From Flavobacterium notoginsengisoli (GTDB lineage Bacteria; Bacteroidota; Bacteroidia; Flavobacteriales; Flavobacteriaceae): a stretch of DNA of 64,000 nt. Below, piece after piece: positions 1 to 64,000 of the stretch. The notes under the pieces are model-generated. The model was given only the letters and a program-made list of their open reading frames with translations. It made no database searches and was not told the DNA's origin. The translations under genes and the position numbers were made by a program. The stretch lies in contig NZ_JACHLB010000001.1 of NCBI RefSeq assembly GCF_014207905.1, positions 434,001 to 498,000 of the forward strand. Direction: 5' to 3'. Position 1 is the stretch's first letter. Every line of letters begins with the position of its first letter.

Positions 1-1497
1 TGTTACGTGGTGACGTCCTTTGTGAATCATAAATGGTCCGTCAAGAATAGAATCGCAAGGTGACATATTCAATTCTTCAATTGCCGTTGCATAAACAAAA
101 GGTTTGAAAGTAGAACCTACTTGTCTTGCCCCTTGTCCTACGTGATCGTATTGAAAGTATTTATAGTTAATTCCTCCAACCCAAGCTTTAATTGCTCCTG
201 TTTGCGGCTCCATAGCCATTAAACCAGATTGCAAAAAGTGTTTGTAATAACGAATAGAATCTAATGGAGTCATTATGGTATCACGCTCGCCTTTCCAAGT
301 AAAGACGCGCATTTTTGTTTTTACTTTGAAAGAAGCAATAATATCATCTTCACTTTTATCCATTTCTTTCATCTGAGCCCAGCGCACTGAATTTTTCATT
401 GCCTGCATGATGATTCGATCTGTTTCTGCTTGAGTGATATTTACGAAAGGAGCATTTTTATTGGTTTTCTGTTCAATAAAAAACTGCTGTTGTAGGTTTT
501 TCATGTGTTCAGAAACTGCTTCCTCTGCATAAGATTGCATTCTAGAATCGATAGTAGTGTAAATTTTCAAACCATCTTTATAAATATCGTATTCCGATCC
601 GTCTGGTTTTTTATTTTCTGTAACCCATTTTTTCATGTAATCACGAAGATACTCTCTAAAATAAGTTGCCATACCTTCACGGTGGCTTTCTAATTTAAAC
701 TTTAAAGTAATCGGAAGCTGCTGCAATCTTTCTTTTTCAGATTCTGAAATCATTTTAGCTTTTGCCATTTGAGACAAAACCACATTACGACGATTCTTTA
801 CACCTTCTGGATTTCTTACTGGATTATATAATCCTGAGTTTTTGAACATTCCCACTAAAATAGCCGATTCATCCACTGTTAAATCTTTAGGATCTTTAGA
901 AAAATACGTTTGAGCAGCAGAACTCACTCCAACAGAATAATTTCCGAAATCGTAAACGTTGCAGTACATCGCTAAGATTTCATTTTTGGTATATTGTCTT
1001 TCTAGACGAATGGCAATAATCCATTCTTTTATTTTTTGTACAATTCTAAAAGGAAGAAATTTTGAACCTTCACCGTGAAATAATTGTTTTGCAAGCTGCT
1101 GCGTTAAGGTACTTGCTCCACCATTTGTTCCTAAACTAAAAACTGCTCTAAGCGTTCCACGTCCGTCAATTCCTGAATGCTCGTAGAATCGCGCATCTTC
1201 AGTTGCCACTAAAGCTTCAACTAAATTTTTAGGTAAATCTGAGTATTTTAATTGTGAACGATTGGTTTTAAAATACTTACCAATTACAACTCCATCAGAT
1301 GAAATAATTTCTGTTGCGAGGTTTGAATCTGGATTTTCTAAGTCTTCAAATGAAGGCATAGAACCAAATAATCCCCATGAAGCAAATAAAAAGAAGGCTA
1401 AAATCCCTAATAACGTATAGGCAAAAACGCGCCAGAATTTCTTTTTATAATAATTAATATCCTTATTTGATTGATTGTTTTTCTTAGTAGCAGCCAT
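1..1497 (-). CDS. Class A penicillin-binding protein (PBP1A type), 3' end outside window
   Basis: Bifunctional peptidoglycan synthase: a GT51 glycosyltransferase that polymerises lipid II, followed by a transpeptidase that crosslinks it, anchored in the inner membrane. The start is the ATG at 1497. The N-terminus has a short basic, Asn-rich cytoplasmic segment and then one membrane helix (around FAYTLLGILAFFLF). GT51 motifs EDARFYEHSGID and GGASTLTQQLAKQLF follow. The transpeptidase SxxK motif is seen as GSTFKPF near position 100 on this strand; the SxN and KTG motifs and the C-terminus lie beyond the window edge. About 499 codons are present of the usual 750-800. It is downstream of gldH in the same direction with a 10-bp gap, so it is probably in the same operon. 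Confidence 0.93.
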   Translation of the reverse strand, partial: MAATKKNNQSNKDINYYKKKFWRVFAYTLLGILAFFLFASWGLFGSMPSFEDLENPDSNLATEIISSDGVVIGKYFKTNRSQLKYSDLPKNLVEALVATEDARFYEHSGIDGRGTLRAVFSLGTNGGASTLTQQLAKQLFHGEGSKFLPFRIVQKIKEWIIAIRLERQYTKNEILAMYCNVYDFGNYSVGVSSAAQTYFSKDPKDLTVDESAILVGMFKNSGLYNPVRNPEGVKNRRNVVLSQMAKAKMISESEKERLQQLPITLKFKLESHREGMATYFREYLRDYMKKWVTENKKPDGSEYDIYKDGLKIYTTIDSRMQSYAEEAVSEHMKNLQQQFFIEQKTNKNAPFVNITQAETDRIIMQAMKNSVRWAQMKEMDKSEDDIIASFKVKTKMRVFTWKGERDTIMTPLDSIRYYKHFLQSGLMAMEPQTGAIKAWVGGINYKYFQYDHVGQGARQVGSTFKPFVYATAIEELNMSPCDSILDGPFMIHKGRHHVT

Positions 1498-1507
1498 AAC
1501 TATTTAT

Positions 1508-1987
1508 CTAATCTTTTTGTTCTATTCTAAAACCAACGTCTGTAATTCCTTCTAAAGCTTCAACTCCAGGTATTTTTCCTGATTGTCTAACGGCTTGTTT
1601 GATATGAACTTTGTATTTTCCTTTAAACTTCACATCTTCTTTGTAATACAATTTACTTTCTTTAATATCAGTAAATCCATTTCCTAACAAAGTCCCATCT
1701 GGTGCCGCCATCTGATACTGCAAGGTGTCGACTTTTGTAAATCCGCTTGGTGTTTCTATGGCAACAATTAAGAACAAATTATTAAACGGATAATTGTTGT
1801 TGTCTCTTATATTCACAAACAAATTGTACTTTTTTGTAGAATCTAAAACTGGCAAATCAAAGCTTACGATGCTGTCTTTGTGCCAAGCACTTCCAACAGA
1901 TTTATACTCATCAAATACTCGCTTTTTATCACAGGAAAAAAGAAGTATTGCCACCAAAAGAAGAATTCCGCTATTTTTTATTCTCAT
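1508..1987 (-). CDS. gldH: Gliding motility lipoprotein GldH
   Basis: A 159-residue lipoprotein of the GldH family, one of the Gld proteins needed for gliding motility in Flavobacterium. The signal peptide ends in a lipobox (LLLFSC, with the lipidated Cys at about residue 19), followed by CDKKRVFDEYKSV, typical of the family. The mature part is a predicted beta-rich domain (FDLPVLDSTKKYNLFVNIRDN). The gene starts inside the 3' end of the upstream ricT gene (17-bp overlap) and is followed 10 bp later by the PBP1A gene, so the three are probably co-transcribed. Family assignment rests on recognised sequence and the ricT-gldH neighbourhood. Confidence 0.85.
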   Translation of the reverse strand: MRIKNSGILLLVAILLFSCDKKRVFDEYKSVGSAWHKDSIVSFDLPVLDSTKKYNLFVNIRDNNNYPFNNLFLIVAIETPSGFTKVDTLQYQMAAPDGTLLGNGFTDIKESKLYYKEDVKFKGKYKVHIKQAVRQSGKIPGVEALEGITDVGFRIEQKD

Positions 1988-3383
1988 TTTTAGTAATAAT
2001 TATTGGTTTTCTAGGTTCAGCAGATTTGTTTTCATTAGAATTTTGCTTGTTCGAATTATTGTTTTGTTTATTCGGATTTTGCTTATTCTTATGATTTTGC
2101 TTGTTCGGATTATTTTGCTTGTTTGGATTATTTTGTTTGTTCTGCTGATTTGGATTTCCTGCGCCAGAAGGTTTATTATTTCCTGCTGGTTTCGGATTAT
2201 TATTGTTTTTTTCCTGTTGTGGTTTTTGCGGAGTTGCAACACCAGCAGGTTCAGCATTTTTACGCTTGCGATTTGGTTTTTTCTTCCTTTTTGGCTGATC
2301 AAAACGAGTTAAACTCTCTTGCCCCATTGCGTTATTGAAATCTTTTTCTGGTTCTGCAACTACCTCAACAGCAAAATCTTCTAAAGAAGAAACCTTGTTT
2401 TTTTGTTTATTTTCAGCAATGATTTCTTTTACCTGATCAATTTTCAAAACATGCCAGTTTGCGAAATTGTTTGTATAAGCAAACCACATCAAACCTTTGA
2501 AAATATCTTGTTTTTGGCAAACAGCATCTCCTTTTTCGGTGATTAATTTTGTATCATAATCTGGAAAATCCTTTAAAGCATCCATGTAAGTGTCTAACTC
2601 ATAGTTCAGACAGCATTTTAACTTTCCACATTGACCCGCTAATTTTTGCGGATTCAATGACAATTGCTGATAACGTGCAGCAGAAGTGTTTACACTTCTA
2701 AAGTCAGTCAGCCAAGTTGAACAGCAAAGTTCGCGTCCGCAAGAACCCACTCCACCTAAACGAGCTGCTTCCTGACGGAAACCAACTTGTTTCATTTCGA
2801 CTCTGGTACTGAATTCTTTAGCAAAATCCTTAATCAGCATTCTAAAATCTACACGATCATTTGCAGTGTAATAAAATGTTGCCTTAGAACCGTCTCCTTG
2901 AAATTCAATATCAGAAATTTTCATTTCCAATTTATGCTGAATTGCCAATTCACGTGCACGAACTTTCATCGGTTCTTCACGATCACGGGCAACAGACCAA
3001 ATATCAATATCTTTTTGAGATGCTTTTCTGTAAATTTTTGGTACATCATTACTTTCGTAATTCACTCCTTTTTTCTTCATTTGAATCTTTACCAATTCGC
3101 CTGTAAGAGTTACAATACCAATATCATGACCTGGTGATGCTACAGTTGCAACAATATCACCAATGCTTAAAGTTAATTTTTCTGAATTTCTAAAAAATTC
3201 CTTACGTCCGTTTTTAAAACGAACTTCAACACAATCAAAAATTGCCTCTCCATTAAACGGATTCATGTTCGAAAGCCAGTCAAAAACCGTCAATTTATTG
3301 CAGCTATCGGTGCCGCAAGTCCCATTATTTTTACAACCTTTTGGTGCGCCACCATCTGAGGTTGAACAACTTGTACATGCCAT
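1971..3383 (-). CDS. ricT: PSP1/RicT-like protein with Asn/Lys/Gln-rich tail
   Basis: A cytoplasmic 470-residue protein with a PSP1 domain, related to B. subtilis RicT (YaaT), a subunit of an iron-sulfur regulatory complex. The core (about residues 40-330) contains the family signatures GSCGRELCCSTWL and CGKLKCCLNYELD, whose Cys residues are candidate cluster ligands. The N-terminus adds another Cys-rich stretch (MACTSCSTSD, CKNNGTC). From about residue 370 the protein is low complexity, with a basic KRKKKPNRKRKN stretch and repeats of NPNKQN. The length exceeds the roughly 280 residues of RicT because of this tail. It overlaps the gldH start. The function in Flavobacterium is not shown by the sequence. 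Confidence 0.82.
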   Translation of the reverse strand: MACTSCSTSDGGAPKGCKNNGTCGTDSCNKLTVFDWLSNMNPFNGEAIFDCVEVRFKNGRKEFFRNSEKLTLSIGDIVATVASPGHDIGIVTLTGELVKIQMKKKGVNYESNDVPKIYRKASQKDIDIWSVARDREEPMKVRARELAIQHKLEMKISDIEFQGDGSKATFYYTANDRVDFRMLIKDFAKEFSTRVEMKQVGFRQEAARLGGVGSCGRELCCSTWLTDFRSVNTSAARYQQLSLNPQKLAGQCGKLKCCLNYELDTYMDALKDFPDYDTKLITEKGDAVCQKQDIFKGLMWFAYTNNFANWHVLKIDQVKEIIAENKQKNKVSSLEDFAVEVVAEPEKDFNNAMGQESLTRFDQPKRKKKPNRKRKNAEPAGVATPQKPQQEKNNNNPKPAGNNKPSGAGNPNQQNKQNNPNKQNNPNKQNHKNKQNPNKQNNNSNKQNSNENKSAEPRKPIIITKNENKK

Positions 3384-3755
3384 AAGTATATATGTAGTGC
3401 TGCCAAAACGCAGCTTAAGTTCATAAACGTTTGATCGGTAAAGATAGTATTTTTTTTATTTGGCTATTTATAGATTACTTGTAAAGGGTTGTTAAATAAA
3501 AAAATGCTCTTTGTTCTGCTAATTGATTCACTCAAAAAATATTTTAATTGCAATTTTTCATTGAAAAAACAACTCAAAATTTTTACCAAAAATCTTAATC
3601 TGTCAATTTACTAACACAAATTGTCATTTTTAATTTTAATTCTGAAATATATTTCTCGTTTTTATGTTTTATCTTACAATCCTATTTCTGTTTTTCGAAA
3701 TTTTGAATTCTAAATAACAGTAAAATATTTTTATATACCCTTTAATATTTTTTAC
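3384..3755. other. AT-rich divergent intergenic region, no gene seen
   Basis: This 372-bp stretch separates the leftward ricT operon from the rightward ankyrin gene and must hold both promoters. Short frames here lack coding character. At 3601-3626 there is an imperfect inverted repeat (TGTCAATTT, 8-bp spacer, AAATTGTCA) that could be an operator; support is weak. Confidence 0.5.
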
Positions 3756-4937
3756 ATGCACACACAAAACATTATTGAACAGTACATTTTTCAAGGAAAT
3801 CTTGAAGCTGCCAGAGAAGCGATTAATAATGGTGAACCGTTTTCTGAGCAATATCTTAAAAACAATTTTTCGCAAATAACAGCAAAACTAATAGACGAAA
3901 AAGCAATTGATCTTATTGAAGCCTTAATAAAGGCAGGTTTTATTGAAACTGATATCTACGAATTGGACAGTTTTGACAAATCTATTTTCAATTCCCTTTC
4001 TCGAAACATAAAAAATGATGAAGAGTCTCTTTCTTTCTTCAAAGAAATAATGTCAAAAGTTGACAATGCTAATGATGAAATCAGCGATCAGACCTTATTG
4101 GGATATTGCATCGAAAAAGAAGCTGTTCCAGAAGTGATTAAAAGTCTAATAGACGATTTTGGCTGTAATGCCCAATACAAAAGCAATTCACAAGAAAATC
4201 TGATTCATAAAATCGTGAATAATTATTCTTTGAATGCTGAAAAAGGCAAAGAATATATTAAGATACTTATTGAAAATGGCGTTGACATCAATGAGAAAAA
4301 TGTGGTTGGAACTACACCGCTGATGTATGCTGTAAAAAGAAACAAAAAAGAATATATTCCGATTTTACTTGAAAATGGTGCAGATCCGAACGAAACAGAT
4401 AATCAGGAAAATAGTTCTTTTTACTATGCGGTCGGCGAGCAGTTTTCTATTCCGATGTACGAACTTTTAGCCGAATCTTCATCAGCCGATTTTAATAGCA
4501 TCAATAAAGACGGCAGAACTTTACTAACCGAATTTATCAGAATGATGTCTGATTCTGAGAATGATCTGAATTCTTTACAAAGATTATTATCAGACGGTGC
4601 CGACTTAAATCATGCTGCTCAATATTACGGAAATCCAAAATCAGGCATCGATTATATTGCTGAGAAAAAATCGGGTATTCTAAAATCGGCTCTAGACAGC
4701 GGATCGATTGACGTTAACGAACAAGACAATCAAGGAAATACCATTTTACACAAAGTCTGTGCTTACAATGTCAATTATGATGCTGAAGCTGCAAAAGAAA
4801 TTTATAGAAAAGTAAAATTACTTCTTGAAAACGGAGCAGACAAAAATATTACCAACGATAAGGATGAAACCGCTCTTACACTTGCTTCTACAGATAATTT
4901 GAAAATAAAAACTGTTGAGCTTTTAATGAAAGCTTAA
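3756..4937 (+). CDS. Ankyrin-repeat protein
   Basis: A 393-residue protein with no signal peptide or membrane segment, so probably cytoplasmic. Degenerate ankyrin repeats are visible from about residue 170: GTTPLMYAVKRNKKEY..LLENGADPN, DGRTLLTEFIRMMS..LLSDGADLN, QGNTILHKVC..LLENGADKN and ETALTLASTDN..ELLMKA. The N-terminal 150 residues are helical and may be eroded repeats. Ankyrin repeats bind proteins; no catalytic domain is seen. The next gene is a second, better preserved ankyrin protein, separated by a palindromic repeat, and the pair may act together. The partner is unknown. Confidence 0.85.
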   Translation: MHTQNIIEQYIFQGNLEAAREAINNGEPFSEQYLKNNFSQITAKLIDEKAIDLIEALIKAGFIETDIYELDSFDKSIFNSLSRNIKNDEESLSFFKEIMSKVDNANDEISDQTLLGYCIEKEAVPEVIKSLIDDFGCNAQYKSNSQENLIHKIVNNYSLNAEKGKEYIKILIENGVDINEKNVVGTTPLMYAVKRNKKEYIPILLENGADPNETDNQENSSFYYAVGEQFSIPMYELLAESSSADFNSINKDGRTLLTEFIRMMSDSENDLNSLQRLLSDGADLNHAAQYYGNPKSGIDYIAEKKSGILKSALDSGSIDVNEQDNQGNTILHKVCAYNVNYDAEAAKEIYRKVKLLLENGADKNITNDKDETALTLASTDNLKIKTVELLMKA

Positions 4938-4966
4938 AATTATCCTGTTTATTATTAAAAAAACAA

Positions 4967-5114
4967 TTTAAACACATAGAAACATAGGTTTTTTGTTTGT
5001 GAATAAAAGGAGTTGGAAAGAAACCAGTTTCTCACACATAGTCAAACTATGTGAATTTAAATTAGTGAAACACCTCCTTTAATCTTCAATAAACTACGTT
5101 ACTATGTGTTTAAA
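4967..5114. repeat. Inverted-repeat element, family B, copy 1
   Basis: Perfect 13-bp terminal arms TTTAAACACATAG (4967-4979) and CTATGTGTTTAAA (5102-5114) enclose a central palindrome CACATAG-TCAAA-CTATGTG (5035-5053). A related element sits at 46094-46234, sharing the arm core ATAGAAACATAG. It occupies the gap between the two ankyrin genes, where no gene is seen. Confidence 0.75.
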
Positions 5115-5136
5115 AACTATTTAAAACTAAGATTCT

Positions 5137-6483
5137 ATGTCAATGTCATTTATAATTGCCTGCGAAAACGGCAACCGAAAAATAGCTGAATTACTGCTTC
5201 AAAATAAAGAAGTAGATGTAAAATATACTGACGAAAGAGGAAGAACTGCTCTCCATTACGCTGCACACAGAGGTTATCTCGATATTGTAAAAATATTATG
5301 CGAAGATGGTGCCGATATCGATTATGAAGATCATGCTGGAGAAACGCCTTTATTTTTTGCTTGCCTTCAAAAACAAAAACAGACAGCTTTGTATCTTTTA
5401 GAAAACGGAGCCAAAATCGAAATCAATGATAAGTTGGGTAACAGCTTGTTACACTTGACTGTACAAACGGCTCAGATCGAAATTGCAACAAAGTTGCTTG
5501 AAGCAGGAATTGACGTTAATTTATTGAATAACAATGGAGAAACACCGCTCTTATTGGCTTCAGCAAAATTAAACAGAGAAATTATTCAATTACTTTTAGA
5601 TAAAGGCGCTGATATTAATGTAACCGATAAACAAGGAAATACGCCATTGCTTTACGCTTGTTACACTAAATCATTACCAATGGTAACTTTACTTCTGGAC
5701 AATGGCGCCAATGTTAATCACGCGAATCATGCTGGTGAAAATGCTCTTTTAATTGCTTGTTATGAAACCAATCGAATGCTAGCAAAATTATTGGTCGAAA
5801 GAGGTGCAGATGTATTTACATCAAACAACAATGGTTATTCTCCAATTTGGTACGCTTGCGCGAATAATCAAAAGGAAATTGTGGCTTTGTTTTTAGAAAA
5901 TGGAGTTGATGTCAATTACAGCAAACCTGTCGCTGGTGATACTTCATCTATGAATGATTATTTGGATTGGGTTGTAAGTGCTTCGAATATTTCTAATGAT
6001 TCGAGTTTTACATTAAACAACAGTTACAATTATGGCGGAGAAAGCCTTTTACACGTGGCAACCAAAAAAGGAAACCTCAGCATGGTAAAACTGCTTATTG
6101 AAGCCGGAGCAAATATCAATATTCAAGATGAATCTGGAAATACACCGTTGCATTACAGTGCGGCAAACGGAAAGAAAGATGTCGTGAAATATCTTCTTGA
6201 CAATAAAGCCAACGCCTCAATTGTAAATGTGAAAGAACAAAAAGCAATTGATTACTCAAACGTAAAAGGCTTTAACGAAATCACAGAATTGATTCTGAAA
6301 TACGCCCCTTCTGGGACAGTTGTAACGCCAATTCAGACTAAAACAGAAGAACCAAAATCTGATTCTGGAAATTCGATGGAAGCCAAAAAGAAAGCTTTAT
6401 TAGATATTAAAGAGCTTTTGGATGCCGGAATTTTGACTTCGGAAGAATTTGATTTAGAAAAAAGTAAAATTTTAAAAGGTTAA
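5137..6483 (+). CDS. Ankyrin-repeat protein with C-terminal SHOCT domain
   Basis: A 448-residue, probably cytoplasmic protein made of about eleven ankyrin repeats, with units such as GRTALHYAAHRGYLDIVKIL, GETPLLLASAKLNREIIQLL and GNTPLHYSAANGKKDVVKYL, each about 33 residues. A roughly 35-residue non-repeat insert rich in Ser and Asn (YSKPVAGDTSSMNDYLDWV onward) breaks the array near residue 270. The last 32 residues, AKKKALLDIKELLDAGILTSEEF and onward, match the SHOCT domain, a short helical oligomerisation module. No enzyme domain is present. It is followed after 18 bp by a lipoprotein gene. A scaffold role is an inference from the fold. Confidence 0.88.
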   Translation: MSMSFIIACENGNRKIAELLLQNKEVDVKYTDERGRTALHYAAHRGYLDIVKILCEDGADIDYEDHAGETPLFFACLQKQKQTALYLLENGAKIEINDKLGNSLLHLTVQTAQIEIATKLLEAGIDVNLLNNNGETPLLLASAKLNREIIQLLLDKGADINVTDKQGNTPLLYACYTKSLPMVTLLLDNGANVNHANHAGENALLIACYETNRMLAKLLVERGADVFTSNNNGYSPIWYACANNQKEIVALFLENGVDVNYSKPVAGDTSSMNDYLDWVVSASNISNDSSFTLNNSYNYGGESLLHVATKKGNLSMVKLLIEAGANINIQDESGNTPLHYSAANGKKDVVKYLLDNKANASIVNVKEQKAIDYSNVKGFNEITELILKYAPSGTVVTPIQTKTEEPKSDSGNSMEAKKKALLDIKELLDAGILTSEEFDLEKSKILKG

Positions 6484-6501
6484 ATAATAAATAAATACAA
6501 A

Positions 6502-7044
6502 ATGAAAAAAATCTTAAATGCCACAGCTCTCTTTTTAATATTAATCACCGGAAGCTTAGTTTTTACTTCTTGTAATGATTTTTCACCAGAAAAAACTTTT
6601 GATGTAGCCGTTCTAAATTCGAATTTATTATCACGCTTTGGCGGAAAAGAAATCAGTGACAAACTGCAAAATGAAGCTCAGGTGTATGATGAAAGTCAAA
6701 AAAAGATGGTCGCTTCTTCTTACCAGAACGCTTTTAAATATGACATATCTAATTTAGAAATTCGATTGAAATCTATTTCAGAAATACCAGAAGATGATGA
6801 TAATAAAGAAATTCTTCAGGCTTCAAAAGACTTATTTTCTTATGTAATCGCAAAACAAAAAGAAGGTTATTTGCCAATTGCAAAAATGAAAGATGAAAAA
6901 GCTACTCCAGAACAAATACAAAAAGCAATTGTTGATTTTGATACTTCAACTCAAGCCGAAGTTGATGCGAAGTTTAACAAATTGATGGCGGCCGGAAAAG
7001 CTTATGCTGAAAAACATAACATCGATGCTAAATTCGGGATTTAA
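6502..7044 (+). CDS. Uncharacterised lipoprotein
   Basis: A 180-residue predicted lipoprotein of unknown function. The signal peptide (ATALFLILITGSLVFTSC) ends in an FTSC lipobox with Cys at about residue 24. The mature part is predicted mostly helical, charged, and lacks further Cys; no family was recognised. It starts 18 bp after the ankyrin/SHOCT gene and is followed by a strong terminator, so it is probably the last gene of that unit. Confidence 0.75.
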   Translation: MKKILNATALFLILITGSLVFTSCNDFSPEKTFDVAVLNSNLLSRFGGKEISDKLQNEAQVYDESQKKMVASSYQNAFKYDISNLEIRLKSISEIPEDDDNKEILQASKDLFSYVIAKQKEGYLPIAKMKDEKATPEQIQKAIVDFDTSTQAEVDAKFNKLMAAGKAYAEKHNIDAKFGI

Positions 7045-7071
7045 TATTTCCAAGGCTGAATTAATCTAATC

Positions 7072-7104
7072 AAAAAAATCAGGCAGGATTTGCCTGATTT
7101 TTTT
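7072..7104 (+). terminator. Rho-independent terminator
   Basis: Seven A, then TCAGGCA, loop GGATT, TGCCTGA, then seven T. The stem extends into the A/T tracts, so it can work in both directions. It ends the ankyrin-lipoprotein unit. Confidence 0.9.
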
Positions 7105-7161
7105 AATATCAATTATTGCAATTGAGAAACTTTAATATGCAATCTTGAAAAAATTCTAACT

Positions 7162-7914
7162 ATGAAAAAGAAATACTTTTCAATAATGGGAACAATTTTG
7201 CTAGTTTCCATCATTTTCAGCTGTAAAGATTCTAAAACCAATGACAAAGAATCAAATACAGAAGTTACCGAATTAAAAGACATTCCCGAAGTGGAAGAAT
7301 CAACGGTTGAGTTTAAAAAAGATTTAGGAGATTTTATACCTAAAAATTATGTTCCTTTCGACACGATCAAAGGTGATTTAAACAAAGATGGAAAAGAAGA
7401 CATTATTCTGATTATTAAGGGAACGGATAAAAACAAAGTAATTCAGCATGAATACCGTGGCGAATTAGATCGAAACCGAAGAGGAATTATAGCATTATTA
7501 CAAAAAAACAACGGTTATGAATTAGCTGTTAAAAATTACGATTGTTTTTCTTCTGAAAACGAAGAGGGCGGTGTTTATTATGCTCCCGAACTTGATTTCG
7601 AAATAAAAAATGGAAATTTATATGTAAACTACGCTCATGGAAGATACGGTTATTGGAATTATACTTTTAGATATCAAAATTCAGATTTTGAACTAATTGG
7701 TTTCGATTCTAGCAGCAGTAACGGCCCTGTAGTTGATTCTGATTTAAGTATAAATTTTTTAACCCGAACTAAAGTAGTCAATGAAAACATTAACGAAAAT
7801 GCAGAAAATGAAGGTGAAGTATTCAAAAAGACCGTTACCAAAATCAGGAAAAACAAACTAATTAAATTATCTGAAATTAAAGATTTTGATGAGTTTGAAT
7901 TTTCAAAAGACTAA
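7162..7914 (+). CDS. Uncharacterised lipoprotein with an FG-GAP-like Asp loop
   Basis: A 250-residue predicted lipoprotein. The signal peptide ends at a lipobox around SIIFSC (Cys about residue 21), followed by an acidic linker (SKTNDKESNTEVTELKDI). A GDLNKDGKEDIILII motif near residue 73 is a calcium-binding-type Asp loop, seen in FG-GAP/VCBS-like propeller proteins and in small secreted proteins of this group. The rest is beta-rich. The protein is too short for a full propeller. It stands alone between two terminators. Function unknown. Confidence 0.75.
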   Translation: MKKKYFSIMGTILLVSIIFSCKDSKTNDKESNTEVTELKDIPEVEESTVEFKKDLGDFIPKNYVPFDTIKGDLNKDGKEDIILIIKGTDKNKVIQHEYRGELDRNRRGIIALLQKNNGYELAVKNYDCFSSENEEGGVYYAPELDFEIKNGNLYVNYAHGRYGYWNYTFRYQNSDFELIGFDSSSSNGPVVDSDLSINFLTRTKVVNENINENAENEGEVFKKTVTKIRKNKLIKLSEIKDFDEFEFSKD

Positions 7915-7920
7915 AATAAA

Positions 7921-7960
7921 AAACCCTACTTTGTCTCGTTACAAAATAGGGTTTGTTTTT
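7921..7960. terminator. Bidirectional terminator between convergent genes
   Basis: Stem AAACCCT (7921-7927) pairs with AGGGTTT (7948-7954), flanked by A- and T-rich runs. It lies between the rightward lipoprotein gene and the leftward ferredoxin gene. Confidence 0.75.
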
Positions 7961-7961
7961 A

Positions 7962-8192
7962 TTAAATTTCCTTAACCGTAATAATCTTCACTGGACAAGC
8001 TTTCGCCGCCAATTCACAACTTTCAACAATGGCACGATTGGGAGATTTCAAAGTAAAAAAGCCTTTTGCATTCTGCGAATGAATCAAAACCGATTTCCCA
8101 TCTTTTTTGGACATTTGAAAATGAACAGGATTCATTTCAACGCAATAGTTACAGCCAATGCATTTATCTCTTTGTAAAGTAATAACAACCAT
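7962..8192 (-). CDS. Small [4Fe-4S] ferredoxin
   Basis: A 76-residue ferredoxin for electron transfer. It has one cluster site: CIGCNYC near the N-terminus, followed by MNP in the usual place of CP, and a distant C-ELAAKACP, giving four Cys ligands for a single [4Fe-4S] cluster. Its ATG overlaps the stop codon of trhP (TAATG), which means tight translational coupling. The neighbouring U32-family protein TrhP is known in E. coli to depend on iron-sulfur biogenesis, so this ferredoxin is a candidate electron donor for it. That link is inferred from position only. Confidence 0.88.
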   Translation of the reverse strand: MVVITLQRDKCIGCNYCVEMNPVHFQMSKKDGKSVLIHSQNAKGFFTLKSPNRAIVESCELAAKACPVKIITVKEI

Positions 8193-9433
8193 TATACCTC
8201 AACAATTTTATACAGTTTGTCAGACATTCTGATTCTGAAAGGTAATTTGAAACTGCAATCATCACCTTTTGTTGCTTTTTCTCCCGCAATATCGTTCACA
8301 AACATTTCATCAATAATCATTTCCTGAGCACCTGTACTTGGTCCTGTAACTAAGATTTTATCACCAATTTTAATATCGTAAGCTTCAATCTTAAATTGTC
8401 CAACCTCAGCTTTTGGAAAATAATGTGTTCCTTTACCCACATAAACCTTTTTCTGCGTCGCTGCAGACCCTGGAATATCGCTCCATTCTCCCAATTCTTG
8501 TCCCAGATAATAACCAGACCAAAAACCGCGATTGTAAACGGTTTCCAAAGATTTCATCCATTCTGACGTTTTTTCTTTTGAAAAAGTACCATCATAATAC
8601 GCATCAATAGCTTTGCGATAGGTTTTGGTTACCGTTGCTACATATTCGGGCGCACGGCCACGGCCTTCAATTTTTAAAACTTTAATTCCAGAATCGATAA
8701 CCTGATCTAAGAAATCCAAAGTGCACAAATCTTTTGGCGACATCATATATTCGTTGTCCAATTCAATTTCAAAACCAGTTTCCTGATCGATAACCGTATA
8801 TTTTTTTCGACAGTTTTGTTTGCAGGCGCCACGATTTGCAGATGAATTATGCGAATGTAAACTCAAATAACATTTTCCTGAAACTGCCATACACAAAGCA
8901 CCATGACCAAAAATCTCGATTTCGACTAAATTTCCGTTCGGACCTTTAATCTGTTCTTTTTCAATTTGTTCAGTGATTTTCTTTACTTGACGCAAACTCA
9001 ATTCACGGCTTAAAACCATTGTATCGGCAAACAAACTATAGAATTTAATTGTTTCGATATTGGTCACATTCAACTGCGTTGAAATATGTATTTCCATTCC
9101 GATAGATCTTGCCATTGCAATGACAGCTTGATCAGAAGCAATTACGGCAGTAATATTGGCTTCTTTAGCTTTCGTCAATAATGTTTTTACGACTGATAAA
9201 TCGTGATCGTAAATAATCGTGTTTAAGGTAAGATAGCTACGAACATTTTTGGCTTCACATCGACTGGCAATTTCTTTTAAATCATCAATCGTAAAATTGG
9301 CTGTGGAACGTGCACGCATGTTAAGTTGTTCAACTCCAAAATATACGGAATCACAGCCATTATCTAAGGCCGCCTGAAGTGACTCAAAGTCTCCAGCTGG
9401 AGACATGAGTTCAATTGTATTGTTAATTGTCAT
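8192..9433 (-). CDS. trhP: TrhP-like U32-family tRNA U34 hydroxylase
   Basis: A 413-residue U32 family protein close to E. coli TrhP (YegQ), which takes part in prephenate-dependent formation of 5-hydroxyuridine at position 34 of tRNAs. The TIM-barrel part begins ELMSPAGDFESLQAAL. The U32 signature EIFGHGALCMAVSGKC is followed by SANRGACKQNC, giving four Cys that could hold an iron-sulfur cluster. Residues 328-413 form a separate C-terminal domain (U32 C-terminal type) that is repeated in the nearby trhO product. The other U32 branch, RlhA (23S rRNA C2501 hydroxylation), is much longer, so TrhP is the better match. The ferredoxin gene is translationally coupled downstream. Confidence 0.85.
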   Translation of the reverse strand: MTINNTIELMSPAGDFESLQAALDNGCDSVYFGVEQLNMRARSTANFTIDDLKEIASRCEAKNVRSYLTLNTIIYDHDLSVVKTLLTKAKEANITAVIASDQAVIAMARSIGMEIHISTQLNVTNIETIKFYSLFADTMVLSRELSLRQVKKITEQIEKEQIKGPNGNLVEIEIFGHGALCMAVSGKCYLSLHSHNSSANRGACKQNCRKKYTVIDQETGFEIELDNEYMMSPKDLCTLDFLDQVIDSGIKVLKIEGRGRAPEYVATVTKTYRKAIDAYYDGTFSKEKTSEWMKSLETVYNRGFWSGYYLGQELGEWSDIPGSAATQKKVYVGKGTHYFPKAEVGQFKIEAYDIKIGDKILVTGPSTGAQEMIIDEMFVNDIAGEKATKGDDCSFKLPFRIRMSDKLYKIVEV

Positions 9434-9580
9434 TTTTGATTCTATTATTTCAATGAAATGATTTTTTAATCAGTCATCTAACAATTGACAAAAATAATGT
9501 GGAGCTATACTAGATTTCTATGATTTATATCATAGTTTAATTTTAAAAGATTACTTGTAAATCGTTGCGCAATCTTTATC

Positions 9581-9677
9581 AAACATAGCCCACGGTTTCA
9601 ACCGTGGGAAACGTTGATCGTTATGCAACGTTAAGGATTTGCATTGTGTACCCACGTTTCAACCGTGGGCTATGTTT
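9581..9677. repeat. REP-like palindrome pair beside the IS200-like gene
   Basis: Two near-identical hairpins, CCCACGGTTTCAACCGTGGG (9589-9608) and CCCACGTTTCAACCGTGGG (9651-9669), are held in an outer inverted repeat AAACATAG...CTATGTTT. The region lies just downstream of the HUH transposase gene, as expected for a REP pair or the end of an IS200/IS605 element. Confidence 0.8.
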
Positions 9678-9700
9678 ATATTGTATTGTGGTATTTTTGT

Positions 9701-10144
9701 CTATATATTGGTTGAATTTTCAAACCCGTGTAGTTTTACAAACTCGTCAAATTCCTGTTGTCCGTTCTTTTTGAGGTGATGCTGCTTTTGATTTTTTATA
9801 TAATTATAAACAGCATCTAACTGTGATTCGCTTACTGCAAAAGCTGCATAACCAGTTTGCCAAGCAAATTTTTCAGGAATTAGATTTTCTCCATTTATGC
9901 AATGAGAAGAACCTCCTTTCGCTTGACGAATAACATCTGAAATAGATTTTTGTGGATTTAGTAAAAATAAAACATGTACATGATCAGGCATTCCATTTAT
10001 GATTCTAACTGGACAACCGAGCTCAATTAATTCATCGTGAATATAATTGTGTACCCGTTTCTCAATCGAAAAATCAATTAATTCTTTACGATTTTTGGTT
10101 GCCCAAATGGTGTGAATCCATAATTTGGAAAAAGAATGCGACAT
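9701..10144 (-). CDS. tnpA: IS200/IS605-family Y1 HUH transposase (TnpA)
   Basis: A 147-residue single-strand DNA transposase. The Y1 HUH nuclease is shown by the MPDHVHVLF motif (two His around a hydrophobic residue, about residues 56-60) and by a Tyr in NYIKNQKQHH (about residue 118) as the likely nucleophile. The WATKNRKELI start and WQTGYAAFAVSESQ stretch are typical of the IS200-like group. Length is normal, so the gene seems intact. A REP-like palindrome pair follows its 3' end, and its start codon is buried in a hairpin. No TnpB is present. It sits between trhP and trhO. Confidence 0.9.
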   Translation of the reverse strand: MSHSFSKLWIHTIWATKNRKELIDFSIEKRVHNYIHDELIELGCPVRIINGMPDHVHVLFLLNPQKSISDVIRQAKGGSSHCINGENLIPEKFAWQTGYAAFAVSESQLDAVYNYIKNQKQHHLKKNGQQEFDEFVKLHGFENSTNI

Positions 10145-10177
10145 TGTAAATTAGGGTTTAAAACCGCTAATTTACAA
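10144..10177 (-). promoter_or_regulatory. Hairpin over the tnpA start codon
   Basis: Inverted repeat TTGTAAATTAG (10144-10154) and CTAATTTACAA (10167-10177), with an inner GGTTTAAAACC palindrome. In the mRNA the 3' arm runs into the tnpA ATG, so folding would hide the start. IS200 tnpA mRNAs are known for a similar 5' stem-loop that limits translation. Confidence 0.65.
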
Positions 10178-10252
10178 TTTTGAAAAACTAATCCTACAAA
10201 AAAATGATAGATTAAATATTTATCGCTTTTGTAAGACTATCTATTCAATGGT

Positions 10253-10711
10253 TTAGCAACCACAGTAATAACTAAGAATTATTTTACTCTTAGATTCCTT
10301 GATTTCAAAATAACAACCAGCCTCTTCCTCTTTTGGCTGGTATTTGGTTTTTGACTTATTCCAAATATTATCATTTGTATTGAAAAACCACTCGACAAAT
10401 TTAATTACTTCGCTTTTTGGATAGTTTAAAAAAACGATTTCAACATCTGAACCAGTTTCAGAACAGGAATCACTTTTCAGTTTGATTCCTGTTTTAAATT
10501 CAAATTCTTTAGCGCAAACATCTTTTGATTCACTAAATCGTTTCAAGATACGCTCCGATTTTTTGCCGAGATACTTTGTAAAATACTCCTCTTCGGGATT
10601 ATCTTTATTCTTAAGCTTCTCTATAAAAGATTTTGTCGGAATTGGTAATTTATTCTGTTGAGCTTTTACTGAAAAACATGCAAAAAATAAAACTAAAAAT
10701 ATCCTAAACAT
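10253..10711 (-). CDS. Uncharacterised secreted protein
   Basis: A 152-residue protein with an N-terminal signal peptide (FRIFLVLFFACFSVKAQ) and probable cleavage after Ala-Gln, hence periplasmic or exported. The mature part has paired Cys, including a C-terminal CGC that may be disulfide bonded. No family was recognised. It lies 32 bp downstream of trhO in the same direction and could share its transcript. Function unknown. Confidence 0.65.
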   Translation of the reverse strand: MFRIFLVLFFACFSVKAQQNKLPIPTKSFIEKLKNKDNPEEEYFTKYLGKKSERILKRFSESKDVCAKEFEFKTGIKLKSDSCSETGSDVEIVFLNYPKSEVIKFVEWFFNTNDNIWNKSKTKYQPKEEEAGCYFEIKESKSKIILSYYCGC

Positions 10712-10743
10712 ATCTTTTCTGTGCTTGATTCACAATTGATAAA

Positions 10744-12102
10744 CTATTCTAAAATCTTATATACTTTATCAGACAATCTAATTCTGAAAGGAACCTCAAA
10801 AGTAACTTTATCACCAATTTTAGCAGTTTGAGTTTCTGCACCGTTAACAATGATTCTATTCAAAACCATTTCCTGATCGCCTGTAGTTGGTCCGGAAATT
10901 AAGATTTTATCACCGCTGTTTAACTCTTGGTTTTCGATAGTAAACTGTCCAACTTGCGCTTTTACATAGTAATGCTCGGCTTTTCCAAGAAGTACTTTCT
11001 TTACTTTTATTTTCTGACGAATATCCGCTGGTTTTTGTGCTGTCGCTAAAGCAGTCTCCGGCAATTCACCTGAATGTTTGAATTTAAGGTTTTCAGATTT
11101 ACCTTTTCTGAACACTTTGTTTCCAACTTGTTTACCTGTTCTTAAACGAACCTGATCTACCAAAGGCATGTGGATGATTTCAAGACATTCTGTAGAACAG
11201 CAATTTTCCATTGCGGCTTTACAGTCATCGCACTGAATGAACAATAAATGACAGCCATCATTTTCACAATTAGTGTGATTGTCGCAAGGTTTTCCGCATT
11301 GGTGGCATTGCGAAATAATATCATCTGTAATTCTTTCGCCCAGACGATTATCAAATACGAAGTTTTTACCAATGAATTTACTTTCCAAACCTTCTTCTTT
11401 CAATTGTTTAGCGTAATTAATAATTCCGCCTTCTAATTGATAAACGTTTTTGAAACCTTGGTGTTTGAAATATGCACTCGCTTTTTCACAACGAATTCCT
11501 CCAGTACAGTACATTACCAGATTTTTATCGTCTTTGTGATCTTTAAGCTGTTCGTTGATAATTGGTAAACTCTCTCTGAAAGTCTCCACATCTGGAGTAA
11601 TAGCACCTTTGAAATGTCCAACTTCACTTTCGTAGTGATTTCTAAAATCGACTACAATCGTATTTGGATCATCAAGGATTTCGTTGAATTCTTTGGCCTT
11701 TAAGTGAACGCCAATATTAGTAACATCAAAAGTATCATCATTTAAACCGTCGGCAACGATTTTATGACGCACTTTGATCGTCAATTTTAAAAAGGAATGA
11801 TCGTCTTGTTCTACAGCAACATTCAATCGTATGTCTTTCATGAAATCGTAAACTTCCAGAGTCTCTCTAAAAGCTTCAAAATTTTCGGCAGGAACACTCA
11901 TCTGAGCATTAATTCCTTCCGTAGCAACATAAATTCTTCCCAATGCATCTAGTGCATTCCAGGCAATGAATAAATCGTTACGAAATTTTTGTGGATCTTG
12001 AATTTTGGCATACGCATAGAAAGACAACGTTAGTCGTTGTTTACCAGCATCATCGATCATGATAGCTCTTTCTTCTGCGCTTAAAGTGTTATACAGTTGC
12101 AT
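10744..12102 (-). CDS. trhO: TrhO-like rhodanese tRNA U34 hydroxylase with an extra C-terminal domain
   Basis: A 452-residue protein close to E. coli TrhO (YceA), the oxygen-dependent enzyme forming 5-hydroxyuridine at tRNA position 34. It has an acylphosphatase-like N-terminal domain (about 20-110), a rhodanese domain with the active Cys in VMYCTGGIRCEKAS (about residue 200), and a Cys-rich zinc-type segment (CHQCGKPCDNHTNC..CDDC..CCSTEC, about 263-310). E. coli TrhO is about 350 residues. Here residues 368-452 are an addition that aligns without gaps to the C-terminus of the trhP product 1.3 kb away. A promoter with -7 element TACCTTTG lies about 67 bp before the ATG. Confidence 0.9.
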   Translation of the reverse strand: MQLYNTLSAEERAIMIDDAGKQRLTLSFYAYAKIQDPQKFRNDLFIAWNALDALGRIYVATEGINAQMSVPAENFEAFRETLEVYDFMKDIRLNVAVEQDDHSFLKLTIKVRHKIVADGLNDDTFDVTNIGVHLKAKEFNEILDDPNTIVVDFRNHYESEVGHFKGAITPDVETFRESLPIINEQLKDHKDDKNLVMYCTGGIRCEKASAYFKHQGFKNVYQLEGGIINYAKQLKEEGLESKFIGKNFVFDNRLGERITDDIISQCHQCGKPCDNHTNCENDGCHLLFIQCDDCKAAMENCCSTECLEIIHMPLVDQVRLRTGKQVGNKVFRKGKSENLKFKHSGELPETALATAQKPADIRQKIKVKKVLLGKAEHYYVKAQVGQFTIENQELNSGDKILISGPTTGDQEMVLNRIIVNGAETQTAKIGDKVTFEVPFRIRLSDKVYKILE

Positions 12103-12168
12103 GCTATAAACAGTTTTAAGTTAAGAATAAATTAATTATGAATCTATAAGATGGAATAAATTCGGGCG

Positions 12169-12176
12169 CAAAGGTA
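12169..12176 (-). promoter_or_regulatory. -7 promoter element upstream of trhO
   Basis: Reads TACCTTTG on the minus strand, matching the Bacteroidota TAnnTTTG consensus, 67 bp upstream of the trhO ATG. No well-spaced -33 TTG is evident. Confidence 0.5.
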
Positions 12177-12222
12177 AGTCTTTCTTTTCAATTTTAAAAA
12201 CAATAAAAATGGCTGACTTTTG

Positions 12223-12253
12223 AAACCATATAAGGGATATAAGTTCATTTAAA
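12223..12253. repeat. Solo half of inverted-repeat element C
   Basis: AAACCATATAAGGGATATAAG followed by TTCATTTAAA. It matches one end of the elements at 27908-27974 and 41201-41282, but the opposite arm is missing, so this is a decayed or half copy. Confidence 0.65.
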
Positions 12254-12374
12254 TTTAATTGTTTACTAAATTTAAAATCGCAACTTTATTGCATTAACAA
12301 AAAACAACCACTGTTTATCAATTCGTTACAAATTTTCCTTAAATTTATGTGGTACAATTTTAACATTTGTGATT

Positions 12375-13532
12375 ATGAATGCTTTAAAACTACCAAAACC
12401 AATCCTTCCCCTCTTCTTCCTTTTAACCTTAACTACTATTTCCTGTAAAAAAGAACAACCCAAAGCGCCGCCTCCAATGCAGGCTCCGTTTGTCACGGTC
12501 AAAAGTGAAGATGTCCCCATTTACAAAGATTTTGCGGGGCAAACTTTTGGAGATTTAGACATTGAATTAATCGCCAGAGTCGATGGTATCCTGACCGGAA
12601 TTCATTTTAAAGAAGGCCAAAGAGTCAAAAAGGGCCAACTATTGTATACCATCGACCCGTTAGAATATGATACCAAAGTAGAGCAAGTTCGCGGACAAGT
12701 GGCTGGCGCACAAAGTAATTTGGTAAACGCAGAAGAAGAACTAAAAAGAATTCGCCCACTTGCTGATATGAATGCCGTAAGTAAACGGGAACTGGATGCC
12801 GCTGTCGCGAAAGACAAAGCTGCACGTTCTAACTTAAACAGCGTTCAGGCCAGTTTAAGAAATCAGCAGATTGAACGAAGCTATTGTGATATTAAATCTC
12901 CGATTGATGGCGTTATCGGACTTTCGAATGCCAGATTGGGAGACTATATTACCCGAATTGGAAATGATTCTAAACTCAATACCGTTTCCAAACTGGAAAA
13001 AGTCAGAGTTCAGTTTACAGTAAGCGAAGCCGACTACCTTCGTTACCAAAAACAAGTCAAAGCGGGAGAACGTATTACCGATCTTTCTTTAATTCTTTCA
13101 GACGGAAGCACACATCCATACAAAGGTTCTTTAAATTTCTCCGACACCAAAATAGATCCCACAACTGGAACTGTAACTATTGAAGCACAGTTTCCAAATC
13201 CCGACGGTACTTTACGCTCGGGACAATTTGCAAAAGTCCGTGTTTTAATTCGTACCCAAAAAGATGCTATCGTTGTACCGCAAAAAGCCGTAACTGAAAT
13301 TCAGGGGCTTTTTCAGGTTTCCATCATAGACAATAAAAATACTATTCAAACCCGAATGGTCGAAGTCGGTCAGAAAATTGGTGTCGACTGGATTATTACC
13401 AAAGGCTTAAAACCCGACGAAAAAGTAGCCATTATTGGGAATCAGTTTATTCAGCCCGGATCGACAGTTGTTCCGGTTCCTTATGTTGCCGACAAAGATA
13501 AAAAGCAGATTGCATCATCTCTAAACAACTAG
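12375..13532 (+). CDS. RND efflux periplasmic adaptor (membrane fusion) lipoprotein
   Basis: A 385-residue membrane fusion protein linking the inner-membrane RND pump to the outer-membrane channel. An ATG at 12375 is preferred over the GTG two codons upstream. The lipobox TTISC gives a lipidated Cys near residue 24. Further features are the barrel-sandwich half IDGVIGLSNARLGDYI, an alpha-hairpin region (residues about 105-160) and a beta-barrel domain with PDGTLRSGQFAKVRV. It belongs to the AcrA/MexA type. The RND pump gene follows after 3 bp and the channel gene overlaps that, so the three form one operon. No regulator is adjacent. Substrate unknown. Confidence 0.93.
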   Translation: MNALKLPKPILPLFFLLTLTTISCKKEQPKAPPPMQAPFVTVKSEDVPIYKDFAGQTFGDLDIELIARVDGILTGIHFKEGQRVKKGQLLYTIDPLEYDTKVEQVRGQVAGAQSNLVNAEEELKRIRPLADMNAVSKRELDAAVAKDKAARSNLNSVQASLRNQQIERSYCDIKSPIDGVIGLSNARLGDYITRIGNDSKLNTVSKLEKVRVQFTVSEADYLRYQKQVKAGERITDLSLILSDGSTHPYKGSLNFSDTKIDPTTGTVTIEAQFPNPDGTLRSGQFAKVRVLIRTQKDAIVVPQKAVTEIQGLFQVSIIDNKNTIQTRMVEVGQKIGVDWIITKGLKPDEKVAIIGNQFIQPGSTVVPVPYVADKDKKQIASSLNN

Positions 13533-13535
13533 ATT

Positions 13536-16500
13536 ATGGATAATTTCTTTGTACGCAGACCAATCGTAGCTATTGTTCTCTCCATTTTCATTGTTTTAAT
13601 TGGAGGTCTTTCTGTCCTTTCGACTCCTATCGCCCAATATCCTGAAATTGCACCGCCTTTGGTACAAGTTTCAACAAGTTATCGTGGTGCAAATGCTCTA
13701 AACGTTGAGCAAGCTGTCGCCACGCCAATCGAACAAAAGGTAAACGGAGTTGAAAACATGCTTTACATGCAATCTACCAACACAGGTGATGGGAGTATGA
13801 CGTTAAATATTACTTTCGATATGGGAACCGATCTGGATAACGCCACCATGCTGACACAGAACCGTGTTAACGAAGCAACCAACAAACTTCCAAACGACGT
13901 TAAGACGACGGGAGTTACGACCAAAAAGTCGCTCTCCATGCCCATGCTGATTTTGTCTTTGTATTCTCCTAACAAAACTTTCGACGGAAACTTCCTGACC
14001 AATTATGCCAACATCAACATTGTAGATGCCTTGGCACGTATAAAAGGAGTTGGAGAAGTTACCCTTTACGGAGGAAGTAATTATGCAATGCGAATTTGGG
14101 TCAAGCCCGATATCATGGCGAAATACAATTTGACTGTTCCTGATATTATAAGATCGATTCAGGATCAAAATGCTATTGCGCCCGGAGGAAAATTTGGTGC
14201 TCCGCCAGCAACTGAAAATAATGAGTTTACTTATAACGTAATGCTGAAAGACCGTTTGGTCAATCCAGAAGATTTTGAAAACATTATTTTAAAATCGAAT
14301 ATCAGCAATCAACAGGTTCGTTTAAAAGATATTGGAACGGTAACTTTAGGAACCGAAAGTTATGCTTCGATTGCCAAATTAAACGGAAATCCTGCCGGAA
14401 CAATCGGAATCAAACAAATGCCAGGTTCGAATGCACTCGAAGTTGCCGAAAATGTAAAAAATACGATTGAAAGACTCAGCAAAAGATTTCCGCAGGATTT
14501 AAAATACCGAGTTTCATTAGATACGACTCTCGCCATTTCTGAGGGAATCAACGAAATCATGCATACTTTGGTAGAAGCGATTATTCTGGTAATTATCGTG
14601 GTTTTTATCTTTCTCCAAAACTGGCGTGCGACTTTAATTCCGCTTTTGACTGTTCCCGTATCGCTGATTGGGGTTTTTATGCTTTTTCCGTTACTCGGAT
14701 TTTCCATAAATGTACTTTCCCTTTTAGGATTAGTTCTTGCGATTGGAATTGTCGTCGACGATGCCATTGTGGTGGTTGAAGCCGTAATGCATCATATCGA
14801 ACAGGGAATGTCGCCTCGGGAAGCAACGAATCAGGCAATGAAAGAAGTTTCTGGACCTGTAATTGCGATTGCAATTGTATTAACCGCCGTATTTATTCCG
14901 GTAGCTTTGACACCCGGAATCACGGGAAGATTGTACCAGCAATTTGCAATTACCATTGCTATATCGGTGATTTTCTCTGCATTAAGTGCTTTAACTTTAA
15001 GTCCGGCTTTATGTTCTCTTTTACTAAAACCCAATCAGGAAGCAAAAGGCTGGCTCGGAAAATTCTTTGGATGGTTTAATAAAAAATTTGGAGCTTTCAC
15101 TAACAGATACACTGGATTTTCTGGTTTTCTAATTAAAAAAACTGCCCGAAGTTTGATTTTCATCGGAATTGTCGTTGGGGCGATTATTCTTTTGGGAGGA
15201 AAAATTCCGGGCGGTTTTGTACCCGAAGAAGATCAGGGATATATGTTTGTGAATATTGAACTTCCCGGTGCATCTTCTTTAGAAAGAACAGGAAAAGTGA
15301 TTCAGAAAGTAGAACATATTTTATCGCAGAATCAGGGTGTTGAATATTATACTTCGGTTGCCGGATTCAGTTTAATCAAAAACTCCGTTGCCACCAATAA
15401 CGGATTTTTCTTTGTCGCCTTAAAAGAATGGAAAGAACGTGAACAAGATGTTTTTCAAATTCTAAAAGAAGTCAACGGAAAAGTGGTTTTCGGAATTCCC
15501 GAAGCTACTGTCTTTGCCTTTGGCCCTCCGCCTATTACCGGAATTGGAAATGCCGCCGGATTCTCAATGATGCTTCAGGATCGGGAAGGAAATACGCCAG
15601 AGTATCTTTTTGCAAATGCACAGCAATTTATGGCCGAAGCCAAAAAGAGACCCGAAATTGGAACGATTCGAACGACATTTAATCCGAATGTGCCACAGAT
15701 TAGTCTGGACATCGATCGGGAAAAAGTAACCGAACTCAATCTTTCTTTATCTGATGTCAATCTCGCCATTGGAGCTAGTTTAGGAGGACAATATATTAAT
15801 GAATTCAACAAATTTGGGCGACAGTATATCGTACTGCTTCAGGCTGATCCAAGTTATACTGTAAATCCCGAAGATATCAATAAGATATTTGTTCGGAGCA
15901 AAGACAACAAAATGATTCCGATCACAAGTATAGCCACAATCCGAAAAGTGAGCGGACCAGAATTTACAACTCGTTTCAATTTGTACCGTGCTGCCGAAAT
16001 TGGCGGTACTCCTGCTCCCGGATTTACTTCGGCGCAAGCCATGACTGCTTTACAGGAAACTGCTGAAAAAGTGTTGCCCGCAGGTATGGGGTATGAATGG
16101 GCGAACATGAGTTATCAGGAAAAACAAGCCGAAGGAAAAGGAAATACCGTTTTCCTGATGGCATTGCTTTTTGTGTTTTTAATTCTCGCCGCACAATATG
16201 AAAGCTGGAAACTGCCTTTCAGTGTTTTACTCGGAACGCCTTTTGCTGTTTTTGGAGCTTTTCTTGGTCTATACATCTGTCGCTTGCTGAGTCCCGATTA
16301 TGTAAACAACGTTTTTGCCCAGATCGGATTGGTAATGCTTATTGGACTGGCGGCGAAAAATGCGATTCTGATTGTAGAATTTGCCAAAGAGGAATACGAA
16401 AAAGGAATGCCTGCAAAAGATGCAGCTTTGTATGCCGCAAAACTGCGCTTCCGCCCTATTTTGATGACTGCTTTTGCTTTCATTTTGGGAGTTGTTCCTT

Positions 16501-16682
16501 TATTGACTGCAACTGGTGCCGGAGCTCAAGCTAGAAAAGTTATGGGAATGACCGTATTCAGCGGAATGCTGGTGGCGACCATTCTAGGTGTTTGTTTAAT
16601 TCCAGTGTTGTTTGTTTTTATTGAAACATTCGGAAAGAAAAAAACCGAGGAAACCGATGAACCTAAAACAGAAAAACAATGA
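13536..16682 (+). CDS. RND multidrug efflux pump, HAE1 family (AcrB type)
   Basis: A 1048-residue inner-membrane proton/drug antiporter, the usual length for AcrB-type pumps. It has twelve membrane helices with two large periplasmic loops. The start MDNFFVRRPIVAIVLSIFI is typical. The proton relay is intact: paired Asp in GIVVDDAIVVVEA (helix 4) and Lys in LAAKNAILIVEFA (helix 10). The hydrophobe/amphiphile (HAE1) class is assigned from overall similarity, which suggests export of drugs, dyes or detergents rather than metals. The C-terminal tail is acidic and lysine-rich. Its stop overlaps the channel gene start by 4 bp (ATGA). Confidence 0.95.
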   Translation: MDNFFVRRPIVAIVLSIFIVLIGGLSVLSTPIAQYPEIAPPLVQVSTSYRGANALNVEQAVATPIEQKVNGVENMLYMQSTNTGDGSMTLNITFDMGTDLDNATMLTQNRVNEATNKLPNDVKTTGVTTKKSLSMPMLILSLYSPNKTFDGNFLTNYANINIVDALARIKGVGEVTLYGGSNYAMRIWVKPDIMAKYNLTVPDIIRSIQDQNAIAPGGKFGAPPATENNEFTYNVMLKDRLVNPEDFENIILKSNISNQQVRLKDIGTVTLGTESYASIAKLNGNPAGTIGIKQMPGSNALEVAENVKNTIERLSKRFPQDLKYRVSLDTTLAISEGINEIMHTLVEAIILVIIVVFIFLQNWRATLIPLLTVPVSLIGVFMLFPLLGFSINVLSLLGLVLAIGIVVDDAIVVVEAVMHHIEQGMSPREATNQAMKEVSGPVIAIAIVLTAVFIPVALTPGITGRLYQQFAITIAISVIFSALSALTLSPALCSLLLKPNQEAKGWLGKFFGWFNKKFGAFTNRYTGFSGFLIKKTARSLIFIGIVVGAIILLGGKIPGGFVPEEDQGYMFVNIELPGASSLERTGKVIQKVEHILSQNQGVEYYTSVAGFSLIKNSVATNNGFFFVALKEWKEREQDVFQILKEVNGKVVFGIPEATVFAFGPPPITGIGNAAGFSMMLQDREGNTPEYLFANAQQFMAEAKKRPEIGTIRTTFNPNVPQISLDIDREKVTELNLSLSDVNLAIGASLGGQYINEFNKFGRQYIVLLQADPSYTVNPEDINKIFVRSKDNKMIPITSIATIRKVSGPEFTTRFNLYRAAEIGGTPAPGFTSAQAMTALQETAEKVLPAGMGYEWANMSYQEKQAEGKGNTVFLMALLFVFLILAAQYESWKLPFSVLLGTPFAVFGAFLGLYICRLLSPDYVNNVFAQIGLVMLIGLAAKNAILIVEFAKEEYEKGMPAKDAALYAAKLRFRPILMTAFAFILGVVPLLTATGAGAQARKVMGMTVFSGMLVATILGVCLIPVLFVFIETFGKKKTEETDEPKTEKQ

Positions 16683-18046
16683 AAACCCTAAAGATATTTT
16701 TAGCGCTCTTTTTGATAGCTGTTTTTCCTTACGGATGTATGGTCGGACCAAAATATACCCAACCAGAACAGCCTCAGGCAGATTCGTTTCGATATAGCAA
16801 CCAACCTGCTGATACTACAAAATCGGTTACGACTATAAAATGGTCAACGATTTTTAATGATGATGTTTTAATTGGTTTAATCGAAAAAGGAATCCAGAAC
16901 AATTATGATCTTAAAATTGCTATTGCTCGTTTAGAACAAGTTCAGGCGAATCTCGGAATGGCAAAAGCCGATTTATATCCATCTTTTCAGTATTCTGGTC
17001 AGGTTAATACTGCGCAGACTTTTCAATGGCCTTCAGCGGCATTAGCCAATATGTCTTGGGAATTGGATTTTTGGGGAAAATACCGCCACCAGAAAATAGC
17101 ATTGCAGAATGAACTTTTAGCTACCGACGAAGCCCGAAAGGTAATTTTATCCAACATCGTGAGCAATATTGCTATTTCTTACTTCGAATTGCGTGACTTT
17201 GACAATCAATTGGAAATCACTGTTCATACTTTAGAATCAAGACAAAAAGCATACGATATAATCAACGAACGTTTTATAAGCGGTTATGTTGCCGAATTGG
17301 ATAAAGTACAAATCGAACAGCAGGTTGCTATTGCCGAAGCGAATATTCCGTTAATCAAAAGACAGATTACGGCTTTAGAAAATGCTATTTCGGTTTTGAT
17401 TGGACAAGTTCCGCAAGCTATTCCGAGAGGAAAAACCAATAGTGAATTATTGATTTTGACTGAATTTCCAAATTCAGTTCCTTCTGCTTTGTTAGAAAAC
17501 AGACCCGATGTCAAACGTCAGGAATATTTATATAAAGCGGCTTTTGAAAGAATCGGTGTTGCGCAGGCGATGCGATATCCGTCTTTCAATATTTCGGCAA
17601 TCGCAGGTTTTACCAACATTATGGTTAATGATTTATTTAATGATGGTTCTTATATCCAAAATGTTGGCGGCGGAATTACCGGACCAATTTTCAATTTTGG
17701 AAAAAACAAACGCCGTGTGGATTACAACCGAAAATTGGCCGAAGAAATGAAGTTCAATTTTCAAAAAACGTATTTAACTGCTATTGCAGAAGTGGAAAAC
17801 TCACTTCAAAACACAGCGATGTACAAAGAAGAATGGACCGCCAGAAACCGACAAGTCGTAGCCGCTCAAAAAAACTATGATTTATCGAATGCGAGATATT
17901 ATAACGGTTATGTTTCATACCTTGAAGTTTTGGACGCGCAAAGATCTTTGTTTGAAGCGCAATTAAGCCTTTCGCAATTAACTCAGAAACAATTGAGTTC
18001 TATGGTTCAGTTGTATAAAGCGCTTGGCGGAGGGTGGAGTTTTTAG
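16679..18046 (+). CDS. Outer-membrane efflux channel lipoprotein (OprM/NodT family)
   Basis: A 455-residue TolC-like channel of the NodT/OprM group. The signal peptide ends at FPYGC (lipidated Cys about residue 20), followed by the family hallmark MVGPKYTQP. Two outer-membrane efflux repeats are present; helical segments such as AIARLEQVQANLGMAKADLYPSF and NYDLSNARYYNGYVSYLEVL mark each. It completes the tripartite pump with the two upstream genes and overlaps the pump gene by 4 bp. A repeat-rich region and terminator follow. Confidence 0.93.
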   Translation: MKTLKIFLALFLIAVFPYGCMVGPKYTQPEQPQADSFRYSNQPADTTKSVTTIKWSTIFNDDVLIGLIEKGIQNNYDLKIAIARLEQVQANLGMAKADLYPSFQYSGQVNTAQTFQWPSAALANMSWELDFWGKYRHQKIALQNELLATDEARKVILSNIVSNIAISYFELRDFDNQLEITVHTLESRQKAYDIINERFISGYVAELDKVQIEQQVAIAEANIPLIKRQITALENAISVLIGQVPQAIPRGKTNSELLILTEFPNSVPSALLENRPDVKRQEYLYKAAFERIGVAQAMRYPSFNISAIAGFTNIMVNDLFNDGSYIQNVGGGITGPIFNFGKNKRRVDYNRKLAEEMKFNFQKTYLTAIAEVENSLQNTAMYKEEWTARNRQVVAAQKNYDLSNARYYNGYVSYLEVLDAQRSLFEAQLSLSQLTQKQLSSMVQLYKALGGGWSF

Positions 18047-18053
18047 TTTTGAG

Positions 18054-18093
18054 GTTCTAAGGTTCTGAGATGCTGAGATGCTGAGGTTCTAAG
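18054..18093. repeat. Degenerate 8-bp tandem array (unit like GTTCTAAG), five units
   Basis: Five contiguous octamers: GTTCTAAG, GTTCTGAG, ATGCTGAG, ATGCTGAG, GTTCTAAG. It begins 8 bp after the efflux channel stop codon. An inverted array of the same unit lies at 18420-18451, on the other side of the large palindrome. Confidence 0.75.
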
Positions 18094-18150
18094 GTTTCTC
18101 AGCATATTTAATAAAAGCTTGGCTTTTTTGATTTTTCACATCATGCAATC

Positions 18151-18328
18151 ATTCCGTAGGAATGTTTCGTCGGTAGAAAAAAAAATGGTGATCGTCCACA
18201 TTTACGTTCCGTAGGAACGTTTGATATTATTGGATTCATTAAAAACGATGTCAAAACCAGACGTTCCTACGGAACGTAAATCGCAACAATACAATTTTTT
18301 CTACCGACGAGATGTTCCTACGGAACAT
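18151..18328. repeat. Nested palindromic element, family A, copy 1
   Basis: A 178-bp element. The left half has ATTCCGTAGGAAT, then CGTCGGTAGAAAAAA (18168-18182) and ACGTTCCGTAGGAACGT. The right half has ACGTTCCTACGGAACGT, then TTTTTTCTACCGACG (18295-18309) and ATGTTCCTACGGAACAT. Each half thus carries two small palindromes, and the halves pair with each other. A second copy is at 53393-53568. It lies between convergent genes. With the flanking octamer arrays and terminator it fills the 415-bp gap; no gene is seen there. Confidence 0.85.
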
Positions 18329-18337
18329 ACATAAATT

Positions 18338-18374
18338 AAAAAAGAGGTGTTTCAAAATGAAACACCTCTTTTTT
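18338..18374. terminator. Bidirectional rho-independent terminator
   Basis: Stem AAAAAAGAGGTGTTT, loop CAAAATG, AAACACCTCTTTTTT. It lies between the convergent efflux channel and bacilliredoxin genes and fits both strands. Confidence 0.88.
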
Positions 18375-18419
18375 AATCTTTGTACCTCTGTATCTTTGAC
18401 ACTTTGAACCTAAAAAAAC

Positions 18420-18451
18420 CTTAGAATCTTAGCATCTCAGAACCTTAGCCT
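18420..18451. repeat. Inverted 8-bp tandem array (unit like CTTAGAAC), four units
   Basis: CTTAGAAT, CTTAGCAT, CTCAGAAC, CTTAGCCT: the reverse complement of the octamer unit found at 18054-18093, so the two arrays could pair across the intervening palindrome. Confidence 0.7.
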
Positions 18452-18461
18452 CTTAAAAAAA

Positions 18462-18872
18462 TTAACAAAACTCGTTAAACGCATCTTGCAAATTCTCAGC
18501 GATTAATTCAGCTGGACGTCCTTCGATGTGGTGACGCTCTAACATGTGAACCAATTCTCCGTTTTTGAACAAAGCCATAGATGGCGATGATGGAGGAAAA
18601 GGAAACATATGTTGTCTTGCAGCATCAACAGCTTCTTTGTCAACACCAGCGAAAACTGTAATAAGGTGATCTGGTTTTTTAGCTCCTTCTAAACTCATTT
18701 TTGCTCCCGGACGTGCATTTCTTGCAGCACAACCGCAAACAGAGTTTACAACAACTAAAGTGGTACCTTCAGCTTTGATAGCATTCTCAACAGCTTCAGC
18801 ACTATGTAAATCTTGAAAACCTGCAGCTGTTAATTCAGCTTCCATTGGTTTTACCATGTCTAGTGGATACAT
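18462..18872 (-). CDS. BrxA/BrxB-family bacilliredoxin (YphP/YqiW type)
   Basis: A 136-residue thioredoxin-fold protein of the bacilliredoxin family, which in Bacillus removes bacillithiol from oxidised proteins. The active site is the unusual CGC in [17 protein letters not shown] (about residues 54-56). Other family stretches are [15 protein letters not shown] at the start and [23 protein letters not shown]. Length is normal. A -7 promoter element TAACTTTG is at 18905-18912 (minus strand), 33 bp upstream of the ATG. Its gene stands alone. The bacillithiol link assumes this organism makes that thiol, which the window does not show. Confidence 0.9.
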
Positions 18873-19023
18873 ATTCTTGTCTTTTAAATTTTACTTTTGA
18901 ACCGCAAAGTTACGAAGTTTACTCGCAACTAGTTAATTTGAAGTATAAAGTTTTGTTATAGTTCTATTGATTTAGTCGAAAGTAGGAAAGTTATAAAATA
19001 AAAAGCCTTAATTAAGACTCTTT

Positions 19024-20184
19024 TTACTTAAATATCACTCGAAATAAAGCCTTTAAAAAAGGTATCGTTGGACATTTTAAAATCACCTTTAAATCTTCAA
19101 TGAAGTTAGTTTCTTCGTCTAAAAACTTAAAAATTAAATCAGGACTTCCTTTCTTGAATAACGAAGAAAAAATAGAACTTCCCAATTCATTATTTTTATG
19201 GAGAATATCCAAAAGCAATAAATCGTAAAACCAAAATCGGCTTTTTTGATGAAAATCTTTCATTCTGAGATTTTCGTTTTGAAGAAATTCAATTAACTGT
19301 GAAGATTTTTTATCTGAGTTTTTAAAAGTATAACCTGTGCTAGCTTTTGTCCATCCGCCGGCAGTTCCAATATTCAAGACTCTTTTGGTGTTCTTTTTCC
19401 AAAAAGGATAACATGTCATGGGAATGCTTCCTTGCTCTTTTTCCAGAATTTCAAATTGATTTGCCCCAAGTTTTTGTAGATAAAGTTCAATTTCGCTTTC
19501 ATATTCTTCTTTGGAAAGCAGTTTTTCTGAGAACAAAGTATATTCTACCAAAGCTTCGGTTTTAGAAGTTGGCAAAACATACATAAATCTGGTATTTCCC
19601 TTTTGTTCTACCGAAAAATCCATAAATGTGGCTTGCTCTGGATTAAAAACTTCTTTTTCAGATTTTACAAACCAACCGATGAAGTGCTGTTGCAAAATTG
19701 GATATTTCGTTTGACTTTCGGCCAAAGCCTTAGTATAAATACTGTTGAAAAGATAATCTGAAGTATATCTGTTTTCTTCAGTTCCAACAAAAACGTGAGT
19801 TTCGAGTTCGTTAATGTCCGTTACTTTTTCATTCAAAAAAGTAATATTTGGATGTTTCGCAATTGCTTCAAAAACAAAATTATAAAAATCAATTCCTCTA
19901 ATTTGATTGTATTCATAAGGATTCAACTCCAAATTACGTTTAAAACTTTCGTTGGCAAACAAAGCAAAATCCCATTTTTTTGAAACAATAGAATTCCAAA
20001 CCGACTCTTTTTTTTCCCAAAAACACCAAGTTCTGTCGTTGATTTTCTTTAAATCCTGATCTAACAACAAAATAGATTTGTCTGCAAATTTTTCAGATAA
20101 AGTCATTTTGTAGACCGTCATCAAAGAAGCCAGTCCAGTTCCAGTAAAAATGTAATCGAAATGTTGGATTTGCGAAGAATTCAT
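19024..20184 (-). CDS. crtY: Lycopene beta-cyclase
   Basis: A 386-residue flavoprotein of the lycopene cyclase family, which closes the beta rings of lycopene to give beta-carotene, a step to the yellow zeaxanthin-type pigments of flavobacteria. The dinucleotide-binding start is FDYIFTGTGLASLMTVYKM; further family motifs are NDRTWCFWEK, DFSVEQKG..FMYVLPTSKTEALVEYT and GTAGGWTKASTGYTF. A TTG two codons upstream is also possible, but the ATG at 20184 is preferred. Other carotenoid genes (crtB, crtI, crtZ) are not in the window, so crtY is separated from them here. Confidence 0.92.
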   Translation of the reverse strand: MNSSQIQHFDYIFTGTGLASLMTVYKMTLSEKFADKSILLLDQDLKKINDRTWCFWEKKESVWNSIVSKKWDFALFANESFKRNLELNPYEYNQIRGIDFYNFVFEAIAKHPNITFLNEKVTDINELETHVFVGTEENRYTSDYLFNSIYTKALAESQTKYPILQQHFIGWFVKSEKEVFNPEQATFMDFSVEQKGNTRFMYVLPTSKTEALVEYTLFSEKLLSKEEYESEIELYLQKLGANQFEILEKEQGSIPMTCYPFWKKNTKRVLNIGTAGGWTKASTGYTFKNSDKKSSQLIEFLQNENLRMKDFHQKSRFWFYDLLLLDILHKNNELGSSIFSSLFKKGSPDLIFKFLDEETNFIEDLKVILKCPTIPFLKALFRVIFK

Positions 20185-20323
20185 TCTCAAAAATAATGAA
20201 AAATTATTTCCATAGTTTTTCCAGAACTAATTTAAACCTTGCAAATAATTTATTATTCTTTTTGGACGTTAGTTTAAATAATCAATTAATTTTACTCTTT
20301 TTTCTAAAAACATTCCCTCAGCT

Positions 20324-21142
20324 ATGCACAAGTTAATTCTTTTCATTAAAACTTATCAACCTGATTTTGAAAGAGCTTACAAACTTTTAGATTCTATCGA
20401 TGATTTTAATAAAGATAATATACCTGTAGTTATTTCTGTAAACGATGAACATTTTGATCTTTTAAAATCAGATTGTTTTGAGAAATATACTGTTTACAAG
20501 GATTCTGATATAACTAAAACTACTATTACCGAAGGCTGGAGGTATCAGCAAATTATAAAATGTAATGTGCACAAACTTAATATTTGCGAAAATTATGTTG
20601 CCATAGATTCTGATTCTCTTTTTATAAAGGATTTTTACATTTCCGATTTTATGTTTGATGAAAATACGCCTTACACCATCATGCAGGAATCGAAGGATTT
20701 ACTGGAAATGACTGAAAGACTTAAAATGGATTCTAAAACTATTTTCTTTAAAAGAGCATTAAGAGACGCCCGTCCGTTTTTTGGCAATAAGGGCAAGGAA
20801 TGGGATTACGGCCCTTCACCCTATATTTGGAATTGCAATGTTTGGCGACATTTTAATGAGGTATTTCTAAAAGAGTTAAATACAGATTTTGATGCATTTT
20901 TTAGTCAAATAGACCAAAAGAGTTATTCTCCGAGCGATTGTGTCATTTATGGCGAATATTTATTGAAAACCAGATTGATTGATATTCTTCCGATTGGAAG
21001 TCTTTTTAAAGTGTATCATTACAAAAAACAATATAAAATCGAGAGAAAACAGCTAAATATTGAGCAATTACGCAATATTTATCTTGGAGTAATTTATCAG
21101 AGCAATTGGCAGAAAGAGAAAAAAAAGTGGTTTTTATTCTAA
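20324..21142 (+). CDS. Probable glycosyltransferase-like protein (DUF6492 type)
   Basis: A 272-residue cytoplasmic protein that resembles DUF6492 proteins found in polysaccharide clusters. It shows a nucleotide-sugar transferase-like arrangement: an N-terminal LILFIKTYQPDFERAYKLLDSI strand-helix and a central YVAIDSDSLFIKDF stretch, whose DSDS resembles the DxD metal site of GT-A enzymes. PSPYIWNCNVWRHF follows. It is 13 bp ahead of a GT4 gene and probably in one operon with the next two glycosyltransferases. Activity and acceptor are unknown. Confidence 0.7.
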   Translation: MHKLILFIKTYQPDFERAYKLLDSIDDFNKDNIPVVISVNDEHFDLLKSDCFEKYTVYKDSDITKTTITEGWRYQQIIKCNVHKLNICENYVAIDSDSLFIKDFYISDFMFDENTPYTIMQESKDLLEMTERLKMDSKTIFFKRALRDARPFFGNKGKEWDYGPSPYIWNCNVWRHFNEVFLKELNTDFDAFFSQIDQKSYSPSDCVIYGEYLLKTRLIDILPIGSLFKVYHYKKQYKIERKQLNIEQLRNIYLGVIYQSNWQKEKKKWFLF

Positions 21143-21155
21143 AGAATTTCTTCAA

Positions 21156-22232
21156 ATGAAAAAAACGAGCAAAGTCTATTTGGTATTTCTCAACGGAAAA
21201 TCTAATGCCGGTGGAGCCGAACGCATGGTTCATTATCTTGACGAATATCTTAAAAGCAGAGAAATCCAGACTCAAATCATCGATGAGGATTTCCTAAAAA
21301 ACACCTTTGTTGGAAAATTATACTGGAAATTATTTAATCGCAGACACTTTGAAAAACGTAGAGCTAAATATATCGCTCGATTTATCACTGCATACCTGTG
21401 GTTAAATTATCGCCCAAATAAAATCGTAATCAGCAATGGAGAGCCAACGGCTTATTATCCTACGGATTATGTTATTTCGCATGGCTGTTTTCATAAAATG
21501 GAATTGGATTATGGCAGAAAAGATTCCAAATTCAGCAGAGTTGCAAAATTACAAATGATTGCATGCAGAAATGCCAGGAAAATAATAGCCGTAGAATCGA
21601 ACGTCAAGAATGATCTTATAAAATATTACGGTATAAATAAAGACAAAATCACCGTTGTTCCGAATTGTATTGACAGGAATAATTTCTACCCGATTAAGAA
21701 ACAAACAACCGATTTTAAAACAATAGCATACATCGGAAGATTGGAATACGGAAAAGGTATTGCCGAATTACAAGAATTGGCAAAACTTGTCGAAATGCAA
21801 CACGACTGGAAACTGCTCATTACCTGTAATAATTCTTCAAACACAGAGCTTTTTACAAACCTCAACAAAACTCAGGTTTTGGTTGGACTAACAATTGATA
21901 CGATTAATGAATTAGCCTATTCAAAAGCCGATATTATTTTTTATCCTTCCTATTCTGAAAGTTTTGGAATGGTAACAATCGAAGCTCTTGCCTGCGGAAA
22001 GCCAATTGCAGGAAATGCAGTTGGAGTTTTACCTAAATTGGTTGAGGAAAAACAGCCTGGCGCTTATTTACTTCCAAAACTAATAAACGAGGATATTTTC
22101 CGTTTTTTTGATAATTGTATTGAGGATTCAAACAAATTCAGTCCTGAAGAAATTCACCAACAAGCCATGAAAAAGTTTAGTATTGAATCTTATTTTGAGC
22201 AAATGGATCAACAATTCTTCAAAACCAATTAA
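21156..22232 (+). CDS. Glycosyltransferase family 4 protein
   Basis: A 358-residue GT-B glycosyltransferase. The N-terminal domain opens with VFLNGKSNAGGAERMVHYLDEYL, a typical GT4 start. The C-terminal nucleotide-sugar domain begins at YIGRLEYGKGIAELQELAKL and contains the EX7E motif in YPSYSESFGMVTIEALACG. It probably adds a sugar to a surface polysaccharide or lipid. It is second in a rightward three-gene set; sugar and acceptor are unknown. Confidence 0.88.
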   Translation: MKKTSKVYLVFLNGKSNAGGAERMVHYLDEYLKSREIQTQIIDEDFLKNTFVGKLYWKLFNRRHFEKRRAKYIARFITAYLWLNYRPNKIVISNGEPTAYYPTDYVISHGCFHKMELDYGRKDSKFSRVAKLQMIACRNARKIIAVESNVKNDLIKYYGINKDKITVVPNCIDRNNFYPIKKQTTDFKTIAYIGRLEYGKGIAELQELAKLVEMQHDWKLLITCNNSSNTELFTNLNKTQVLVGLTIDTINELAYSKADIIFYPSYSESFGMVTIEALACGKPIAGNAVGVLPKLVEEKQPGAYLLPKLINEDIFRFFDNCIEDSNKFSPEEIHQQAMKKFSIESYFEQMDQQFFKTN

Positions 22233-22273
22233 TTTCTAAAACTATTTTATTCTAAAAAAAGTCATTTTTATCT

Positions 22274-23425
22274 ATGAAAATTTTATACTTCTATCCTGAA
22301 AATCCTCTTCATAAAACTCAAGGCAACAACGCCAGAGCTTTGGCATTGCTGGAATATTTTAAAGATCGAAAAATTGAAGTTGATTTTGTTGGAGTAGCTA
22401 CAACCGTATTTACTTCAGAAGAAATAGATAATCTTAAAAACGAAAAGCTAATTTCTAATGGTTATTTACTTCCCATTTTTATTAGAAAGAAAAACAAATT
22501 AAAGTACTTCTTCTACCAGTCTCTTCCGAATAAAATTACTCGAAAAATTGGTCTGTTTGACAGAACCCGAATAGGACATTACGATGCTTTTAATGCTATT
22601 TTAAAAGCAAATGAATACGATGTTGTCTTAATTTCCTATGTCTATTGGTCAAAATTAGTCAAAAACGGTTTGAATCTTAAAAATGCAAAACTGATGATTG
22701 ACACACATGATTTTTTAACTTCTCAATTTCAAAAAGAAAAGAAATTCCGTTTAGGCAGATTCTTTCAGAAAGAAATCGAAATCTTAAGTTCATTTGATAA
22801 CGTTTTTGTTATCTCGCCTGAAGAAAAATATGTTTTCTCCCAATTTATCAATAAAGAAATTACTTTGGTAACACATGCATTACCGCAAAACAGTAGTTCT
22901 AAAACCGCACCTCAATACGACTTAGTTTATGTTGCCAGCAATAATGAACACAATATCAAATCTGCAAAATGGTTTTTTGATGCTGTGTATCCTTTATTAT
23001 CAAAATCAATAAAGATTGCTGTGATTGGAAAAATTGGCGGTTATATTGGCGAATTTGACAATGTCGAAAAAATTCCTTTTGTTGAAGATTTAAACTCCGT
23101 ATATCAGCAATCTAAAATTGCGATCTGTCCGATGTTAAGCGGAACTGGTGTTAAAATCAAAGTAATCGAAGCTTTATCTTTTGGACTTCCGGTAGTTTGC
23201 AATGAAAGAGGTGTAGACGGATTATTAAATAAAACAAACAATGGATGTTTGGTTTCTAATGATCCAGACGAATTTGCAAATTACATCAAGAAATTATTAA
23301 CCGATGAGGATTTCTATACCAAAATTAGCACGGAAGCCACCTCATTCTTTAACAGTTATCATAGTCTTGATGCAAATTACAAATTGTTGGATACTGTATT
23401 TTCACTAAAGGTTATCAATTCTTGA
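22274..23425 (+). CDS. Glycosyltransferase family 4 protein
   Basis: A 383-residue GT-B glycosyltransferase, third in the rightward set. The N-terminus reads ILYFYPENPLHKTQGNNARALALLEYF. The donor domain contains ICPMLSGTGVKIKVIEALSFG, with the conserved Glu in IEAL. It ends convergently with the next gene: the two coding regions overlap by 21 bp at their 3' ends. The role is probably surface glycan assembly. Confidence 0.87.
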   Translation: MKILYFYPENPLHKTQGNNARALALLEYFKDRKIEVDFVGVATTVFTSEEIDNLKNEKLISNGYLLPIFIRKKNKLKYFFYQSLPNKITRKIGLFDRTRIGHYDAFNAILKANEYDVVLISYVYWSKLVKNGLNLKNAKLMIDTHDFLTSQFQKEKKFRLGRFFQKEIEILSSFDNVFVISPEEKYVFSQFINKEITLVTHALPQNSSSKTAPQYDLVYVASNNEHNIKSAKWFFDAVYPLLSKSIKIAVIGKIGGYIGEFDNVEKIPFVEDLNSVYQQSKIAICPMLSGTGVKIKVIEALSFGLPVVCNERGVDGLLNKTNNGCLVSNDPDEFANYIKKLLTDEDFYTKISTEATSFFNSYHSLDANYKLLDTVFSLKVINS

Positions 23426-24601
23426 AAAAGTAGATTCTAAAGCCCGCATAGAAAACGGTTCAAGACTTTTTTCAGAACTTTGCTGTAATTTAAGCCAAAG
23501 AGCTTTATTATGGTACAACTCCATTATAGACGATGCGAATTCCTCTGTAGTATTACAAATCAAAGCATTTTTTTGATGCGTTAATTGCATTCCTTCCGCA
23601 CCTACAGAAGACGTTATAACGGGCAGATAATATTCAAAAGCCTGCCCTATTTTTCCCTTTACTCCGGCTCCGTAGCGTAAAGGTGCTATCATTATTTTAT
23701 TTTCTGTAAAAAGACGGTTTATATCTGAAACATATCCATGAAAGATAAATCTTGGGTCAGAAATATTCTTAATCTTTTCATTTACATTACCCACAATATT
23801 CACTCTTGCTTCTGGATTATGCTGCCAGACAATTGGCATAATTTCATTATATAAATAATAAACAGCATCGACATTCGGCTCGTGTTTTGAGCCTATAAAT
23901 AATATATCTTTTCGATTTTCAAAAGGCAGCGCTTCTTCTTTTTTAATTTTCTGATAATGAATATTCGAAATGGTAATCAGTTTTTTATTATCAATATATT
24001 TCGCCATAATTTCTTTCTCAATATCAGAAATAGTGACAACATAATCTGCATTTTGAGCCAGTTTGGTTTCAATATTGAAGAATCTAATATAATTTTTTGT
24101 GAGTGAAATTCTCGTCGGATCAATTTTAATAGCCCTTTTGTAACGAAGAAAATGAATATCAACCATATCAAAAATAGATATCGCATCTGGAAGAGATTTT
24201 CTTAGTTTCTTAAAATTATACTTTAAACTTCTTGCTCCGTGATACCATAAAAAATCAACTTTTGGAATTTTTTTTACAAAATCAAAATAATTCTGATACT
24301 GACTGGTTTCTACATAAACAATGACCCCCAAATCATTAAACCCTTTAACATATGGGTTATCTCTAAATGTATTTTTTGAGCAAATAATACAATTATAATC
24401 TTTATTTTTAAAAAGCATAATAATCTCCCTTAGTCTATTAGAACCAGAATCTAAATCTAATGATGGTAGATTAATATCAAAAAAAACAATCGTTCTCTTA
24501 TCCAAATCATAAGTTTCGTAGTTTGGAATAGATTGATCGATTTGATTCTTGATTATCTTTTTTCTTCTATAATAAGTTTTAATGTTTTTAAATATCCCCA
24601 T
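23405..24601 (-). CDS. Glycosyltransferase family 4-like protein
   Basis: A 398-residue GT-B protein on the opposite strand from the preceding glycosyltransferases. The N-terminal domain has IVFFDINLPSLDLDSGSNRLREIIMLFK; the donor domain has ILFIGSKHEPNVDAVYYLYNEI and APLRYGAGVKGKIGQAFEYYLP. In the last stretch the residue usually Glu in GT4 enzymes is Gln, which might alter activity. The gene overlaps the convergent gene by 21 bp. A long AT-rich region lies upstream. Confidence 0.85.
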   Translation of the reverse strand: MGIFKNIKTYYRRKKIIKNQIDQSIPNYETYDLDKRTIVFFDINLPSLDLDSGSNRLREIIMLFKNKDYNCIICSKNTFRDNPYVKGFNDLGVIVYVETSQYQNYFDFVKKIPKVDFLWYHGARSLKYNFKKLRKSLPDAISIFDMVDIHFLRYKRAIKIDPTRISLTKNYIRFFNIETKLAQNADYVVTISDIEKEIMAKYIDNKKLITISNIHYQKIKKEEALPFENRKDILFIGSKHEPNVDAVYYLYNEIMPIVWQHNPEARVNIVGNVNEKIKNISDPRFIFHGYVSDINRLFTENKIMIAPLRYGAGVKGKIGQAFEYYLPVITSSVGAEGMQLTHQKNALICNTTEEFASSIMELYHNKALWLKLQQSSEKSLEPFSMRALESTFSRIDNL

Positions 24602-24919
24602 ATCTATTCTGTTTTGTCCCTATTTCTTACAAGTCTGACTATAAATTATAGATAACCAAAAATGGATTTGGTTGCGTTTCTTTAAAAAAAAATGCTTTTT
24701 ATTTTAAACTAAAACTCAATTTGTTTTTTCTTTATTATTCTAAAACTCTTAAAGTTATAAAAATAAAATCAAAAAAAAATCATAACTAACTGTTTTTCAA
24801 TACGTTTTATCATAATGATTAAACGTACGATGTAAACATTTTTAAAAATGATTATTCTAAAAAAAACTTTAATAAAAATTACAGGAAGAATAATATTATC
24901 GGGAAAAAACAATTTAATA
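24602..24919. other. AT-rich intergenic region, no gene seen
   Basis: 318 bp of very AT-rich sequence between two leftward genes. It has poly-A/T runs but no credible coding frame, RNA gene or repeat. It must contain the promoter of the glycosyltransferase at 23405-24601. Confidence 0.5.
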
Positions 24920-25390
24920 CTACTTTGACTTAAGCAGTTTCTCTAGCAAAAACTGAAAATCTTTTGGAGACAAATAGCTCGAATACTGAAAGATTATTTC
25001 ATTCTTCTCATTCAAAACACACAAAACTGGATAGACAATTTGATTATTGGTTGTTCCAAGCTGTAAAGCGAGCTCATGAACTCCAACATTATTTCCTGAT
25101 GGAAGATATTTAAAGGTTTGTTTATGGAAGATTATATCTCGTTTTTCTTCGGCATTAAAATCAATAAAATAGAAATCTGAATTAAGCTTATCCATGATTT
25201 CTTTGTCTTTGAAAGTGGTGGTTTTCATTCTTTGACAAAACTGACACCAATCGGTATGAATAAAAACAATGATTTTTCGCTTTTGAATTTGCTGTAAGCT
25301 ATCTATTTCTTCAAAAGAATGGCTTTTCAGCTGACCAAAACCTGTTGCTGAAATCCCGAAGAAGAAAATGAATAGAATTAGCTTTTTCAT
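24920..25390 (-). CDS. Secreted thioredoxin-like protein
   Basis: A 156-residue exported thioredoxin-fold protein. A signal peptide (LILFIFFFGISATGFGQ) is followed by a thioredoxin core with active site WCQFC in IVFIHTDWCQFCQRMKTTTF, the pattern of the thioredoxin-7/DUF255-like group. The downstream GVHELALQLGTTNNQIVYPVLCVLNEKN supplies the cis-Pro region. It lies downstream of the TonB receptor gene, same strand, 150 bp apart with a repeat between, so it may be read through from it. A reducing or thiol-relay role in the periplasm is inferred. Confidence 0.83.
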   Translation of the reverse strand: MKKLILFIFFFGISATGFGQLKSHSFEEIDSLQQIQKRKIIVFIHTDWCQFCQRMKTTTFKDKEIMDKLNSDFYFIDFNAEEKRDIIFHKQTFKYLPSGNNVGVHELALQLGTTNNQIVYPVLCVLNEKNEIIFQYSSYLSPKDFQFLLEKLLKSK

Positions 25391-25424
25391 TATTTTTTGT
25401 GTTTTGCCACAGATTGTATTGAAT

Positions 25425-25493
25425 TTGTCAGGCTGAGCGAAGTCGAAGCACTCGTCCTATTGGAGCGCCCTTCGACTTCGCTCAGGGTGACAA
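25425..25493. repeat. Inverted repeat of the GAGCGAAGTCGAAG type
   Basis: Arms TTGTCAGGCTGAGCGAAG(TCGAAG) and (CTTCGA)CTTCGCTCAGGGTGACAA flank a short loop. Dispersed repeats with this core are common between genes of flavobacteria. It is more GC-rich than its surroundings. Confidence 0.75.
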
Positions 25494-25540
25494 TCCAAAA
25501 ACAATCGTTTTAATCCATAAAATCTGTGGCTAATAAATTC

Positions 25541-27793
25541 TTACCTCAAAGTATATCGCAATCCCAAAAACCCACGAATCGTTTGATTCTGTCCGTAAAC
25601 ATAAGTTGTGTCAAAAGTCAAACCGTACGGATTATCAGGCGTAACCATTACTTTTCCGTTTGTATCGTATTGTACATTTTTATCAAAAGGATCGTTGGTT
25701 CTTGAAATCAAAAACGGATTATTTTGTTTTGGTGTAAAGTTCAGTAAGTTTTTAACTCCGCCATATAATTCAAAGTTCTTCCATCCCGTAAAGGTAAACT
25801 GAATATTCTGAATGCTGTACCAAGGCGAATTTGGATTTCTCGGATCATATTCATTCAGTAAAGGCAATTTCATCGGACTATAAACATTTCCTGTATAATC
25901 CAACAATAAATTCCAAGGCTCTATTTTATATGAAATGCTCCAGGTTCCCGTGAATCTTTCGGTTAAAAAAGGTCTTTCTGAAATTCCGTCTTCCACATTT
26001 TTATTGTCCAAAACTGTTGCTCCAAGAATAAACTTCAAACCATTCGTAAAGTTTAAATCTACATTGGTGCTAATTCCTTGACTGATTGCGTAACCATCAA
26101 TATTATCATAAATAATTTTATTTGGATCTGTTTCGTAATCTGAAATAATCTTATTACTGAATCTGGTATAAAAAGCTGTTGTTTCTATTCCCATAAAAGT
26201 TCCGTTTCCAAAGTTGATCTTCTGAATATAATTCAAATTCACATTTACCGATTTCTCGGGTTTCAAATCATTTTCTATAACAACATCTCTAGAGCCAGTC
26301 AAAGCGGCGTGATCTTCAGTAAAAAGATTAACGACTCTAAACCCTGTTCCTGCATTCAGCCTGAAAATCGTGTTTTCATTGGCTTTGAAACGATAAGCAA
26401 ATCTCGGCGTAAATATTGAACCATGAATGGAGTTATAATCGTATCTCGCTCCCAGCAAAACCTGACTTTTTGGAGAAAAGGTTATTTCGTCCTGAACAAA
26501 AATTCCCGGAAGCCAGGTTTTTTCAGCTTCATTTGTTGCAGGCGTGTTATCATCATAATAAGTATATCGGCTTGCAATTCCTGCTAATAAATCATTTCGA
26601 CCTATTTTTTTATCCCAAGTCAATTGCAGAAAACCTATTTTTTGATTGGCGATGTACGAAGTTGTTCCATAACGGCTGTCCTGATAATGCACGTTTCCTG
26701 AAAACGAAAGCATCAGTTTTTCTTCGAATGGCAATTGGTAACTTCCAATTAATTCAGCTCTTTTCGTATAAATGCTTTCGCCATAAATTTCATCTCCGCC
26801 ACGGTATTTTTTCTCCCAACGAATGTCTCCTCCCCAGCGGTCTTCATACATTCCGCGTGCTGCAATAGTAAAAAGGCGATTATGATTTCGCTGAAAACTC
26901 CATTTATTAAAAACCGAAACACGGTCAGAAAGCGTTACATCTGTAAAATTGTCGTTATCCTTATCAATAACCTGATCGTAATTGAAATAATTGATTCCCA
27001 AAAGAGAAGTCGCTTTTTTGCCAACATTGAACTTCATTCCCAAATCAAGATTGTTTTCCAAATAAGTTGTGGTAAAATAATCAGCAGAAAACACTGGTGC
27101 ATTTGTCGGATTCTTGGTAATAATATTGATTAAACCTCCAACCGCTTCACTTCCGTAAAGAGACGAAGCCGGACCTTTTACGATTTCAATTCGTTCCACT
27201 AAAGAATTCGGAATTCCAGATAAACCATAAACCGTCGAAAGGCTGCTTACAATTGGCATTCCATCAATCATAACCAATGTATAAGGTCCTTCCAAACCAT
27301 TAATATGAATATCTCCCGTATTACAAACCCCGCAATTCAACTGCGGACGAACGCCATTTATGTTTTGCAATGCATCATAAATACTCGGTGTTGGATTTTT
27401 TTTGAAGAAAACCGGAGAATAAACCTCAACCGGAACGGCACTTTCTAAACGTTTTACAGGTTTTAAAGTTCCTGAAACCACTACTTCATTAAGTTCGTTC
27501 TGATCTTCTTTTAATTCAAAATCCAGATTGAGATCCTGATTTTCTAAAACTGTTATTTTCTGGGTCAAAGTTTTGAATCCTGTCGAGGTTACTGCAATTT
27601 TATATGTTCCTACTGGAATATTTTCTAATTGATAATGTCCAATAGAATCTGCTTGAGTTTTAAAGTTTGTGTTTAATAAACGAATGTCAATTTCCTGCAC
27701 AACAGGACTATCTGTAGTTATTTTTCCTGTAATGTTTTGTGAATATATAGATTTAGATGTTATTATTAATATTGTCAAAAATAAATATTTCAT
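25541..27793 (-). CDS. TonB-dependent outer-membrane receptor, probably for metal uptake
   Basis: A 750-residue receptor that imports a ligand across the outer membrane with TonB energy. It has a signal peptide (YLFLTILIITSKSIYSQ), a carboxypeptidase-like beta domain (about 20-105, SVVQEIDIRL and GHYQLENIPVGTYKIAV), a plug with LNEVVVSGTLKPVKRLESAVPV and GLEGPYTLVMIDGMPIV, and a 22-strand barrel ending GFLGLRYTLR. A CGVC pair sits in the plug. A TTG eight codons upstream lies inside the -7 promoter element, so the ATG at 27793 is the start. A DtxR-type dyad covers that promoter, and the same dyad precedes the NRAMP gene, so manganese or iron is the likely cargo. The ligand is inferred. Confidence 0.88.
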   Translation of the reverse strand: MKYLFLTILIITSKSIYSQNITGKITTDSPVVQEIDIRLLNTNFKTQADSIGHYQLENIPVGTYKIAVTSTGFKTLTQKITVLENQDLNLDFELKEDQNELNEVVVSGTLKPVKRLESAVPVEVYSPVFFKKNPTPSIYDALQNINGVRPQLNCGVCNTGDIHINGLEGPYTLVMIDGMPIVSSLSTVYGLSGIPNSLVERIEIVKGPASSLYGSEAVGGLINIITKNPTNAPVFSADYFTTTYLENNLDLGMKFNVGKKATSLLGINYFNYDQVIDKDNDNFTDVTLSDRVSVFNKWSFQRNHNRLFTIAARGMYEDRWGGDIRWEKKYRGGDEIYGESIYTKRAELIGSYQLPFEEKLMLSFSGNVHYQDSRYGTTSYIANQKIGFLQLTWDKKIGRNDLLAGIASRYTYYDDNTPATNEAEKTWLPGIFVQDEITFSPKSQVLLGARYDYNSIHGSIFTPRFAYRFKANENTIFRLNAGTGFRVVNLFTEDHAALTGSRDVVIENDLKPEKSVNVNLNYIQKINFGNGTFMGIETTAFYTRFSNKIISDYETDPNKIIYDNIDGYAISQGISTNVDLNFTNGLKFILGATVLDNKNVEDGISERPFLTERFTGTWSISYKIEPWNLLLDYTGNVYSPMKLPLLNEYDPRNPNSPWYSIQNIQFTFTGWKNFELYGGVKNLLNFTPKQNNPFLISRTNDPFDKNVQYDTNGKVMVTPDNPYGLTFDTTYVYGQNQTIRGFLGLRYTLR

Positions 27794-27808
27794 TGTTTTA
27801 AAATTAAA

Positions 27809-27824
27809 TTTAGACAAAACTAAA
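27809..27824 (-). promoter_or_regulatory. DtxR/MntR-type operator on the TonB receptor promoter
   Basis: TTTAGACAAAACTAAA, arms TTTAG and CTAAA separated by 6 bp. It covers the -7 element and matches the dyad at 29733-29748 in both arms and spacing. The likely ligand is the DtxR-family protein encoded at 31789-32442. Confidence 0.65.
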
Positions 27825-27843
27825 AATTAAATTTGACAAACAA
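27815..27843 (-). promoter_or_regulatory. Promoter of the TonB receptor gene
   Basis: On the minus strand TTG (27841-27843), 18 bp spacer, then TAGTTTTG (27815-27822), matching the Flavobacterium TTG-N17-23-TAnnTTTG form. It lies 22 bp upstream of the ATG. Confidence 0.65.
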
Positions 27844-27907
27844 TGATTCTAGAAACAAAAATTTTCAAACGGATTGAATTCAATATGTTAGATTTTTTTT
27901 TTATTTA

Positions 27908-27974
27908 AAACCATATAAGTTATACAAGAAAATTAAGCCAAGCTTTAAATGAACTTATATAACTTATATGGTTT
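27908..27974. repeat. Inverted-repeat element C, copy 1
   Basis: Perfect 17-bp arms AAACCATATAAGTTATA (27908-27924) and TATAACTTATATGGTTT (27958-27974). Its reverse complement matches the copy at 41201-41282 through both arms and the inner TTCATTTAAA, while the central spacer differs. Confidence 0.8.
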
Positions 27975-27978
27975 ATTT

Positions 27979-28899
27979 TCACTTCGTGTAATCTTCGTCG
28001 ATAAGTTCTTTATTGATAACCGCTCCCGCGAAAGAACCAGTAGAAACCGCAATCGCAACAGATCGCATTGGAGTTGTACAATCACCGCTTGCGAAAACTC
28101 CTGATACATTTGTCTTTTGCATGGCATCAACTTTTATTAAACTTTGTTCGTTGAGTTCACAGCCTAAAGCTTCAGGAATTGGACAATGCTGTTCAAAAGG
28201 CGGTTTGGCATAAACAGCTTTTACCTCAACTTTTTGCTGATTTTTGAAAACTATATTCTGAATATATCCGTCTTGATGTTCAAAAGATTCTATTTCATCT
28301 TCAAAAATCTGAACACCATGATTTTCTAAAGTTTTGGTTTGTTCCAAATTCAGTTCTGATTTTCCATTGGTGCATAATCTAAGATCTTTTGTCCAGTTCG
28401 AGATCAGTTTAGCGTATTCGAAACCCATTTCACCATTGGCAATAATGGCGGTTTTTTCGTTTTTAACTTCATAACCGTGACAGTACGGACAATGTAAAAC
28501 TGAAATTCCCCAGCATTCTGCAAAACCTTTAATTTCTGGAATTAAATCTTTAACTCCTGTTGCAAACAATACTTTTCTGGAAATAAAAACCTCTCCTGAT
28601 GCTGTAGTTACTTCAAATCTATTTTCTTTCTTAACCGCTTTTACAGCAAGTCCATTGTAGAAATGAACTGTTTTATAAAAATCAACTTGTAATTTGGCTT
28701 TCGCCGAAATCACTGCAGGTTTTTCACCGTCATGTGTAATGAAATTATGAGAATGCGGTGTCTGTCTGTTGCAAGGCAGACCGCTGTCGATAACCAAAAC
28801 CTGGCGCAGAGAACGCCCTAAACTCATTGCTGCGGATAATCCACTGTAGCTTCCGCCGATGATAATTACTTCAAAATTTTGCTGTTCCATATTAATCAT
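27979..28899 (-). CDS. NAD(P)/FAD-dependent oxidoreductase, thioredoxin reductase-like
   Basis: A 306-residue two-domain flavoprotein of the thioredoxin reductase fold. The FAD motif is VIIGGSYSGLSAAMSLG; the active-site region is CPYCHGYEV (CxxC, about residues 140-143); the second dinucleotide site is near TAIIANGEMGFEYAKLI; the C-terminal FAD contact is GVFASGDCTTPMRSVAIAVSTG. The start overlaps the merC-like gene by 8 bp; an ATG three codons further in is also possible. It is co-transcribed with the merC-like gene under a promoter covered by two Fur-family-type dyads. The substrate is unknown; similar proteins reduce small thiols or disulfides. Confidence 0.87.
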   Translation of the reverse strand: MINMEQQNFEVIIIGGSYSGLSAAMSLGRSLRQVLVIDSGLPCNRQTPHSHNFITHDGEKPAVISAKAKLQVDFYKTVHFYNGLAVKAVKKENRFEVTTASGEVFISRKVLFATGVKDLIPEIKGFAECWGISVLHCPYCHGYEVKNEKTAIIANGEMGFEYAKLISNWTKDLRLCTNGKSELNLEQTKTLENHGVQIFEDEIESFEHQDGYIQNIVFKNQQKVEVKAVYAKPPFEQHCPIPEALGCELNEQSLIKVDAMQKTNVSGVFASGDCTTPMRSVAIAVSTGSFAGAVINKELIDEDYTK

Positions 28900-29245
28900 G
28901 TTTCTTTTTGTGTAATTTGTAATTAATTAAATGTCCAATGATCATTCCGATGCCGCCAAAATAAATCAGATCCAGATGAATCTCCAGAAATAAATCTGCC
29001 AAAATACTAATCCAGATTAGGCTCATGGAAACAATCAAAATCGATGAAACCAAAAGAGTTGATTTTTTCGTAATTTTGACAATTGCAAACAAACCTATTG
29101 AAGCAAATAGTAAATCGATAATTGGATTGTGACTCAGCCCTAAAGGAAGAATCGTTAAAAGTGGAAAAATCAAACAATGTACGAGGCAAATCGTTGCGCT
29201 TGAAATTCCTAAAATATCGTAAAAGGGTGTTGTTAATTTCTTCAT
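28892..29245 (-). CDS. MerC-domain membrane protein
   Basis: A 117-residue protein with four predicted membrane helices, matching the MerC family. The first helix carries the family Cys and His in ISSATICLVHCLIFPLLTILP. MerC proteins of mercury operons move Hg(II), but members beside Fur-family genes in Bacteroidota are thought to handle other metals, perhaps zinc. It is divergent from the Fur-family gene across a 92-bp region with two dyads, and overlaps the downstream flavoprotein gene. Confidence 0.8.
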   Translation of the reverse strand: MKKLTTPFYDILGISSATICLVHCLIFPLLTILPLGLSHNPIIDLLFASIGLFAIVKITKKSTLLVSSILIVSMSLIWISILADLFLEIHLDLIYFGGIGMIIGHLINYKLHKKKHD

Positions 29246-29264
29246 TTTGTGTACTTTTACTTAA

Positions 29265-29315
29265 TGCAATTTTGTTGCAAATATACAGATTAAATTCAAA
29301 TGCAACATTGTTGCG
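29265..29315. promoter_or_regulatory. Two Fur-family-type dyads over the merC promoter
   Basis: Box 1 TGCAATTTTGTTGCA (29265-29279) and box 2 TGCAACATTGTTGCG (29301-29315), starts 36 bp apart. The merC-direction promoter (minus strand TTG at 29303-29305, N17, TATATTTG at 29278-29285) has its -33 inside box 2, and its -7 overlaps the end of box 1. Binding by the adjacent Fur-family protein would repress it. Confidence 0.6.
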
Positions 29316-29337
29316 TTAATTTTTTTAATTTATAAAA

Positions 29338-29730
29338 ATGAAAACAACACGTAATACTACCGCGAAAACAGCTGTATTAGAGGTATTTGAGAATTCTAAA
29401 ACGGCATTATCACATACCGAGATTCAAAAACAATTGAACGATGTCTGCGATCGCGTGACCATTTATAGAATTTTAGATCGTTTGGTTAACGATGATATTA
29501 TCCACAAAATTTCCAATCTAGACGGAACGGTAAAATATGCAAAATGCAATCATTCGCATCAGCGCGTGCACATTCACAATCATGCACACTTCAGCTGTGA
29601 GAACTGTCATGAAATTACCTGTCTTGAAAATGTAAAGCCAAGTTATATTATGCCGCACAACTATAAAGTAAACGAAATAAACTTTACATTATCAGGATTG
29701 TGTCCAAAATGTTTGAATTCTAACATATAA
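29338..29730 (+). CDS. Fur-family transcriptional regulator (Zur-like candidate)
   Basis: A 130-residue Fur-family metalloregulator. The winged helix is TAVLEVFENSKTALSHTEIQKQL..RVTIYRILDRLV. The dimerisation part is very His-rich (HSHQRVHIHNHAHF) and has the two CxxC pairs of the structural zinc site, CENC and the C-terminal CPKC. Members include Fur, Zur and PerR; the sequence alone does not decide. The divergent MerC-like gene and the two TGCAA-type dyads between them favour a Zur-like or related metal role and autoregulation. Confidence 0.87.
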   Translation: MKTTRNTTAKTAVLEVFENSKTALSHTEIQKQLNDVCDRVTIYRILDRLVNDDIIHKISNLDGTVKYAKCNHSHQRVHIHNHAHFSCENCHEITCLENVKPSYIMPHNYKVNEINFTLSGLCPKCLNSNI

Positions 29731-29732
29731 AT

Positions 29733-29748
29733 TTTAGACTCGCCTAAA
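29733..29748 (+). promoter_or_regulatory. DtxR/MntR-type operator upstream of mntH
   Basis: TTTAGACTCGCCTAAA, extended by one A/T pair on each side to an 18-bp dyad (29732-29749). It ends 4 bp before the -33 TTG of the mntH promoter. It has the same arms and spacing as the dyad on the TonB receptor promoter. Confidence 0.65.
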
Positions 29749-29752
29749 AATA

Positions 29753-29785
29753 TTGTTCCGCGAATATCATTTTTCTATATATTTG
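29753..29785 (+). promoter_or_regulatory. Promoter of mntH
   Basis: TTG (29753-29755), 22-bp spacer, TATATTTG (29778-29785), 19 bp before the ATG at 29805; this fits the Flavobacterium consensus. Confidence 0.6.
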
Positions 29786-29804
29786 TGAAAACAATACATT
29801 TACA

Positions 29805-31676
29805 ATGAGTAAATCTTTAGAAGAAGTCTACGAATCGGTTTCTACAGAACATAAAAAAACAGGATTCAGGAAAATATTAGCCTTTTTAGGTCCAGCCTAT
29901 TTAGTAAGTGTCGGTTATATGGATCCAGGAAACTGGGCAACAGATATTGCCGGCGGAAGCCAATTCGGTTATACTTTGGTTTGGGTTTTATTAATGAGCA
30001 ACTTAATGGCACTCCTTTTACAGAGTTTAAGTGCCCGTCTCGGAATTGTAACGCAGCGTGATTTAGCGCAGGCTTCCCGAGAAACCTATTCAAAATACAT
30101 CAACTACATTTTATACTTTCTAGCCGAAATTGCCATTGCTGCCTGTGATTTGGCCGAAGTACTCGGAATGGCAATCGGGATTAACCTGCTTTTCGGAATT
30201 CCGCTTTTTGAAGGTGTTTTGATTACGGTCTTAGATACTTTTATTTTATTGTTCTTAATCAATAAAGGAATTCGAAAAATGGAAGCTTTTATTATTGCTT
30301 TGGTTGCGATAATTGGTTTTTCATTCATTTTTGAAATGATTTTCGCAGAACCGGAAGTTTCTAAAATTATTGCAGGATTGGTGCCTTCTATTCCAAATTC
30401 TGCCGCTTTATACATCGCAATCGGAATTATCGGAGCAACGGTAATGCCTCACAACCTTTACTTACACTCCTCTTTGGTGCAAACCAGAAAATTCGACAGA
30501 AGTCCAGCAGGAATCAAACAAGCATTAAAATACAATTTTATCGATTCTACTATCGCGCTAAATCTGGCATTCTTTGTCAATGCAGCAATTTTAATTCTTG
30601 CTGCTGCAACATTCCACAAAAACGGAATGTTTGAAGTTGCCGAAATTCAGGATGCTCACAAGTTTCTCGAGCCGCTTTTAGGAAATAAATGGGCGCCAAT
30701 TTTATTTGCCGTCGCTCTGATTGCCGCAGGACAAAGTTCAACGGTGACCGGAACACTTGCAGGACAAATTGTTATGGAGGGCTATTTACATTTAAGGATT
30801 CAGCCTTGGGTTCGTAGAATTATAACACGTTTAATTGCCATTGTTCCTGCTTTGATTGTGATTTGGATTTATGGCGAAGACGTTACTGGAAAGCTTTTAA
30901 TTTTGAGTCAGGTCATTTTAAGCCTTCAATTAGGTTTTGCCATCATTCCGTTAATTCATTTCGTAAGTGATAAATCGAAAATGAATGGTTTTCATATTTC
31001 GAGAACTACTCAAGTTGTTTCATGGATAATTGCTTTGATTATTGTTTCACTAAATGCCAAATTGGTTTATGATGAAATCACTTCGTGGCTTGAAAGCTCA
31101 AATCATCCATTAATTCTATGGTTTACGGTTATACCGCTTGCTTTTGGATTCTTAGGTTTATTATTATACATTGTATTTAAACCATTTATTGCCAAAGCGA
31201 AATCTAAAAAAGTTATTAATCATTCGCCACACAATCTAAAACTTCATTTTACGCCCAAGGAAAGTAAAAGCATTAAAAATATTGCTGTTTCTGTAGATTT
31301 TTCCAGTGCCGACGAAGCGGCTTTAAACAAAGCCTTCGAATTGGGTGGCATCGACACCGAATATACGCTCATTCACATTGTAGAAACGGTTGGAGCATTA
31401 ATGTACGGCATTCACGTCCACGATCATGAAACTACGATTGACGAGAAATTATTGCTGAAATACAAAGAAATGCTTTCAGAAAAAGGATTTAATATCGAAA
31501 CCGAACTTGGTTTTGGAAAACCAGCTAAGATAATTCCAGAAATCATAAACAGCGGTAATTTCGACATTCTCGTAATGGGAACACACGGCCACACCGGACT
31601 AAAAGATATTCTTTTCGGCACAACGGTAGACAAATTGAGACATAAAATTTCAATACCTTTGTTGATAGTAAAATAG
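29805..31676 (+). CDS. mntH: NRAMP Mn2+/Fe2+ transporter fused to a universal stress protein domain
   Basis: A 623-residue inner-membrane proton-coupled divalent metal importer. NRAMP hallmarks are intact: MDPGNWATDIAGG (helix 1) and MPHNLYLHSSLVQTRKF (helix 6 region). The membrane part covers about residues 25-465, with eleven helices. A cytoplasmic UspA domain follows (about 488-623): NIAVSVDFSSADEAALNKAF at its start and the ATP-site pattern G-2x-G-9x-GT in GTHGHTGLKDILFGTT. Classical MntH is about 410 residues, so the Usp part is an addition. A DtxR-type dyad precedes the promoter and a DtxR-family gene follows downstream, which points to manganese as main cargo. Confidence 0.93.
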   Translation: MSKSLEEVYESVSTEHKKTGFRKILAFLGPAYLVSVGYMDPGNWATDIAGGSQFGYTLVWVLLMSNLMALLLQSLSARLGIVTQRDLAQASRETYSKYINYILYFLAEIAIAACDLAEVLGMAIGINLLFGIPLFEGVLITVLDTFILLFLINKGIRKMEAFIIALVAIIGFSFIFEMIFAEPEVSKIIAGLVPSIPNSAALYIAIGIIGATVMPHNLYLHSSLVQTRKFDRSPAGIKQALKYNFIDSTIALNLAFFVNAAILILAAATFHKNGMFEVAEIQDAHKFLEPLLGNKWAPILFAVALIAAGQSSTVTGTLAGQIVMEGYLHLRIQPWVRRIITRLIAIVPALIVIWIYGEDVTGKLLILSQVILSLQLGFAIIPLIHFVSDKSKMNGFHISRTTQVVSWIIALIIVSLNAKLVYDEITSWLESSNHPLILWFTVIPLAFGFLGLLLYIVFKPFIAKAKSKKVINHSPHNLKLHFTPKESKSIKNIAVSVDFSSADEAALNKAFELGGIDTEYTLIHIVETVGALMYGIHVHDHETTIDEKLLLKYKEMLSEKGFNIETELGFGKPAKIIPEIINSGNFDILVMGTHGHTGLKDILFGTTVDKLRHKISIPLLIVK

Positions 31677-31778
31677 TTGCTAAGGTTCTAAGATACTAAG
31701 ATTCTGAGATTTTCTTTTGGATTCTTTAAACTTAGAACCTTAGCATCTTAGAACCTTAGAACCTTAGAACCTTAGAAC
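31677..31778. repeat. Facing 8-bp tandem arrays in the mntH-mntR gap
   Basis: Four units at 31677-31708 (TTGCTAAG, GTTCTAAG, ATACTAAG, ATTCTGAG) face six inverted units at 31731-31778 (CTTAGAAC, CTTAGCAT, then CTTAGAAC four times). They can form one long hairpin. The second array ends 10 bp before the ATG of the DtxR-family gene, so it makes up most of its leader. Confidence 0.78.
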
Positions 31779-31788
31779 CTCAAAAAAA

Positions 31789-32442
31789 ATGACCTTTTCA
31801 GAAGAAAACTACCTTAAATCGATCTATCACTTAACCGCTGCTTTGGAAACGGAAGTGAGTACCAATGCTATTGCTGAAATTATGGAAACGAAAGCTTCCT
31901 CGGTTACAGATATGCTTAAAAAACTGGCGGAGAAAGATTTGGTGAATTATAAAAAATACCAAGGAGTTTCTTTGACTGAAAATGGAAAACTGGCAGCCAA
32001 AATGATTGTGAGAAAACATCGTTTATGGGAAGTTTTTTTGGTAGAAAAATTAAATTTCAGCTGGGATGAAGTTCATGATATTGCAGAACAGCTTGAACAT
32101 ATCAAGTCGGAACAGCTGATTAACCGTTTGGATGATTTTCTTGGAAATCCAACCGAAGATCCGCATGGAGATCCAATTCCAGATGCGAACGGCCGAATTA
32201 TTAAGATTGAAAAACACTTGCTTTCTGAATTATCAGATAATCAAACCGGAGTTTGTGTTGGTGTAAAAGATACTTCTTCGGAGTTCTTGAAATATCTAGA
32301 CAAACAGGGAATTGCTTTGGGTTCTAAAATTGAATTTATTTCCAAAGAATCTTTCGATTTATCGGTTAAAATTAAAGTGAATGATAGAGAATTATCTATT
32401 TCAAATAAAATTGCCTCTAACCTATTTGTAAAACTGGTTTAA
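31789..32442 (+). CDS. DtxR/MntR-family metal-dependent repressor
   Basis: A 217-residue three-domain regulator. An N-terminal winged helix (FSEENYLKSIYHLTAALETE, then TNAIAEIMETKASSVTDML) is followed by a dimerisation domain (LAAKMIVRKHRLWEVFLVEKL, HDIAEQLEHIKSEQLINRLDDFL) with His/Glu/Asp metal ligands and a C-terminal FeoA-like SH3 domain (about residues 145-217). It probably senses Mn2+ (or Fe2+) and represses the NRAMP gene just upstream and the TonB receptor, both of which carry the same 16-bp dyad. A bidirectional terminator follows at once. Confidence 0.9.
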   Translation: MTFSEENYLKSIYHLTAALETEVSTNAIAEIMETKASSVTDMLKKLAEKDLVNYKKYQGVSLTENGKLAAKMIVRKHRLWEVFLVEKLNFSWDEVHDIAEQLEHIKSEQLINRLDDFLGNPTEDPHGDPIPDANGRIIKIEKHLLSELSDNQTGVCVGVKDTSSEFLKYLDKQGIALGSKIEFISKESFDLSVKIKVNDRELSISNKIASNLFVKLV

Positions 32443-32483
32443 AACAAAAAATCCCAAAACTCAAGTTTTGGGATTTTTTGTTT
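32442..32483. terminator. Bidirectional terminator
   Basis: An 18-bp perfect stem, 32442-32459 with 32466-32483, whose core is ATCCCAAAA/TTTTGGGAT within A/T tails. It overlaps the stop codons of both convergent genes. Confidence 0.9.
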
Positions 32484-33003
32484 AGTCTTTTATGCTATAG
32501 AGTATCTTCTGAAAATCTCCTTTAAACTTCTCTTTATTCTCTTTTCCAGACCATGAGAGAATCTTATAAAATGCTTTTTTAGTTTCTACAACACCAATTA
32601 AATAATAAATTTCCATATTAGCCTCTTTATCAAAAGCATCAACATCTGCTTCTATAAAGTTGATATCGTTAATTGTTTTTGAAACTGGATTTGAAATAGT
32701 CTTTTTCTCCGTGTCTTTTAAGAAATCTTTCATAAAACCATCGTAAAACTCTTTTGCTGAATTGAAATTCAATTCGACCATTTTCAAATCTTCTTTCAAA
32801 TCATAAATAACAAAACCATAAAGTTCTTTTACTTCACTTGCATATTCTATTGCAGAATCTTCATTTAAACCAATTGTTTTATTCATGTAATCAGGAATGC
32901 TTACATTGAAAGTGTGACCAGCTTTATATTCTTTCATTTTGGTCTGAGCCGATGCTGTTACAGAAATTAATGCAACCGTAAGAAGAGTAATTATTTGTTT
33001 CAT
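32482..33003 (-). CDS. Uncharacterised secreted protein
   Basis: A 173-residue protein with a clear signal peptide (QIITLLTVALISVTASAQ) cleaved after Ala-Gln. The mature alpha/beta domain (AGHTFNVSIPDYMNKTIGLNED onward, ending FQKILYSIKD) is found in exported proteins of Bacteroidota, but no function was recognised. It is last of three leftward small genes (33955 to 32482) with gaps of 11-14 bp, so probably an operon. Confidence 0.7.
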   Translation of the reverse strand: MKQIITLLTVALISVTASAQTKMKEYKAGHTFNVSIPDYMNKTIGLNEDSAIEYASEVKELYGFVIYDLKEDLKMVELNFNSAKEFYDGFMKDFLKDTEKKTISNPVSKTINDINFIEADVDAFDKEANMEIYYLIGVVETKKAFYKILSWSGKENKEKFKGDFQKILYSIKD

Positions 33004-33014
33004 ATCTAGATTTT

Positions 33015-33542
33015 TTATTGTTCTGTATCGTCTTTTGTTTGTTTGTCAATAAACTTAATAATTGTTTTGCTATTTGTCATTATTAAATAACCTGAAAGTG
33101 CTTCTAAAAAGTAAAAAATAAGCCACGAAGTTCCAACATAATCTTTAATTAGTTCTTTCTGTTTTACAAATTCATAAATTGAGGAACAAAGTCTAGGAAT
33201 TGCTTCCACGAAAACAAGAGCTCCAATAACAATTACGGCAATAGAAAGAGCACTTTTGTAGGGAATATTTGCATCTATTCTGTTTTCAGTAAATTTTTGA
33301 TCGAGTTTCAATATACTAACAATCCACTCTGTTTTAAAAAGAAAAAATCCCGTTACAACAAGATATACAGCAAGAGTCCCAAATAGTATAGCCCAAACAG
33401 CAATTAAGCTTTCCCAATTTAAACTTCCTTGTTCGATAAATGAAAATGTAGAAGCAAACTGCGGAATAACATAAATACTATTTATTAAAAGCCACAAACC
33501 GATTCCTTTAACAACAATTCTCCAAAACGTTTTAATTTCCAT
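33015..33542 (-). CDS. Uncharacterised membrane protein, four helices
   Basis: A 175-residue protein with four predicted membrane helices (IVVKGIGLWLLINSIYVIP, LIAVWAILFGTLAVYLVVTG, ALSIAVIVIGALVFVEAIP, SWLIFYFLEALSGYLIMT). No family motif was recognised. It lies between two other small unknown genes in the same direction and probably shares their transcript. Confidence 0.65.
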   Translation of the reverse strand: MEIKTFWRIVVKGIGLWLLINSIYVIPQFASTFSFIEQGSLNWESLIAVWAILFGTLAVYLVVTGFFLFKTEWIVSILKLDQKFTENRIDANIPYKSALSIAVIVIGALVFVEAIPRLCSSIYEFVKQKELIKDYVGTSWLIFYFLEALSGYLIMTNSKTIIKFIDKQTKDDTEQ

Positions 33543-33556
33543 AAAAGTTTAATTTA

Positions 33557-33955
33557 CTAAACAATTCCTTTTTCAATCATTTCCAACATTACTGGCGAAG
33601 CGTTTTTAAATGTAGGTGGCTGTTCGATAATACTTCCTGCATTTTTTTTATTGACTTTGAAAGTAACATCATCATTTGTTGTAAACAAAAGCGCTGTTAA
33701 AAAAGGCTTTTTAATGTGTGAACCCAAAATCAATAAAGCTTCATCTAAAGTATGAATACTTTCTATTTCTTCTGTTTTGTATCGAAAAGTTAATGAAATC
33801 GAGAATGTATTGTCTTCATTGAGAACTAGTCGGAAATAAACATTTTTAAGTTCTGTATCGCCCATTGTTTTGGCTAAAGTTAGTTTAGCGAAAGTTCCGC
33901 TTTGGATACTTTCTTTAACTCGTTCACAAAAAAGGGCAAATATTGGTTCGTACAT
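33557..33955 (-). CDS. Uncharacterised cytoplasmic protein
   Basis: A 132-residue soluble protein with no signal peptide. Strands alternate with short helices (TFSISLTFRYKTEEIESI, PFLTALLFTTNDDVTFKVN). No family recognised. It is first of the three-gene leftward set. Upstream are the 8-bp array and the 14-bp-arm inverted repeat. Function unknown. Confidence 0.6.
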   Translation of the reverse strand: MYEPIFALFCERVKESIQSGTFAKLTLAKTMGDTELKNVYFRLVLNEDNTFSISLTFRYKTEEIESIHTLDEALLILGSHIKKPFLTALLFTTNDDVTFKVNKKNAGSIIEQPPTFKNASPVMLEMIEKGIV

Positions 33956-33966
33956 TTTTTTTTAAG

Positions 33967-33998
33967 GTGCTAAGGTTCTGAGGTACTAAGATGCTAAG
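33967..33998. repeat. 8-bp tandem array, four units
   Basis: GTGCTAAG, GTTCTGAG, GTACTAAG, ATGCTAAG. Same unit family as at 18054, 31677 and 62040. It lies 11 bp upstream of the start codon of the gene at 33557-33955. Confidence 0.7.
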
Positions 33999-34020
33999 TT
34001 TTTTTGAATCTTTGTCTTTT

Positions 34021-34094
34021 TTAACCGCAAAGGTCACAAAGATTTTAGAAAAACTTGCGAACCTTGCGTAGTCCCTAGCGACCTTTGCGGTTAA
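34021..34094. repeat. Inverted repeat with TTAACCGCAAAGGT arms
   Basis: Perfect 14-bp arms TTAACCGCAAAGGT (34021-34034) and ACCTTTGCGGTTAA (34081-34094), with CTTGCGAACCTTGCG between. This is a dispersed repeat type of flavobacterial intergenic regions. It ends 8 bp before the stop of the enoyl-CoA hydratase gene and may act as its 3' hairpin. Confidence 0.75.
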
Positions 34095-34101
34095 GAAAAT
34101 T

Positions 34102-34884
34102 TTATTTTCCAGTAAATTCTGCTTTACGTTTTTCTAAGAAAGCGGTTGTTCCTTCTTTAAAATCTTGCGTTCCGAAGCATTTTCCGAATGATTTTATTTC
34201 GACATCAAAGCCATTTTTACCATCTGTAAAATTAGCATTGATTGCTTTTATCGCTTTTCCGATAGCAAACGGAGCGTTTTTAATGATTTTTTGAGCGATT
34301 ACATTTGTAAAAGACAGTAATTCTTCCTGAGGCACAACATGATTTACCAGACCATAATCTTTTGCTTGTTCAGCAGTAATCATTGCTGCGGTCATAATTA
34401 ATTCCATTGCGCGTCCTTTACCAATTAATTGTGGTAAACGTTGTGTTCCTCCATAACCTGGAATCAATCCTAAAGTTACTTCTGGAAGTCCCATTTTGGC
34501 GTTATCAGCAGCAATTCTGAAATGACAAGCCATTGCCAATTCCAATCCACCTCCAAGAGCAAACCCGTTAATTGCAGCAATAACTGGTTTCTTAAGTCCT
34601 TCAATAAAATCAAAAAGTGATTCCTGACCTTCTGCCGCCAATTGAGCGCCTTCAACAATAGTATAATTGGCAAATTCAGAAATATCAGCTCCAGCAACAA
34701 ATGCTTTTTCGCCGCTTCCCGTTAAAATAATAACTCGAACATCATCATTTTTACCCAATAATTTGATCGCTTTACTCAAATCGCTAATTGTTGCTTTGTT
34801 TAAAGCGTTCAATTTTGTCGGTCTGTTTATCGTAATAGTCGCGATATTTTCTTCAATTGTAATTAAAAGATTCTCGTAGTTCAT
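34102..34884 (-). CDS. Enoyl-CoA hydratase/isomerase family protein
   Basis: A 260-residue crotonase-fold enzyme, probably hydrating 2-enoyl-CoA in fatty acid or amino acid breakdown. The oxyanion-hole region is AFVAGADISEF and AAINGFALGGGLELAMAC; the two catalytic Glu positions are filled (GGGLELAMAC and LPEVTLGLIPGYGGTQRLP). The ATG at 34884 (MNYENLLITIEEN) is chosen over a longer frame that would run into the upstream kinase gene. No other beta-oxidation genes are adjacent. Confidence 0.9.
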   Translation of the reverse strand: MNYENLLITIEENIATITINRPTKLNALNKATISDLSKAIKLLGKNDDVRVIILTGSGEKAFVAGADISEFANYTIVEGAQLAAEGQESLFDFIEGLKKPVIAAINGFALGGGLELAMACHFRIAADNAKMGLPEVTLGLIPGYGGTQRLPQLIGKGRAMELIMTAAMITAEQAKDYGLVNHVVPQEELLSFTNVIAQKIIKNAPFAIGKAIKAINANFTDGKNGFDVEIKSFGKCFGTQDFKEGTTAFLEKRKAEFTGK

Positions 34885-34894
34885 GACGCTTTTT

Positions 34895-36364
34895 TTAGGA
34901 GTTTGTGATAGGCAAAGAAACTCTAAAAGTGGTTCCTTTCCCGTAAGTTGACTCAAAGGTAATTGTTCCTTTGTAATTTTCGATAATGTTTTTAATAATT
35001 CCTAATCCAAGTCCCATACCGCTGGTTTTGGTAGTAAATTTAGGTTCGAAAATTCGTCCAATATCTTGTTTCTGAATTCCGATTCCGTTGTCTTTTACGG
35101 CGATTTCAACATTATCGTTTCGTCTTTTTACCGTAACTTCAATAGATTTCTGAAACTGACTTTCCGAAATTGCCTGAGTCGCGTTTTTCACCAAATTGGT
35201 AATGACACGAATTAACTGCGTACGATCCATTTTAGAAATAATTTCTTGTTCGTCGCTATGGAAAGAAATATAATCTTCATTGAAAATATCCAAAGCCAAT
35301 TCGACAACTTCAACAACATTTAGTGTTTCATTTTGCTGCGCCGGCATCGAAGCAAAGTTCGAAAATGCCGAAGCAACTGCAGTCATGGTATCAATTTGCT
35401 GAATTAAAGTTTCAGAGTAATCATTCATTTTCTGCTTCACATCAGGATCATTCGGATCAAACTTTCGTTGAAAACTCTGAACCGTCAAGCGCATGGGCGT
35501 AAGCGGATTTTTAATCTCGTGCGCCACCTGTTTTGCCATTTCGCGCCAAGCTTCTTCTCTTTCGCTTTGTGCTAATTTTATGGCACTTGTTTCCAGTTTG
35601 TCCACCATTCCGTTATACGCTTTTATAAGGAAGTTAACTTCTTTGCTATTCGCTTCCAGAACAATTTTCTCATTTTTCTGATCCAAATTGGTTTCTTCCA
35701 AACGGTCAGAAATGGTTTTTAACGATTTTGTGATATAAGTCGAAAGGAAATACGCTAAAGCGAAAGCCACAATCAGCATAAAAGAGTAAACCTGGCTTAA
35801 ACGAATCAAGAAGGTATTCAACTCATTATCGTAATAACCATCGTCTTCTAAATACGGAAGGTTTAAAATTCCGAGCGGTTTGAATTTTTCGTCTTTTATT
35901 AAACTGTATGAAGATCTATTTTTAACTCCATCAATCGTTTTAATGTCTACAAAACGTTTTTCGATTGAAGAACGAACGAGTTTAAGAATATATTCTGGAA
36001 TTGGCGGGGCAATTTTATCAACTGCAAAAGACTCTTTGGATGATTTTAGCAGTTTTCCGTCTAAACTGTAAATGTTGATTTCAATTTTGTGAATCTGCGC
36101 CAGCTCATGAATTTTATCTTTGAAGATTAAATCCAAATTCTGGGTTTTAAGCGGATAAGTTGTAGTAGAAAGAACGTAATTAATATGCTCTTTTACTGCA
36201 TTTTCTTTTCGTTCTAATCGTTCTTGATGATATTCTTTGGCCTCAGTTTTAAACTGAATAATCGAAATCGAAGCCAATAAAAAAGATGCCACAACAATCA
36301 ATACAATCATCGACAGGAAAATCCTGGTTCGAAGCGAAAGCATTGTCATTTTGAAGTTTAACAT
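34895..36364 (-). CDS. Membrane sensor histidine kinase
   Basis: A 489-residue two-component kinase. Helix 1 is at about residues 13-36 and helix 2 at about 188-211, enclosing a roughly 150-residue periplasmic sensor region. A HAMP linker follows, then HisKA with the phospho-acceptor His 282 in QVAHEIKNPLTPMRL, and HATPase with NLVKNATQAI, DNGIGIQ and GMGLGLGI boxes. It resembles NtrY-type kinases. No response regulator is adjacent, so its partner and signal are unknown. An ATG five codons in is a possible alternative start. Confidence 0.9.
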   Translation of the reverse strand: MLNFKMTMLSLRTRIFLSMIVLIVVASFLLASISIIQFKTEAKEYHQERLERKENAVKEHINYVLSTTTYPLKTQNLDLIFKDKIHELAQIHKIEINIYSLDGKLLKSSKESFAVDKIAPPIPEYILKLVRSSIEKRFVDIKTIDGVKNRSSYSLIKDEKFKPLGILNLPYLEDDGYYDNELNTFLIRLSQVYSFMLIVAFALAYFLSTYITKSLKTISDRLEETNLDQKNEKIVLEANSKEVNFLIKAYNGMVDKLETSAIKLAQSEREEAWREMAKQVAHEIKNPLTPMRLTVQSFQRKFDPNDPDVKQKMNDYSETLIQQIDTMTAVASAFSNFASMPAQQNETLNVVEVVELALDIFNEDYISFHSDEQEIISKMDRTQLIRVITNLVKNATQAISESQFQKSIEVTVKRRNDNVEIAVKDNGIGIQKQDIGRIFEPKFTTKTSGMGLGLGIIKNIIENYKGTITFESTYGKGTTFRVSLPITNS

Positions 36365-36382
36365 TTTCTTTTTGTTTTGTTG

Positions 36383-36429
36383 GTTTCAGGTTTCAAGTTT
36401 CAGGTTACGTTGCGTCTGGCAACTTGAAG
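36383..36429. repeat. 7-bp tandem repeats (GTTTCAG) plus hairpin
   Basis: GTTTCAG, GTTTCAA, GTTTCAG in tandem, then a hairpin GTTGC-GTCTG-GCAAC (36409-36423). The same hairpin recurs at 36908-36922 followed by inverted heptamers. Confidence 0.7.
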
Positions 36430-36436
36430 CAAAAAA

Positions 36437-36880
36437 CTATTTTTCCTTTATAGAATTCATAATTTCTTGAAGATCATTATTAAATTTATTTAAAACGACT
36501 TCTTTATTCAATTCCTGAGCGTACTCTGATTTTATACGACAAAATACTCTTCCCGAATCCTGATAAAAGTCAAAAGACAGCTTCTCGAGATCTGGTTTCA
36601 TTTTGTATAAAACAATTTCGTTATAAAATAAACTATCAGAATAGTTTATCGTTAAAGTGTAGATTCCAGCTTCATTAGGAAATGCATTTTGAACTAATTC
36701 ACTATTCTGAAATATTGGGTATAAATCTATTTTCCAAGTCCCCTGAGATAAATTTATAGATACTTTTTTACTGTCAATATTCTTATCAAAAGATATTTCC
36801 ACTTTTTCATTTTCAAATTTTGATTGTGCAAATTGCGTCATTGATATTAAAATAAAAAGTATTGTAAATTTATTACGCAT
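36437..36880 (-). CDS. Uncharacterised secreted protein
   Basis: A 147-residue protein with a signal peptide (KFTILFILISMTQFAQS) and a predicted beta-sandwich-like mature part (VSINLSQGTWKIDLYPIF, EAGIYTLTINYSDSLFYNE). No family recognised. The gene is bracketed by two heptamer-repeat blocks carrying the same hairpin, so it may have been inserted between them. It lies between hemJ and the histidine kinase, all leftward. Confidence 0.65.
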   Translation of the reverse strand: MRNKFTILFILISMTQFAQSKFENEKVEISFDKNIDSKKVSINLSQGTWKIDLYPIFQNSELVQNAFPNEAGIYTLTINYSDSLFYNEIVLYKMKPDLEKLSFDFYQDSGRVFCRIKSEYAQELNKEVVLNKFNNDLQEIMNSIKEK

Positions 36881-36901
36881 AAGATTTTGTTTTATTTGTT
36901 T

Positions 36902-36943
36902 CGGTTAGGTTGCGTCTGGCAACTTGAAACTTGAAACCTGAAA
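36902..36943. repeat. Hairpin plus inverted 7-bp tandem repeats (CTTGAAA)
   Basis: Hairpin GTTGC-GTCTG-GCAAC (36908-36922) followed by CTTGAAA, CTTGAAA, CCTGAAA, the reverse complement of the GTTTCAG unit. It looks like the right half of the same element whose left half is at 36383. Confidence 0.7.
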
Positions 36944-36951
36944 CTAAAAAA

Positions 36952-37500
36952 CTATTTCCTTTCTCTAATTCGTTTGTAAAACCTGAACCCTAGCATAATT
37001 AAAACCGAAAATAAAATAATTCCGATTACGCCGAAAATCCAGTTGATGGCACTTTTTAAAACTACTAAAAAAACTACGGCAAACAAAATAATCGTTGCGC
37101 CTTCGTTCCATAAACGCATAAAATTATTCGAATATTTTACTTCGTCTCTTTGCAGCTGCTTAAAAATCTGATGGCATTTTCCGTGGTATAAATACAACAG
37201 AAAAACGAAACATAATTTTACGTGCATCCACGGCATTTTGATCCAAATATGCCCTGCATCTGTAAAAAACAGCATCCAAAAAGCAAAAATACTCGCCAAA
37301 ACCGCCGACGGCCATGTAATAATATACCACAAACGGTAGGCCATAATTTTGTATTGTGCCTGAAGAATTTCTTTTTCCGGTGATGGTTTTTCATTGGCTT
37401 CAATTTGATACACAAACAAACGCACAATGTAAAACAAACCCGCAAACCAGGTAATTACAAAAATAAGATGCAGTGATTTTAAGTAATTATAGTACTCCAT
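36952..37500 (-). CDS. hemJ: HemJ-type protoporphyrinogen oxidase (CopD-related membrane protein)
   Basis: A 182-residue inner-membrane protein with four or five helices matching HemJ (UPF0093), which oxidises protoporphyrinogen IX to protoporphyrin IX in the penultimate heme step. Family motifs are SLHLIFVITWFAGLFYIVRLFVYQ, with conserved His and Arg, then YRLWYIITWPS and WMHVKLCFVFLLYLYH. It lies next to hemH, the following step, on the same strand, with only a heptamer repeat between them. No hemG or hemY is seen, so this is the expected enzyme. CopD-type copper proteins are the alternative, but fit context and motifs less well. Confidence 0.85.
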   Translation of the reverse strand: MEYYNYLKSLHLIFVITWFAGLFYIVRLFVYQIEANEKPSPEKEILQAQYKIMAYRLWYIITWPSAVLASIFAFWMLFFTDAGHIWIKMPWMHVKLCFVFLLYLYHGKCHQIFKQLQRDEVKYSNNFMRLWNEGATIILFAVVFLVVLKSAINWIFGVIGIILFSVLIMLGFRFYKRIRERK

Positions 37501-37509
37501 TATTATTTT

Positions 37510-37580
37510 GTTTCAGGTTTCAGGTTTTAGGTTTCAAGTTAATCAACTTTGAGAAAAACTTGAAACTTTAAACCTGAAAC
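37510..37580. repeat. Facing 7-bp tandem arrays (GTTTCAR) between hemJ and hemH
   Basis: GTTTCAG, GTTTCAG, GTTTTAG, GTTTCAA (37510-37537) face CTTGAAAC...CCTGAAAC (37559-37580); the arms can pair. It ends 5 bp before the hemH stop codon. Confidence 0.7.
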
Positions 37581-37585
37581 AAATT

Positions 37586-38605
37586 TTATTTAGCCCAATC
37601 GTTAATCCAATTCGAAACCGTTTGGCACCATTCGTCATCATCATTCAAGCAAGGAATCGCAAGGAATTCTTCTCCTCCATTTGCTTCAAAATCTTCTTTG
37701 GCACGCATGGCGATTTCTTCTAAAGTTTCTAAACAATCCGTAACGAAAGCAGGAGTTACAACCGCAATTTTCTTAATACCTCTTTTAGGCATATTGTCGA
37801 TTTCAACATCGGTATAAGGTTCTAGCCATTTATCTCCAGCCAATCTCGATTGGAAAGTAACGCAATATTTGTCTTTCGGAATTCCTAATTGCTCAACTAC
37901 CAAACGCGTTGTTTCGTAACAATGTGTTCTGTAGCAGAATTCAGCTTCTGGAGTTCCAACTTCACAGCACATTTCATTAGTAACAAACTTTTTATGAGAT
38001 TTTGTTTTATCGGTTTTACGTACATGACGCTCTGGAATTCCGTGATATGAAAACACCAATTGGTCATAGTCATATCCTTGAAGATTCTTTTGAATTGAAT
38101 CTGCAACATTTTTGATATAATCTGGTTTATTGTAAAATGCCGGAACATCAGAGAATTTCATGTGAGGAAATTTCTTCTTGCGGATTTCTTCTGCCAAAAC
38201 TAAAATTGTCAAAGTCGAAGCCATCGCATATTGTGGATAAAGCGGAAAAAGTAAAACTTCTGTCACGCCTTGGTCGTTTAATTCTTGTAAACCTTTTTCG
38301 ATTGTCATAGATCCGTAACGCATCGCAAGAGCAACCGGAACGTTTGATAAAGGCTGTACTTTTTTGTGCATTCTTTCAGAAAGAACGATTAATGGAGAAC
38401 CTTCTTTCCACCAGATTTTAGAATAAGCATGTGCCGATTCTTCTGGTCTTTTTCTTAAAATAATTCCGCGAACCAATAATGCTCTCAATAAATACGGAAC
38501 GTCGATTACGTATTTATCCATTAAAAATTCATCTAAATAGGGTTTTACATCTTTTGGAGTTGGACTGTCTGGTGATCCTAAGTTTATTAAAAGTGCGCCT
38601 TTCAT
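37586..38605 (-). CDS. hemH: Ferrochelatase
   Basis: A 339-residue enzyme inserting Fe2+ into protoporphyrin IX to give heme. The family start is GALLINLGSPDSPTPKDVKPYL; the metal/porphyrin His lies in VFSYHGIPERH (about residue 190); the catalytic Glu is in VTDCLETLEEI. A Cys-rich stretch (CCEVGTPEAEFCYRTHCYE) is present. It is membrane-associated or soluble. It pairs with hemJ downstream and faces away from the hemA-hemF set, whose AraC regulator is just upstream. Its 5' leader contains four 7-bp GCTTTAR repeats. Confidence 0.95.
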   Translation of the reverse strand: MKGALLINLGSPDSPTPKDVKPYLDEFLMDKYVIDVPYLLRALLVRGIILRKRPEESAHAYSKIWWKEGSPLIVLSERMHKKVQPLSNVPVALAMRYGSMTIEKGLQELNDQGVTEVLLFPLYPQYAMASTLTILVLAEEIRKKKFPHMKFSDVPAFYNKPDYIKNVADSIQKNLQGYDYDQLVFSYHGIPERHVRKTDKTKSHKKFVTNEMCCEVGTPEAEFCYRTHCYETTRLVVEQLGIPKDKYCVTFQSRLAGDKWLEPYTDVEIDNMPKRGIKKIAVVTPAFVTDCLETLEEIAMRAKEDFEANGGEEFLAIPCLNDDDEWCQTVSNWINDWAK

Positions 38606-38617
38606 TATGTGTTTTTT

Positions 38618-38645
38618 GCTTTAGGCTTTAAGCATTAGGCTTTAA
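38618..38645. repeat. 7-bp tandem array in the hemH leader
   Basis: GCTTTAG, GCTTTAA, GCATTAG, GCTTTAA: four 7-bp units starting 13 bp upstream of the hemH ATG. Confidence 0.7.
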
Positions 38646-38837
38646 GCTTTTTGTTTGTTTTTAATAATTTCGGCAAAAGTATAATTTGAAACTTTTTCGA
38701 AATATGATATTTATTACTTTTTGATTATTATTGAATATTCAAAATTGATTAAACTAATTCGAGAAATTTTTTCACGCAGATTTACACAGATTAAAGCAGA
38801 TTTTTGCGGAGTAATTCGTGAATTCGTGGCTAATAAA

Positions 38838-39713
38838 TTAAACATTCGCATTAATCGACATCAAATATTTTTTTGGTGTTGTTCCGAATTTCTTCTTGAA
38901 TGCGGCTATAAAATGACTTCCTGTACTGTAACCTATTTTCAATCCCACTTCATTTACATTATAAGAACCACTGTCTAAAAGTTTTCGGGCGAAATCCATT
39001 TTGTAATCGAACAAGAAACCGTAAACCGTATCGCCGTAAATTTGTTTGAAACCCATTTTGAGTTTTTTCAAATTCAAACCAATTTCATCTGCTAATTCTT
39101 GCAGTCCTGGAGGTTCGGCCATATTCGCGATTACAATTTCTTTTGCTTTTCTGATTTTCAAAACATTGTCTTCGTCAATCAAAAATGGACATTGTTCGGC
39201 ATTTGGATCTTCAGTTCTGTTGAAATACAGACTCAACAATTCGTATCCTTTTCCTTTATAATAAAGGTTTTTTATCGATGGATGAAGATTGTAATGAAAC
39301 AACTGGCTCAGTACAATTGCCATTGACGGACTAATATTTCCTTCGTTATAATACTTCTTATCCTTATTGTCAGGGCTTAGGAAAGTAATATAATCTGCTT
39401 CGGCAGAAAATAACGCGTGAAATTTTTTGATCGATACAATTACTGAAATTGCCCACGAGTTTGGAGCCAACTCTAAATTTAGCGGCAATTCTTTCTGTGG
39501 ATTGTATAAAAGAAGCGATTTTTCCTCTTTCAATTCTAAAGCATAATTACCCTGATTGAACAAGAATTTTGCGTTTCCTTTTATTCCGAAGTGAAACTGT
39601 ATCAGGCCAGTACCTATTATTTCGTGCTGTGCGTAGAAAGGTTCAGAACCATCATTTTGAAAACGGATCAGTGTAAAGTCGTCTTCAATTTTTATAACTT
39701 CTTGAGAACTCAT
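38838..39713 (-). CDS. AraC-family transcriptional regulator
   Basis: A 291-residue regulator with a C-terminal AraC DNA-binding domain of two helix-turn-helix units (about residues 185-291): LQELADEIGLNLKKLKMGFKQIYG and VNEVGLKIGYSTGSHFIAAFKKKFGTTPKKYL. The N-terminal part is a cupin-like sensor (HEIIGTGLIQFHFGIKGNAKFLF). It is divergent from hemA across a 227-bp region with three inverted repeats, so it is a candidate regulator of hemA-hemF and of itself. The signal is unknown; iron or heme status would make sense. Confidence 0.9.
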   Translation of the reverse strand: MSSQEVIKIEDDFTLIRFQNDGSEPFYAQHEIIGTGLIQFHFGIKGNAKFLFNQGNYALELKEEKSLLLYNPQKELPLNLELAPNSWAISVIVSIKKFHALFSAEADYITFLSPDNKDKKYYNEGNISPSMAIVLSQLFHYNLHPSIKNLYYKGKGYELLSLYFNRTEDPNAEQCPFLIDEDNVLKIRKAKEIVIANMAEPPGLQELADEIGLNLKKLKMGFKQIYGDTVYGFLFDYKMDFARKLLDSGSYNVNEVGLKIGYSTGSHFIAAFKKKFGTTPKKYLMSINANV

Positions 39714-39759
39714 AGCGATATTTTTTTGAAACGAAAATCAAAACAAACTCAAAATGTTA

Positions 39760-39845
39760 TTTAGAATCACTCTAAACTAATCACTTCAAATGAGTTGATT
39801 TTGCTACAAAAGTAGCCTTTTTTACTCAAAAACACCTATTTAGGT
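39760..39845. promoter_or_regulatory. Three inverted repeats between the AraC gene and hemA
   Basis: Repeat 1: TTTAGAATCACTCTAAA (39760-39776). Repeat 2: a symmetric 38-bp dyad TGAGT-N7-GCTAC-AAAA-GTAGC-N7-ACTCA (39791-39828). Repeat 3: ACCTATTTAGGT (39834-39845). All are upstream of the hemA -7 element and are candidate operators for the divergent pair. Confidence 0.5.
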
Positions 39846-39908
39846 TCAAAAAAACATACAGCGACATAAAAAGTACTTTTAGCGTTATTTTTATCAATGC
39901 TATAGTAA

Positions 39909-39916
39909 TAATTTTG
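39909..39916 (+). promoter_or_regulatory. -7 promoter element of hemA
   Basis: TAATTTTG matches TAnnTTTG and lies 24 bp before the ATG at 39941. A TTG frame start at 39914 falls inside it and is therefore rejected as start codon. Confidence 0.6.
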
Positions 39917-39940
39917 TTGCACTTTTATGAAAGTGAATTT

Positions 39941-41191
39941 ATGGAAAACAATAACGTACCGAAACACCTTTATTTTTACTCAGTTGGTCTGAGTTATAAA
40001 AAAGCTGATGCTGAGGTCAGAGGTCAATTTAGTTTGGATGCCGTTGCTAAAACGCGATTGCTCGAACAAGCTAAAAACGAGGGAATAGAAAGCTTAATAG
40101 TTACTTCAACTTGCAACAGAACCGAAATTTACGGTTTTGCTGAGCACCCATTTCAATTAATAAAACTTATTTGCGATAATAGTAACGGATCTGTAGACGC
40201 TTTTCAAAAAGTGGGTTTCGTGTACAAAAATCAAGAAGCAATCAATCACTTATTTCGTGTTGGAACTGGTTTAGACAGTCAGATTTTAGGTGATTTCGAA
40301 ATTATATCTCAAATTAAAACTTCTTTTATTCATTCAAAATCAATGAATTTAGCCAATGCTTTTATGGAAAGATTGGTAAATGCAGTGATTCAGGCAAGTA
40401 AAAGAATTAAAACAGAAACGGAAATTAGTTCTGGAGCCACTTCAGTTTCTTTTGCTTCTGTACAATATATTTTGAAAAATGTTGAAGATATAAGCAACAA
40501 AAACATTCTACTTTTCGGAACTGGAAAAATCGGAAGAAATACGTGCGAGAATTTAGTAAAACATACTAAAAACGAACATATTACTTTAATCAACCGAACG
40601 AAAGACAAAGCGGAGAAATTGGCTGGAAAACTAAATTTGATTGTTAAAGATTATTCGGAACTGCATTTAGAACTTCAAAAAGCTGATGTTGTGGTTGTAG
40701 CAACTGGCGCGCAAAATCCAACGGTTGATAAAGCAATTTTGAATCTTAAAAAACCTTTGTTGATTCTGGATTTATCAATTCCGAAAAACGTAAACGAAAA
40801 CGTAGAGGAATTAGAAGGTGTAACTTTAATTCACATGGATTATTTGTCTCAATTGACAGATGAAACTTTGGAAAACAGAAAATTACACATTCCAGCTGCC
40901 GAAGCGATTATTGAAGAAATCAAAGAAGAATTTGTTACCTGGATGAAAGGCCGAAAATTTGCGCCTACTATCAATGCGTTAAAAGACAAACTAAACGCAA
41001 TCAAAGCTTCAGAATTGGATTTTCAAAGCAAAAAAATCGCCGATTTTAACGAAGAACAAGCTGAAATTATCAGTAACAGAATCATCCAAAAAATCACTAC
41101 ACATTTTGCAAATCATTTAAAAGACGACGATACCATGGTTGATGAAAGCATTGAATGGATCGAAAAAGTCTTCAAAATAAAAGCATCTTAA
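39941..41191 (+). CDS. hemA: Glutamyl-tRNA reductase
   Basis: A 416-residue NADPH enzyme that reduces glutamyl-tRNA to glutamate-1-semialdehyde, the first committed step of C5-pathway heme synthesis. The catalytic Cys is in VTSTCNRTEIYGF; the nearby GTGLDSQILGDFEIISQIK stretch and the NADPH motif NILLFGTGKIGRNTCENL are typical; a helical dimerisation domain ends the protein. It leads the rightward hemA-hemC-hemD-hemE set. hemL, the next step, is not in the window. Regulation by the divergent AraC protein is likely. Confidence 0.95.
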   Translation: MENNNVPKHLYFYSVGLSYKKADAEVRGQFSLDAVAKTRLLEQAKNEGIESLIVTSTCNRTEIYGFAEHPFQLIKLICDNSNGSVDAFQKVGFVYKNQEAINHLFRVGTGLDSQILGDFEIISQIKTSFIHSKSMNLANAFMERLVNAVIQASKRIKTETEISSGATSVSFASVQYILKNVEDISNKNILLFGTGKIGRNTCENLVKHTKNEHITLINRTKDKAEKLAGKLNLIVKDYSELHLELQKADVVVVATGAQNPTVDKAILNLKKPLLILDLSIPKNVNENVEELEGVTLIHMDYLSQLTDETLENRKLHIPAAEAIIEEIKEEFVTWMKGRKFAPTINALKDKLNAIKASELDFQSKKIADFNEEQAEIISNRIIQKITTHFANHLKDDDTMVDESIEWIEKVFKIKAS

Positions 41192-41200
41192 ATAAAATTT

Positions 41201-41282
41201 AAACCATATAAGTTATATAAGTTCATTTAAAAACTGTGTTTTACCCAAACTGCTTAAATTTACTTGTATAACTTATATGGTT
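41201..41282. repeat. Inverted-repeat element C, copy 2
   Basis: Arms AAACCATATAAGTTATA (41201-41217) and TATAACTTATATGGTT (41267-41282). The left side continues TAAGTTCATTTAAA as in the other copies. It fills the hemA-hemC gap and ends 13 bp before the hemC ATG. Confidence 0.8.
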
Positions 41283-41295
41283 CAAAAAATAAAAC

Positions 41296-42219
41296 ATGGC
41301 TGAAAAAACAATCAGAATTGGAACGCGCGATAGCGAATTAGCACTTTGGCAAGCACACACTGTAGAGAAAAAACTAAACGATTTAGGTTATAAAACTTCA
41401 ATTGTTGCGGTAAAATCTCAAGGTGATATTATTCTGGATAAGCCACTTTATGAATTAGGAATCACTGGAATTTTTACCAAAACGCTTGACATTGCCATGA
41501 TTAATGGTGATTGTGATATCGCTGTGCATTCAATGAAAGATGTTCCAACAGCTTTGCCAAAAGGAATTGTTCAGGCCGCAGTTTTAGAAAGAGCCAATGT
41601 TCTGGATATTTTAGTCCATAAAGGAAATCCCGATTTTACAAATCCAAGTACCATTGCGACGGGAAGTTTACGTCGTCAGGCACAATGGTTCAATAAATAT
41701 CCTAATCATACTGTAGTTGATTTACGTGGAAACGTGAATACTCGTATGCAAAAACTCCAAGACAATAATTGGGACGGAGCTGTTTTTGCCGCTGCAGGTT
41801 TGGAACGCATTAACTTAAAACCTGAAAATTACATCAATTTAGATTGGATGATTCCTGCACCAGCTCAAGGCGCAATGCTTGTGGTGGCAATGGAAAATGA
41901 CAATTATACATTGGATGCGCTTTCACAGTTGAATGATATTGAAACCGAAATCTGTACCTATATCGAACGTCAGTTTTTAAGAACGCTTGAAGGCGGATGT
42001 ACAGCACCAATTGGATCTTTGGTTACTTATAATGAAGATGAAGACACTTTACATTTTCAAGGTGTTTTACTTTCTATTGACGGAAAACAAAAACTGGAAA
42101 TCAACAAAACCGTTGATATTTCGGAATGGAAAAAACTAGGTTTTAACTGTGCTCAGGAAATCTTGAATAATGGTGGAACGGAATTAATGAAGCAGATTAA
42201 AGAATCCCTGAAAAAATAA
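41296..42219 (+). CDS. hemC: Porphobilinogen deaminase (hydroxymethylbilane synthase)
   Basis: A 307-residue enzyme joining four porphobilinogens into hydroxymethylbilane. Motifs are IRIGTRDSELALWQAHTVE at the start, the substrate-binding VHSMKDVPTALP, TGSLRRQAQW and the dipyrromethane-cofactor Cys in LEGGCTAPIGSL (about residue 235). Length is normal. Its stop overlaps the hemD start (TAATG), so the two are translationally coupled. Confidence 0.96.
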   Translation: MAEKTIRIGTRDSELALWQAHTVEKKLNDLGYKTSIVAVKSQGDIILDKPLYELGITGIFTKTLDIAMINGDCDIAVHSMKDVPTALPKGIVQAAVLERANVLDILVHKGNPDFTNPSTIATGSLRRQAQWFNKYPNHTVVDLRGNVNTRMQKLQDNNWDGAVFAAAGLERINLKPENYINLDWMIPAPAQGAMLVVAMENDNYTLDALSQLNDIETEICTYIERQFLRTLEGGCTAPIGSLVTYNEDEDTLHFQGVLLSIDGKQKLEINKTVDISEWKKLGFNCAQEILNNGGTELMKQIKESLKK

Positions 42220-42884
42220 TGGCAAACCAAGTTCAAATAGTATCTACTAAAATATTATCACCTCTTCATAAACAAGAGCTAATGAAATATGGCGTTGAAT
42301 TAATCGAAGCCGATTTCATTAAAACCGAAAACAAACCTTTCGAGTTAAAAGACCTCAACGAAAGTCTGATTTTTACAAGTCAGAATGCCGTTCATAGTGT
42401 TTTATCAAATCCAAAATCAGAAGAATTAAAGAAAAAAAACGTGTATTGCGTTGGAACTAAAACCAAAGCTCTTTTAGAAGAAAACGGGTTTAATGTTGTG
42501 GCTTATACAGGTTACGCTTCAGATTTAGCAGAAATTATCACTTTGATTTACGGAAATGAGAGTTACACTTTTTTCAGTGGAAATTTAAGAAGAGACACTT
42601 TACCTGAAGCTTTAAAAGAAAACGGAATTAAATTCAACGAAATCCAGGTTTACGAAACTACGCTTCAACCTCAAAAATTAAAAGCAAATCCAGAAGCGAT
42701 TTTGTTTTTTAGTCCGTCTGGAGTTAAAAGTTACTTGAAACACAATACTATAAACAAACAAATTTGTTTCTGCATTGGTGATACAACCGCAGAAGCTTTG
42801 CATAAAATCACAAAAAACATCATCGTTGCAGATCAGCCAACAATTGAAGATGTGATCGAAGATGTGATTCACGAATACAAGTAA
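42219..42884 (+). CDS. hemD: Uroporphyrinogen-III synthase
   Basis: A 221-residue enzyme that closes hydroxymethylbilane with inversion of ring D. The family is poorly conserved; two alternating domains are visible, with LIFTSQNAVHSVL and ILFFSPSGVKSYLKH as the paired SxNA/SxSGV motifs. It starts at the hemC stop (1-bp overlap), which strongly supports the call. A REP pair lies between it and hemE. Confidence 0.9.
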   Translation: MANQVQIVSTKILSPLHKQELMKYGVELIEADFIKTENKPFELKDLNESLIFTSQNAVHSVLSNPKSEELKKKNVYCVGTKTKALLEENGFNVVAYTGYASDLAEIITLIYGNESYTFFSGNLRRDTLPEALKENGIKFNEIQVYETTLQPQKLKANPEAILFFSPSGVKSYLKHNTINKQICFCIGDTTAEALHKITKNIIVADQPTIEDVIEDVIHEYK

Positions 42885-42896
42885 TGTTTAAGACGT

Positions 42897-42971
42897 CCTG
42901 CAAGGTTTTCAAAACCTTGTGAGTATAAATATAAATAAACAATACCTACAAGGTTTTGAAAACCTTGCAGG
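42897..42971. repeat. REP pair between hemD and hemE
   Basis: CCTGCAAGGTTTTCAAAACC(TTG) at 42897-42920 and (CAAGG)TTTTGAAAACCTTGCAGG at 42948-42971, each a palindrome and inverted to each other. Same family as the REPs around the RAYT gene at 44111-44662. Confidence 0.85.
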
Positions 42972-42986
42972 AAAAACAAATACGAA

Positions 42987-44012
42987 ATGTTAAAAAACGA
43001 CTTATTTTTAAGAGCATTAAAAGGAGAAACTGTTCAACGTCCGCCGGTATGGATGATGCGTCAGGCAGGAAGATATTTACCAGAGTTTAGAGAACTGCGT
43101 GATAAATATGATTTCTTCACACGTTGTGAAACTCCGGAATTAGCTGCTGAAATCACTGTACAGCCTATTCGCAGAATCGCTCCGGACGCTGCAATTTTAT
43201 TCTCAGATATTTTGGTAGTGCCTCGCGCGATGGGAATTCATGTAGAATTAAAAGACAATTTGGGACCAATTATTCCAAATCCGATTCGTTCTTTGGCAGA
43301 TGTTCACAAAGTTTATGTTCCAGATGTAAATGAAACACTAGGTTACGTTTTTGATGCTGTAAAATTGACTAAAGAAATGCTGAACGACGAAGTGCCATTA
43401 ATTGGTTTCGCTGGTTCGCCTTGGACAATTTTCTGCTACGCTGTTGAAGGAAAAGGTTCTAAAAGTTTTGATACTGCAAAAGGATTCTGTTTCTCAAATC
43501 CAGCTGCTGCGCATACTTTATTGCAAAAAATTACAGACACAACTATTCTATATTTAAAAGAAAAAGTAAAATCGGGTGTAAATGCCGTTCAGATTTTTGA
43601 TTCTTGGGGAGGAATGCTTTCTCCTGTTGATTATCAGGAATTTTCATGGAAATACATCAACCAGATTGTTGACGCTTTAGCCGATATCACTCCGGTTATT
43701 GTTTTCGGAAAAGGATGCTGGTTTGCACTTGGCGACATGGGTAAAAGCCGTGCTTCTGCTCTTGGAGTAGATTGGACTTGTTCTGCAAGAAATGCTCGTT
43801 ACTTATCAGGAGGAAATATCACTTTACAAGGAAATTTTGATCCATCAAGATTGCTTTCTCCAATTCCGACGATTAAGAAAATGGTTCATGAAATGATCGA
43901 CGAGTTCGGAAAAGATAAATATATTGTAAATTTAGGTCACGGAATTTTACCAAATATCCCTGTAGATCACGCAAAAGCGTTTATTGACGCAGTGAAGGAA
44001 TACGGGAATTAG
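42987..44012 (+). CDS. hemE: Uroporphyrinogen decarboxylase
   Basis: A 341-residue enzyme removing four carboxyl groups from uroporphyrinogen III to give coproporphyrinogen III. Motifs: [18 protein letters not shown] (substrate Arg residues) at the start, [12 protein letters not shown] with the essential Asp, [19 protein letters not shown] and [14 protein letters not shown]. Normal length. It follows hemD across a 102-bp REP pair and precedes the RAYT gene. Confidence 0.97.
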
Positions 44013-44034
44013 TATTTCAGCTCCGATTGGCATT

Positions 44035-44061
44035 CCTGCAAGGTTTTTAAAACCTTGTAGG
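44035..44061. repeat. REP palindrome upstream of the RAYT gene
   Basis: CCTGCAAGG-TTTTTAAAA-CCTTGTAGG, a nearly perfect palindrome of the GCAAGGTTTT family, 50 bp before the RAYT start. Confidence 0.82.
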
Positions 44062-44110
44062 TTTAAAAGTTGTTTTTATATTTACAGTAAAAACTTACAG
44101 TAAATTAAAA

Positions 44111-44662
44111 ATGAAACTTGAAGTATTGAAAAAAGATTGTTACTATCATATTTACAACCGAGGAATTAATGGAACAAATATTTTTGAAAATGACGTTAAT
44201 AAAATTTATTTCTTAAAACAATTAGCAAAATATTTGGAGAATAAGATTTCCATTTTTGCTTATTGTTTAATGAATAATCATTTTCATTTAGTTATTCGGT
44301 TGAACACAGAAGAAAAAGAAGTTACTCAAGCATTTTCAAACTTGTTTAATTCTTATGCAAAGGCATTTAATAGACAGACTAATAGAACAGGAAGTTTGTT
44401 TGAAAAACATTTTAAAAGAATAAGCTTAAAAGATGAAAACTATTTAAGACAATTGATTGTTTATGTTCATTTAAATCCGAAATATCATTTCGATTTGGAT
44501 TTTACCAACTTCAAGTTTTCATCTTATCAAACCTTTTTATCAAATAAAGAAACAAAAATAGAACGAGATGAGGTTTTAGATCTCTTTGGGGATTTTGAAA
44601 ATTTTGTCTTTTGCCATAATCAGAAAAATGATTTTTTAAATGAAACTTATATTTTTGAATGA
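44111..44662 (+). CDS. REP-associated tyrosine transposase (RAYT, TnpA-REP family)
   Basis: A 183-residue Y1 HUH nuclease. The HUH motif is YCLMNNHFHLVIR (about residues 52-64) and the nucleophile Tyr lies in LIVYVHLNPKYH (about residue 117); CYYHIYNRGINGTNIF at the start is typical for RAYTs. It is intact and flanked by REP palindromes at 44035-44061 and 44674-44763 of the same family as those at 42897-42971. Such genes are usually single-copy and thought to spread REP sequences. It is inserted between hemE and a small gene ahead of hemF. Confidence 0.92.
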   Translation: MKLEVLKKDCYYHIYNRGINGTNIFENDVNKIYFLKQLAKYLENKISIFAYCLMNNHFHLVIRLNTEEKEVTQAFSNLFNSYAKAFNRQTNRTGSLFEKHFKRISLKDENYLRQLIVYVHLNPKYHFDLDFTNFKFSSYQTFLSNKETKIERDEVLDLFGDFENFVFCHNQKNDFLNETYIFE

Positions 44663-44673
44663 TTTAGGTTTTC

Positions 44674-44763
44674 TTACAAGGTTTTTAAAACATTGTAAGT
44701 ATAAATAAAGTTTGCTATTTAAATTTTACAACAATACCTACAAGGTTTTGAAAACCTTGCAGG
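44674..44763. repeat. REP pair downstream of the RAYT gene
   Basis: TTACAAGGTTTTTAAAACATTG (44674-44695) and ACCTACAAGGTTTTGAAAACC(TTGCAGG) (44736-44763). The second is nearly identical to that at 42944-42971, including the ATACCTACAAGG lead-in. Confidence 0.83.
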
Positions 44764-44776
44764 AGACTCAAAAAAT

Positions 44777-45157
44777 ATGCTCAACAAAGGCTTAAGAGAT
44801 GAAGAAAAAATAAGAATTGATAACGTGCTCAAAACGTTACGAACTCTTGTTTATGTTCCTTATCCTTTAAACAATCTGGAAAAAGAAAAAATTGAAGATC
44901 AACTAAAAGAAATTGGGCTGAATCTCGAAACTTTATCCAACCAAACAAATCAAGAATTAATTACATTATTAATGCGTCTTCATTTTGATTGGGAACATTT
45001 AGAGCAATTCGGAGATATTTTAATCGAATTCTCTAAAGAAGAAAATTATAATTTTACCGATAAAGCTTTGGCTATTTATCAATTTATCCAACTTGAGAGC
45101 AAGGTTTTTTCTTTTGGAATTAACACTAAAATTGCTTCGGCGAAAGCCAAAAAATAA
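44777..45157 (+). CDS. Uncharacterised small cytoplasmic protein of the heme cluster
   Basis: A 126-residue, mostly helical soluble protein with no signal peptide or Cys. It begins MLNKGLRDEEKIRIDNVLKTL and ends SAKAKK. No family was recognised. It ends 5 bp before hemF and so is probably translated from the same mRNA; a role tied to heme synthesis is possible only from position. Confidence 0.68.
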   Translation: MLNKGLRDEEKIRIDNVLKTLRTLVYVPYPLNNLEKEKIEDQLKEIGLNLETLSNQTNQELITLLMRLHFDWEHLEQFGDILIEFSKEENYNFTDKALAIYQFIQLESKVFSFGINTKIASAKAKK

Positions 45158-45162
45158 TTGCA

Positions 45163-46065
45163 ATGAAAGACCAATTTTACGCATACATACAACAATTACA
45201 AGATCAAATCTGTGCTGGATTAGAAGCCGTTGACGGAACTACAAAATTCCGTGAAGACTTATGGAAACGTTCAGAAGGCGGTGGCGGAAGAACGCGCGTT
45301 ATTGAAAACGGATCGGTTTTCGAAAAAGGCGGTGTAAACATTTCTGCCGTTCATGGAAAATTGCCCGATACCATGCAAAAAATGTTTGGTGTTGGCGAAG
45401 CCGATTTCTTTGCTTGCGGACTAAGTTTGGTTATTCACCCGAAAAACCCAATGGTTCCTACTGTGCACGCCAATTGGCGTTATTTTGAAATGTATGACGA
45501 ATCTGGAAAAGTAATCAATCAATGGTTTGGTGGCGGACAGGATTTAACGCCTTATTATTTGTTCGAAGAAGATGCAAAACACTTTCATCAAACTTGTAAA
45601 ACGGCTTGCGACAAACATAATCCAGAATTTTATCCGCTTTACAAAAAGAAATGTGACGAATATTTCTGGAATGCACATAGAAACGAAGCACGCGGACTTG
45701 GTGGTTTATTCTTTGATTATTGCAAAGCAAATGAACAAATGTCGATGGAAAACTGGTACGATTTTGTAACCGAAGTTGGAAATAGTTTCCTTGAAGCTTA
45801 TGTTCCAATTGTTGAAAGAAGAAAAAATCTGGAATATACGTCTGAGAATAGAAACTGGCAGGAAATTCGTCGTGGCCGTTATGTTGAGTTTAATCTGGTT
45901 CATGACAAAGGAACTTTATTCGGTTTAAAAACGAATGGAAGAATTGAAAGTATTTTAATGAGTTTGCCTCCTCATGTGCAATGGGTTTATGATCATCATC
46001 CAGAAGCAGGAAGTGTGGAAGAAAAATTGATTAATGTGTTGCAGAATCCGATTGATTGGGTTTAA
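45163..46065 (+). CDS. hemF: Oxygen-dependent coproporphyrinogen-III oxidase
   Basis: A 300-residue enzyme that uses O2 to convert coproporphyrinogen III into protoporphyrinogen IX. Signatures: GGGGRTRVIENGSVFEKGGVN, TVHANWRYFE, WFGGGQDLTPYYLFEEDAKHFH and RRGRYVEFNLVHDKGTLFGL. Normal length. It points to aerobic heme synthesis; no oxygen-independent HemN is in the window. The product passes to HemJ, encoded on the other side of hemA. Confidence 0.97.
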   Translation: MKDQFYAYIQQLQDQICAGLEAVDGTTKFREDLWKRSEGGGGRTRVIENGSVFEKGGVNISAVHGKLPDTMQKMFGVGEADFFACGLSLVIHPKNPMVPTVHANWRYFEMYDESGKVINQWFGGGQDLTPYYLFEEDAKHFHQTCKTACDKHNPEFYPLYKKKCDEYFWNAHRNEARGLGGLFFDYCKANEQMSMENWYDFVTEVGNSFLEAYVPIVERRKNLEYTSENRNWQEIRRGRYVEFNLVHDKGTLFGLKTNGRIESILMSLPPHVQWVYDHHPEAGSVEEKLINVLQNPIDWV

Positions 46066-46093
46066 TTTTCCATCACAAAAATTTATATAACCA

Positions 46094-46234
46094 ATAGAAA
46101 CATAGATTTAAAGACCTATCTTAGAGGAGATTTTAAAAAATCACATTTTTTCACACAATGCTATGTGATTTATTTTGAAGGAAATGTCTTTTTTTAAGCA
46201 AATCCAAAAACTATGTTTCTATGTGTTTAAAACT
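46094..46234. repeat. Inverted-repeat element, family B, copy 2
   Basis: Arms ATAGAAACATAG (46094-46105) and CTATGTTTCTAT (46211-46222), with a decayed central CACACAATGCTATGTG. The right end continues GTGTTTAAAACT as in copy 1. The ATG of the next gene lies inside its right arm. Confidence 0.72.
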
Positions 46235-47159
46235 AATTTACTCTACATTCTTTATTAGCATTTTTGGATGTTTCGCCCAAAACGATTCCATACGAAATCC
46301 CTATTTTAAAACCTACAACGATAAAATTACGGCAAGCGTTTATTATTTAGACACCTCCAATAGTTTTCAGATTGCTTCAGACAATCCTGAAACCAAAATG
46401 TATGTCGATCTCATTCCGAATCGAAGAGAACAGATTGGTTTTAACTTAAATTATAAAATTATTGACGTTGGTTTTGGTTTTGCGCCTAAATTCCTGAGTC
46501 AGAATAAAGGCGATTCACATTCTAAACATTTCAATTTCAGTACCCGTTTTTATTTAAAAAAATGGATGCAGTCGTTTACTTTCATTAATCAGAAAGGGTT
46601 TTATATCAAAGATGATAACATTACGGCTCAATTGCCTGACATGCGAACGACCAAAATAGGCGGAACAACAGCATACGTTTTCAATGATAAATTTTCTTTT
46701 AAAACACTGGTCAGTCAAAATGAATGGCAGACCAAAAGTTCTGGAAGTTTCGTTCCTACTTTCTCTTTTTATTACACCAATCTGGATTTAAATACTCCAG
46801 ATTCATCGCCTGGAGATATTTATGTTTTCACATTAGCTCCGTCCTATTTCTATAATTTTGTGATTAGCGATCGGGTTTTAATTGGCGCTGGATTGGCGCT
46901 GGGTGCTGGACTGAATGTAATTGACAAAGATACCTCAGCATTATATCAGGCCGACTTCAATTTAAAACTGGCTTACAACAAAGACCGTTTCTTTGCTTTC
47001 GCAACTCTCAACACCATCAGTTTTGCTCAGGATGATAAAGTCGATCCGAGATTAAATGATAATATCGTAACCTTAAAAATTTCTGCAGGTTATCGATTCG
47101 ATCCTCCCAAAAAAGTAAAAGAAGTTTATGATAAAGTCAATGAGAAAATCGGACTTTAA
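46221..47159 (+). CDS. DUF4421-like outer-membrane protein
   Basis: A 312-residue exported protein that resembles DUF4421 proteins of Bacteroidota and is predicted to be a beta-barrel. The signal peptide is LIYSTFFISIFGCFAQ. Alternating strands follow (EQIGFNLNYKIIDVGFGFAPK, FSTRFYLKKWMQSFTFINQKG), ending ISAGYRF and a helical tail. The only plausible start, ATG at 46221, is inside the right arm of the upstream repeat, so the first residues are repeat-derived. Function unknown. Confidence 0.78.
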   Translation: MCLKLIYSTFFISIFGCFAQNDSIRNPYFKTYNDKITASVYYLDTSNSFQIASDNPETKMYVDLIPNRREQIGFNLNYKIIDVGFGFAPKFLSQNKGDSHSKHFNFSTRFYLKKWMQSFTFINQKGFYIKDDNITAQLPDMRTTKIGGTTAYVFNDKFSFKTLVSQNEWQTKSSGSFVPTFSFYYTNLDLNTPDSSPGDIYVFTLAPSYFYNFVISDRVLIGAGLALGAGLNVIDKDTSALYQADFNLKLAYNKDRFFAFATLNTISFAQDDKVDPRLNDNIVTLKISAGYRFDPPKKVKEVYDKVNEKIGL

Positions 47160-47237
47160 AAAAGCTATCAACTCGTAATCAATAAGTTGTAAAAATTGCT
47201 TAAATTACATGGATTTACAAAACTTAAATTCATTATT

Positions 47238-48134
47238 ATGGCAAATGTGAACCAGGAACAATTAAATCGGATGCATTTTGGAAAAGGATTTATCGCTGCA
47301 TTAGATCAAAGCGGCGGAAGCACACCAAAAGCATTATTGCAATACGGCGTTCAAGAAGACAGCTATTCTAACGACGAAGAAATGTACACTCTTGTACATG
47401 AAATGAGAACTAGAATTATTAAAAGCCCCGCTTTTGACAGCGAATATATTCTCGGTGCTATCTTATTTGAAAATACCATGGATCGTAAAATTGATGGTTT
47501 GTGGACTGCCGATTATTTATGGGAGAAGAAAAATATAGTTCCGTTTCTAAAAGTAGATAAAGGACTTGCTGATCTCGCCAGCGGTGTTCAATTAATGAAA
47601 CCCATTCCGAATCTGGATGAATTGCTGACAAGAGCTGTGGAACGAAATGTTTTTGGAACTAAAATGCGTTCCGTAATTAAAGAAGCAAATCCTGACGGAA
47701 TCCGCGATATAGTAGAACAGCAGTTCAGAGTTGGTTTGCAGATTTTCGAAAAAGGATTGATTCCAATTATTGAGCCTGAAGTTGATATTTACAGCGCTGA
47801 CAAAGAAAAATCAGAACAGATTTTGAAAAACGAAATCATAAAACAACTGAATGCTCTTGACAAAGAAGTAAGAGTAATGCTGAAATTATCGATTCCGACA
47901 GTAAATAATTTTTATGGAGAATTGATAACAGATCCGCATGTGGTTCGGGTTGTGGCATTGTCAGGCGGATATTCTCGTGATGAAGCCAATATCAAGCTCG
48001 CTCAAAACCACGGATTAATTGCCAGTTTTTCAAGAGCCTTGTCTGAAGGCCTTAGCGCAGGTCAATCTGATCAAGATTTTAATGCTGTACTTGGTGAAAC
48101 CATAAAAACCATTTACAAAGCTTCCATTACATAA
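47238..48134 (+). CDS. Fructose-bisphosphate aldolase class I
   Basis: A 298-residue class I (Schiff-base) aldolase, cleaving fructose-1,6-bisphosphate to two triose phosphates. Motifs are [56 protein letters not shown] and VMLKLSIPT, with a Lys there as the likely Schiff-base residue, and [14 protein letters not shown]. The ATG at 47238 (MANVNQEQL) is preferred over an upstream TTG. It stands alone; a strong terminator follows. Confidence 0.92.
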
Positions 48135-48152
48135 AAGCCATTTCCTAAATAA

Positions 48153-48187
48153 AAAAATCCCCGAAATGAATTGTTTCGGGGATTTTT
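48153..48187. terminator. Bidirectional terminator
   Basis: 14-bp stem AAAAATCCCCGAAA (48153-48166) and TTTCGGGGATTTTT (48174-48187), 7-base loop. It lies between the convergent aldolase and 48199-50055 genes. Confidence 0.92.
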
Positions 48188-48198
48188 GTTTTTGAAAT

Positions 48199-50055
48199 TT
48201 ATTTTGAATCCATCATTTCATCTGCCAAATCTAATGTCTGTAAAATGATGTTTTTATTGTTTTGTAAAGAATTCAATTTAATCACAAATTTAAATTTATT
48301 GTCAACCAGCTTTTTAGGAGATTCCATTGTAAAATCTGAAAATTGGGCTGCAATTTTATTCAGTTTATTCAATTCGTCTTCGTTAGTATTTGTCCCAAAA
48401 GCTCTTACTGTCTGAGAAATATTTAGTTTCCCGAAAATGGCATTTTTGCCTAAATCTTTCTTTGTTTCTTTCACAAAAGAACCGCTTCCTTTACTAAAAT
48501 AATCCAAAGTATTACTCACTACAACAACGTCTTTGTCTTTCAGAATGTAAATATCTCCATATTCTTTAGTTCCTAAAATCTGGTAATAATTTCCATTTTG
48601 AACCAAAACTTTTTTACGAACGCCTAACTGTAACAATTTGTCTCCAAAAGTTGGATGTGTGGATGTAAAAACTACCGAAAACAACGGAATTGTTTTCTTC
48701 ACTTTCTCCTCTGTTACTTTTTCTTCATAATTATCGTCATAACCATATTTCTTGCTCATTACCTCAACTTCTTTCACATCGTATAAAAAAGCGCTTAAAT
48801 CACCATCAAAAAGCTTTGCTGTGGCTTCTTCGTCAACAATGGTAGAAATTAAATCTGTAATAACTAAAATATCCTCTTTTGCAAACTTTGGATTCTGAAA
48901 CATATCTGTCATTAAAGCAGGAAACTTTTCTAGCGCTGCTTTAGTATTAATGTGATAAGACATATAACCTAAAGGTTTCTCAGCTGGGAAATAATTAAAG
49001 ATATTTCTATTGATTTTTCGATCTCCAATTTTGCTCACAACTTCAGCAATCTCTTTAGAATATTCTACAATTTCTTCGATTCTGGCGTTATCATTATCAA
49101 AATAGAAATCAAGATTTACCCCTTTTACAAAATTTCCGAAATTCTTCTGCATCGGAAGATAATTGTTAAAACCTCCAAACAAAGACATTGGATAACTGTA
49201 AGCAGAATATAAAGTCGAAATCATACCGCCGTAATCTACCCAAGATGAAATATCTGCTGCCACATTAATCTTAGAAGAAGTTGGAGCCGTAAAACCATTT
49301 TCGAATAATTTTTTGATAATCTCACTTTGGCTTTCTGCTAACTTTTTATCAAATTCTGCTTGTTCGGCAGTATATTCTTCGTACGGATTTCCATCGTATA
49401 AATATTCGTCTGCAGGATCACTAAATACAACTGGTTCGGTATTGGTTGCTGGTTCTGCAATTTTCGGAGAATTAGGAACAGACATTGTTGGAACATCCCT
49501 TACAGGTATTTCTCCGATAGTGTCTTTTTCATAATAATCTACTACAGAAACAGAATCCATTGCGGCAGCCGAAGTCGTTTTATCATAAAATTTTGTTGGG
49601 AGTCTTTTTGTTAATTCAAACACAACCAAATGATTATCATTCCACGCAAAAGTTCTTTTTACTCCATTTGGCGTGAAAACAGCATATTTTTCAAAATCCT
49701 GAATCGAACCATTATTTCCGTTAGCTCCCTGTTTTTCAATCAAATATTTCGTAACAGCTTCTTTGCTTTTTATTGGAATAGTAACCTGATAAAATGGAAC
49801 ACTGTCTAAAAAATTTCCATGAACGGTTATTTTTTGATCTAATTGAATAATATCGGTATATTTTCTAAGATCAAAATCAGGTTTTTTACTGATGTATTTC
49901 GTAATAATCGGATGATTTAAAACAGCATCAACGCTTACTTTTTTAGAAAGCTGATTTCCATTAAATTGCACAAAATAGTCGTATCTATTTGGATTCGCTT
50001 GACCGAAAGTAAAATACGTGGCGAATAGAAAAATTAAAGTGTAGAAATGCTTCAT
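48199..50055 (-). CDS. Uncharacterised large secreted protein
   Basis: A 618-residue exported protein with signal peptide HFYTLIFLFATYFTFGQ. The N-terminal 140 residues contain strands (YDYFVQFNGNQLSKKVSVDAVLNHPIITKY), then an acidic low-complexity linker (DPADEYLYDGNPYEEYTAEQ, about 215-235), then a large domain of mixed structure (KINVAADISSWVDYGGMIST onward). No catalytic motif or known family was recognised. The gene for a small lipoprotein ends 2 bp upstream, so the two are surely co-transcribed and probably act at the same membrane. Confidence 0.75.
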   Translation of the reverse strand: MKHFYTLIFLFATYFTFGQANPNRYDYFVQFNGNQLSKKVSVDAVLNHPIITKYISKKPDFDLRKYTDIIQLDQKITVHGNFLDSVPFYQVTIPIKSKEAVTKYLIEKQGANGNNGSIQDFEKYAVFTPNGVKRTFAWNDNHLVVFELTKRLPTKFYDKTTSAAAMDSVSVVDYYEKDTIGEIPVRDVPTMSVPNSPKIAEPATNTEPVVFSDPADEYLYDGNPYEEYTAEQAEFDKKLAESQSEIIKKLFENGFTAPTSSKINVAADISSWVDYGGMISTLYSAYSYPMSLFGGFNNYLPMQKNFGNFVKGVNLDFYFDNDNARIEEIVEYSKEIAEVVSKIGDRKINRNIFNYFPAEKPLGYMSYHINTKAALEKFPALMTDMFQNPKFAKEDILVITDLISTIVDEEATAKLFDGDLSAFLYDVKEVEVMSKKYGYDDNYEEKVTEEKVKKTIPLFSVVFTSTHPTFGDKLLQLGVRKKVLVQNGNYYQILGTKEYGDIYILKDKDVVVVSNTLDYFSKGSGSFVKETKKDLGKNAIFGKLNISQTVRAFGTNTNEDELNKLNKIAAQFSDFTMESPKKLVDNKFKFVIKLNSLQNNKNIILQTLDLADEMMDSK

Positions 50056-50057
50056 AA

Positions 50058-50690
50058 TTAAGGCGTTAATTGGATGGTATTATTCATTAATGTTGATTTC
50101 TTAAAAACGCTGTACATACTTTGTTTTAAGAAAACGGTTTTCTTGTTTTTCGAAATCTTGCTGTTGGCGTTATCTACTGCTGCAATATCTTTATCAAAAG
50201 TATAGATAGCAGTAATTGTAGCCTCTTCAAGATCTTTCTTTTTCTTCGGATCATTGACTACTTTTTCTGGAACTGGATATGAAGCTATTCGCTGAAAATT
50301 TTTATCGCTTCCGCTAAAGTGAATTTGATCGCGCTGATTATTGATAGTGTTTACAACGGCATTTAATGCTTTCAGGTTGGCATAATTGAGTTTGATAATA
50401 AAGACATAATTATCAAAATCTGTTTTGGTTGATACATTCGAAATTCCGTCAATCTTTAAAGCTTTGTTCTTAAAATCTTCCAGTTTTTGAGTGATTTCCT
50501 GTTCGTTCGGAATTTTCACTCCATCAACTTCTTCCAGAAAAATAGCCGATTTGGTCTTAAACCAGGATTTCGAAAAATCAATCATCAAAGTATATTCACC
50601 ACTTTGGTCATCATGGTGTTTAATTCTTTCTGTAATCTCAAAACAGCTTGTTAAGAGCAAACAGCAAAATAAAGCGAGAATTTTCTTCAT
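50058..50690 (-). CDS. Uncharacterised lipoprotein
   Basis: A 210-residue lipoprotein: signal peptide ILALFCCLLLTSC with Cys at about residue 16, then FEITERIKHHDDQSGEYTLMIDFSKSW. The mature part alternates strands and helices and ends with MYSVFKKSTLMNNTIQL. No family was recognised. It is first of a two-gene operon with the 618-residue secreted protein (2-bp gap), and divergent from hemB. Confidence 0.72.
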   Translation of the reverse strand: MKKILALFCCLLLTSCFEITERIKHHDDQSGEYTLMIDFSKSWFKTKSAIFLEEVDGVKIPNEQEITQKLEDFKNKALKIDGISNVSTKTDFDNYVFIIKLNYANLKALNAVVNTINNQRDQIHFSGSDKNFQRIASYPVPEKVVNDPKKKKDLEEATITAIYTFDKDIAAVDNANSKISKNKKTVFLKQSMYSVFKKSTLMNNTIQLTP

Positions 50691-50746
50691 TTTACAAATT
50701 TAGATGGAAATATTTTAAAAACCATGCTTTAATTCAAACAATAAAA

Positions 50747-50762
50747 ATCTAAATTTTTAGAT
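50747..50762. promoter_or_regulatory. 16-bp palindrome between the lipoprotein gene and hemB
   Basis: ATCTAAATTTTTAGAT: perfect 7-bp arms around a TT centre, 57 bp upstream of the lipoprotein ATG and 54 bp before the hemB -7 element. Candidate operator; no regulator is assigned. Confidence 0.4.
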
Positions 50763-50815
50763 AATATTAACGGATTCTAGAGCAGGCTAAATGCCTTATT
50801 ATGTTCCTTTTTCTT

Positions 50816-50823
50816 TAACTTTG
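50816..50823 (+). promoter_or_regulatory. -7 promoter element of hemB
   Basis: TAACTTTG, matching TAnnTTTG, followed by CGCCA as at the SCO-gene promoter. It leaves a leader of about 100 bases before the hemB ATG. Confidence 0.55.
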
Positions 50824-50899
50824 CGCCACTCATTAAAATGTGAGATAAACTTCAAAAAAAATAAAAAACAACTTCATTTTAGAAACAAAGATTACGCAA

Positions 50900-50927
50900 T
50901 CTAAAATCTAAAATCTAAAATCTAAAA
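50900..50927. repeat. 7-bp tandem array in the hemB leader
   Basis: TCTAAAA four times in perfect tandem, ending 4 bp before the hemB ATG. The same unit recurs at 63117-63151. Confidence 0.8.
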
Positions 50928-50931
50928 TTAT

Positions 50932-51927
50932 ATGTTCCCATTACAAAGAGGCAGAAGATTAAGAGTAAATGAATCCATTCGTTCTTTAGTTCGTGAAACC
51001 AGTTTAAGTCCATCGGATTTTATGTTTCCAATGTTTATCGCTGAAGGAGAAAATGTAAAAGTCGAAATTCCGTCAATGCCGGGAATTTTCAGAAGATCTA
51101 TAGATTTAACGGTTGAAGAAGTAAAAGAACTTTATGATTTAGGAATTCGCGCCGTAAATATTTATGTAAAAGTGAGCGAAAACCTAAAAGACAATACAGG
51201 AAAAGAAGCTTGGAATTCTAACGGATTAATGCAGCAAGCTATTCGTGCTATAAAAGCCGCTTGTCCAGAAATGATCGTAATGCCAGATGTAGCATTAGAC
51301 CCGTATTCTATTTACGGTCACGACGGAATTATAACAAATGGTGATGTAGAAAACGACAGCACAGTTGATGCTTTAGTAAAAATGGCCGTTTCGCACGCAG
51401 AAGCTGGTGCCGATTTTGTTGCGCCAAGCGATATGATGGACGGACGCGTTTTACGTCTTCGCGAAGGTTTAGATGCGGCAGGATTTCAGAATGTTGGAAT
51501 TATGAGTTATTCTGCTAAATATGCTTCTGCTTTTTATGGCCCTTTTAGAGATGCTTTAGATTCTGCTCCAAGAGAAGCTGATGTTGTTGTTCCAAAAGAC
51601 AAAAAAACATACCAAATGGATTATGCTAATCGCATCGAAGCGATTAAAGAAGCTTTGTCGGATGTAGAAGAAGGTGCAGACATGGTGATGGTAAAACCAG
51701 GAATTGCTTATTTGGATATTGTTCGCGAAATAAAAAATACTGTACATGTTCCTGTTACTGTTTATCAGGTTTCTGGAGAATACGCCATGATTAAAGCAGC
51801 ATCTGAAAGAGGCTGGTTAGACCACGATAAAATTATGATGGAACAATTAATGTGCATCAAACGTTCGGGTGCTAACCTTATTTCAACATATTTTGCGAAA
51901 GAGGCTGCAATCTTTTTAAATAAGTAA
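50932..51927 (+). CDS. hemB: Porphobilinogen synthase (delta-aminolevulinate dehydratase), Mg-type
   Basis: A 331-residue enzyme condensing two aminolevulinates into porphobilinogen. The two Schiff-base Lys are in SYSAKYASAFYGPFR and MVMVKPGIAYLDIVR. The metal loop reads DVALDPYSIYGHDG, with Ala and Asp where zinc enzymes have three Cys, so it should be the Mg2+/K+ type and not need zinc. It completes the heme genes of the window, 5 kb from hemF. It is probably co-transcribed with the two following genes, the second a cytochrome c. Confidence 0.96.
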   Translation: MFPLQRGRRLRVNESIRSLVRETSLSPSDFMFPMFIAEGENVKVEIPSMPGIFRRSIDLTVEEVKELYDLGIRAVNIYVKVSENLKDNTGKEAWNSNGLMQQAIRAIKAACPEMIVMPDVALDPYSIYGHDGIITNGDVENDSTVDALVKMAVSHAEAGADFVAPSDMMDGRVLRLREGLDAAGFQNVGIMSYSAKYASAFYGPFRDALDSAPREADVVVPKDKKTYQMDYANRIEAIKEALSDVEEGADMVMVKPGIAYLDIVREIKNTVHVPVTVYQVSGEYAMIKAASERGWLDHDKIMMEQLMCIKRSGANLISTYFAKEAAIFLNK

Positions 51928-51979
51928 TTAATTACAAAAAAAACATATATTTTAGCGCCACAAATCTAAACTAGAATAT

Positions 51980-52894
51980 ATGAAAAATCTATTACTTTCT
52001 TTTATGATGCTTACTGGCTTAACCTCAGTAGCACAAGACATTAAATTTAAAAAAGACAAAATCAGCATTGATGGAACCGAGGTTGCCATTCTGGACAAAG
52101 TAAAAGTAAATTACAAAATCTTATCTCTAGACAGCAGACCTATCTTTTCTATAGAAAGAAAAAGTGCTTTGATGGCAGACGGATCAACATTTTATTGGTC
52201 AGTTCTTACTGATTTAAGTAATAATAAAACAAATGAAGTAGTTGATTACGGTAAAGATCAAGGTTTAAGTTTTCAAAAAACGATTGTTGCCAGTGTTTGT
52301 AATGACAAATACAAATTTATCAGTTCGGCAGGAATCGATGAAAAAGGAGTTTTAGAATTTATAAACGGAACTCCAACCGACATTGAGAAAGTAATTGCAG
52401 ATGCCAATCAAAAAACAGTTGATCAGTTAAAAACTGAAATGGATGCTATGGCAGCTTTAAAAATAAAAGTAACAGACGGAGTTATTTACCAAAAACAGGA
52501 CGTTTTAAAAGAAAACGGTGTGGTGCAAGATTACGTGAAAATTGGAAGCGTAGTAAAACAAAACATTACATTTATGGCAAACTGGCCTCCTAGTTTAGTT
52601 TACATGGTAAATTCTGTATTTACAACTGTAGATAACAACAACAGAGAGCAAGTAAGAGTTAGAGAAATTGGTGGTTGGTATGCTACTAAAACAGGTTATG
52701 CTAATCCGAAAACGGGTAAAAATATTAAAGACGAGATTATTACTGCAGACAATAAATATTTCCCTTTAAAAGGAACACTTACTGATACTGAAAAAATTAA
52801 TCTTTCTTTTTCTAAAGGAGATAAAGATTTACTTGAAAAACAAATTGTAGCAAAATTACTTTACAATGGCTACAAATTTGAAGCAATGAAATAA
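51980..52894 (+). CDS. Uncharacterised secreted protein
   Basis: A 304-residue exported protein with signal peptide NLLLSFMMLTGLTSVAQ. The mature part has strands (KFKKDKISIDGTEVAILDKVKVNYKI), a central coiled-coil-like helix (VIADANQKTVDQLKTEMDAM) and a charged C-terminus. No family recognised. It lies 52 bp after hemB and 9 bp before a cytochrome c gene, so it probably shares their operon. Function unknown. Confidence 0.72.
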   Translation: MKNLLLSFMMLTGLTSVAQDIKFKKDKISIDGTEVAILDKVKVNYKILSLDSRPIFSIERKSALMADGSTFYWSVLTDLSNNKTNEVVDYGKDQGLSFQKTIVASVCNDKYKFISSAGIDEKGVLEFINGTPTDIEKVIADANQKTVDQLKTEMDAMAALKIKVTDGVIYQKQDVLKENGVVQDYVKIGSVVKQNITFMANWPPSLVYMVNSVFTTVDNNNREQVRVREIGGWYATKTGYANPKTGKNIKDEIITADNKYFPLKGTLTDTEKINLSFSKGDKDLLEKQIVAKLLYNGYKFEAMK

Positions 52895-52903
52895 TATTAA
52901 AAT

Positions 52904-53302
52904 ATGAATAAAGCAGTATTTTTAGCTGCTGTTTTAGCTTTTGCCTCTTGTAAAAAAGAGAGTTCTGAAAAAACAGACCAAACAAACGAAACCTATTCTG
53001 AAGGAGAATCGGCGAAAGCCAAAACACCAGAAGAATTAGGAAAAGAACTTTTTGAAGGAACAGGAAATTGCTTTGCATGCCATCAGCCAGATCAAAAAGT
53101 GATTGGTCCAAGTATTAAAGAAATTGCCAAAATCTATAAAGACAAAAATGGCAATATCGTTACTTTCTTAAAAGGAAATGCAGAACCAATTGTCGATCCG
53201 AGTCAGTTTGCGGTTATGAAGACCAATTTTGCAATCACTCAGGCAATGTCTGATGAAGAACTTAAAGCTATTGAAACTTATATCAACAGTCATCTAAAAT
53301 AA
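52904..53302 (+). CDS. Cytochrome c class I lipoprotein
   Basis: A 132-residue monoheme cytochrome c for periplasmic electron transfer. The lipoprotein signal ends at LAFASC (Cys about residue 16), followed by a Glu/Lys/Thr-rich linker. The heme site is CFACH (about residues 57-61); the Met of FAVMKTNF is the likely sixth ligand. The usual end YINSHLK is present. The link with hemB, a heme synthesis gene in the same direction, is functionally sensible. Confidence 0.9.
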   Translation: MNKAVFLAAVLAFASCKKESSEKTDQTNETYSEGESAKAKTPEELGKELFEGTGNCFACHQPDQKVIGPSIKEIAKIYKDKNGNIVTFLKGNAEPIVDPSQFAVMKTNFAITQAMSDEELKAIETYINSHLK

Positions 53303-53322
53303 TTAACTTTTTTTACAATATT

Positions 53323-53353
53323 AAGAGCTGTCTCAACAATTGAGACAGCTCTT
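53323..53353 (+). terminator. Terminator after the cytochrome c gene
   Basis: 14-bp stem AAGAGCTGTCTCAA / TTGAGACAGCTCTT with a 3-base loop, followed by TTTG. Confidence 0.88.
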
Positions 53354-53392
53354 TTTGTTTTAATGAATTATTAATTCTATATCAGAATTATC

Positions 53393-53568
53393 ATTCCGTA
53401 GGAATGTTTGATCGGTAGAAAAAAATGTTGACACGCCGTATTTACGTTCCATAGGAACGTTTGAAAATTATATCCTCAAAATACAAAACCACAATCAAAC
53501 GTTCCTACGGAACGTAAAACATCAAATCAATATAATTTTTTCTACCGATCAGATGTTCCTACGGAACA
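53393..53568. repeat. Nested palindromic element, family A, copy 2
   Basis: A 176-bp relative of the element at 18151-18328: ATTCCGTAGGAAT, GATCGGTAGAAAAAA (53410-53424), ACGTTCCATAGGAACGT, then ACGTTCCTACGGAACGT, TTTTTTCTACCGATC (53536-53550), GTTCCTACGGAAC. The outer arms differ from copy 1 at two places, each compensated on the other arm. It sits between two terminators of convergent genes. No gene is seen in this 330-bp gap. Confidence 0.85.
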
Positions 53569-53582
53569 GATTACATTGCAAC

Positions 53583-53616
53583 AAAAAAGCTGTTTCAAAA
53601 TTGAAACAGCTTTTTT
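53583..53616 (-). terminator. Terminator of the leftward M13 peptidase gene
   Basis: Stem AAAAAAGCTGTTTCAA (53583-53598) and TTGAAACAGCTTTTTT (53601-53616), 2-base gap; 16 bp beyond the peptidase stop codon. Confidence 0.88.
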
Positions 53617-53632
53617 TATAATTCATTAAAAA

Positions 53633-55693
53633 TTACCAAATTTTAACCCTTTTTTCTGGTTCTAAATACATAGGATCTCCTTTTTTGATTCCGAAAGCCT
53701 CATAAAAAGAATCTAAGTTTTTAATTGGCACAACCGCTCTGTACATTCCTGGAGAGTGCGGATCTGTCTTAACTTGACTTTTAATTGCTTCATCACGAGA
53801 TTTTGTTCTCCAAACAGTAGCCCAAGAAATGAAGAAACGCTGTTCTGGAGTAAATCCGTCGATTAGACCTGGATTTCCGTGTTTTTTCAAATACAACTGT
53901 AAACCATCGTAAGCAGCATTGGTACCACCTAAATCTCCGATGTTTTCACCTAATGTAAATTTACCATCCACATGAATTCCAGGAAGTGGCTCTAAAGCGC
54001 TATATTGAGCAGCAAGTTCACCTCCAAGAGCAGTAAATTGTTTTAAATCTTCAGGAGTCCACCAGTCAACTAAGTTTCCGTCAGCATTGTAACGTGCTCC
54101 AGAATCGTCAAAACCGTGAGAGATTTCGTGACCGATTACAGCTCCGATTCCACCATAATTTACAGCTTCATCAGCTTGATAATTGTAGAAAGGTGGCTGT
54201 AAAATTGCAGCTGGGAATACAATTTCGTTATAAGAAGGATTGAAATAAGCGTTTACCGTTTGCGGAGACATTCCCCACTCCGTTTTGTCAACTGGTTTAC
54301 CTAATTTTGCCAAGTTTTCTGAGTAAGCCCATTTTGATAAGTTTTTCATGTTATCAAAATAAGTACCGCCTTCGTTTACATTTTTAAGTTCTAGTTTAGA
54401 ATAGTCTTTCCATTTATCAGGATATCCAATCTTAACAGTCAATTTATTTAGTTTTTCAATCGCTTTAGCTTTAGTTTCTTTAGACATCCAAGGCAAAGCG
54501 TTGATTCTGTTTTCGTAAGCCAGCATTACATTCGCAATCATGTCTTTTGCTTTTGCTTTTGCTTCAGCAGGAAATAATTTTTCTACATATAATTTTCCTA
54601 AAGCTTCTCCCGTTGCTCCATTAATTACTTGTAAAGCTACTTCTTCACGAGGACGTTGTTTTAAAGCTCCAGTTAATGTTTTTCCGTAGAAATCAAAATT
54701 AGCATTTTCAATATCTGTCGTTAAAGTTGAAGCAGTTTTGTTTAACAATGACCATTTCAAATACTCTTTCCAAGCTTCTACTTTCTTTTCTGTAAAAGTC
54801 TTTTCTAAAGCGATCATATAACGAGGTTGAGCAACATTTACAGTATCTAATTTTGCCATTCCGATTCCAGCGAAATATTTCTCCCATTGAATAGATGGCG
54901 TATTTTTTTTCAAATCAGCAACAGCCGTTGGGTTGTATTGTTTTCTTCTGTCTCTTCTTTCTACACGATCTAATCTTGGTGCAGACATTTCAACTTCTAA
55001 AGCTAAAATTTGTTTAGCACTTTCTTTTGCTTTTGCTGGAGATTCTCCAATATATTGCAACATTCTAGCAACGTGAACTTCATATTTTTCACGTTTTTCT
55101 TTAGAATCTTTATCGTCTGAATTGTAATAATCTTTATCAGACAAACCTAATCCTCCTGGACTTAATGTTACCGAATTTTTATTACTGTTTTTAGCATCAG
55201 CGCCAACGTAAACTCCGAAGAAACCAGATCCTCCTGCAAGCTGCATTTCAGTAATATAGTTTTGAAGATCTGCTACATTTTTAATTGCGTCAATTTTCTT
55301 CAAATAAGGCTGAAGTGGCGTAACGCCTCTTTTGTTTCTTCCAACAGTATCTAAAATAGTGTTGAATAAAGCAATTGCTTTACCCTGATCAGTGTTTGAT
55401 TTGTACTTTGGATCTTTTGAGGCTGCTTTTAAAATAGCAAGTGCATCGTTATCTGTCTTTTGACGAAGTTCATTAAAACTTCCCCAAGAATTACGGTCAC
55501 TTGGAATTTCTGTTTTATCTAACCAGGCACCGTTTACATAACGGAAAAAATCCTGACTTGCACTAACTTTAGGATCCATGTTGGAAACATTAATTCCCGG
55601 TTCCTTTGGCTTTGCATTTTGTGCCTGTACTGCTGTTAACGAGAACATTGCAGAAACCACACAAAACATAGGTTTAGAAAGCTTTTTAATCAT
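53633..55693 (-). CDS. M13-family zinc metallopeptidase (neprilysin/PepO type), copy 1
   Basis: A 686-residue exported peptidase that cleaves short peptides. The signal region is MFCVVSAMFSLTAVQAQ. The N-terminal M13 domain begins QDFFRYVNGAWLDKTEIPSDR; the zinc motif is GHEISHGFDD (HExxH) with the third ligand Glu in GENIGDLGG; NAYFNPSYNEIVFPAAILQPPFY precedes it; the end is KRVKIW, as in the family. It is the second of a tandem pair with 55857-57914, clearly a duplication. Each gene has its own promoter and a terminator lies between. Confidence 0.95.
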   Translation of the reverse strand: MIKKLSKPMFCVVSAMFSLTAVQAQNAKPKEPGINVSNMDPKVSASQDFFRYVNGAWLDKTEIPSDRNSWGSFNELRQKTDNDALAILKAASKDPKYKSNTDQGKAIALFNTILDTVGRNKRGVTPLQPYLKKIDAIKNVADLQNYITEMQLAGGSGFFGVYVGADAKNSNKNSVTLSPGGLGLSDKDYYNSDDKDSKEKREKYEVHVARMLQYIGESPAKAKESAKQILALEVEMSAPRLDRVERRDRRKQYNPTAVADLKKNTPSIQWEKYFAGIGMAKLDTVNVAQPRYMIALEKTFTEKKVEAWKEYLKWSLLNKTASTLTTDIENANFDFYGKTLTGALKQRPREEVALQVINGATGEALGKLYVEKLFPAEAKAKAKDMIANVMLAYENRINALPWMSKETKAKAIEKLNKLTVKIGYPDKWKDYSKLELKNVNEGGTYFDNMKNLSKWAYSENLAKLGKPVDKTEWGMSPQTVNAYFNPSYNEIVFPAAILQPPFYNYQADEAVNYGGIGAVIGHEISHGFDDSGARYNADGNLVDWWTPEDLKQFTALGGELAAQYSALEPLPGIHVDGKFTLGENIGDLGGTNAAYDGLQLYLKKHGNPGLIDGFTPEQRFFISWATVWRTKSRDEAIKSQVKTDPHSPGMYRAVVPIKNLDSFYEAFGIKKGDPMYLEPEKRVKIW

Positions 55694-55719
55694 TTTTATT
55701 TAGTGTTTTAGTATATTTA

Positions 55720-55727
55720 CAAACATA
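55720..55727 (-). promoter_or_regulatory. -7 promoter element of M13 peptidase copy 1
   Basis: TATGTTTG on the minus strand, 26 bp upstream of the ATG. The surrounding AATAATAACAATATGTTTG is the same at 57941-57959 in front of copy 2, so the promoter was duplicated with the gene. Confidence 0.6.
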
Positions 55728-55812
55728 TTGTTATTATTTCTAACTCTGTGTTAAAATTTTCGAATAATTAACCTAAAAATATATTTGACGGTTTTTGTAA
55801 TGTATTCAAATA

Positions 55813-55843
55813 AAAAAACGGCACTATTTTAGCGCCGTTTTTT
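55813..55843 (-). terminator. Terminator between the two M13 peptidase genes
   Basis: Stem AAAAAACGGC (55813-55822) and GCCGTTTTTT (55834-55843), 11-base loop, 14 bp beyond the copy 2 stop codon. Confidence 0.88.
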
Positions 55844-55856
55844 ATTTATTATTTGA

Positions 55857-57914
55857 TTACCAGATTTTAACTCGTTTTTCTGGTTCAACATACATTTTGT
55901 CTCCTTTTTTAATGTTGAAAGCATTGTAGAAAGCATCAACATTCTGAATTGGCACATAAGCTCTGTACATTCCTGGAGAGTGTGGATCTGTTTTTACTTG
56001 ATTTTTGATTGCCTCATCTCTAGTTTTTGTTCTCCAAACTGTAGCCCAAGAAATAAAGAAACGCTGTTCTGGAGTAAATCCGTCAATTAAACCTGGATTT
56101 CCTTTTTCTTTCAAGTATAATTGAAGACCGTCGTAAGCAGCATTAATTCCACCTAAATCTCCAATGTTTTCACCTAAAGTAAAATTACCATCAACGTGTA
56201 CGCCTGGCAATGGCTCAAGTGCACTGTATTGATTTGCTAAAGCAGTTCCTAAAGCTGTAAATTGTTTTAAGTCTTCTTCTGTCCACCAGTCAACTAAATT
56301 TCCGTCAGCATTGTAACGTGCACCAGAATCATCAAAACCGTGAGAGATTTCGTGTCCGATTACAGCTCCGATTCCACCATAATTAACCGCTTCATCGGCT
56401 TGATAATTATAGAAAGGTGGTTGTAAAATTGCCGCTGGGAATACAATTTCGTTGTAAGATGGATTGTAATAAGCGTTTACAGTTTGTGGAGACATATGCC
56501 ATTCTGTTTTATCAACTGGTTTAGGCAATTTATCTACACTTTTCTTAAAGTTCCATTTTGCTAAGTTTTTCATATTATCAAAATAGTTTCCTCCCTCAGC
56601 AATACTTTTAATTTCAAGAGCAGAATAATCTTTCCATTTATCAGGATATCCAACTTTGATCGTAATTTTATTTAGCTTTTCGATTGCTTTTGCCTTTGTA
56701 TCTTTAGACATCCAAGTTAAATTGTTAATACGATTTTGGTAAGCCGTAATAACATTATGAATCATATCTAGAGCTTTAGCTTTAGCTTCAGCTGGAAAAA
56801 CTTTCTCCACATAAAGCTTTCCAAGAGCTTCACCAACTGTTCCGTTAACTAGATTTAATGCTCTTTCTTCAGCAGGAAGCTGCTTAATTGCTCCTCTTAA
56901 TGTTTTGCTGTAAAAATCGAAATTAGCTTGGTCAATTTCTGTAGTCAATTGGCTAGCTGCACCGTTTAGAAGATCCCATTTTAGGTATTCTTTCCATTGA
57001 GCTACTTTATTTTCTTTAAAAACAGTTTCTAAAGCGGTCATGTATTTAGGCTCAGAAACAATTACCGTTTCTAATTTCGTAATTCCCAAACCTGCAAAAT
57101 ATTCATTCCATTTAATTGCTGGAGTCAATTTCTGAATTTCAGCAATTGTCATCGGATTGTATTGCAAACGGCTATCTCTTCTTTCAACTCTGTTTAATCT
57201 TGGTTTAGACAATTCTGTTTCTAAAGCCAAAATTTCAGCAGCGCTTTGTTTTGCTTTTTCTGGAGATTCTCCAATAAACTGCATCATTCTTGCCACGTGC
57301 AATTCGTATTTAGCACGTTTTTCTTTAGAATCCTTATCATCTGAAGTATAATAATCTTTATCAGAAAGTCCAAGACTGCTTGGTGCTAGATTTACAGAGT
57401 TTATAGAACTGTTTTTATCGTCAGCGCCAATGTAAATTCCGAAAAATCCAGAACCACCTTCTTTTTCCATTTCCACTAAATATTTCTGAACATCAGCAAC
57501 ATTTTTAATAGCGTCAATTTTTTTCAGATAAGGCTTTAAAGGCTCAATTCCTCTTTTATTTCTTCCAACAGAATCTAAATAAGTATTAAATAAATTAACT
57601 GCTTTTCCCTGATCTGTATTCGATTTGTATTTTGGGTTTTTCGAAGCTTCTTTCAAAACCGCCATTACATCTTTATCTGTTCTTTTAATGAGTTCATTAA
57701 AACTTCCCCAAGTTGTTCTGTCGCTAGGAATTTCAGTTTTATCCAACCAAGTTCCATTTACATATTTAAAAAAGTCCTCACTCGGTTTTACTTTGGTATC
57801 CATATAAGATACATTGATACCTGGTTCTTTTGGAGCGTTTTGTGCGTGAACTGCTGTTAGCGAAAACATTGCAGATAAAACACCAAACACAGGTTTAGCA
57901 AATTGTTTTTTCAT
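55857..57914 (-). CDS. M13-family zinc metallopeptidase (neprilysin/PepO type), copy 2
   Basis: A 685-residue paralogue of the preceding gene, with the same architecture: signal peptide GVLSAMFSLTAVHAQ, M13 N-domain DFFKYVNGTWLDKTEIPSDR, zinc motif GHEISHGFDD, third ligand in GENIGDLGG and terminal KRVKIW. Differences are spread over the whole length, mostly conservative and densest in the N-terminal half, so both copies look functional. Such peptidases are exported to the periplasm or surface; substrates are unknown. Confidence 0.95.
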   Translation of the reverse strand: MKKQFAKPVFGVLSAMFSLTAVHAQNAPKEPGINVSYMDTKVKPSEDFFKYVNGTWLDKTEIPSDRTTWGSFNELIKRTDKDVMAVLKEASKNPKYKSNTDQGKAVNLFNTYLDSVGRNKRGIEPLKPYLKKIDAIKNVADVQKYLVEMEKEGGSGFFGIYIGADDKNSSINSVNLAPSSLGLSDKDYYTSDDKDSKEKRAKYELHVARMMQFIGESPEKAKQSAAEILALETELSKPRLNRVERRDSRLQYNPMTIAEIQKLTPAIKWNEYFAGLGITKLETVIVSEPKYMTALETVFKENKVAQWKEYLKWDLLNGAASQLTTEIDQANFDFYSKTLRGAIKQLPAEERALNLVNGTVGEALGKLYVEKVFPAEAKAKALDMIHNVITAYQNRINNLTWMSKDTKAKAIEKLNKITIKVGYPDKWKDYSALEIKSIAEGGNYFDNMKNLAKWNFKKSVDKLPKPVDKTEWHMSPQTVNAYYNPSYNEIVFPAAILQPPFYNYQADEAVNYGGIGAVIGHEISHGFDDSGARYNADGNLVDWWTEEDLKQFTALGTALANQYSALEPLPGVHVDGNFTLGENIGDLGGINAAYDGLQLYLKEKGNPGLIDGFTPEQRFFISWATVWRTKTRDEAIKNQVKTDPHSPGMYRAYVPIQNVDAFYNAFNIKKGDKMYVEPEKRVKIW

Positions 57915-57940
57915 AAAATTTTAGTGTTTAAGGGAAAATA

Positions 57941-57948
57941 CAAACATA
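57941..57948 (-). promoter_or_regulatory. -7 promoter element of M13 peptidase copy 2
   Basis: TATGTTTG on the minus strand, 26 bp upstream of the ATG, at the same distance as in copy 1. Confidence 0.6.
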
Positions 57949-58117
57949 TTGTTATTATCTTGAAATTTGTGTTAAAATTCTAACTGCAAAGTCAAAAAGA
58001 CGTGCAAATTTCACAATTAGAAGTTTAAAACTATATTATTAGACAATCTTTAGTTGTAAATGTTACAAAAGCCTGTTAAAAAAATAAGACAGTAAAGTTT
58101 TTAAAATCTGCTTTTTG

Positions 58118-58125
58118 TATTTTTG
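58118..58125 (+). promoter_or_regulatory. -7 promoter element of the SCO-family gene
   Basis: TATTTTTG, followed by CGCCA, 15 bp before the ATG at 58141. A TTG frame start at 58123 lies within it and is therefore rejected. Confidence 0.6.
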
Positions 58126-58140
58126 CGCCAAATTATTTTT

Positions 58141-58806
58141 ATGAAATCGCTTTTATACAGATACCGAAAATTCTTTATTGTTTTAATAGTATTTTCGGTT
58201 GTTACGATATCTCTGTTTTATACTGCATTAAAACCTAAAAAAACTTTACCAATCTACAATCCGGCAGATGTAAATCCTGAATTAGTAGATAGTACCATTC
58301 AATATAAAAGCAAATACCACACAATTGCCGATTTTTCATTTGTAAATCAAAATGGCGATACGATTACCCAGAAAAATTACGAAGGAAAAATCTATGTTGC
58401 CGATTTCTTTTTTACTACTTGCGGTTCTATTTGTCCAAAAATGTCAACAAATTTGGTTGAAGTTCAAAAAGCCGTTTTAAATAATCCGAAAGTAATGTTG
58501 CTTTCTCACACTGTTTTTCCAGAAGTTGACAGTGTTTCTGTTTTAAAAGCGTATGCTATAAAATATGGAGTTGTAGACAGCAAATGGAATTTGGTTACGG
58601 GAGATAAAAAAGACATCTACAAAATGGCGAGAAAATCATACTTGGCTGTAAAAATGGGAAGACCAGACCAGCTTTATGATATGGTTCATACCGAAAATTT
58701 TGTTTTGGTCGATCAAAAACGTCGCGTTAGAGGTTTTTATGACGGAACAAATAAAGAAGATATAAAACGTCTTTTAGAAGATATTGATTTTCTTTCTCAA
58801 GAGTAA
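58141..58806 (+). CDS. SCO1/SenC-family copper chaperone-like protein
   Basis: A 221-residue thioredoxin-fold protein anchored by one N-terminal helix (FFIVLIVFSVVTISLFYTAL). The copper site is intact: CGSICPKM (CxxxCP, about residues 100-104) and the distant His in VHTENFVLVD. SCO proteins load copper into the CuA site of cytochrome c oxidase or act as thiol reductases. No oxidase genes are adjacent, but heme and cytochrome c genes lie 5-8 kb away. Confidence 0.92.
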   Translation: MKSLLYRYRKFFIVLIVFSVVTISLFYTALKPKKTLPIYNPADVNPELVDSTIQYKSKYHTIADFSFVNQNGDTITQKNYEGKIYVADFFFTTCGSICPKMSTNLVEVQKAVLNNPKVMLLSHTVFPEVDSVSVLKAYAIKYGVVDSKWNLVTGDKKDIYKMARKSYLAVKMGRPDQLYDMVHTENFVLVDQKRRVRGFYDGTNKEDIKRLLEDIDFLSQE

Positions 58807-58993
58807 ATCTTTTACTTTTTTACTTTTCATAATTACAAAGAATCATTTTCTTTACTATTTGATTTAAAACACATTAAAAAAAATACTCAAGAATATTTTT
58901 CTATAATAGTGAGATTTTTTTTATAATTTTAGAATGTGATTTTCTTAGAAAAATTACGCGATGTGTTTAATAATTGTCTAAATATTTAAGATT

Positions 58994-59404
58994 ATGAAAT
59001 CGCTATTTCTATCCATTTTATTTTCATGTTTATTTATCAGTTGTGATCGCGAAGAAAACGCTATTAAAAACACCACAATTATGGGTACTTGGAAATTAAC
59101 TCAAGCAAAAATTAGCGATGGTGGAATTGACACAAAATGGCGAGGAGTAAAAAATGGTTACGAATACACTTTTAATACTGATAGCACTTTTACCTCAACA
59201 GAATTTTCAAGTTGTTCAACCGGTCGTTTTACAACTTCTGGTCGCATATTAGCATTGGATTATGATTGCGAAAACTTTAACACAGGACATGAAAATGATG
59301 AAGGCAAACAGACAAGATATTTTCGCATAGAAAACAAAACTCTTTTTCTTAATCCCTCCACTTGTATTGAAGAATGCACCTATAAATTAAAAAAAATCAA
59401 ATAG
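58994..59404 (+). CDS. Lipocalin-like lipoprotein
   Basis: A 136-residue lipoprotein (SILFSCLFISC, Cys about residue 17) with the pattern of small lipocalin-like domains of Bacteroidota: IMGTWKLTQAKISDGG, YEYTFNTDSTFTSTEFSSC and KTLFLNPSTCIEECTYKL. Four Cys in the mature part could form disulfides. A ligand is unknown. It stands alone between the SCO gene and feoA. Confidence 0.75.
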   Translation: MKSLFLSILFSCLFISCDREENAIKNTTIMGTWKLTQAKISDGGIDTKWRGVKNGYEYTFNTDSTFTSTEFSSCSTGRFTTSGRILALDYDCENFNTGHENDEGKQTRYFRIENKTLFLNPSTCIEECTYKLKKIK

Positions 59405-59530
59405 TTTTAAGGAGTAGTTATTTTTTCAATTAAGATTTTAAAACTCGAATTTTTTCGCTCAATCCCTTATTTTTAGAAACTTTTAGCATTTGTGTAAGCA
59501 ATAAATACCCGTATTTATATAATAATTACC

Positions 59531-59559
59531 TATTTTTGCAATCTAAATTCAATCTAAAT
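59531..59559 (+). promoter_or_regulatory. feoA promoter element with an 11-bp direct repeat
   Basis: -7 element TATTTTTG (59531-59538), then AATCTAAAT twice (59540-59548 and 59551-59559), starts 11 bp apart, about one helix turn, between the -7 element and the start codon. A repressor site is plausible but not shown. Confidence 0.45.
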
Positions 59560-59563
59560 AAGC

Positions 59564-59803
59564 TTGCAAAATACAATACACACTCTGAAAAAAGGCGAAA
59601 AAGCCATTATCAAAGATTTTGATATCGATCTTATTCCACTGAAATTATTAGAAATGGGTTGTCTGCCTGGCAGCTTAGTTGAATTACTTCAGGTTGCACC
59701 TTTTGGCGATCCTTTATATTTAGATATAAACGGCTCACATGTTGCAATTCGTATTGAAACAGCTCGTGAAATTGAAGTTGAACTTATCCAAAACAATTTA
59801 TAA
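59564..59803 (+). CDS. feoA: FeoA ferrous iron transport protein, TTG start
   Basis: A 79-residue SH3-like protein that works with FeoB in Fe2+ uptake. Family stretches are KKGEKAIIKDF, LLEMGCLPGSLVELLQVAPFGDPLYLDI and GSHVAIRIETAREIEVEL. There is no ATG for a full-length product, and an in-frame TAA lies 9 bp upstream of the TTG at 59564, so TTG must be the start. Its stop overlaps the feoB ATG by one base. Confidence 0.92.
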   Translation: MQNTIHTLKKGEKAIIKDFDIDLIPLKLLEMGCLPGSLVELLQVAPFGDPLYLDINGSHVAIRIETAREIEVELIQNNL

Positions 59804-61902
59804 TGAGCGTTCAGAATATCAATGTTGCCCTAATCGGAAATCCAAATACCGGAAAAACTTCTGTTTTTAATCAATTGACAGGTCTTAATCAACAAGTTGG
59901 AAATTATCCTGGAATTACGGTTGAGAAAAAAATGGGTTTTTGCAAATTGCCTAATAACGTAAAAGCAAACATTTTAGATTTACCTGGAACTTATAGTTTG
60001 AATGCCAGTTCGATGGATGAAAGTGTGGTTATCGAGCTTTTATTAAACAAAAACGACAAATTATATCCAGATGTAGCAGTTGTAGTTACAGATGTAGAAA
60101 ATCTGAAACGAAACTTACTGATTTACACTCAAATTAAAGACCTTGAAATTCCGACGATTTTAGTAATCAATATGTCTGATCGTATGGAACGCAAAGGAAT
60201 TACACTTGACATTCCTTATTTAGAAGAAAAACTAAAAACGAAAATTGCTTTAGTAAGTTCTCGAAAAGGTTTAGGAATTGATCAATTAAAGGAACTTATC
60301 GTTTCTTATAAAACCATTACGCACGAACCTTGCTTGAATGCTTCTGTAATTGATCCCGAATATTTTGAAAAATTAGAGCATGCATTTCCAAATCAGTTGA
60401 TGTATAAATTGTGGCTTGTGATTACGCAAGATGTCAATTTTTCTAATTTAGATCGAAATGAAGTTAGAAACACATTCACCAAATCACATTCAGAATTAAA
60501 ACGTTTACAGCAAAAAGAAACGATTAAAAGATATCAGTTTATCAATGATGTTTTAAAAGGAGGTTTAAAAATTGATGCCTCAATGGCAAAAGACGTTCGC
60601 GCCAAATTAGATCGAATTTTAACGCATAAAGTTTTTGGTTACTTGATTTTCTTTGCCATTTTGTTTTTAATTTTCCAATCGATTTTCAGCTGGTCAACAA
60701 TTCCAATGGATTTTATTGACAGCACATTTGCTTCATTAAGCAGTTGGGTAGCAGAAGAATTGCCAAGCGGAATTTTGACAGATTTACTTTCTCAAGGAAT
60801 TATTCCTGGAATTGGCGGAGTCGTTATTTTTATACCTCAAATTGCCGTGCTTTTCTTGTTTATTTCAGTTTTGGAAGAAAGCGGTTATATGAGTCGAGTA
60901 GTTTTTTTAATGGATAAAATCATGCGCCGATTCGGACTTTCAGGAAAAAGTGTTGTGCCTTTAATTTCTGGTACAGCTTGCGCGATTCCAGCAATTATGG
61001 CAACACGAAATATCGAAAACTGGAAAGAACGTCTTATTACGATATTAGTGACGCCATTCACGACTTGTTCTGCAAGATTACCCGTTTATGCTATTATAAT
61101 TTCTCTTGTTGTTCCGAGCAAACGCATTTTTGGATTCCTGAATGTTCAAGGTTTAACCTTAATGGCTCTTTATGTTTTAGGTTTTTTTATGGCAATTTTA
61201 TCGGCTTATATTTTAAATAAAGTTTTAAAATTGGAATCTAAAACCTATTTTGTGGTTGAAATGCCAAGTTATAAAATGCCTCTTTTCAAAAACGTCGGAA
61301 TTAACGTAGTTGAAAAAACAAAAGCATTTATTGCCGGAGCAGGAAAAATCATTCTTGCAATCTCGATTATTCTTTGGTTTTTAGCGTCTTATGGACCTGG
61401 AGAAGAATTTAATGATGCTGAAAAAATTGTAAAAGAAAGATTTGCAAATACAACCTTAGATGAAACTCAGTTTGAAAATGAAGTTAATTCTCAAAAATTA
61501 GAAAATTCATACATAGGATTAATGGGAAGAGCAATCGAACCAGCAATTCAACCTTTAGGTTACGATTGGAAAATCGGAATTGCATTAATTAGTTCGTTTG
61601 CCGCGCGTGAAGTTTTTGTTGGAACTTTGGCAACTATTTATAGTGTTGGAGATTCTGATAATGAGTCAACTATAAAAAGTAAAATGCAGGCAGAAGTTCG
61701 CCCAGATACGGGCAAAAAAGTCTTCGATTTTCCAACAGGAATTTCATTACTTTTATTTTACGCTTTTGCGATGCAATGCGCCAGTACATTGGCCATTACT
61801 AAAAAAGAAACCAATTCATGGAAATGGCCTGCAATGCAACTAATTTTCATGAGCGGATTGGCTTATTTTACCGCTTTAATTGCATACCAACTTTTAAAAT
61901 AA
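59803..61902 (+). CDS. feoB: FeoB ferrous iron transporter
   Basis: A 699-residue inner-membrane Fe2+ transporter. The N-terminal G domain has ALIGNPNTGKTSVFNQLTG (G1), DLPGTYSL (G3) and VINMSDRM (G4, NxSD). A GDI-like helical region follows (about 180-270), then the membrane core with two Gate motifs: GKSVVPLISGTACAIPAIMATR and SFAAREVFVGTLATIYSVG. Normal length. Coupled to feoA by overlap and followed 6 bp later by a small Cys-rich gene. Confidence 0.96.
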   Translation: MSVQNINVALIGNPNTGKTSVFNQLTGLNQQVGNYPGITVEKKMGFCKLPNNVKANILDLPGTYSLNASSMDESVVIELLLNKNDKLYPDVAVVVTDVENLKRNLLIYTQIKDLEIPTILVINMSDRMERKGITLDIPYLEEKLKTKIALVSSRKGLGIDQLKELIVSYKTITHEPCLNASVIDPEYFEKLEHAFPNQLMYKLWLVITQDVNFSNLDRNEVRNTFTKSHSELKRLQQKETIKRYQFINDVLKGGLKIDASMAKDVRAKLDRILTHKVFGYLIFFAILFLIFQSIFSWSTIPMDFIDSTFASLSSWVAEELPSGILTDLLSQGIIPGIGGVVIFIPQIAVLFLFISVLEESGYMSRVVFLMDKIMRRFGLSGKSVVPLISGTACAIPAIMATRNIENWKERLITILVTPFTTCSARLPVYAIIISLVVPSKRIFGFLNVQGLTLMALYVLGFFMAILSAYILNKVLKLESKTYFVVEMPSYKMPLFKNVGINVVEKTKAFIAGAGKIILAISIILWFLASYGPGEEFNDAEKIVKERFANTTLDETQFENEVNSQKLENSYIGLMGRAIEPAIQPLGYDWKIGIALISSFAAREVFVGTLATIYSVGDSDNESTIKSKMQAEVRPDTGKKVFDFPTGISLLLFYAFAMQCASTLAITKKETNSWKWPAMQLIFMSGLAYFTALIAYQLLK

Positions 61903-61908
61903 AAAGTT

Positions 61909-62034
61909 ATGTTTCAAGAAATTATCGCCTTTACAATATTAGGATTAGCAGTTGCTTTTTTGATTAAGAAGTTCTTCTTCAAATCGAAAAAGAAAAAAGA
62001 CTGCGGCGGAGGAACCGATTGCGGGTGTTCATAA
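61909..62034 (+). CDS. FeoB-associated Cys-rich small membrane protein
   Basis: A 41-residue protein: one membrane helix (IIAFTILGLAVAFLIKKFFF), a Lys-rich stretch (KSKKKK) and a Cys-rich tail DCGGGTDCGCS. It matches the FeoB-associated Cys-rich family (PF12669 type), comparable in place to FeoC. It starts 6 bp after the feoB stop. The tail could bind Fe2+ or a cluster; the role is unproven. Confidence 0.88.
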   Translation: MFQEIIAFTILGLAVAFLIKKFFFKSKKKKDCGGGTDCGCS

Positions 62035-62039
62035 TTAAG

Positions 62040-62071
62040 GTTCTAAGTTGCTAAGATTCTAAGCTACTAAG
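62040..62071. repeat. 8-bp tandem array, four units, after the feo operon
   Basis: GTTCTAAG, TTGCTAAG, ATTCTAAG, CTACTAAG, between the last feo gene and its terminator. Same unit family as at 18054, 31677 and 33967. Confidence 0.72.
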
Positions 62072-62082
62072 ATTTAAACATT

Positions 62083-62121
62083 AAAAGCGTCACATGAATT
62101 TTGAATTCATGTGACGCTTTT
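62083..62121. terminator. Strong terminator of the feo operon
   Basis: 18-bp perfect stem with core GCGTCACATGAATT / AATTCATGTGACGC, A and T tails, 3-base loop. Confidence 0.92.
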
Positions 62122-62218
62122 TTTTCTTTTAAAAATGCCTTTTAATGTTGTTTTTAAGGCTTAACTGGATTATTTGTATATTTTTTAGCGATTACTTTTG
62201 GCTTATAAATTCGTTCAA

Positions 62219-62341
62219 ATGACAAATAGAAATAACTCAGAAATAATTCGAGACAATCGAGTTGCAAGATTATTATGGTTTACTTTAGGATTTTTCTCCG
62301 CAACCATTATTACTTATTTAGCAATGAAAGGCAATCATTGA
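62219..62341 (+). CDS. Small single-helix membrane protein (possible)
   Basis: A 40-residue frame: a charged N-terminus (TNRNNSEIIRDNRVAR), one membrane helix (LLWFTLGFFSATIITYLAM) and a short basic tail (KGNH). Charge distribution, ATG start and position between a terminator and a convergent gene support a real small gene, but length gives little statistical weight. No family recognised. Confidence 0.5.
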   Translation: MTNRNNSEIIRDNRVARLLWFTLGFFSATIITYLAMKGNH

Positions 62342-62377
62342 GTTAGAAATCTGAAAACTGAGACTGAGACTGAAAAC

Positions 62378-63031
62378 TTATTTCAAACCTTCCCATTCTG
62401 CATAAAACTGTGCCAGAAAAGATTCCATGAAATGATGTCTTTCGGCAGCGATTTCTTTTCCTTTTTCTGTATTCATTTTATCTTTTAAAAGCAAAAGCTT
62501 TTCGTAAAAATGATTTATCGTTGGAGCGTTATTCTTTTTATACTCCTCTTTTGTCATATTTGTTACTGGCGCAATTTCTGGATTGTATAAAGCTCGGTTC
62601 TTAAATCCGCCATAATTGAAGGCTCTTGCTACTCCAATTGCACCAATTGCATCCAAACGATCAGCATCTTGAACAATATCCAATTCGACAGAAGAGAACT
62701 TCTTTTCGAAATTTCCGCCTTTATAAGAGATATTTTCAATGATATTCACCACATGAACAATTATCTCCTCCGAAACATTTTGAGCCTCTAAAAACGCTCG
62801 TGCTGTTTTTGGACCAATAGTTTCGTCTCCGTTATGAAATTTGCTATCTGCAATATCGTGCAACAAAGCACCTAATTGCACAACTGTAAGATCGCAGTCA
62901 GTGTCTTTTGCAATTAAAAGTGCATTTTTATAAACACGTTCGATATGAAACCAATCGTGACCGCCTTCGGCATCGTTTAGTTTTTCTTTTACAAAAGCAA
63001 TCGTTTTATTTATAAGTTCAGAAGTATTCAT
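62378..63031 (-). CDS. HD-domain phosphohydrolase
   Basis: A 217-residue HD-superfamily protein like E. coli YedJ. Metal ligands are His in GHDWFHIERVYKNAL, the HD pair in LGALLHDIADSKFH, and Asp in VQDADRLDAIGAIGVARAF. Such proteins hydrolyse phosphate esters, possibly nucleotides; the substrate is unknown. It lies downstream of the desaturase, same strand, separated by a hairpin. Confidence 0.9.
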   Translation of the reverse strand: MNTSELINKTIAFVKEKLNDAEGGHDWFHIERVYKNALLIAKDTDCDLTVVQLGALLHDIADSKFHNGDETIGPKTARAFLEAQNVSEEIIVHVVNIIENISYKGGNFEKKFSSVELDIVQDADRLDAIGAIGVARAFNYGGFKNRALYNPEIAPVTNMTKEEYKKNNAPTINHFYEKLLLLKDKMNTEKGKEIAAERHHFMESFLAQFYAEWEGLK

Positions 63032-63060
63032 AAAGGGATATTTATATTTTATAAAAAAAT

Positions 63061-63100
63061 GTTGATTGTCAAAGTTTAATACTAAACCTCAACAATCAAC
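63061..63100 (-). terminator. Terminator after the desaturase gene
   Basis: Outer stem GTTGATTGT (63061-63069) and ACAATCAAC (63092-63100), inner stem GTTTA/TAAAC, with T-rich sequence on the desaturase side's exit. Confidence 0.7.
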
Positions 63101-63116
63101 AAGTATATTTTTTAAA

Positions 63117-63151
63117 TTTCAAATCTAAAATCTGAAATCTACATTCTAAAA
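63117..63151. repeat. 7-bp tandem array at the desaturase 3' end
   Basis: TTTCAAA, TCTAAAA, TCTGAAA, TCTACAT, TCTAAAA: five 7-bp units ending 1 bp before the desaturase stop codon. Same unit as in the hemB leader. Confidence 0.65.
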
Positions 63152-63152
63152 T

Positions 63153-64000
63153 TTAAAGTCTCGCAGGTTCAACCCATTTGAAAATGTGAGATTCTTGTGG
63201 AATCACAATTCTTTCTGAGATTTTAGCCATACGAGCTGGTAATTTCATTAAATAATCACGTGCTTTTTCTGCCTCGTCAGTCAAATTAGAAATTTTATCG
63301 ATTTCCCATTTGTTCATTAATTTCTGCATAATTTCAACGTAATCTGTTGCAGTGTAAACTCCGATACGTTGCGCAGAATCTGAAAACTGTTCAAAAGCTG
63401 TACTAATTTTTTGTCCAGATTCTCTCAAGAAATGCGCTGGCATAACGATTTTCTGTTTCATCATGTATTGAAAAGCCAACATCATTTCGCTCGGATCAAC
63501 TTGGAAAATTCTAGTTACAAATTCGCTATATGCATGGTGATGACGCATTTCGTCACCTGCAATCATTTTACACATTTTAGACAACTTGTTATCTCCAAAT
63601 TTCTTTGCAATCTGAGATACTCTGTTGTGAGAAACATAGGTTGCTAATTCCTGAAAACTTGTGTAAACAAAGTTTTTGTACGGATCAGAACCTGTTCCAA
63701 TATCAAAACCGTCGTTAATTAAATGCTGAGTTGTCATTTCGATTTCACGCATGTTAACACGACCAGACAAATACAGATATTTATTCAAAAGATCTCCGTG
63801 GCGGTTTTCTTCTCCGGTCCATTGGCGAATCCATTTAGACCAGCCATTACCACCGTCTTCAACTTGATTTACTCCTTCTACATCCATCAACCAAGATTCG
63901 TATGTAGGCAAAGCTTCTTCGGTAATTGTATCACCAACAAGCGTAACCCAGAAATCGTATGGAAGTTCTTTAGCTATTTCGCGTAATTCTCTTACCTCTT
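63153..64000 (-). CDS. Acyl-ACP desaturase, 5' end outside window
   Basis: Soluble diiron fatty-acid desaturase of the plant stearoyl-ACP type, which adds a double bond to acyl-ACP using O2. Both iron-binding motifs are visible: EENRHGD (ExxH) and GDEMRHHHAY (ExxH). The frame continues open to the window end (ELREIAKELPYDFWVTLVGD before PTYESWLMD), so the Met-like TTG at 63911 is internal and the true start is outside. About 282 codons are present of roughly 330. Related TIGR-type members make unsaturated membrane lipids. Confidence 0.93.
   Translation of the reverse strand, partial: EVRELREIAKELPYDFWVTLVGDTITEEALPTYESWLMDVEGVNQVEDGGNGWSKWIRQWTGEENRHGDLLNKYLYLSGRVNMREIEMTTQHLINDGFDIGTGSDPYKNFVYTSFQELATYVSHNRVSQIAKKFGDNKLSKMCKMIAGDEMRHHHAYSEFVTRIFQVDPSEMMLAFQYMMKQKIVMPAHFLRESGQKISTAFEQFSDSAQRIGVYTATDYVEIMQKLMNKWEIDKISNLTDEAEKARDYLMKLPARMAKISERIVIPQESHIFKWVEPARL

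Follow-up and report, generated by a model that had tools for sequence, protein, structure and literature searches.

Two 16-bp dyads in the window (the whole 64,000-nucleotide stretch of DNA analysed), one in the promoter of a TonB-dependent receptor gene and the other in that of the NRAMP transporter gene mntH, are both likely to be MntR operators, the receptor and the transporter being made in metal shortage and importing the metal; this joint reading is inferred from the sequence. A shared DtxR/MntR operator, likewise inferred and without measured binding, is supported because both sites are conserved, because genomes lacking mntR also lack the refined form of the site and the receptor, and because the receptor remains linked to mntR beyond the genus while the half-sites change symmetrically where MntR is more distant. 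The dyads, their positions, their conservation and co-occurrence, and a cysteine pair in the receptor are plain in the sequences. An earlier note, made from the sequence alone, had reported both dyads as TTTAG-N6-CTAAA; they were found where it placed them, and its overall observation was confirmed in a stronger form than it had claimed.

Operator 1 (dyad TTTAGACAAAACTAAA, 27809-27824, no strand assigned) lies 15 bases upstream of the receptor ATG (27793, minus strand) and encloses the receptor -7 element TAGTTTTG (27815-27822, minus strand), as the claimed overlap between dyad and -7 element required. This element matches TAnnTTTG, the -7 promoter consensus, and its offset in the dyad is identical in 70 of 76 receptor promoters; the likely -33 TTG (27841-27843, minus strand), which is inferred, stands 18 bases from it. 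A TTG start at 27817, by which the gene would extend into the dyad, was rejected because homologues align from ATG 27793 and the dyad shows the conservation of a promoter element. Operator 2 (dyad TTTAGACTCGCCTAAA, 29733-29748, no strand assigned) is situated in the mntH promoter, 56 bases upstream of the mntH ATG, and is followed after four bases, again as claimed, by the -33 TTG (29753-29755, plus strand), itself inferred from the promoter consensus, and further downstream by the -7 element TATATTTG (29778-29785, plus strand). Most of the 65 mntH promoters have TAnnTTTG 43-48 bases past the start of the dyad, and the median distance from dyad to mntH is 56 bases both where the dyad is shared with the receptor (19 loci) and where it is not (46 loci). 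Activation by MntR is also conceivable at mntH, the operator being upstream of the -33 element.

The exact TTTAG-N6-CTAAA pattern occurs three times in the window against 0.23 expected, a count reached by one of 100 shuffles, the third match (18678-18693) falling within an ORF of 136 amino acids; with one mismatch allowed the window count is ordinary (11 vs 7.4 expected, with 16 of 100 shuffles reaching 11). A genome-wide motif scan had been set by the earlier note as a refuting test, and here the bare pattern fails, being frequent and not enriched (74 places vs 66 for a reversed-pattern control); it is therefore weak proof by itself, and bare-pattern statistics were dropped as evidence. The refined pattern TTTAGRCAAADCTAAAAA does discriminate, with exact matches in 98 of 120 Flavobacterium genomes at 106 places (eight genomes having two) vs 2 for the control. 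Discrimination was poorer when two mismatches were allowed in this genome (55 vs 32 for the control), and the three places at which TTTAGRCNNNNCTAAAAA occurs in it, namely the receptor, mntH and a third operon, are insignificant alone because the reversed control likewise gives three. A looser-pattern scan of 199 genomes of the family returned a match in 136, control matches being frequent too and not summed, and its sole use was the three places in this genome. Nineteen refined sites which, by eye and coordinates, seemed not to lie beside a receptor or NRAMP gene were fetched and inspected; four of them sit within unrelated ORFs (G013, G010, G061 and G088) and are regarded as chance. The remaining 87 were assigned from coordinates, not every one being read.

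Among 78 receptor orthologues, 76 have an exact dyad in the 150 bp preceding the gene, as do 65 of 81 mntH genes, but none of 142 other ORFs taken as a control. Both receptor misses were kept as such: in L066 the BLAST start is shifted and an exact site lies about 54 bases upstream in its genome by coordinates, and in L094 the dyad has one mismatch; L104, with too short an upstream sequence, was left out of the receptor count. Among the 16 mntH misses, ten lie behind mntR (order mntR-mntH), where the dyad before mntR is exact in nine and has one mismatch in the tenth, and the other six have no adjoining mntR. The receptor is divergent from mntH or mntR in many species, with one common dyad for the pair, and the exact dyad was found in 42 of 43 such intergenic regions. 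All counts across genomes and loci in this analysis are inflated by relatedness. The possibility that the two dyads match a common AT-rich pattern merely by chance, without being related, which the genome-wide count of the bare form would favour, is refuted by footprinting and all but excluded, given the empty control regions and the counts of the refined pattern.

The site also follows the regulator across genomes. mntR is absent from eight of 120 Flavobacterium genomes, and all eight also lack both the refined site and the receptor (Fisher p of 3.8e-7 and 4.6e-5, respectively, uncorrected for relatedness); one of these mntR-less genomes, L078, has a one-mismatch dyad before mntH. The linkage between receptor and mntR extends past Flavobacterium, a genus of soil and water: in the 80 named receptor loci, which are the best of 568 and include 38 with Flavobacterium titles, mntR or mntH lies within 5 kb of the receptor in 72 and mntR itself in 62, and an exact dyad lies within 250 bases upstream of the receptor in 64. 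Nine of the 16 named loci without an exact dyad carry GTTAG-N6-CTAAC there, both halves being altered, and this paired change occurs in Pedobacter and others, at loci with a more distant MntR. A Saprospiraceae locus (L279) retains TTTAG-N6-CTAAA although its MntR is just 49% identical, and at two loci (L282 and L296) the outer bases of the dyad are unequal.

The repressor acting at both dyads is very likely the MntR-type DtxR-family protein encoded at 31789-32442 (plus strand), just downstream of mntH as the earlier note had it; its proposal that a single DtxR repressor governs both NRAMP and the receptor draws support from conservation and co-occurrence, without binding data. Pfam assigns to this protein HTH and metal/dimer domains (PF01325, PF02742) and a FeoA domain, and Glu81, Glu100, Glu103, His104 and His126 are invariant in 95 of 95 regulators. 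Glu100 occupies what we take to be the position of Cys102 in DtxR, Glu instead of Cys marking a Mn-type metal site, an assignment backed by alignment to ScaR and SloR (3hrs, 5cvi), which carry Glu there and resemble the regulator over its full length, including the C-terminal domain. ScaR and SloR are Gram-positive regulators, and their operator sequence differs from the dyad. The cut-off of the MntR equivalog NCBIfam NF047407 was missed (157.7 bits vs 350), and the protein is therefore named MntR-type and not placed in the equivalog.

Three genes absent from the earlier note lie between the two dyads, encoding a thioredoxin-reductase-like protein, MerC and a Fur-family protein (29338-29730), all of them neighbours in the clade of the window. 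The position of the last would allow the dyads to belong to the Fur-family protein instead of the DtxR protein, but this candidate, very unlikely, was rejected on its distribution and on palindromes of its own: MerC and the Fur-family gene occur in only 20 of the 80 named loci, far fewer than have mntR or the exact dyad, and the interval between merC and the Fur-family gene bears a different pair of palindromes, present in 31 of 32 and 32 of 32 regions.

That the receptor moves manganese or iron across the outer membrane and NRAMP across the inner one, as the earlier note predicted, is supported indirectly and partly by analogy, through the NRAMP or ZIP partners, the regulator's Glu residue and an MntR-controlled Cys-x-x-Cys receptor in Stenotrophomonas; transport itself is inferred. 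MntH (29805-31676, plus strand) combines an NRAMP transporter with a C-terminal universal-stress domain (Pfam Nramp and Usp) and meets the MntH subfamily criterion of NCBIfam (601 bits, cut-off 430). The receptor (750 amino acids, 25541-27793, minus strand) comprises a carboxypeptidase-regulatory-like domain, a plug (PF07715) and a barrel (PF00593) in Pfam, and its NCBIfam matches, siderophore, haem and B12 receptors among them, all fall under the cut-off. With operator and regulator as described, the receptor could still carry iron, free or chelated, with the DtxR protein serving mainly as an iron sensor. Iron chelates are the cargo of most characterised TonB receptors, NRAMP and ZIP proteins are able to carry Fe2+, the sub-threshold matches include receptors of this kind, and the S. 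maltophilia receptor requires iron limitation too (PMC13217887). Against this stand the Glu at the presumed Cys102 position, the MntH subfamily membership of the NRAMP protein, and the silencing of the Stenotrophomonas counterpart by 80 nM Mn (PMC13217887). The iron reading is thus considered unlikely; manganese transport by the receptor remains an inference, and iron is not excluded.

The receptor plug holds Cys154-x-x-Cys157 (CGVC), and neither Cys varies in the two alignments made (14 sequences in one and 23 in the other, with overlap). No inference was drawn from an AlphaFold2 model of the receptor (mean pLDDT 65.9, below 50 over residues 145-190, including the Cys pair). Downstream of the receptor, and probably co-transcribed with it, is a gene for a thioredoxin-fold protein with WCQFC (24920-25390, minus strand), relatives of which follow the receptor gene at many loci; none of 52 such genes has a dyad of its own. 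Mn2+ is not usually bound by soft ligands such as thiols, which counts against the manganese reading. The Cys pair and its thioredoxin-fold partner would fit soft metals or redox chemistry, as would the MerC, thioredoxin-reductase-like and Fur-family neighbours, and the receptor might accordingly carry another substrate needed in manganese shortage (e.g., copper, zinc or a thiol-reactive metal), or the pair might have a redox role unrelated to manganese. This alternative also appears improbable, since the MerC and Fur-family genes accompany the receptor much less often than mntR does, their promoter bears different palindromes, and the recurrent partners of the receptor are mntR with NRAMP or, in other species, a ZIP importer.

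The manganese reading has precedents, and the statement in the earlier note that TonB-dependent manganese uptake is little described needs correcting, such uptake having already been described (PMC9334652; PMC8602904; PMC13217887). In Stenotrophomonas maltophilia, MntR control of a TonB receptor with Cys-x-x-Cys (CQNC) was shown in 2026 by reporters and mntR deletion, the receptor also being tied to iron limitation and Mn still reducing expression without mntR (PMC13217887). The locus studied here resembles that system in its MntR-regulated receptor, a regulation here inferred from the operators, its plug Cys-x-x-Cys, the thioredoxin-fold gene that follows and the nearby mntR and mntH. The thioredoxin-fold gene directly downstream and the inferred MntR control satisfy the definition of a CQNC/pTFP module, pTFP orthology not being established; the plug carries CGVC and not CQNC, so that the receptor can be said to work like a CQNC receptor but not to be one. 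Its identity to a CQNC-type receptor from another Flavobacterium is about 27%, and a search of its own genome with the latter gave five matches, four of them weaker than the fifth, the window receptor itself; Cys-x-x-Cys was not found in the two of these four that were read (L314 and L315). The MntR box in the S. maltophilia paper is 25 bp, whereas the Flavobacterium dyad is 16 bp, and, unlike in that system, a single Flavobacterium-type operator can act for both the receptor and the importer; "Bacteroid" appears nowhere in the main text of that paper (PMC13217887). MnoT of Burkholderia thailandensis, a TonB-dependent Mn2+ receptor induced by low Mn (PMC8602904; PMC9334652), shares the role proposed here, TonB-dependent Mn2+ uptake at low Mn, but its partner is an effector that binds Mn and leaves the cell through a secretion system that OxyR activates. 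MnoP of Bradyrhizobium provides outer-membrane Mn entry and is needed when Mn is scarce (PMC9334652). It is a channel, not TonB-dependent, and is comparable to a PF13557 protein that replaces the receptor.

Such replacement is frequent: 29 of 112 MntR-bearing genomes lack this receptor, and 21 of them have a substitute at the operator. The PF13557 protein, likely an outer-membrane barrel, takes the place of the receptor in 17 receptor-less genomes, a figure that excludes rows below 50% identity (seven matches in six genomes, all receptor-bearing). Four alternative Flavobacterium receptors also stand at the operator, all with Cys-x-x-Cys (CQNC in three, CQTC in one). A bolder reading, which we hold only tentatively and would not yet favour, is that Bacteroidia take manganese into the periplasm at an outer-membrane slot which MntR controls and exchangeable proteins fill. 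The slot would hold either a TonB receptor, drawn from two or more families that have Cys-x-x-Cys in the plug, redox-gated and often accompanied by a dedicated thioredoxin-fold protein, or else a small outer-membrane barrel of the PF13557 kind that lets manganese through as a channel and in some cases comes with a di-haem/Rieske operon; where one is present the other would be absent.

In the mechanism proposed, metal-loaded MntR would occupy both dyads as long as the cytoplasm has enough of the metal, most likely Mn2+. Tight shut-off would be expected at the receptor promoter because the operator encloses the -7 element, and looser control at mntH because the operator lies just upstream of the -33 element. 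In metal shortage MntR would depart, and the receptor would be produced along with its thioredoxin-fold partner and with the NRAMP importer; the TonB-driven receptor would then carry the metal, free or chelated, across the outer membrane and NRAMP across the inner one, while the plug Cys-x-x-Cys may bind the substrate or form a thiol gate held reduced by the thioredoxin-fold protein. MntR binding, the identity of the metal, transport, the direction of control and the role of the thiols are all inferred from sequence alone; measurements of binding, expression or transport are lacking throughout the Bacteroidota.

Outer-membrane passage of manganese is known for few bacteria, and the locus offers a specific, conserved and easily tested candidate. 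A function is proposed for one TonB receptor among the many that a Flavobacterium genome encodes, and another is suggested for the PF13557 protein, whose family is named after phenol degradation. The candidate would link manganese to a thiol pair that a hard metal ion should not need, and would point to an active outer-membrane manganese route in a very large bacterial group.

The window (G000:C1:434001-498000, on contig C1 of this 5.5-Mb genome) encodes on the minus strand a thioredoxin-fold protein (24920-25390), a TonB-dependent receptor (25541-27793), a thioredoxin-reductase-like protein (27979-28899) and MerC (28892-29245), followed on the plus strand by a Fur-family protein (29338-29730), an NRAMP protein with a universal-stress domain (29805-31676; mntH) and a DtxR-family protein with a FeoA domain (31789-32442; mntR). 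The receptor start was set to the ATG at 27793 because homologue alignments begin there. The NRAMP protein is a fusion with the universal-stress domain, and matches in the genus cover nearly its full length. The earlier note had placed copies of a 16-bp dyad, TTTAG-N6-CTAAA, ahead of the receptor (27809-27824) and mntH (29733-29748), and both positions held exactly. It had also proposed checking how frequent the motif is; over the whole genome, the bare pattern occurs at 74 places and its reversal (same letters read backwards) at 66, which is not above chance. A third match in the window sits within a 136-aa ORF (18462-18872), which may be bacilliredoxin-like; similar ORFs lie near mntH or mntR in several receptor-less species.

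Unlike the bare-pattern count, conservation across genomes puts the dyad beyond chance. In Flavobacterium neighbourhoods, the 150 bases before each gene start were inspected, counting identical regions once and excluding short ones. The exact dyad preceded 76 of 78 receptors, 65 of 81 NRAMP genes and 30 of 96 mntR genes, mntR following mntH in the window's arrangement. It was found upstream of 2/34 merC and 2/28 thioredoxin-reductase-like genes, and upstream of none of the 52 thioredoxin-fold genes, 36 Fur-family genes or 142 other ORFs of the same loci, the last serving as control. The 16 NRAMP genes without it comprise six with no adjoining mntR and ten located behind mntR (order mntR-mntH), where the dyad lies ahead of mntR instead (exact in nine, one mismatch in one). 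The refined site TTTAGRCAAADCTAAAAA was present exactly in 98 of 120 Flavobacterium genomes, at 106 places, against 2 for the reversed control.

Among these 120 genomes, the receptor is carried by 83, NRAMP by 82 and the DtxR protein by 112; 29 of the 112 lack the receptor. All eight genomes without mntR also lack the refined site and the receptor; they are small, 90-95% complete and may be kin, and the p values for this co-absence were not corrected for relatedness. NRAMP is still present in six of the eight and, upstream of it, the dyad is absent in four of five readable cases and has one mismatch in the fifth (locus L078). Residues Glu81, Glu100, Glu103, His104 and His126 of the regulator are kept in 95/95 genus sequences; Glu100, at the position held by Cys102 in DtxR, is aligned with Glu in ScaR and SloR as well. 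The regulator scores 157.7 against the NCBIfam MntR model (cut-off 350) and is therefore termed MntR-type rather than a certified equivalog. It is very likely that a single MntR-type repressor governs both the receptor and the NRAMP gene.

In many species the receptor and either mntH or mntR are divergent neighbours, 79-272 bases apart, and the exact dyad occupies 42 of 43 such intergenic regions, the remaining one being a single base off (one locus was entered twice, L063 = L098). From dyad end to mntH the median distance is 56 bases in the 19 loci with a site common to mntH and receptor (51-62), and likewise in the 46 loci without such sharing (52-63); to the receptor, the median is 15 bases (76 loci, 9-46). 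The window's two sites thus resemble one ancestral shared operator. As an inferred history, a single operator may have been doubled once the MerC/Fur/thioredoxin-reductase block separated receptor and mntH.

The Bacteroidota promoter consensus underlies the -7 and -33 assignments. TAnnTTTG begins exactly two bases within the dyad in 70 of 76 receptor promoters, giving the combined dyad and -7 element TTTAGnTTTGYCTAAA. This double role accounts for a near-invariant receptor-type core (CAAA, other strand) beside an mntH-type core that varies in the window's clade (TTTAGRCWNGYCTAAA-like). In most of the 65 mntH promoters TAnnTTTG begins 43-48 bases past the dyad start, which places the dyad just upstream of -33. 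Such placement would predict tight repression of the receptor and looser control of mntH.

Between merC and the Fur-family gene (29263-29320) lie two further palindromes, TGCAATTTTGTTGCA and TGCAACATTGTTGCG, kept in 31/32 and 32/32 such regions. Both are probable operators of the Fur-family protein, its metal being unsettled.

Other genes may occupy the receptor's place. Seventeen of 120 genomes encode, divergently beside mntR or mntH, a PF13557 protein (~247 aa) with 50-100% identity to the query, seven matches below 50% being omitted. The Pfam assignment comes from only one of these proteins, and their nature as outer-membrane barrels is an inference. Sixteen loci were read directly (L214, L215, L217-L222, L068, L072, L074, L084, L090, L097, L106, L107), all with the dyad between the two genes; the 17th, in genome G098, was placed by coordinates only, and that genome lacks any exact refined site. 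All 17 are without the receptor, which 83 of the 103 others possess (p 8e-11, uncorrected). A ZIP-type importer replaces NRAMP behind mntR in 8 of the 16 (Pfam on one). In eight genomes with MntR, the receptor, the alternative receptor and the PF13557 protein are all missing; in two of these eight an operon of di-haem oxidoreductase, Rieske and an unnamed protein diverges from mntH at the dyad (identified by Pfam in G075, by resemblance in G117). The third refined dyad of the present genome, outside the window (G000:C4:50462-50479; L205:4963-4980), lies 9 bases ahead of a di-haem oxidoreductase (PF06537), Rieske and unnamed-ORF operon, and similar operons with the dyad occur in G008, G067 and G084. 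MntR control of this operon is only a possibility suggested by the dyad, and its reason is unexplained. The di-haem/Rieske/efflux regions of G008 and G084 (L207/L211) are identical over 9850/9850 bases compared, although their NRAMP proteins share 68% and 83% identity with the query. This points to recent transfer or to contig contamination, and the two therefore count as one.

Beyond the genus, 80 named loci were taken as the best of 568 from a receptor profile search (42 titles not Flavobacterium). mntR or mntH lies ≤5 kb from the receptor in 72 (mntR in 62), and the exact dyad ≤250 bases upstream of it in 64. Nine of the remaining 16 have GTTAG-N6-CTAAC, the outer base changed in both halves, as would be expected of a protein-bound dyad, an inference from sequence without binding data. 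Seven of these nine stretches contain mntR, 40-52% identical to the window's (Pedobacter, Chryseobacterium, Chitinophagaceae). In L282 and L296 the outer bases of the halves are unequal, and five of the 16 show neither the TTTAG nor the GTTAG version. TTTAG persists at a Saprospiraceae locus whose MntR is 49% identical; operator form is therefore not strictly tied to MntR identity. One contig titled as a Klebsiella pneumoniae MAG (L266), with a receptor 80% identical to the window's, is probably mis-binned or mislabelled.

The receptor contains Cys154-x-x-Cys157, invariant in two overlapping alignments (14 and 23 receptors), within the plug motif NC-x-x-CNTGDI. In four genomes another receptor (25-28% identical) stands at the same operator, with plug CQNC in three and CQTC in one. 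Searched against 197 genomes of the class, this alternative receptor matched 24 genomes (27 rows), the Cys pair being visible in 27/27 rows, fragments included. The exact dyad lies ≤250 bases upstream in 10/27, or 13/27 with free outer bases, against a background of 14 exact matches per 130,399 bases in total in these stretches. No report of such an MntR-controlled receptor in Bacteroidota was found in the open-licence literature searched, subscription journals being mostly outside it, and the main text of a Flavobacterium psychrophilum transcriptome study (PMC9723704) mentions neither manganese nor DtxR. The closest precedent found is the Stenotrophomonas maltophilia module of a CQNC receptor and a thioredoxin-fold protein under MntR (PMC13217887), which among the precedents found offers the sole experimental data on a Cys-x-x-Cys receptor under MntR. 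The main rival reading is that the receptor carries iron; the function we favour, and regard as likely, is manganese import. The dyads at alternative receptors indicate that the link between Cys-x-x-Cys receptor and operator spans more than one receptor family.
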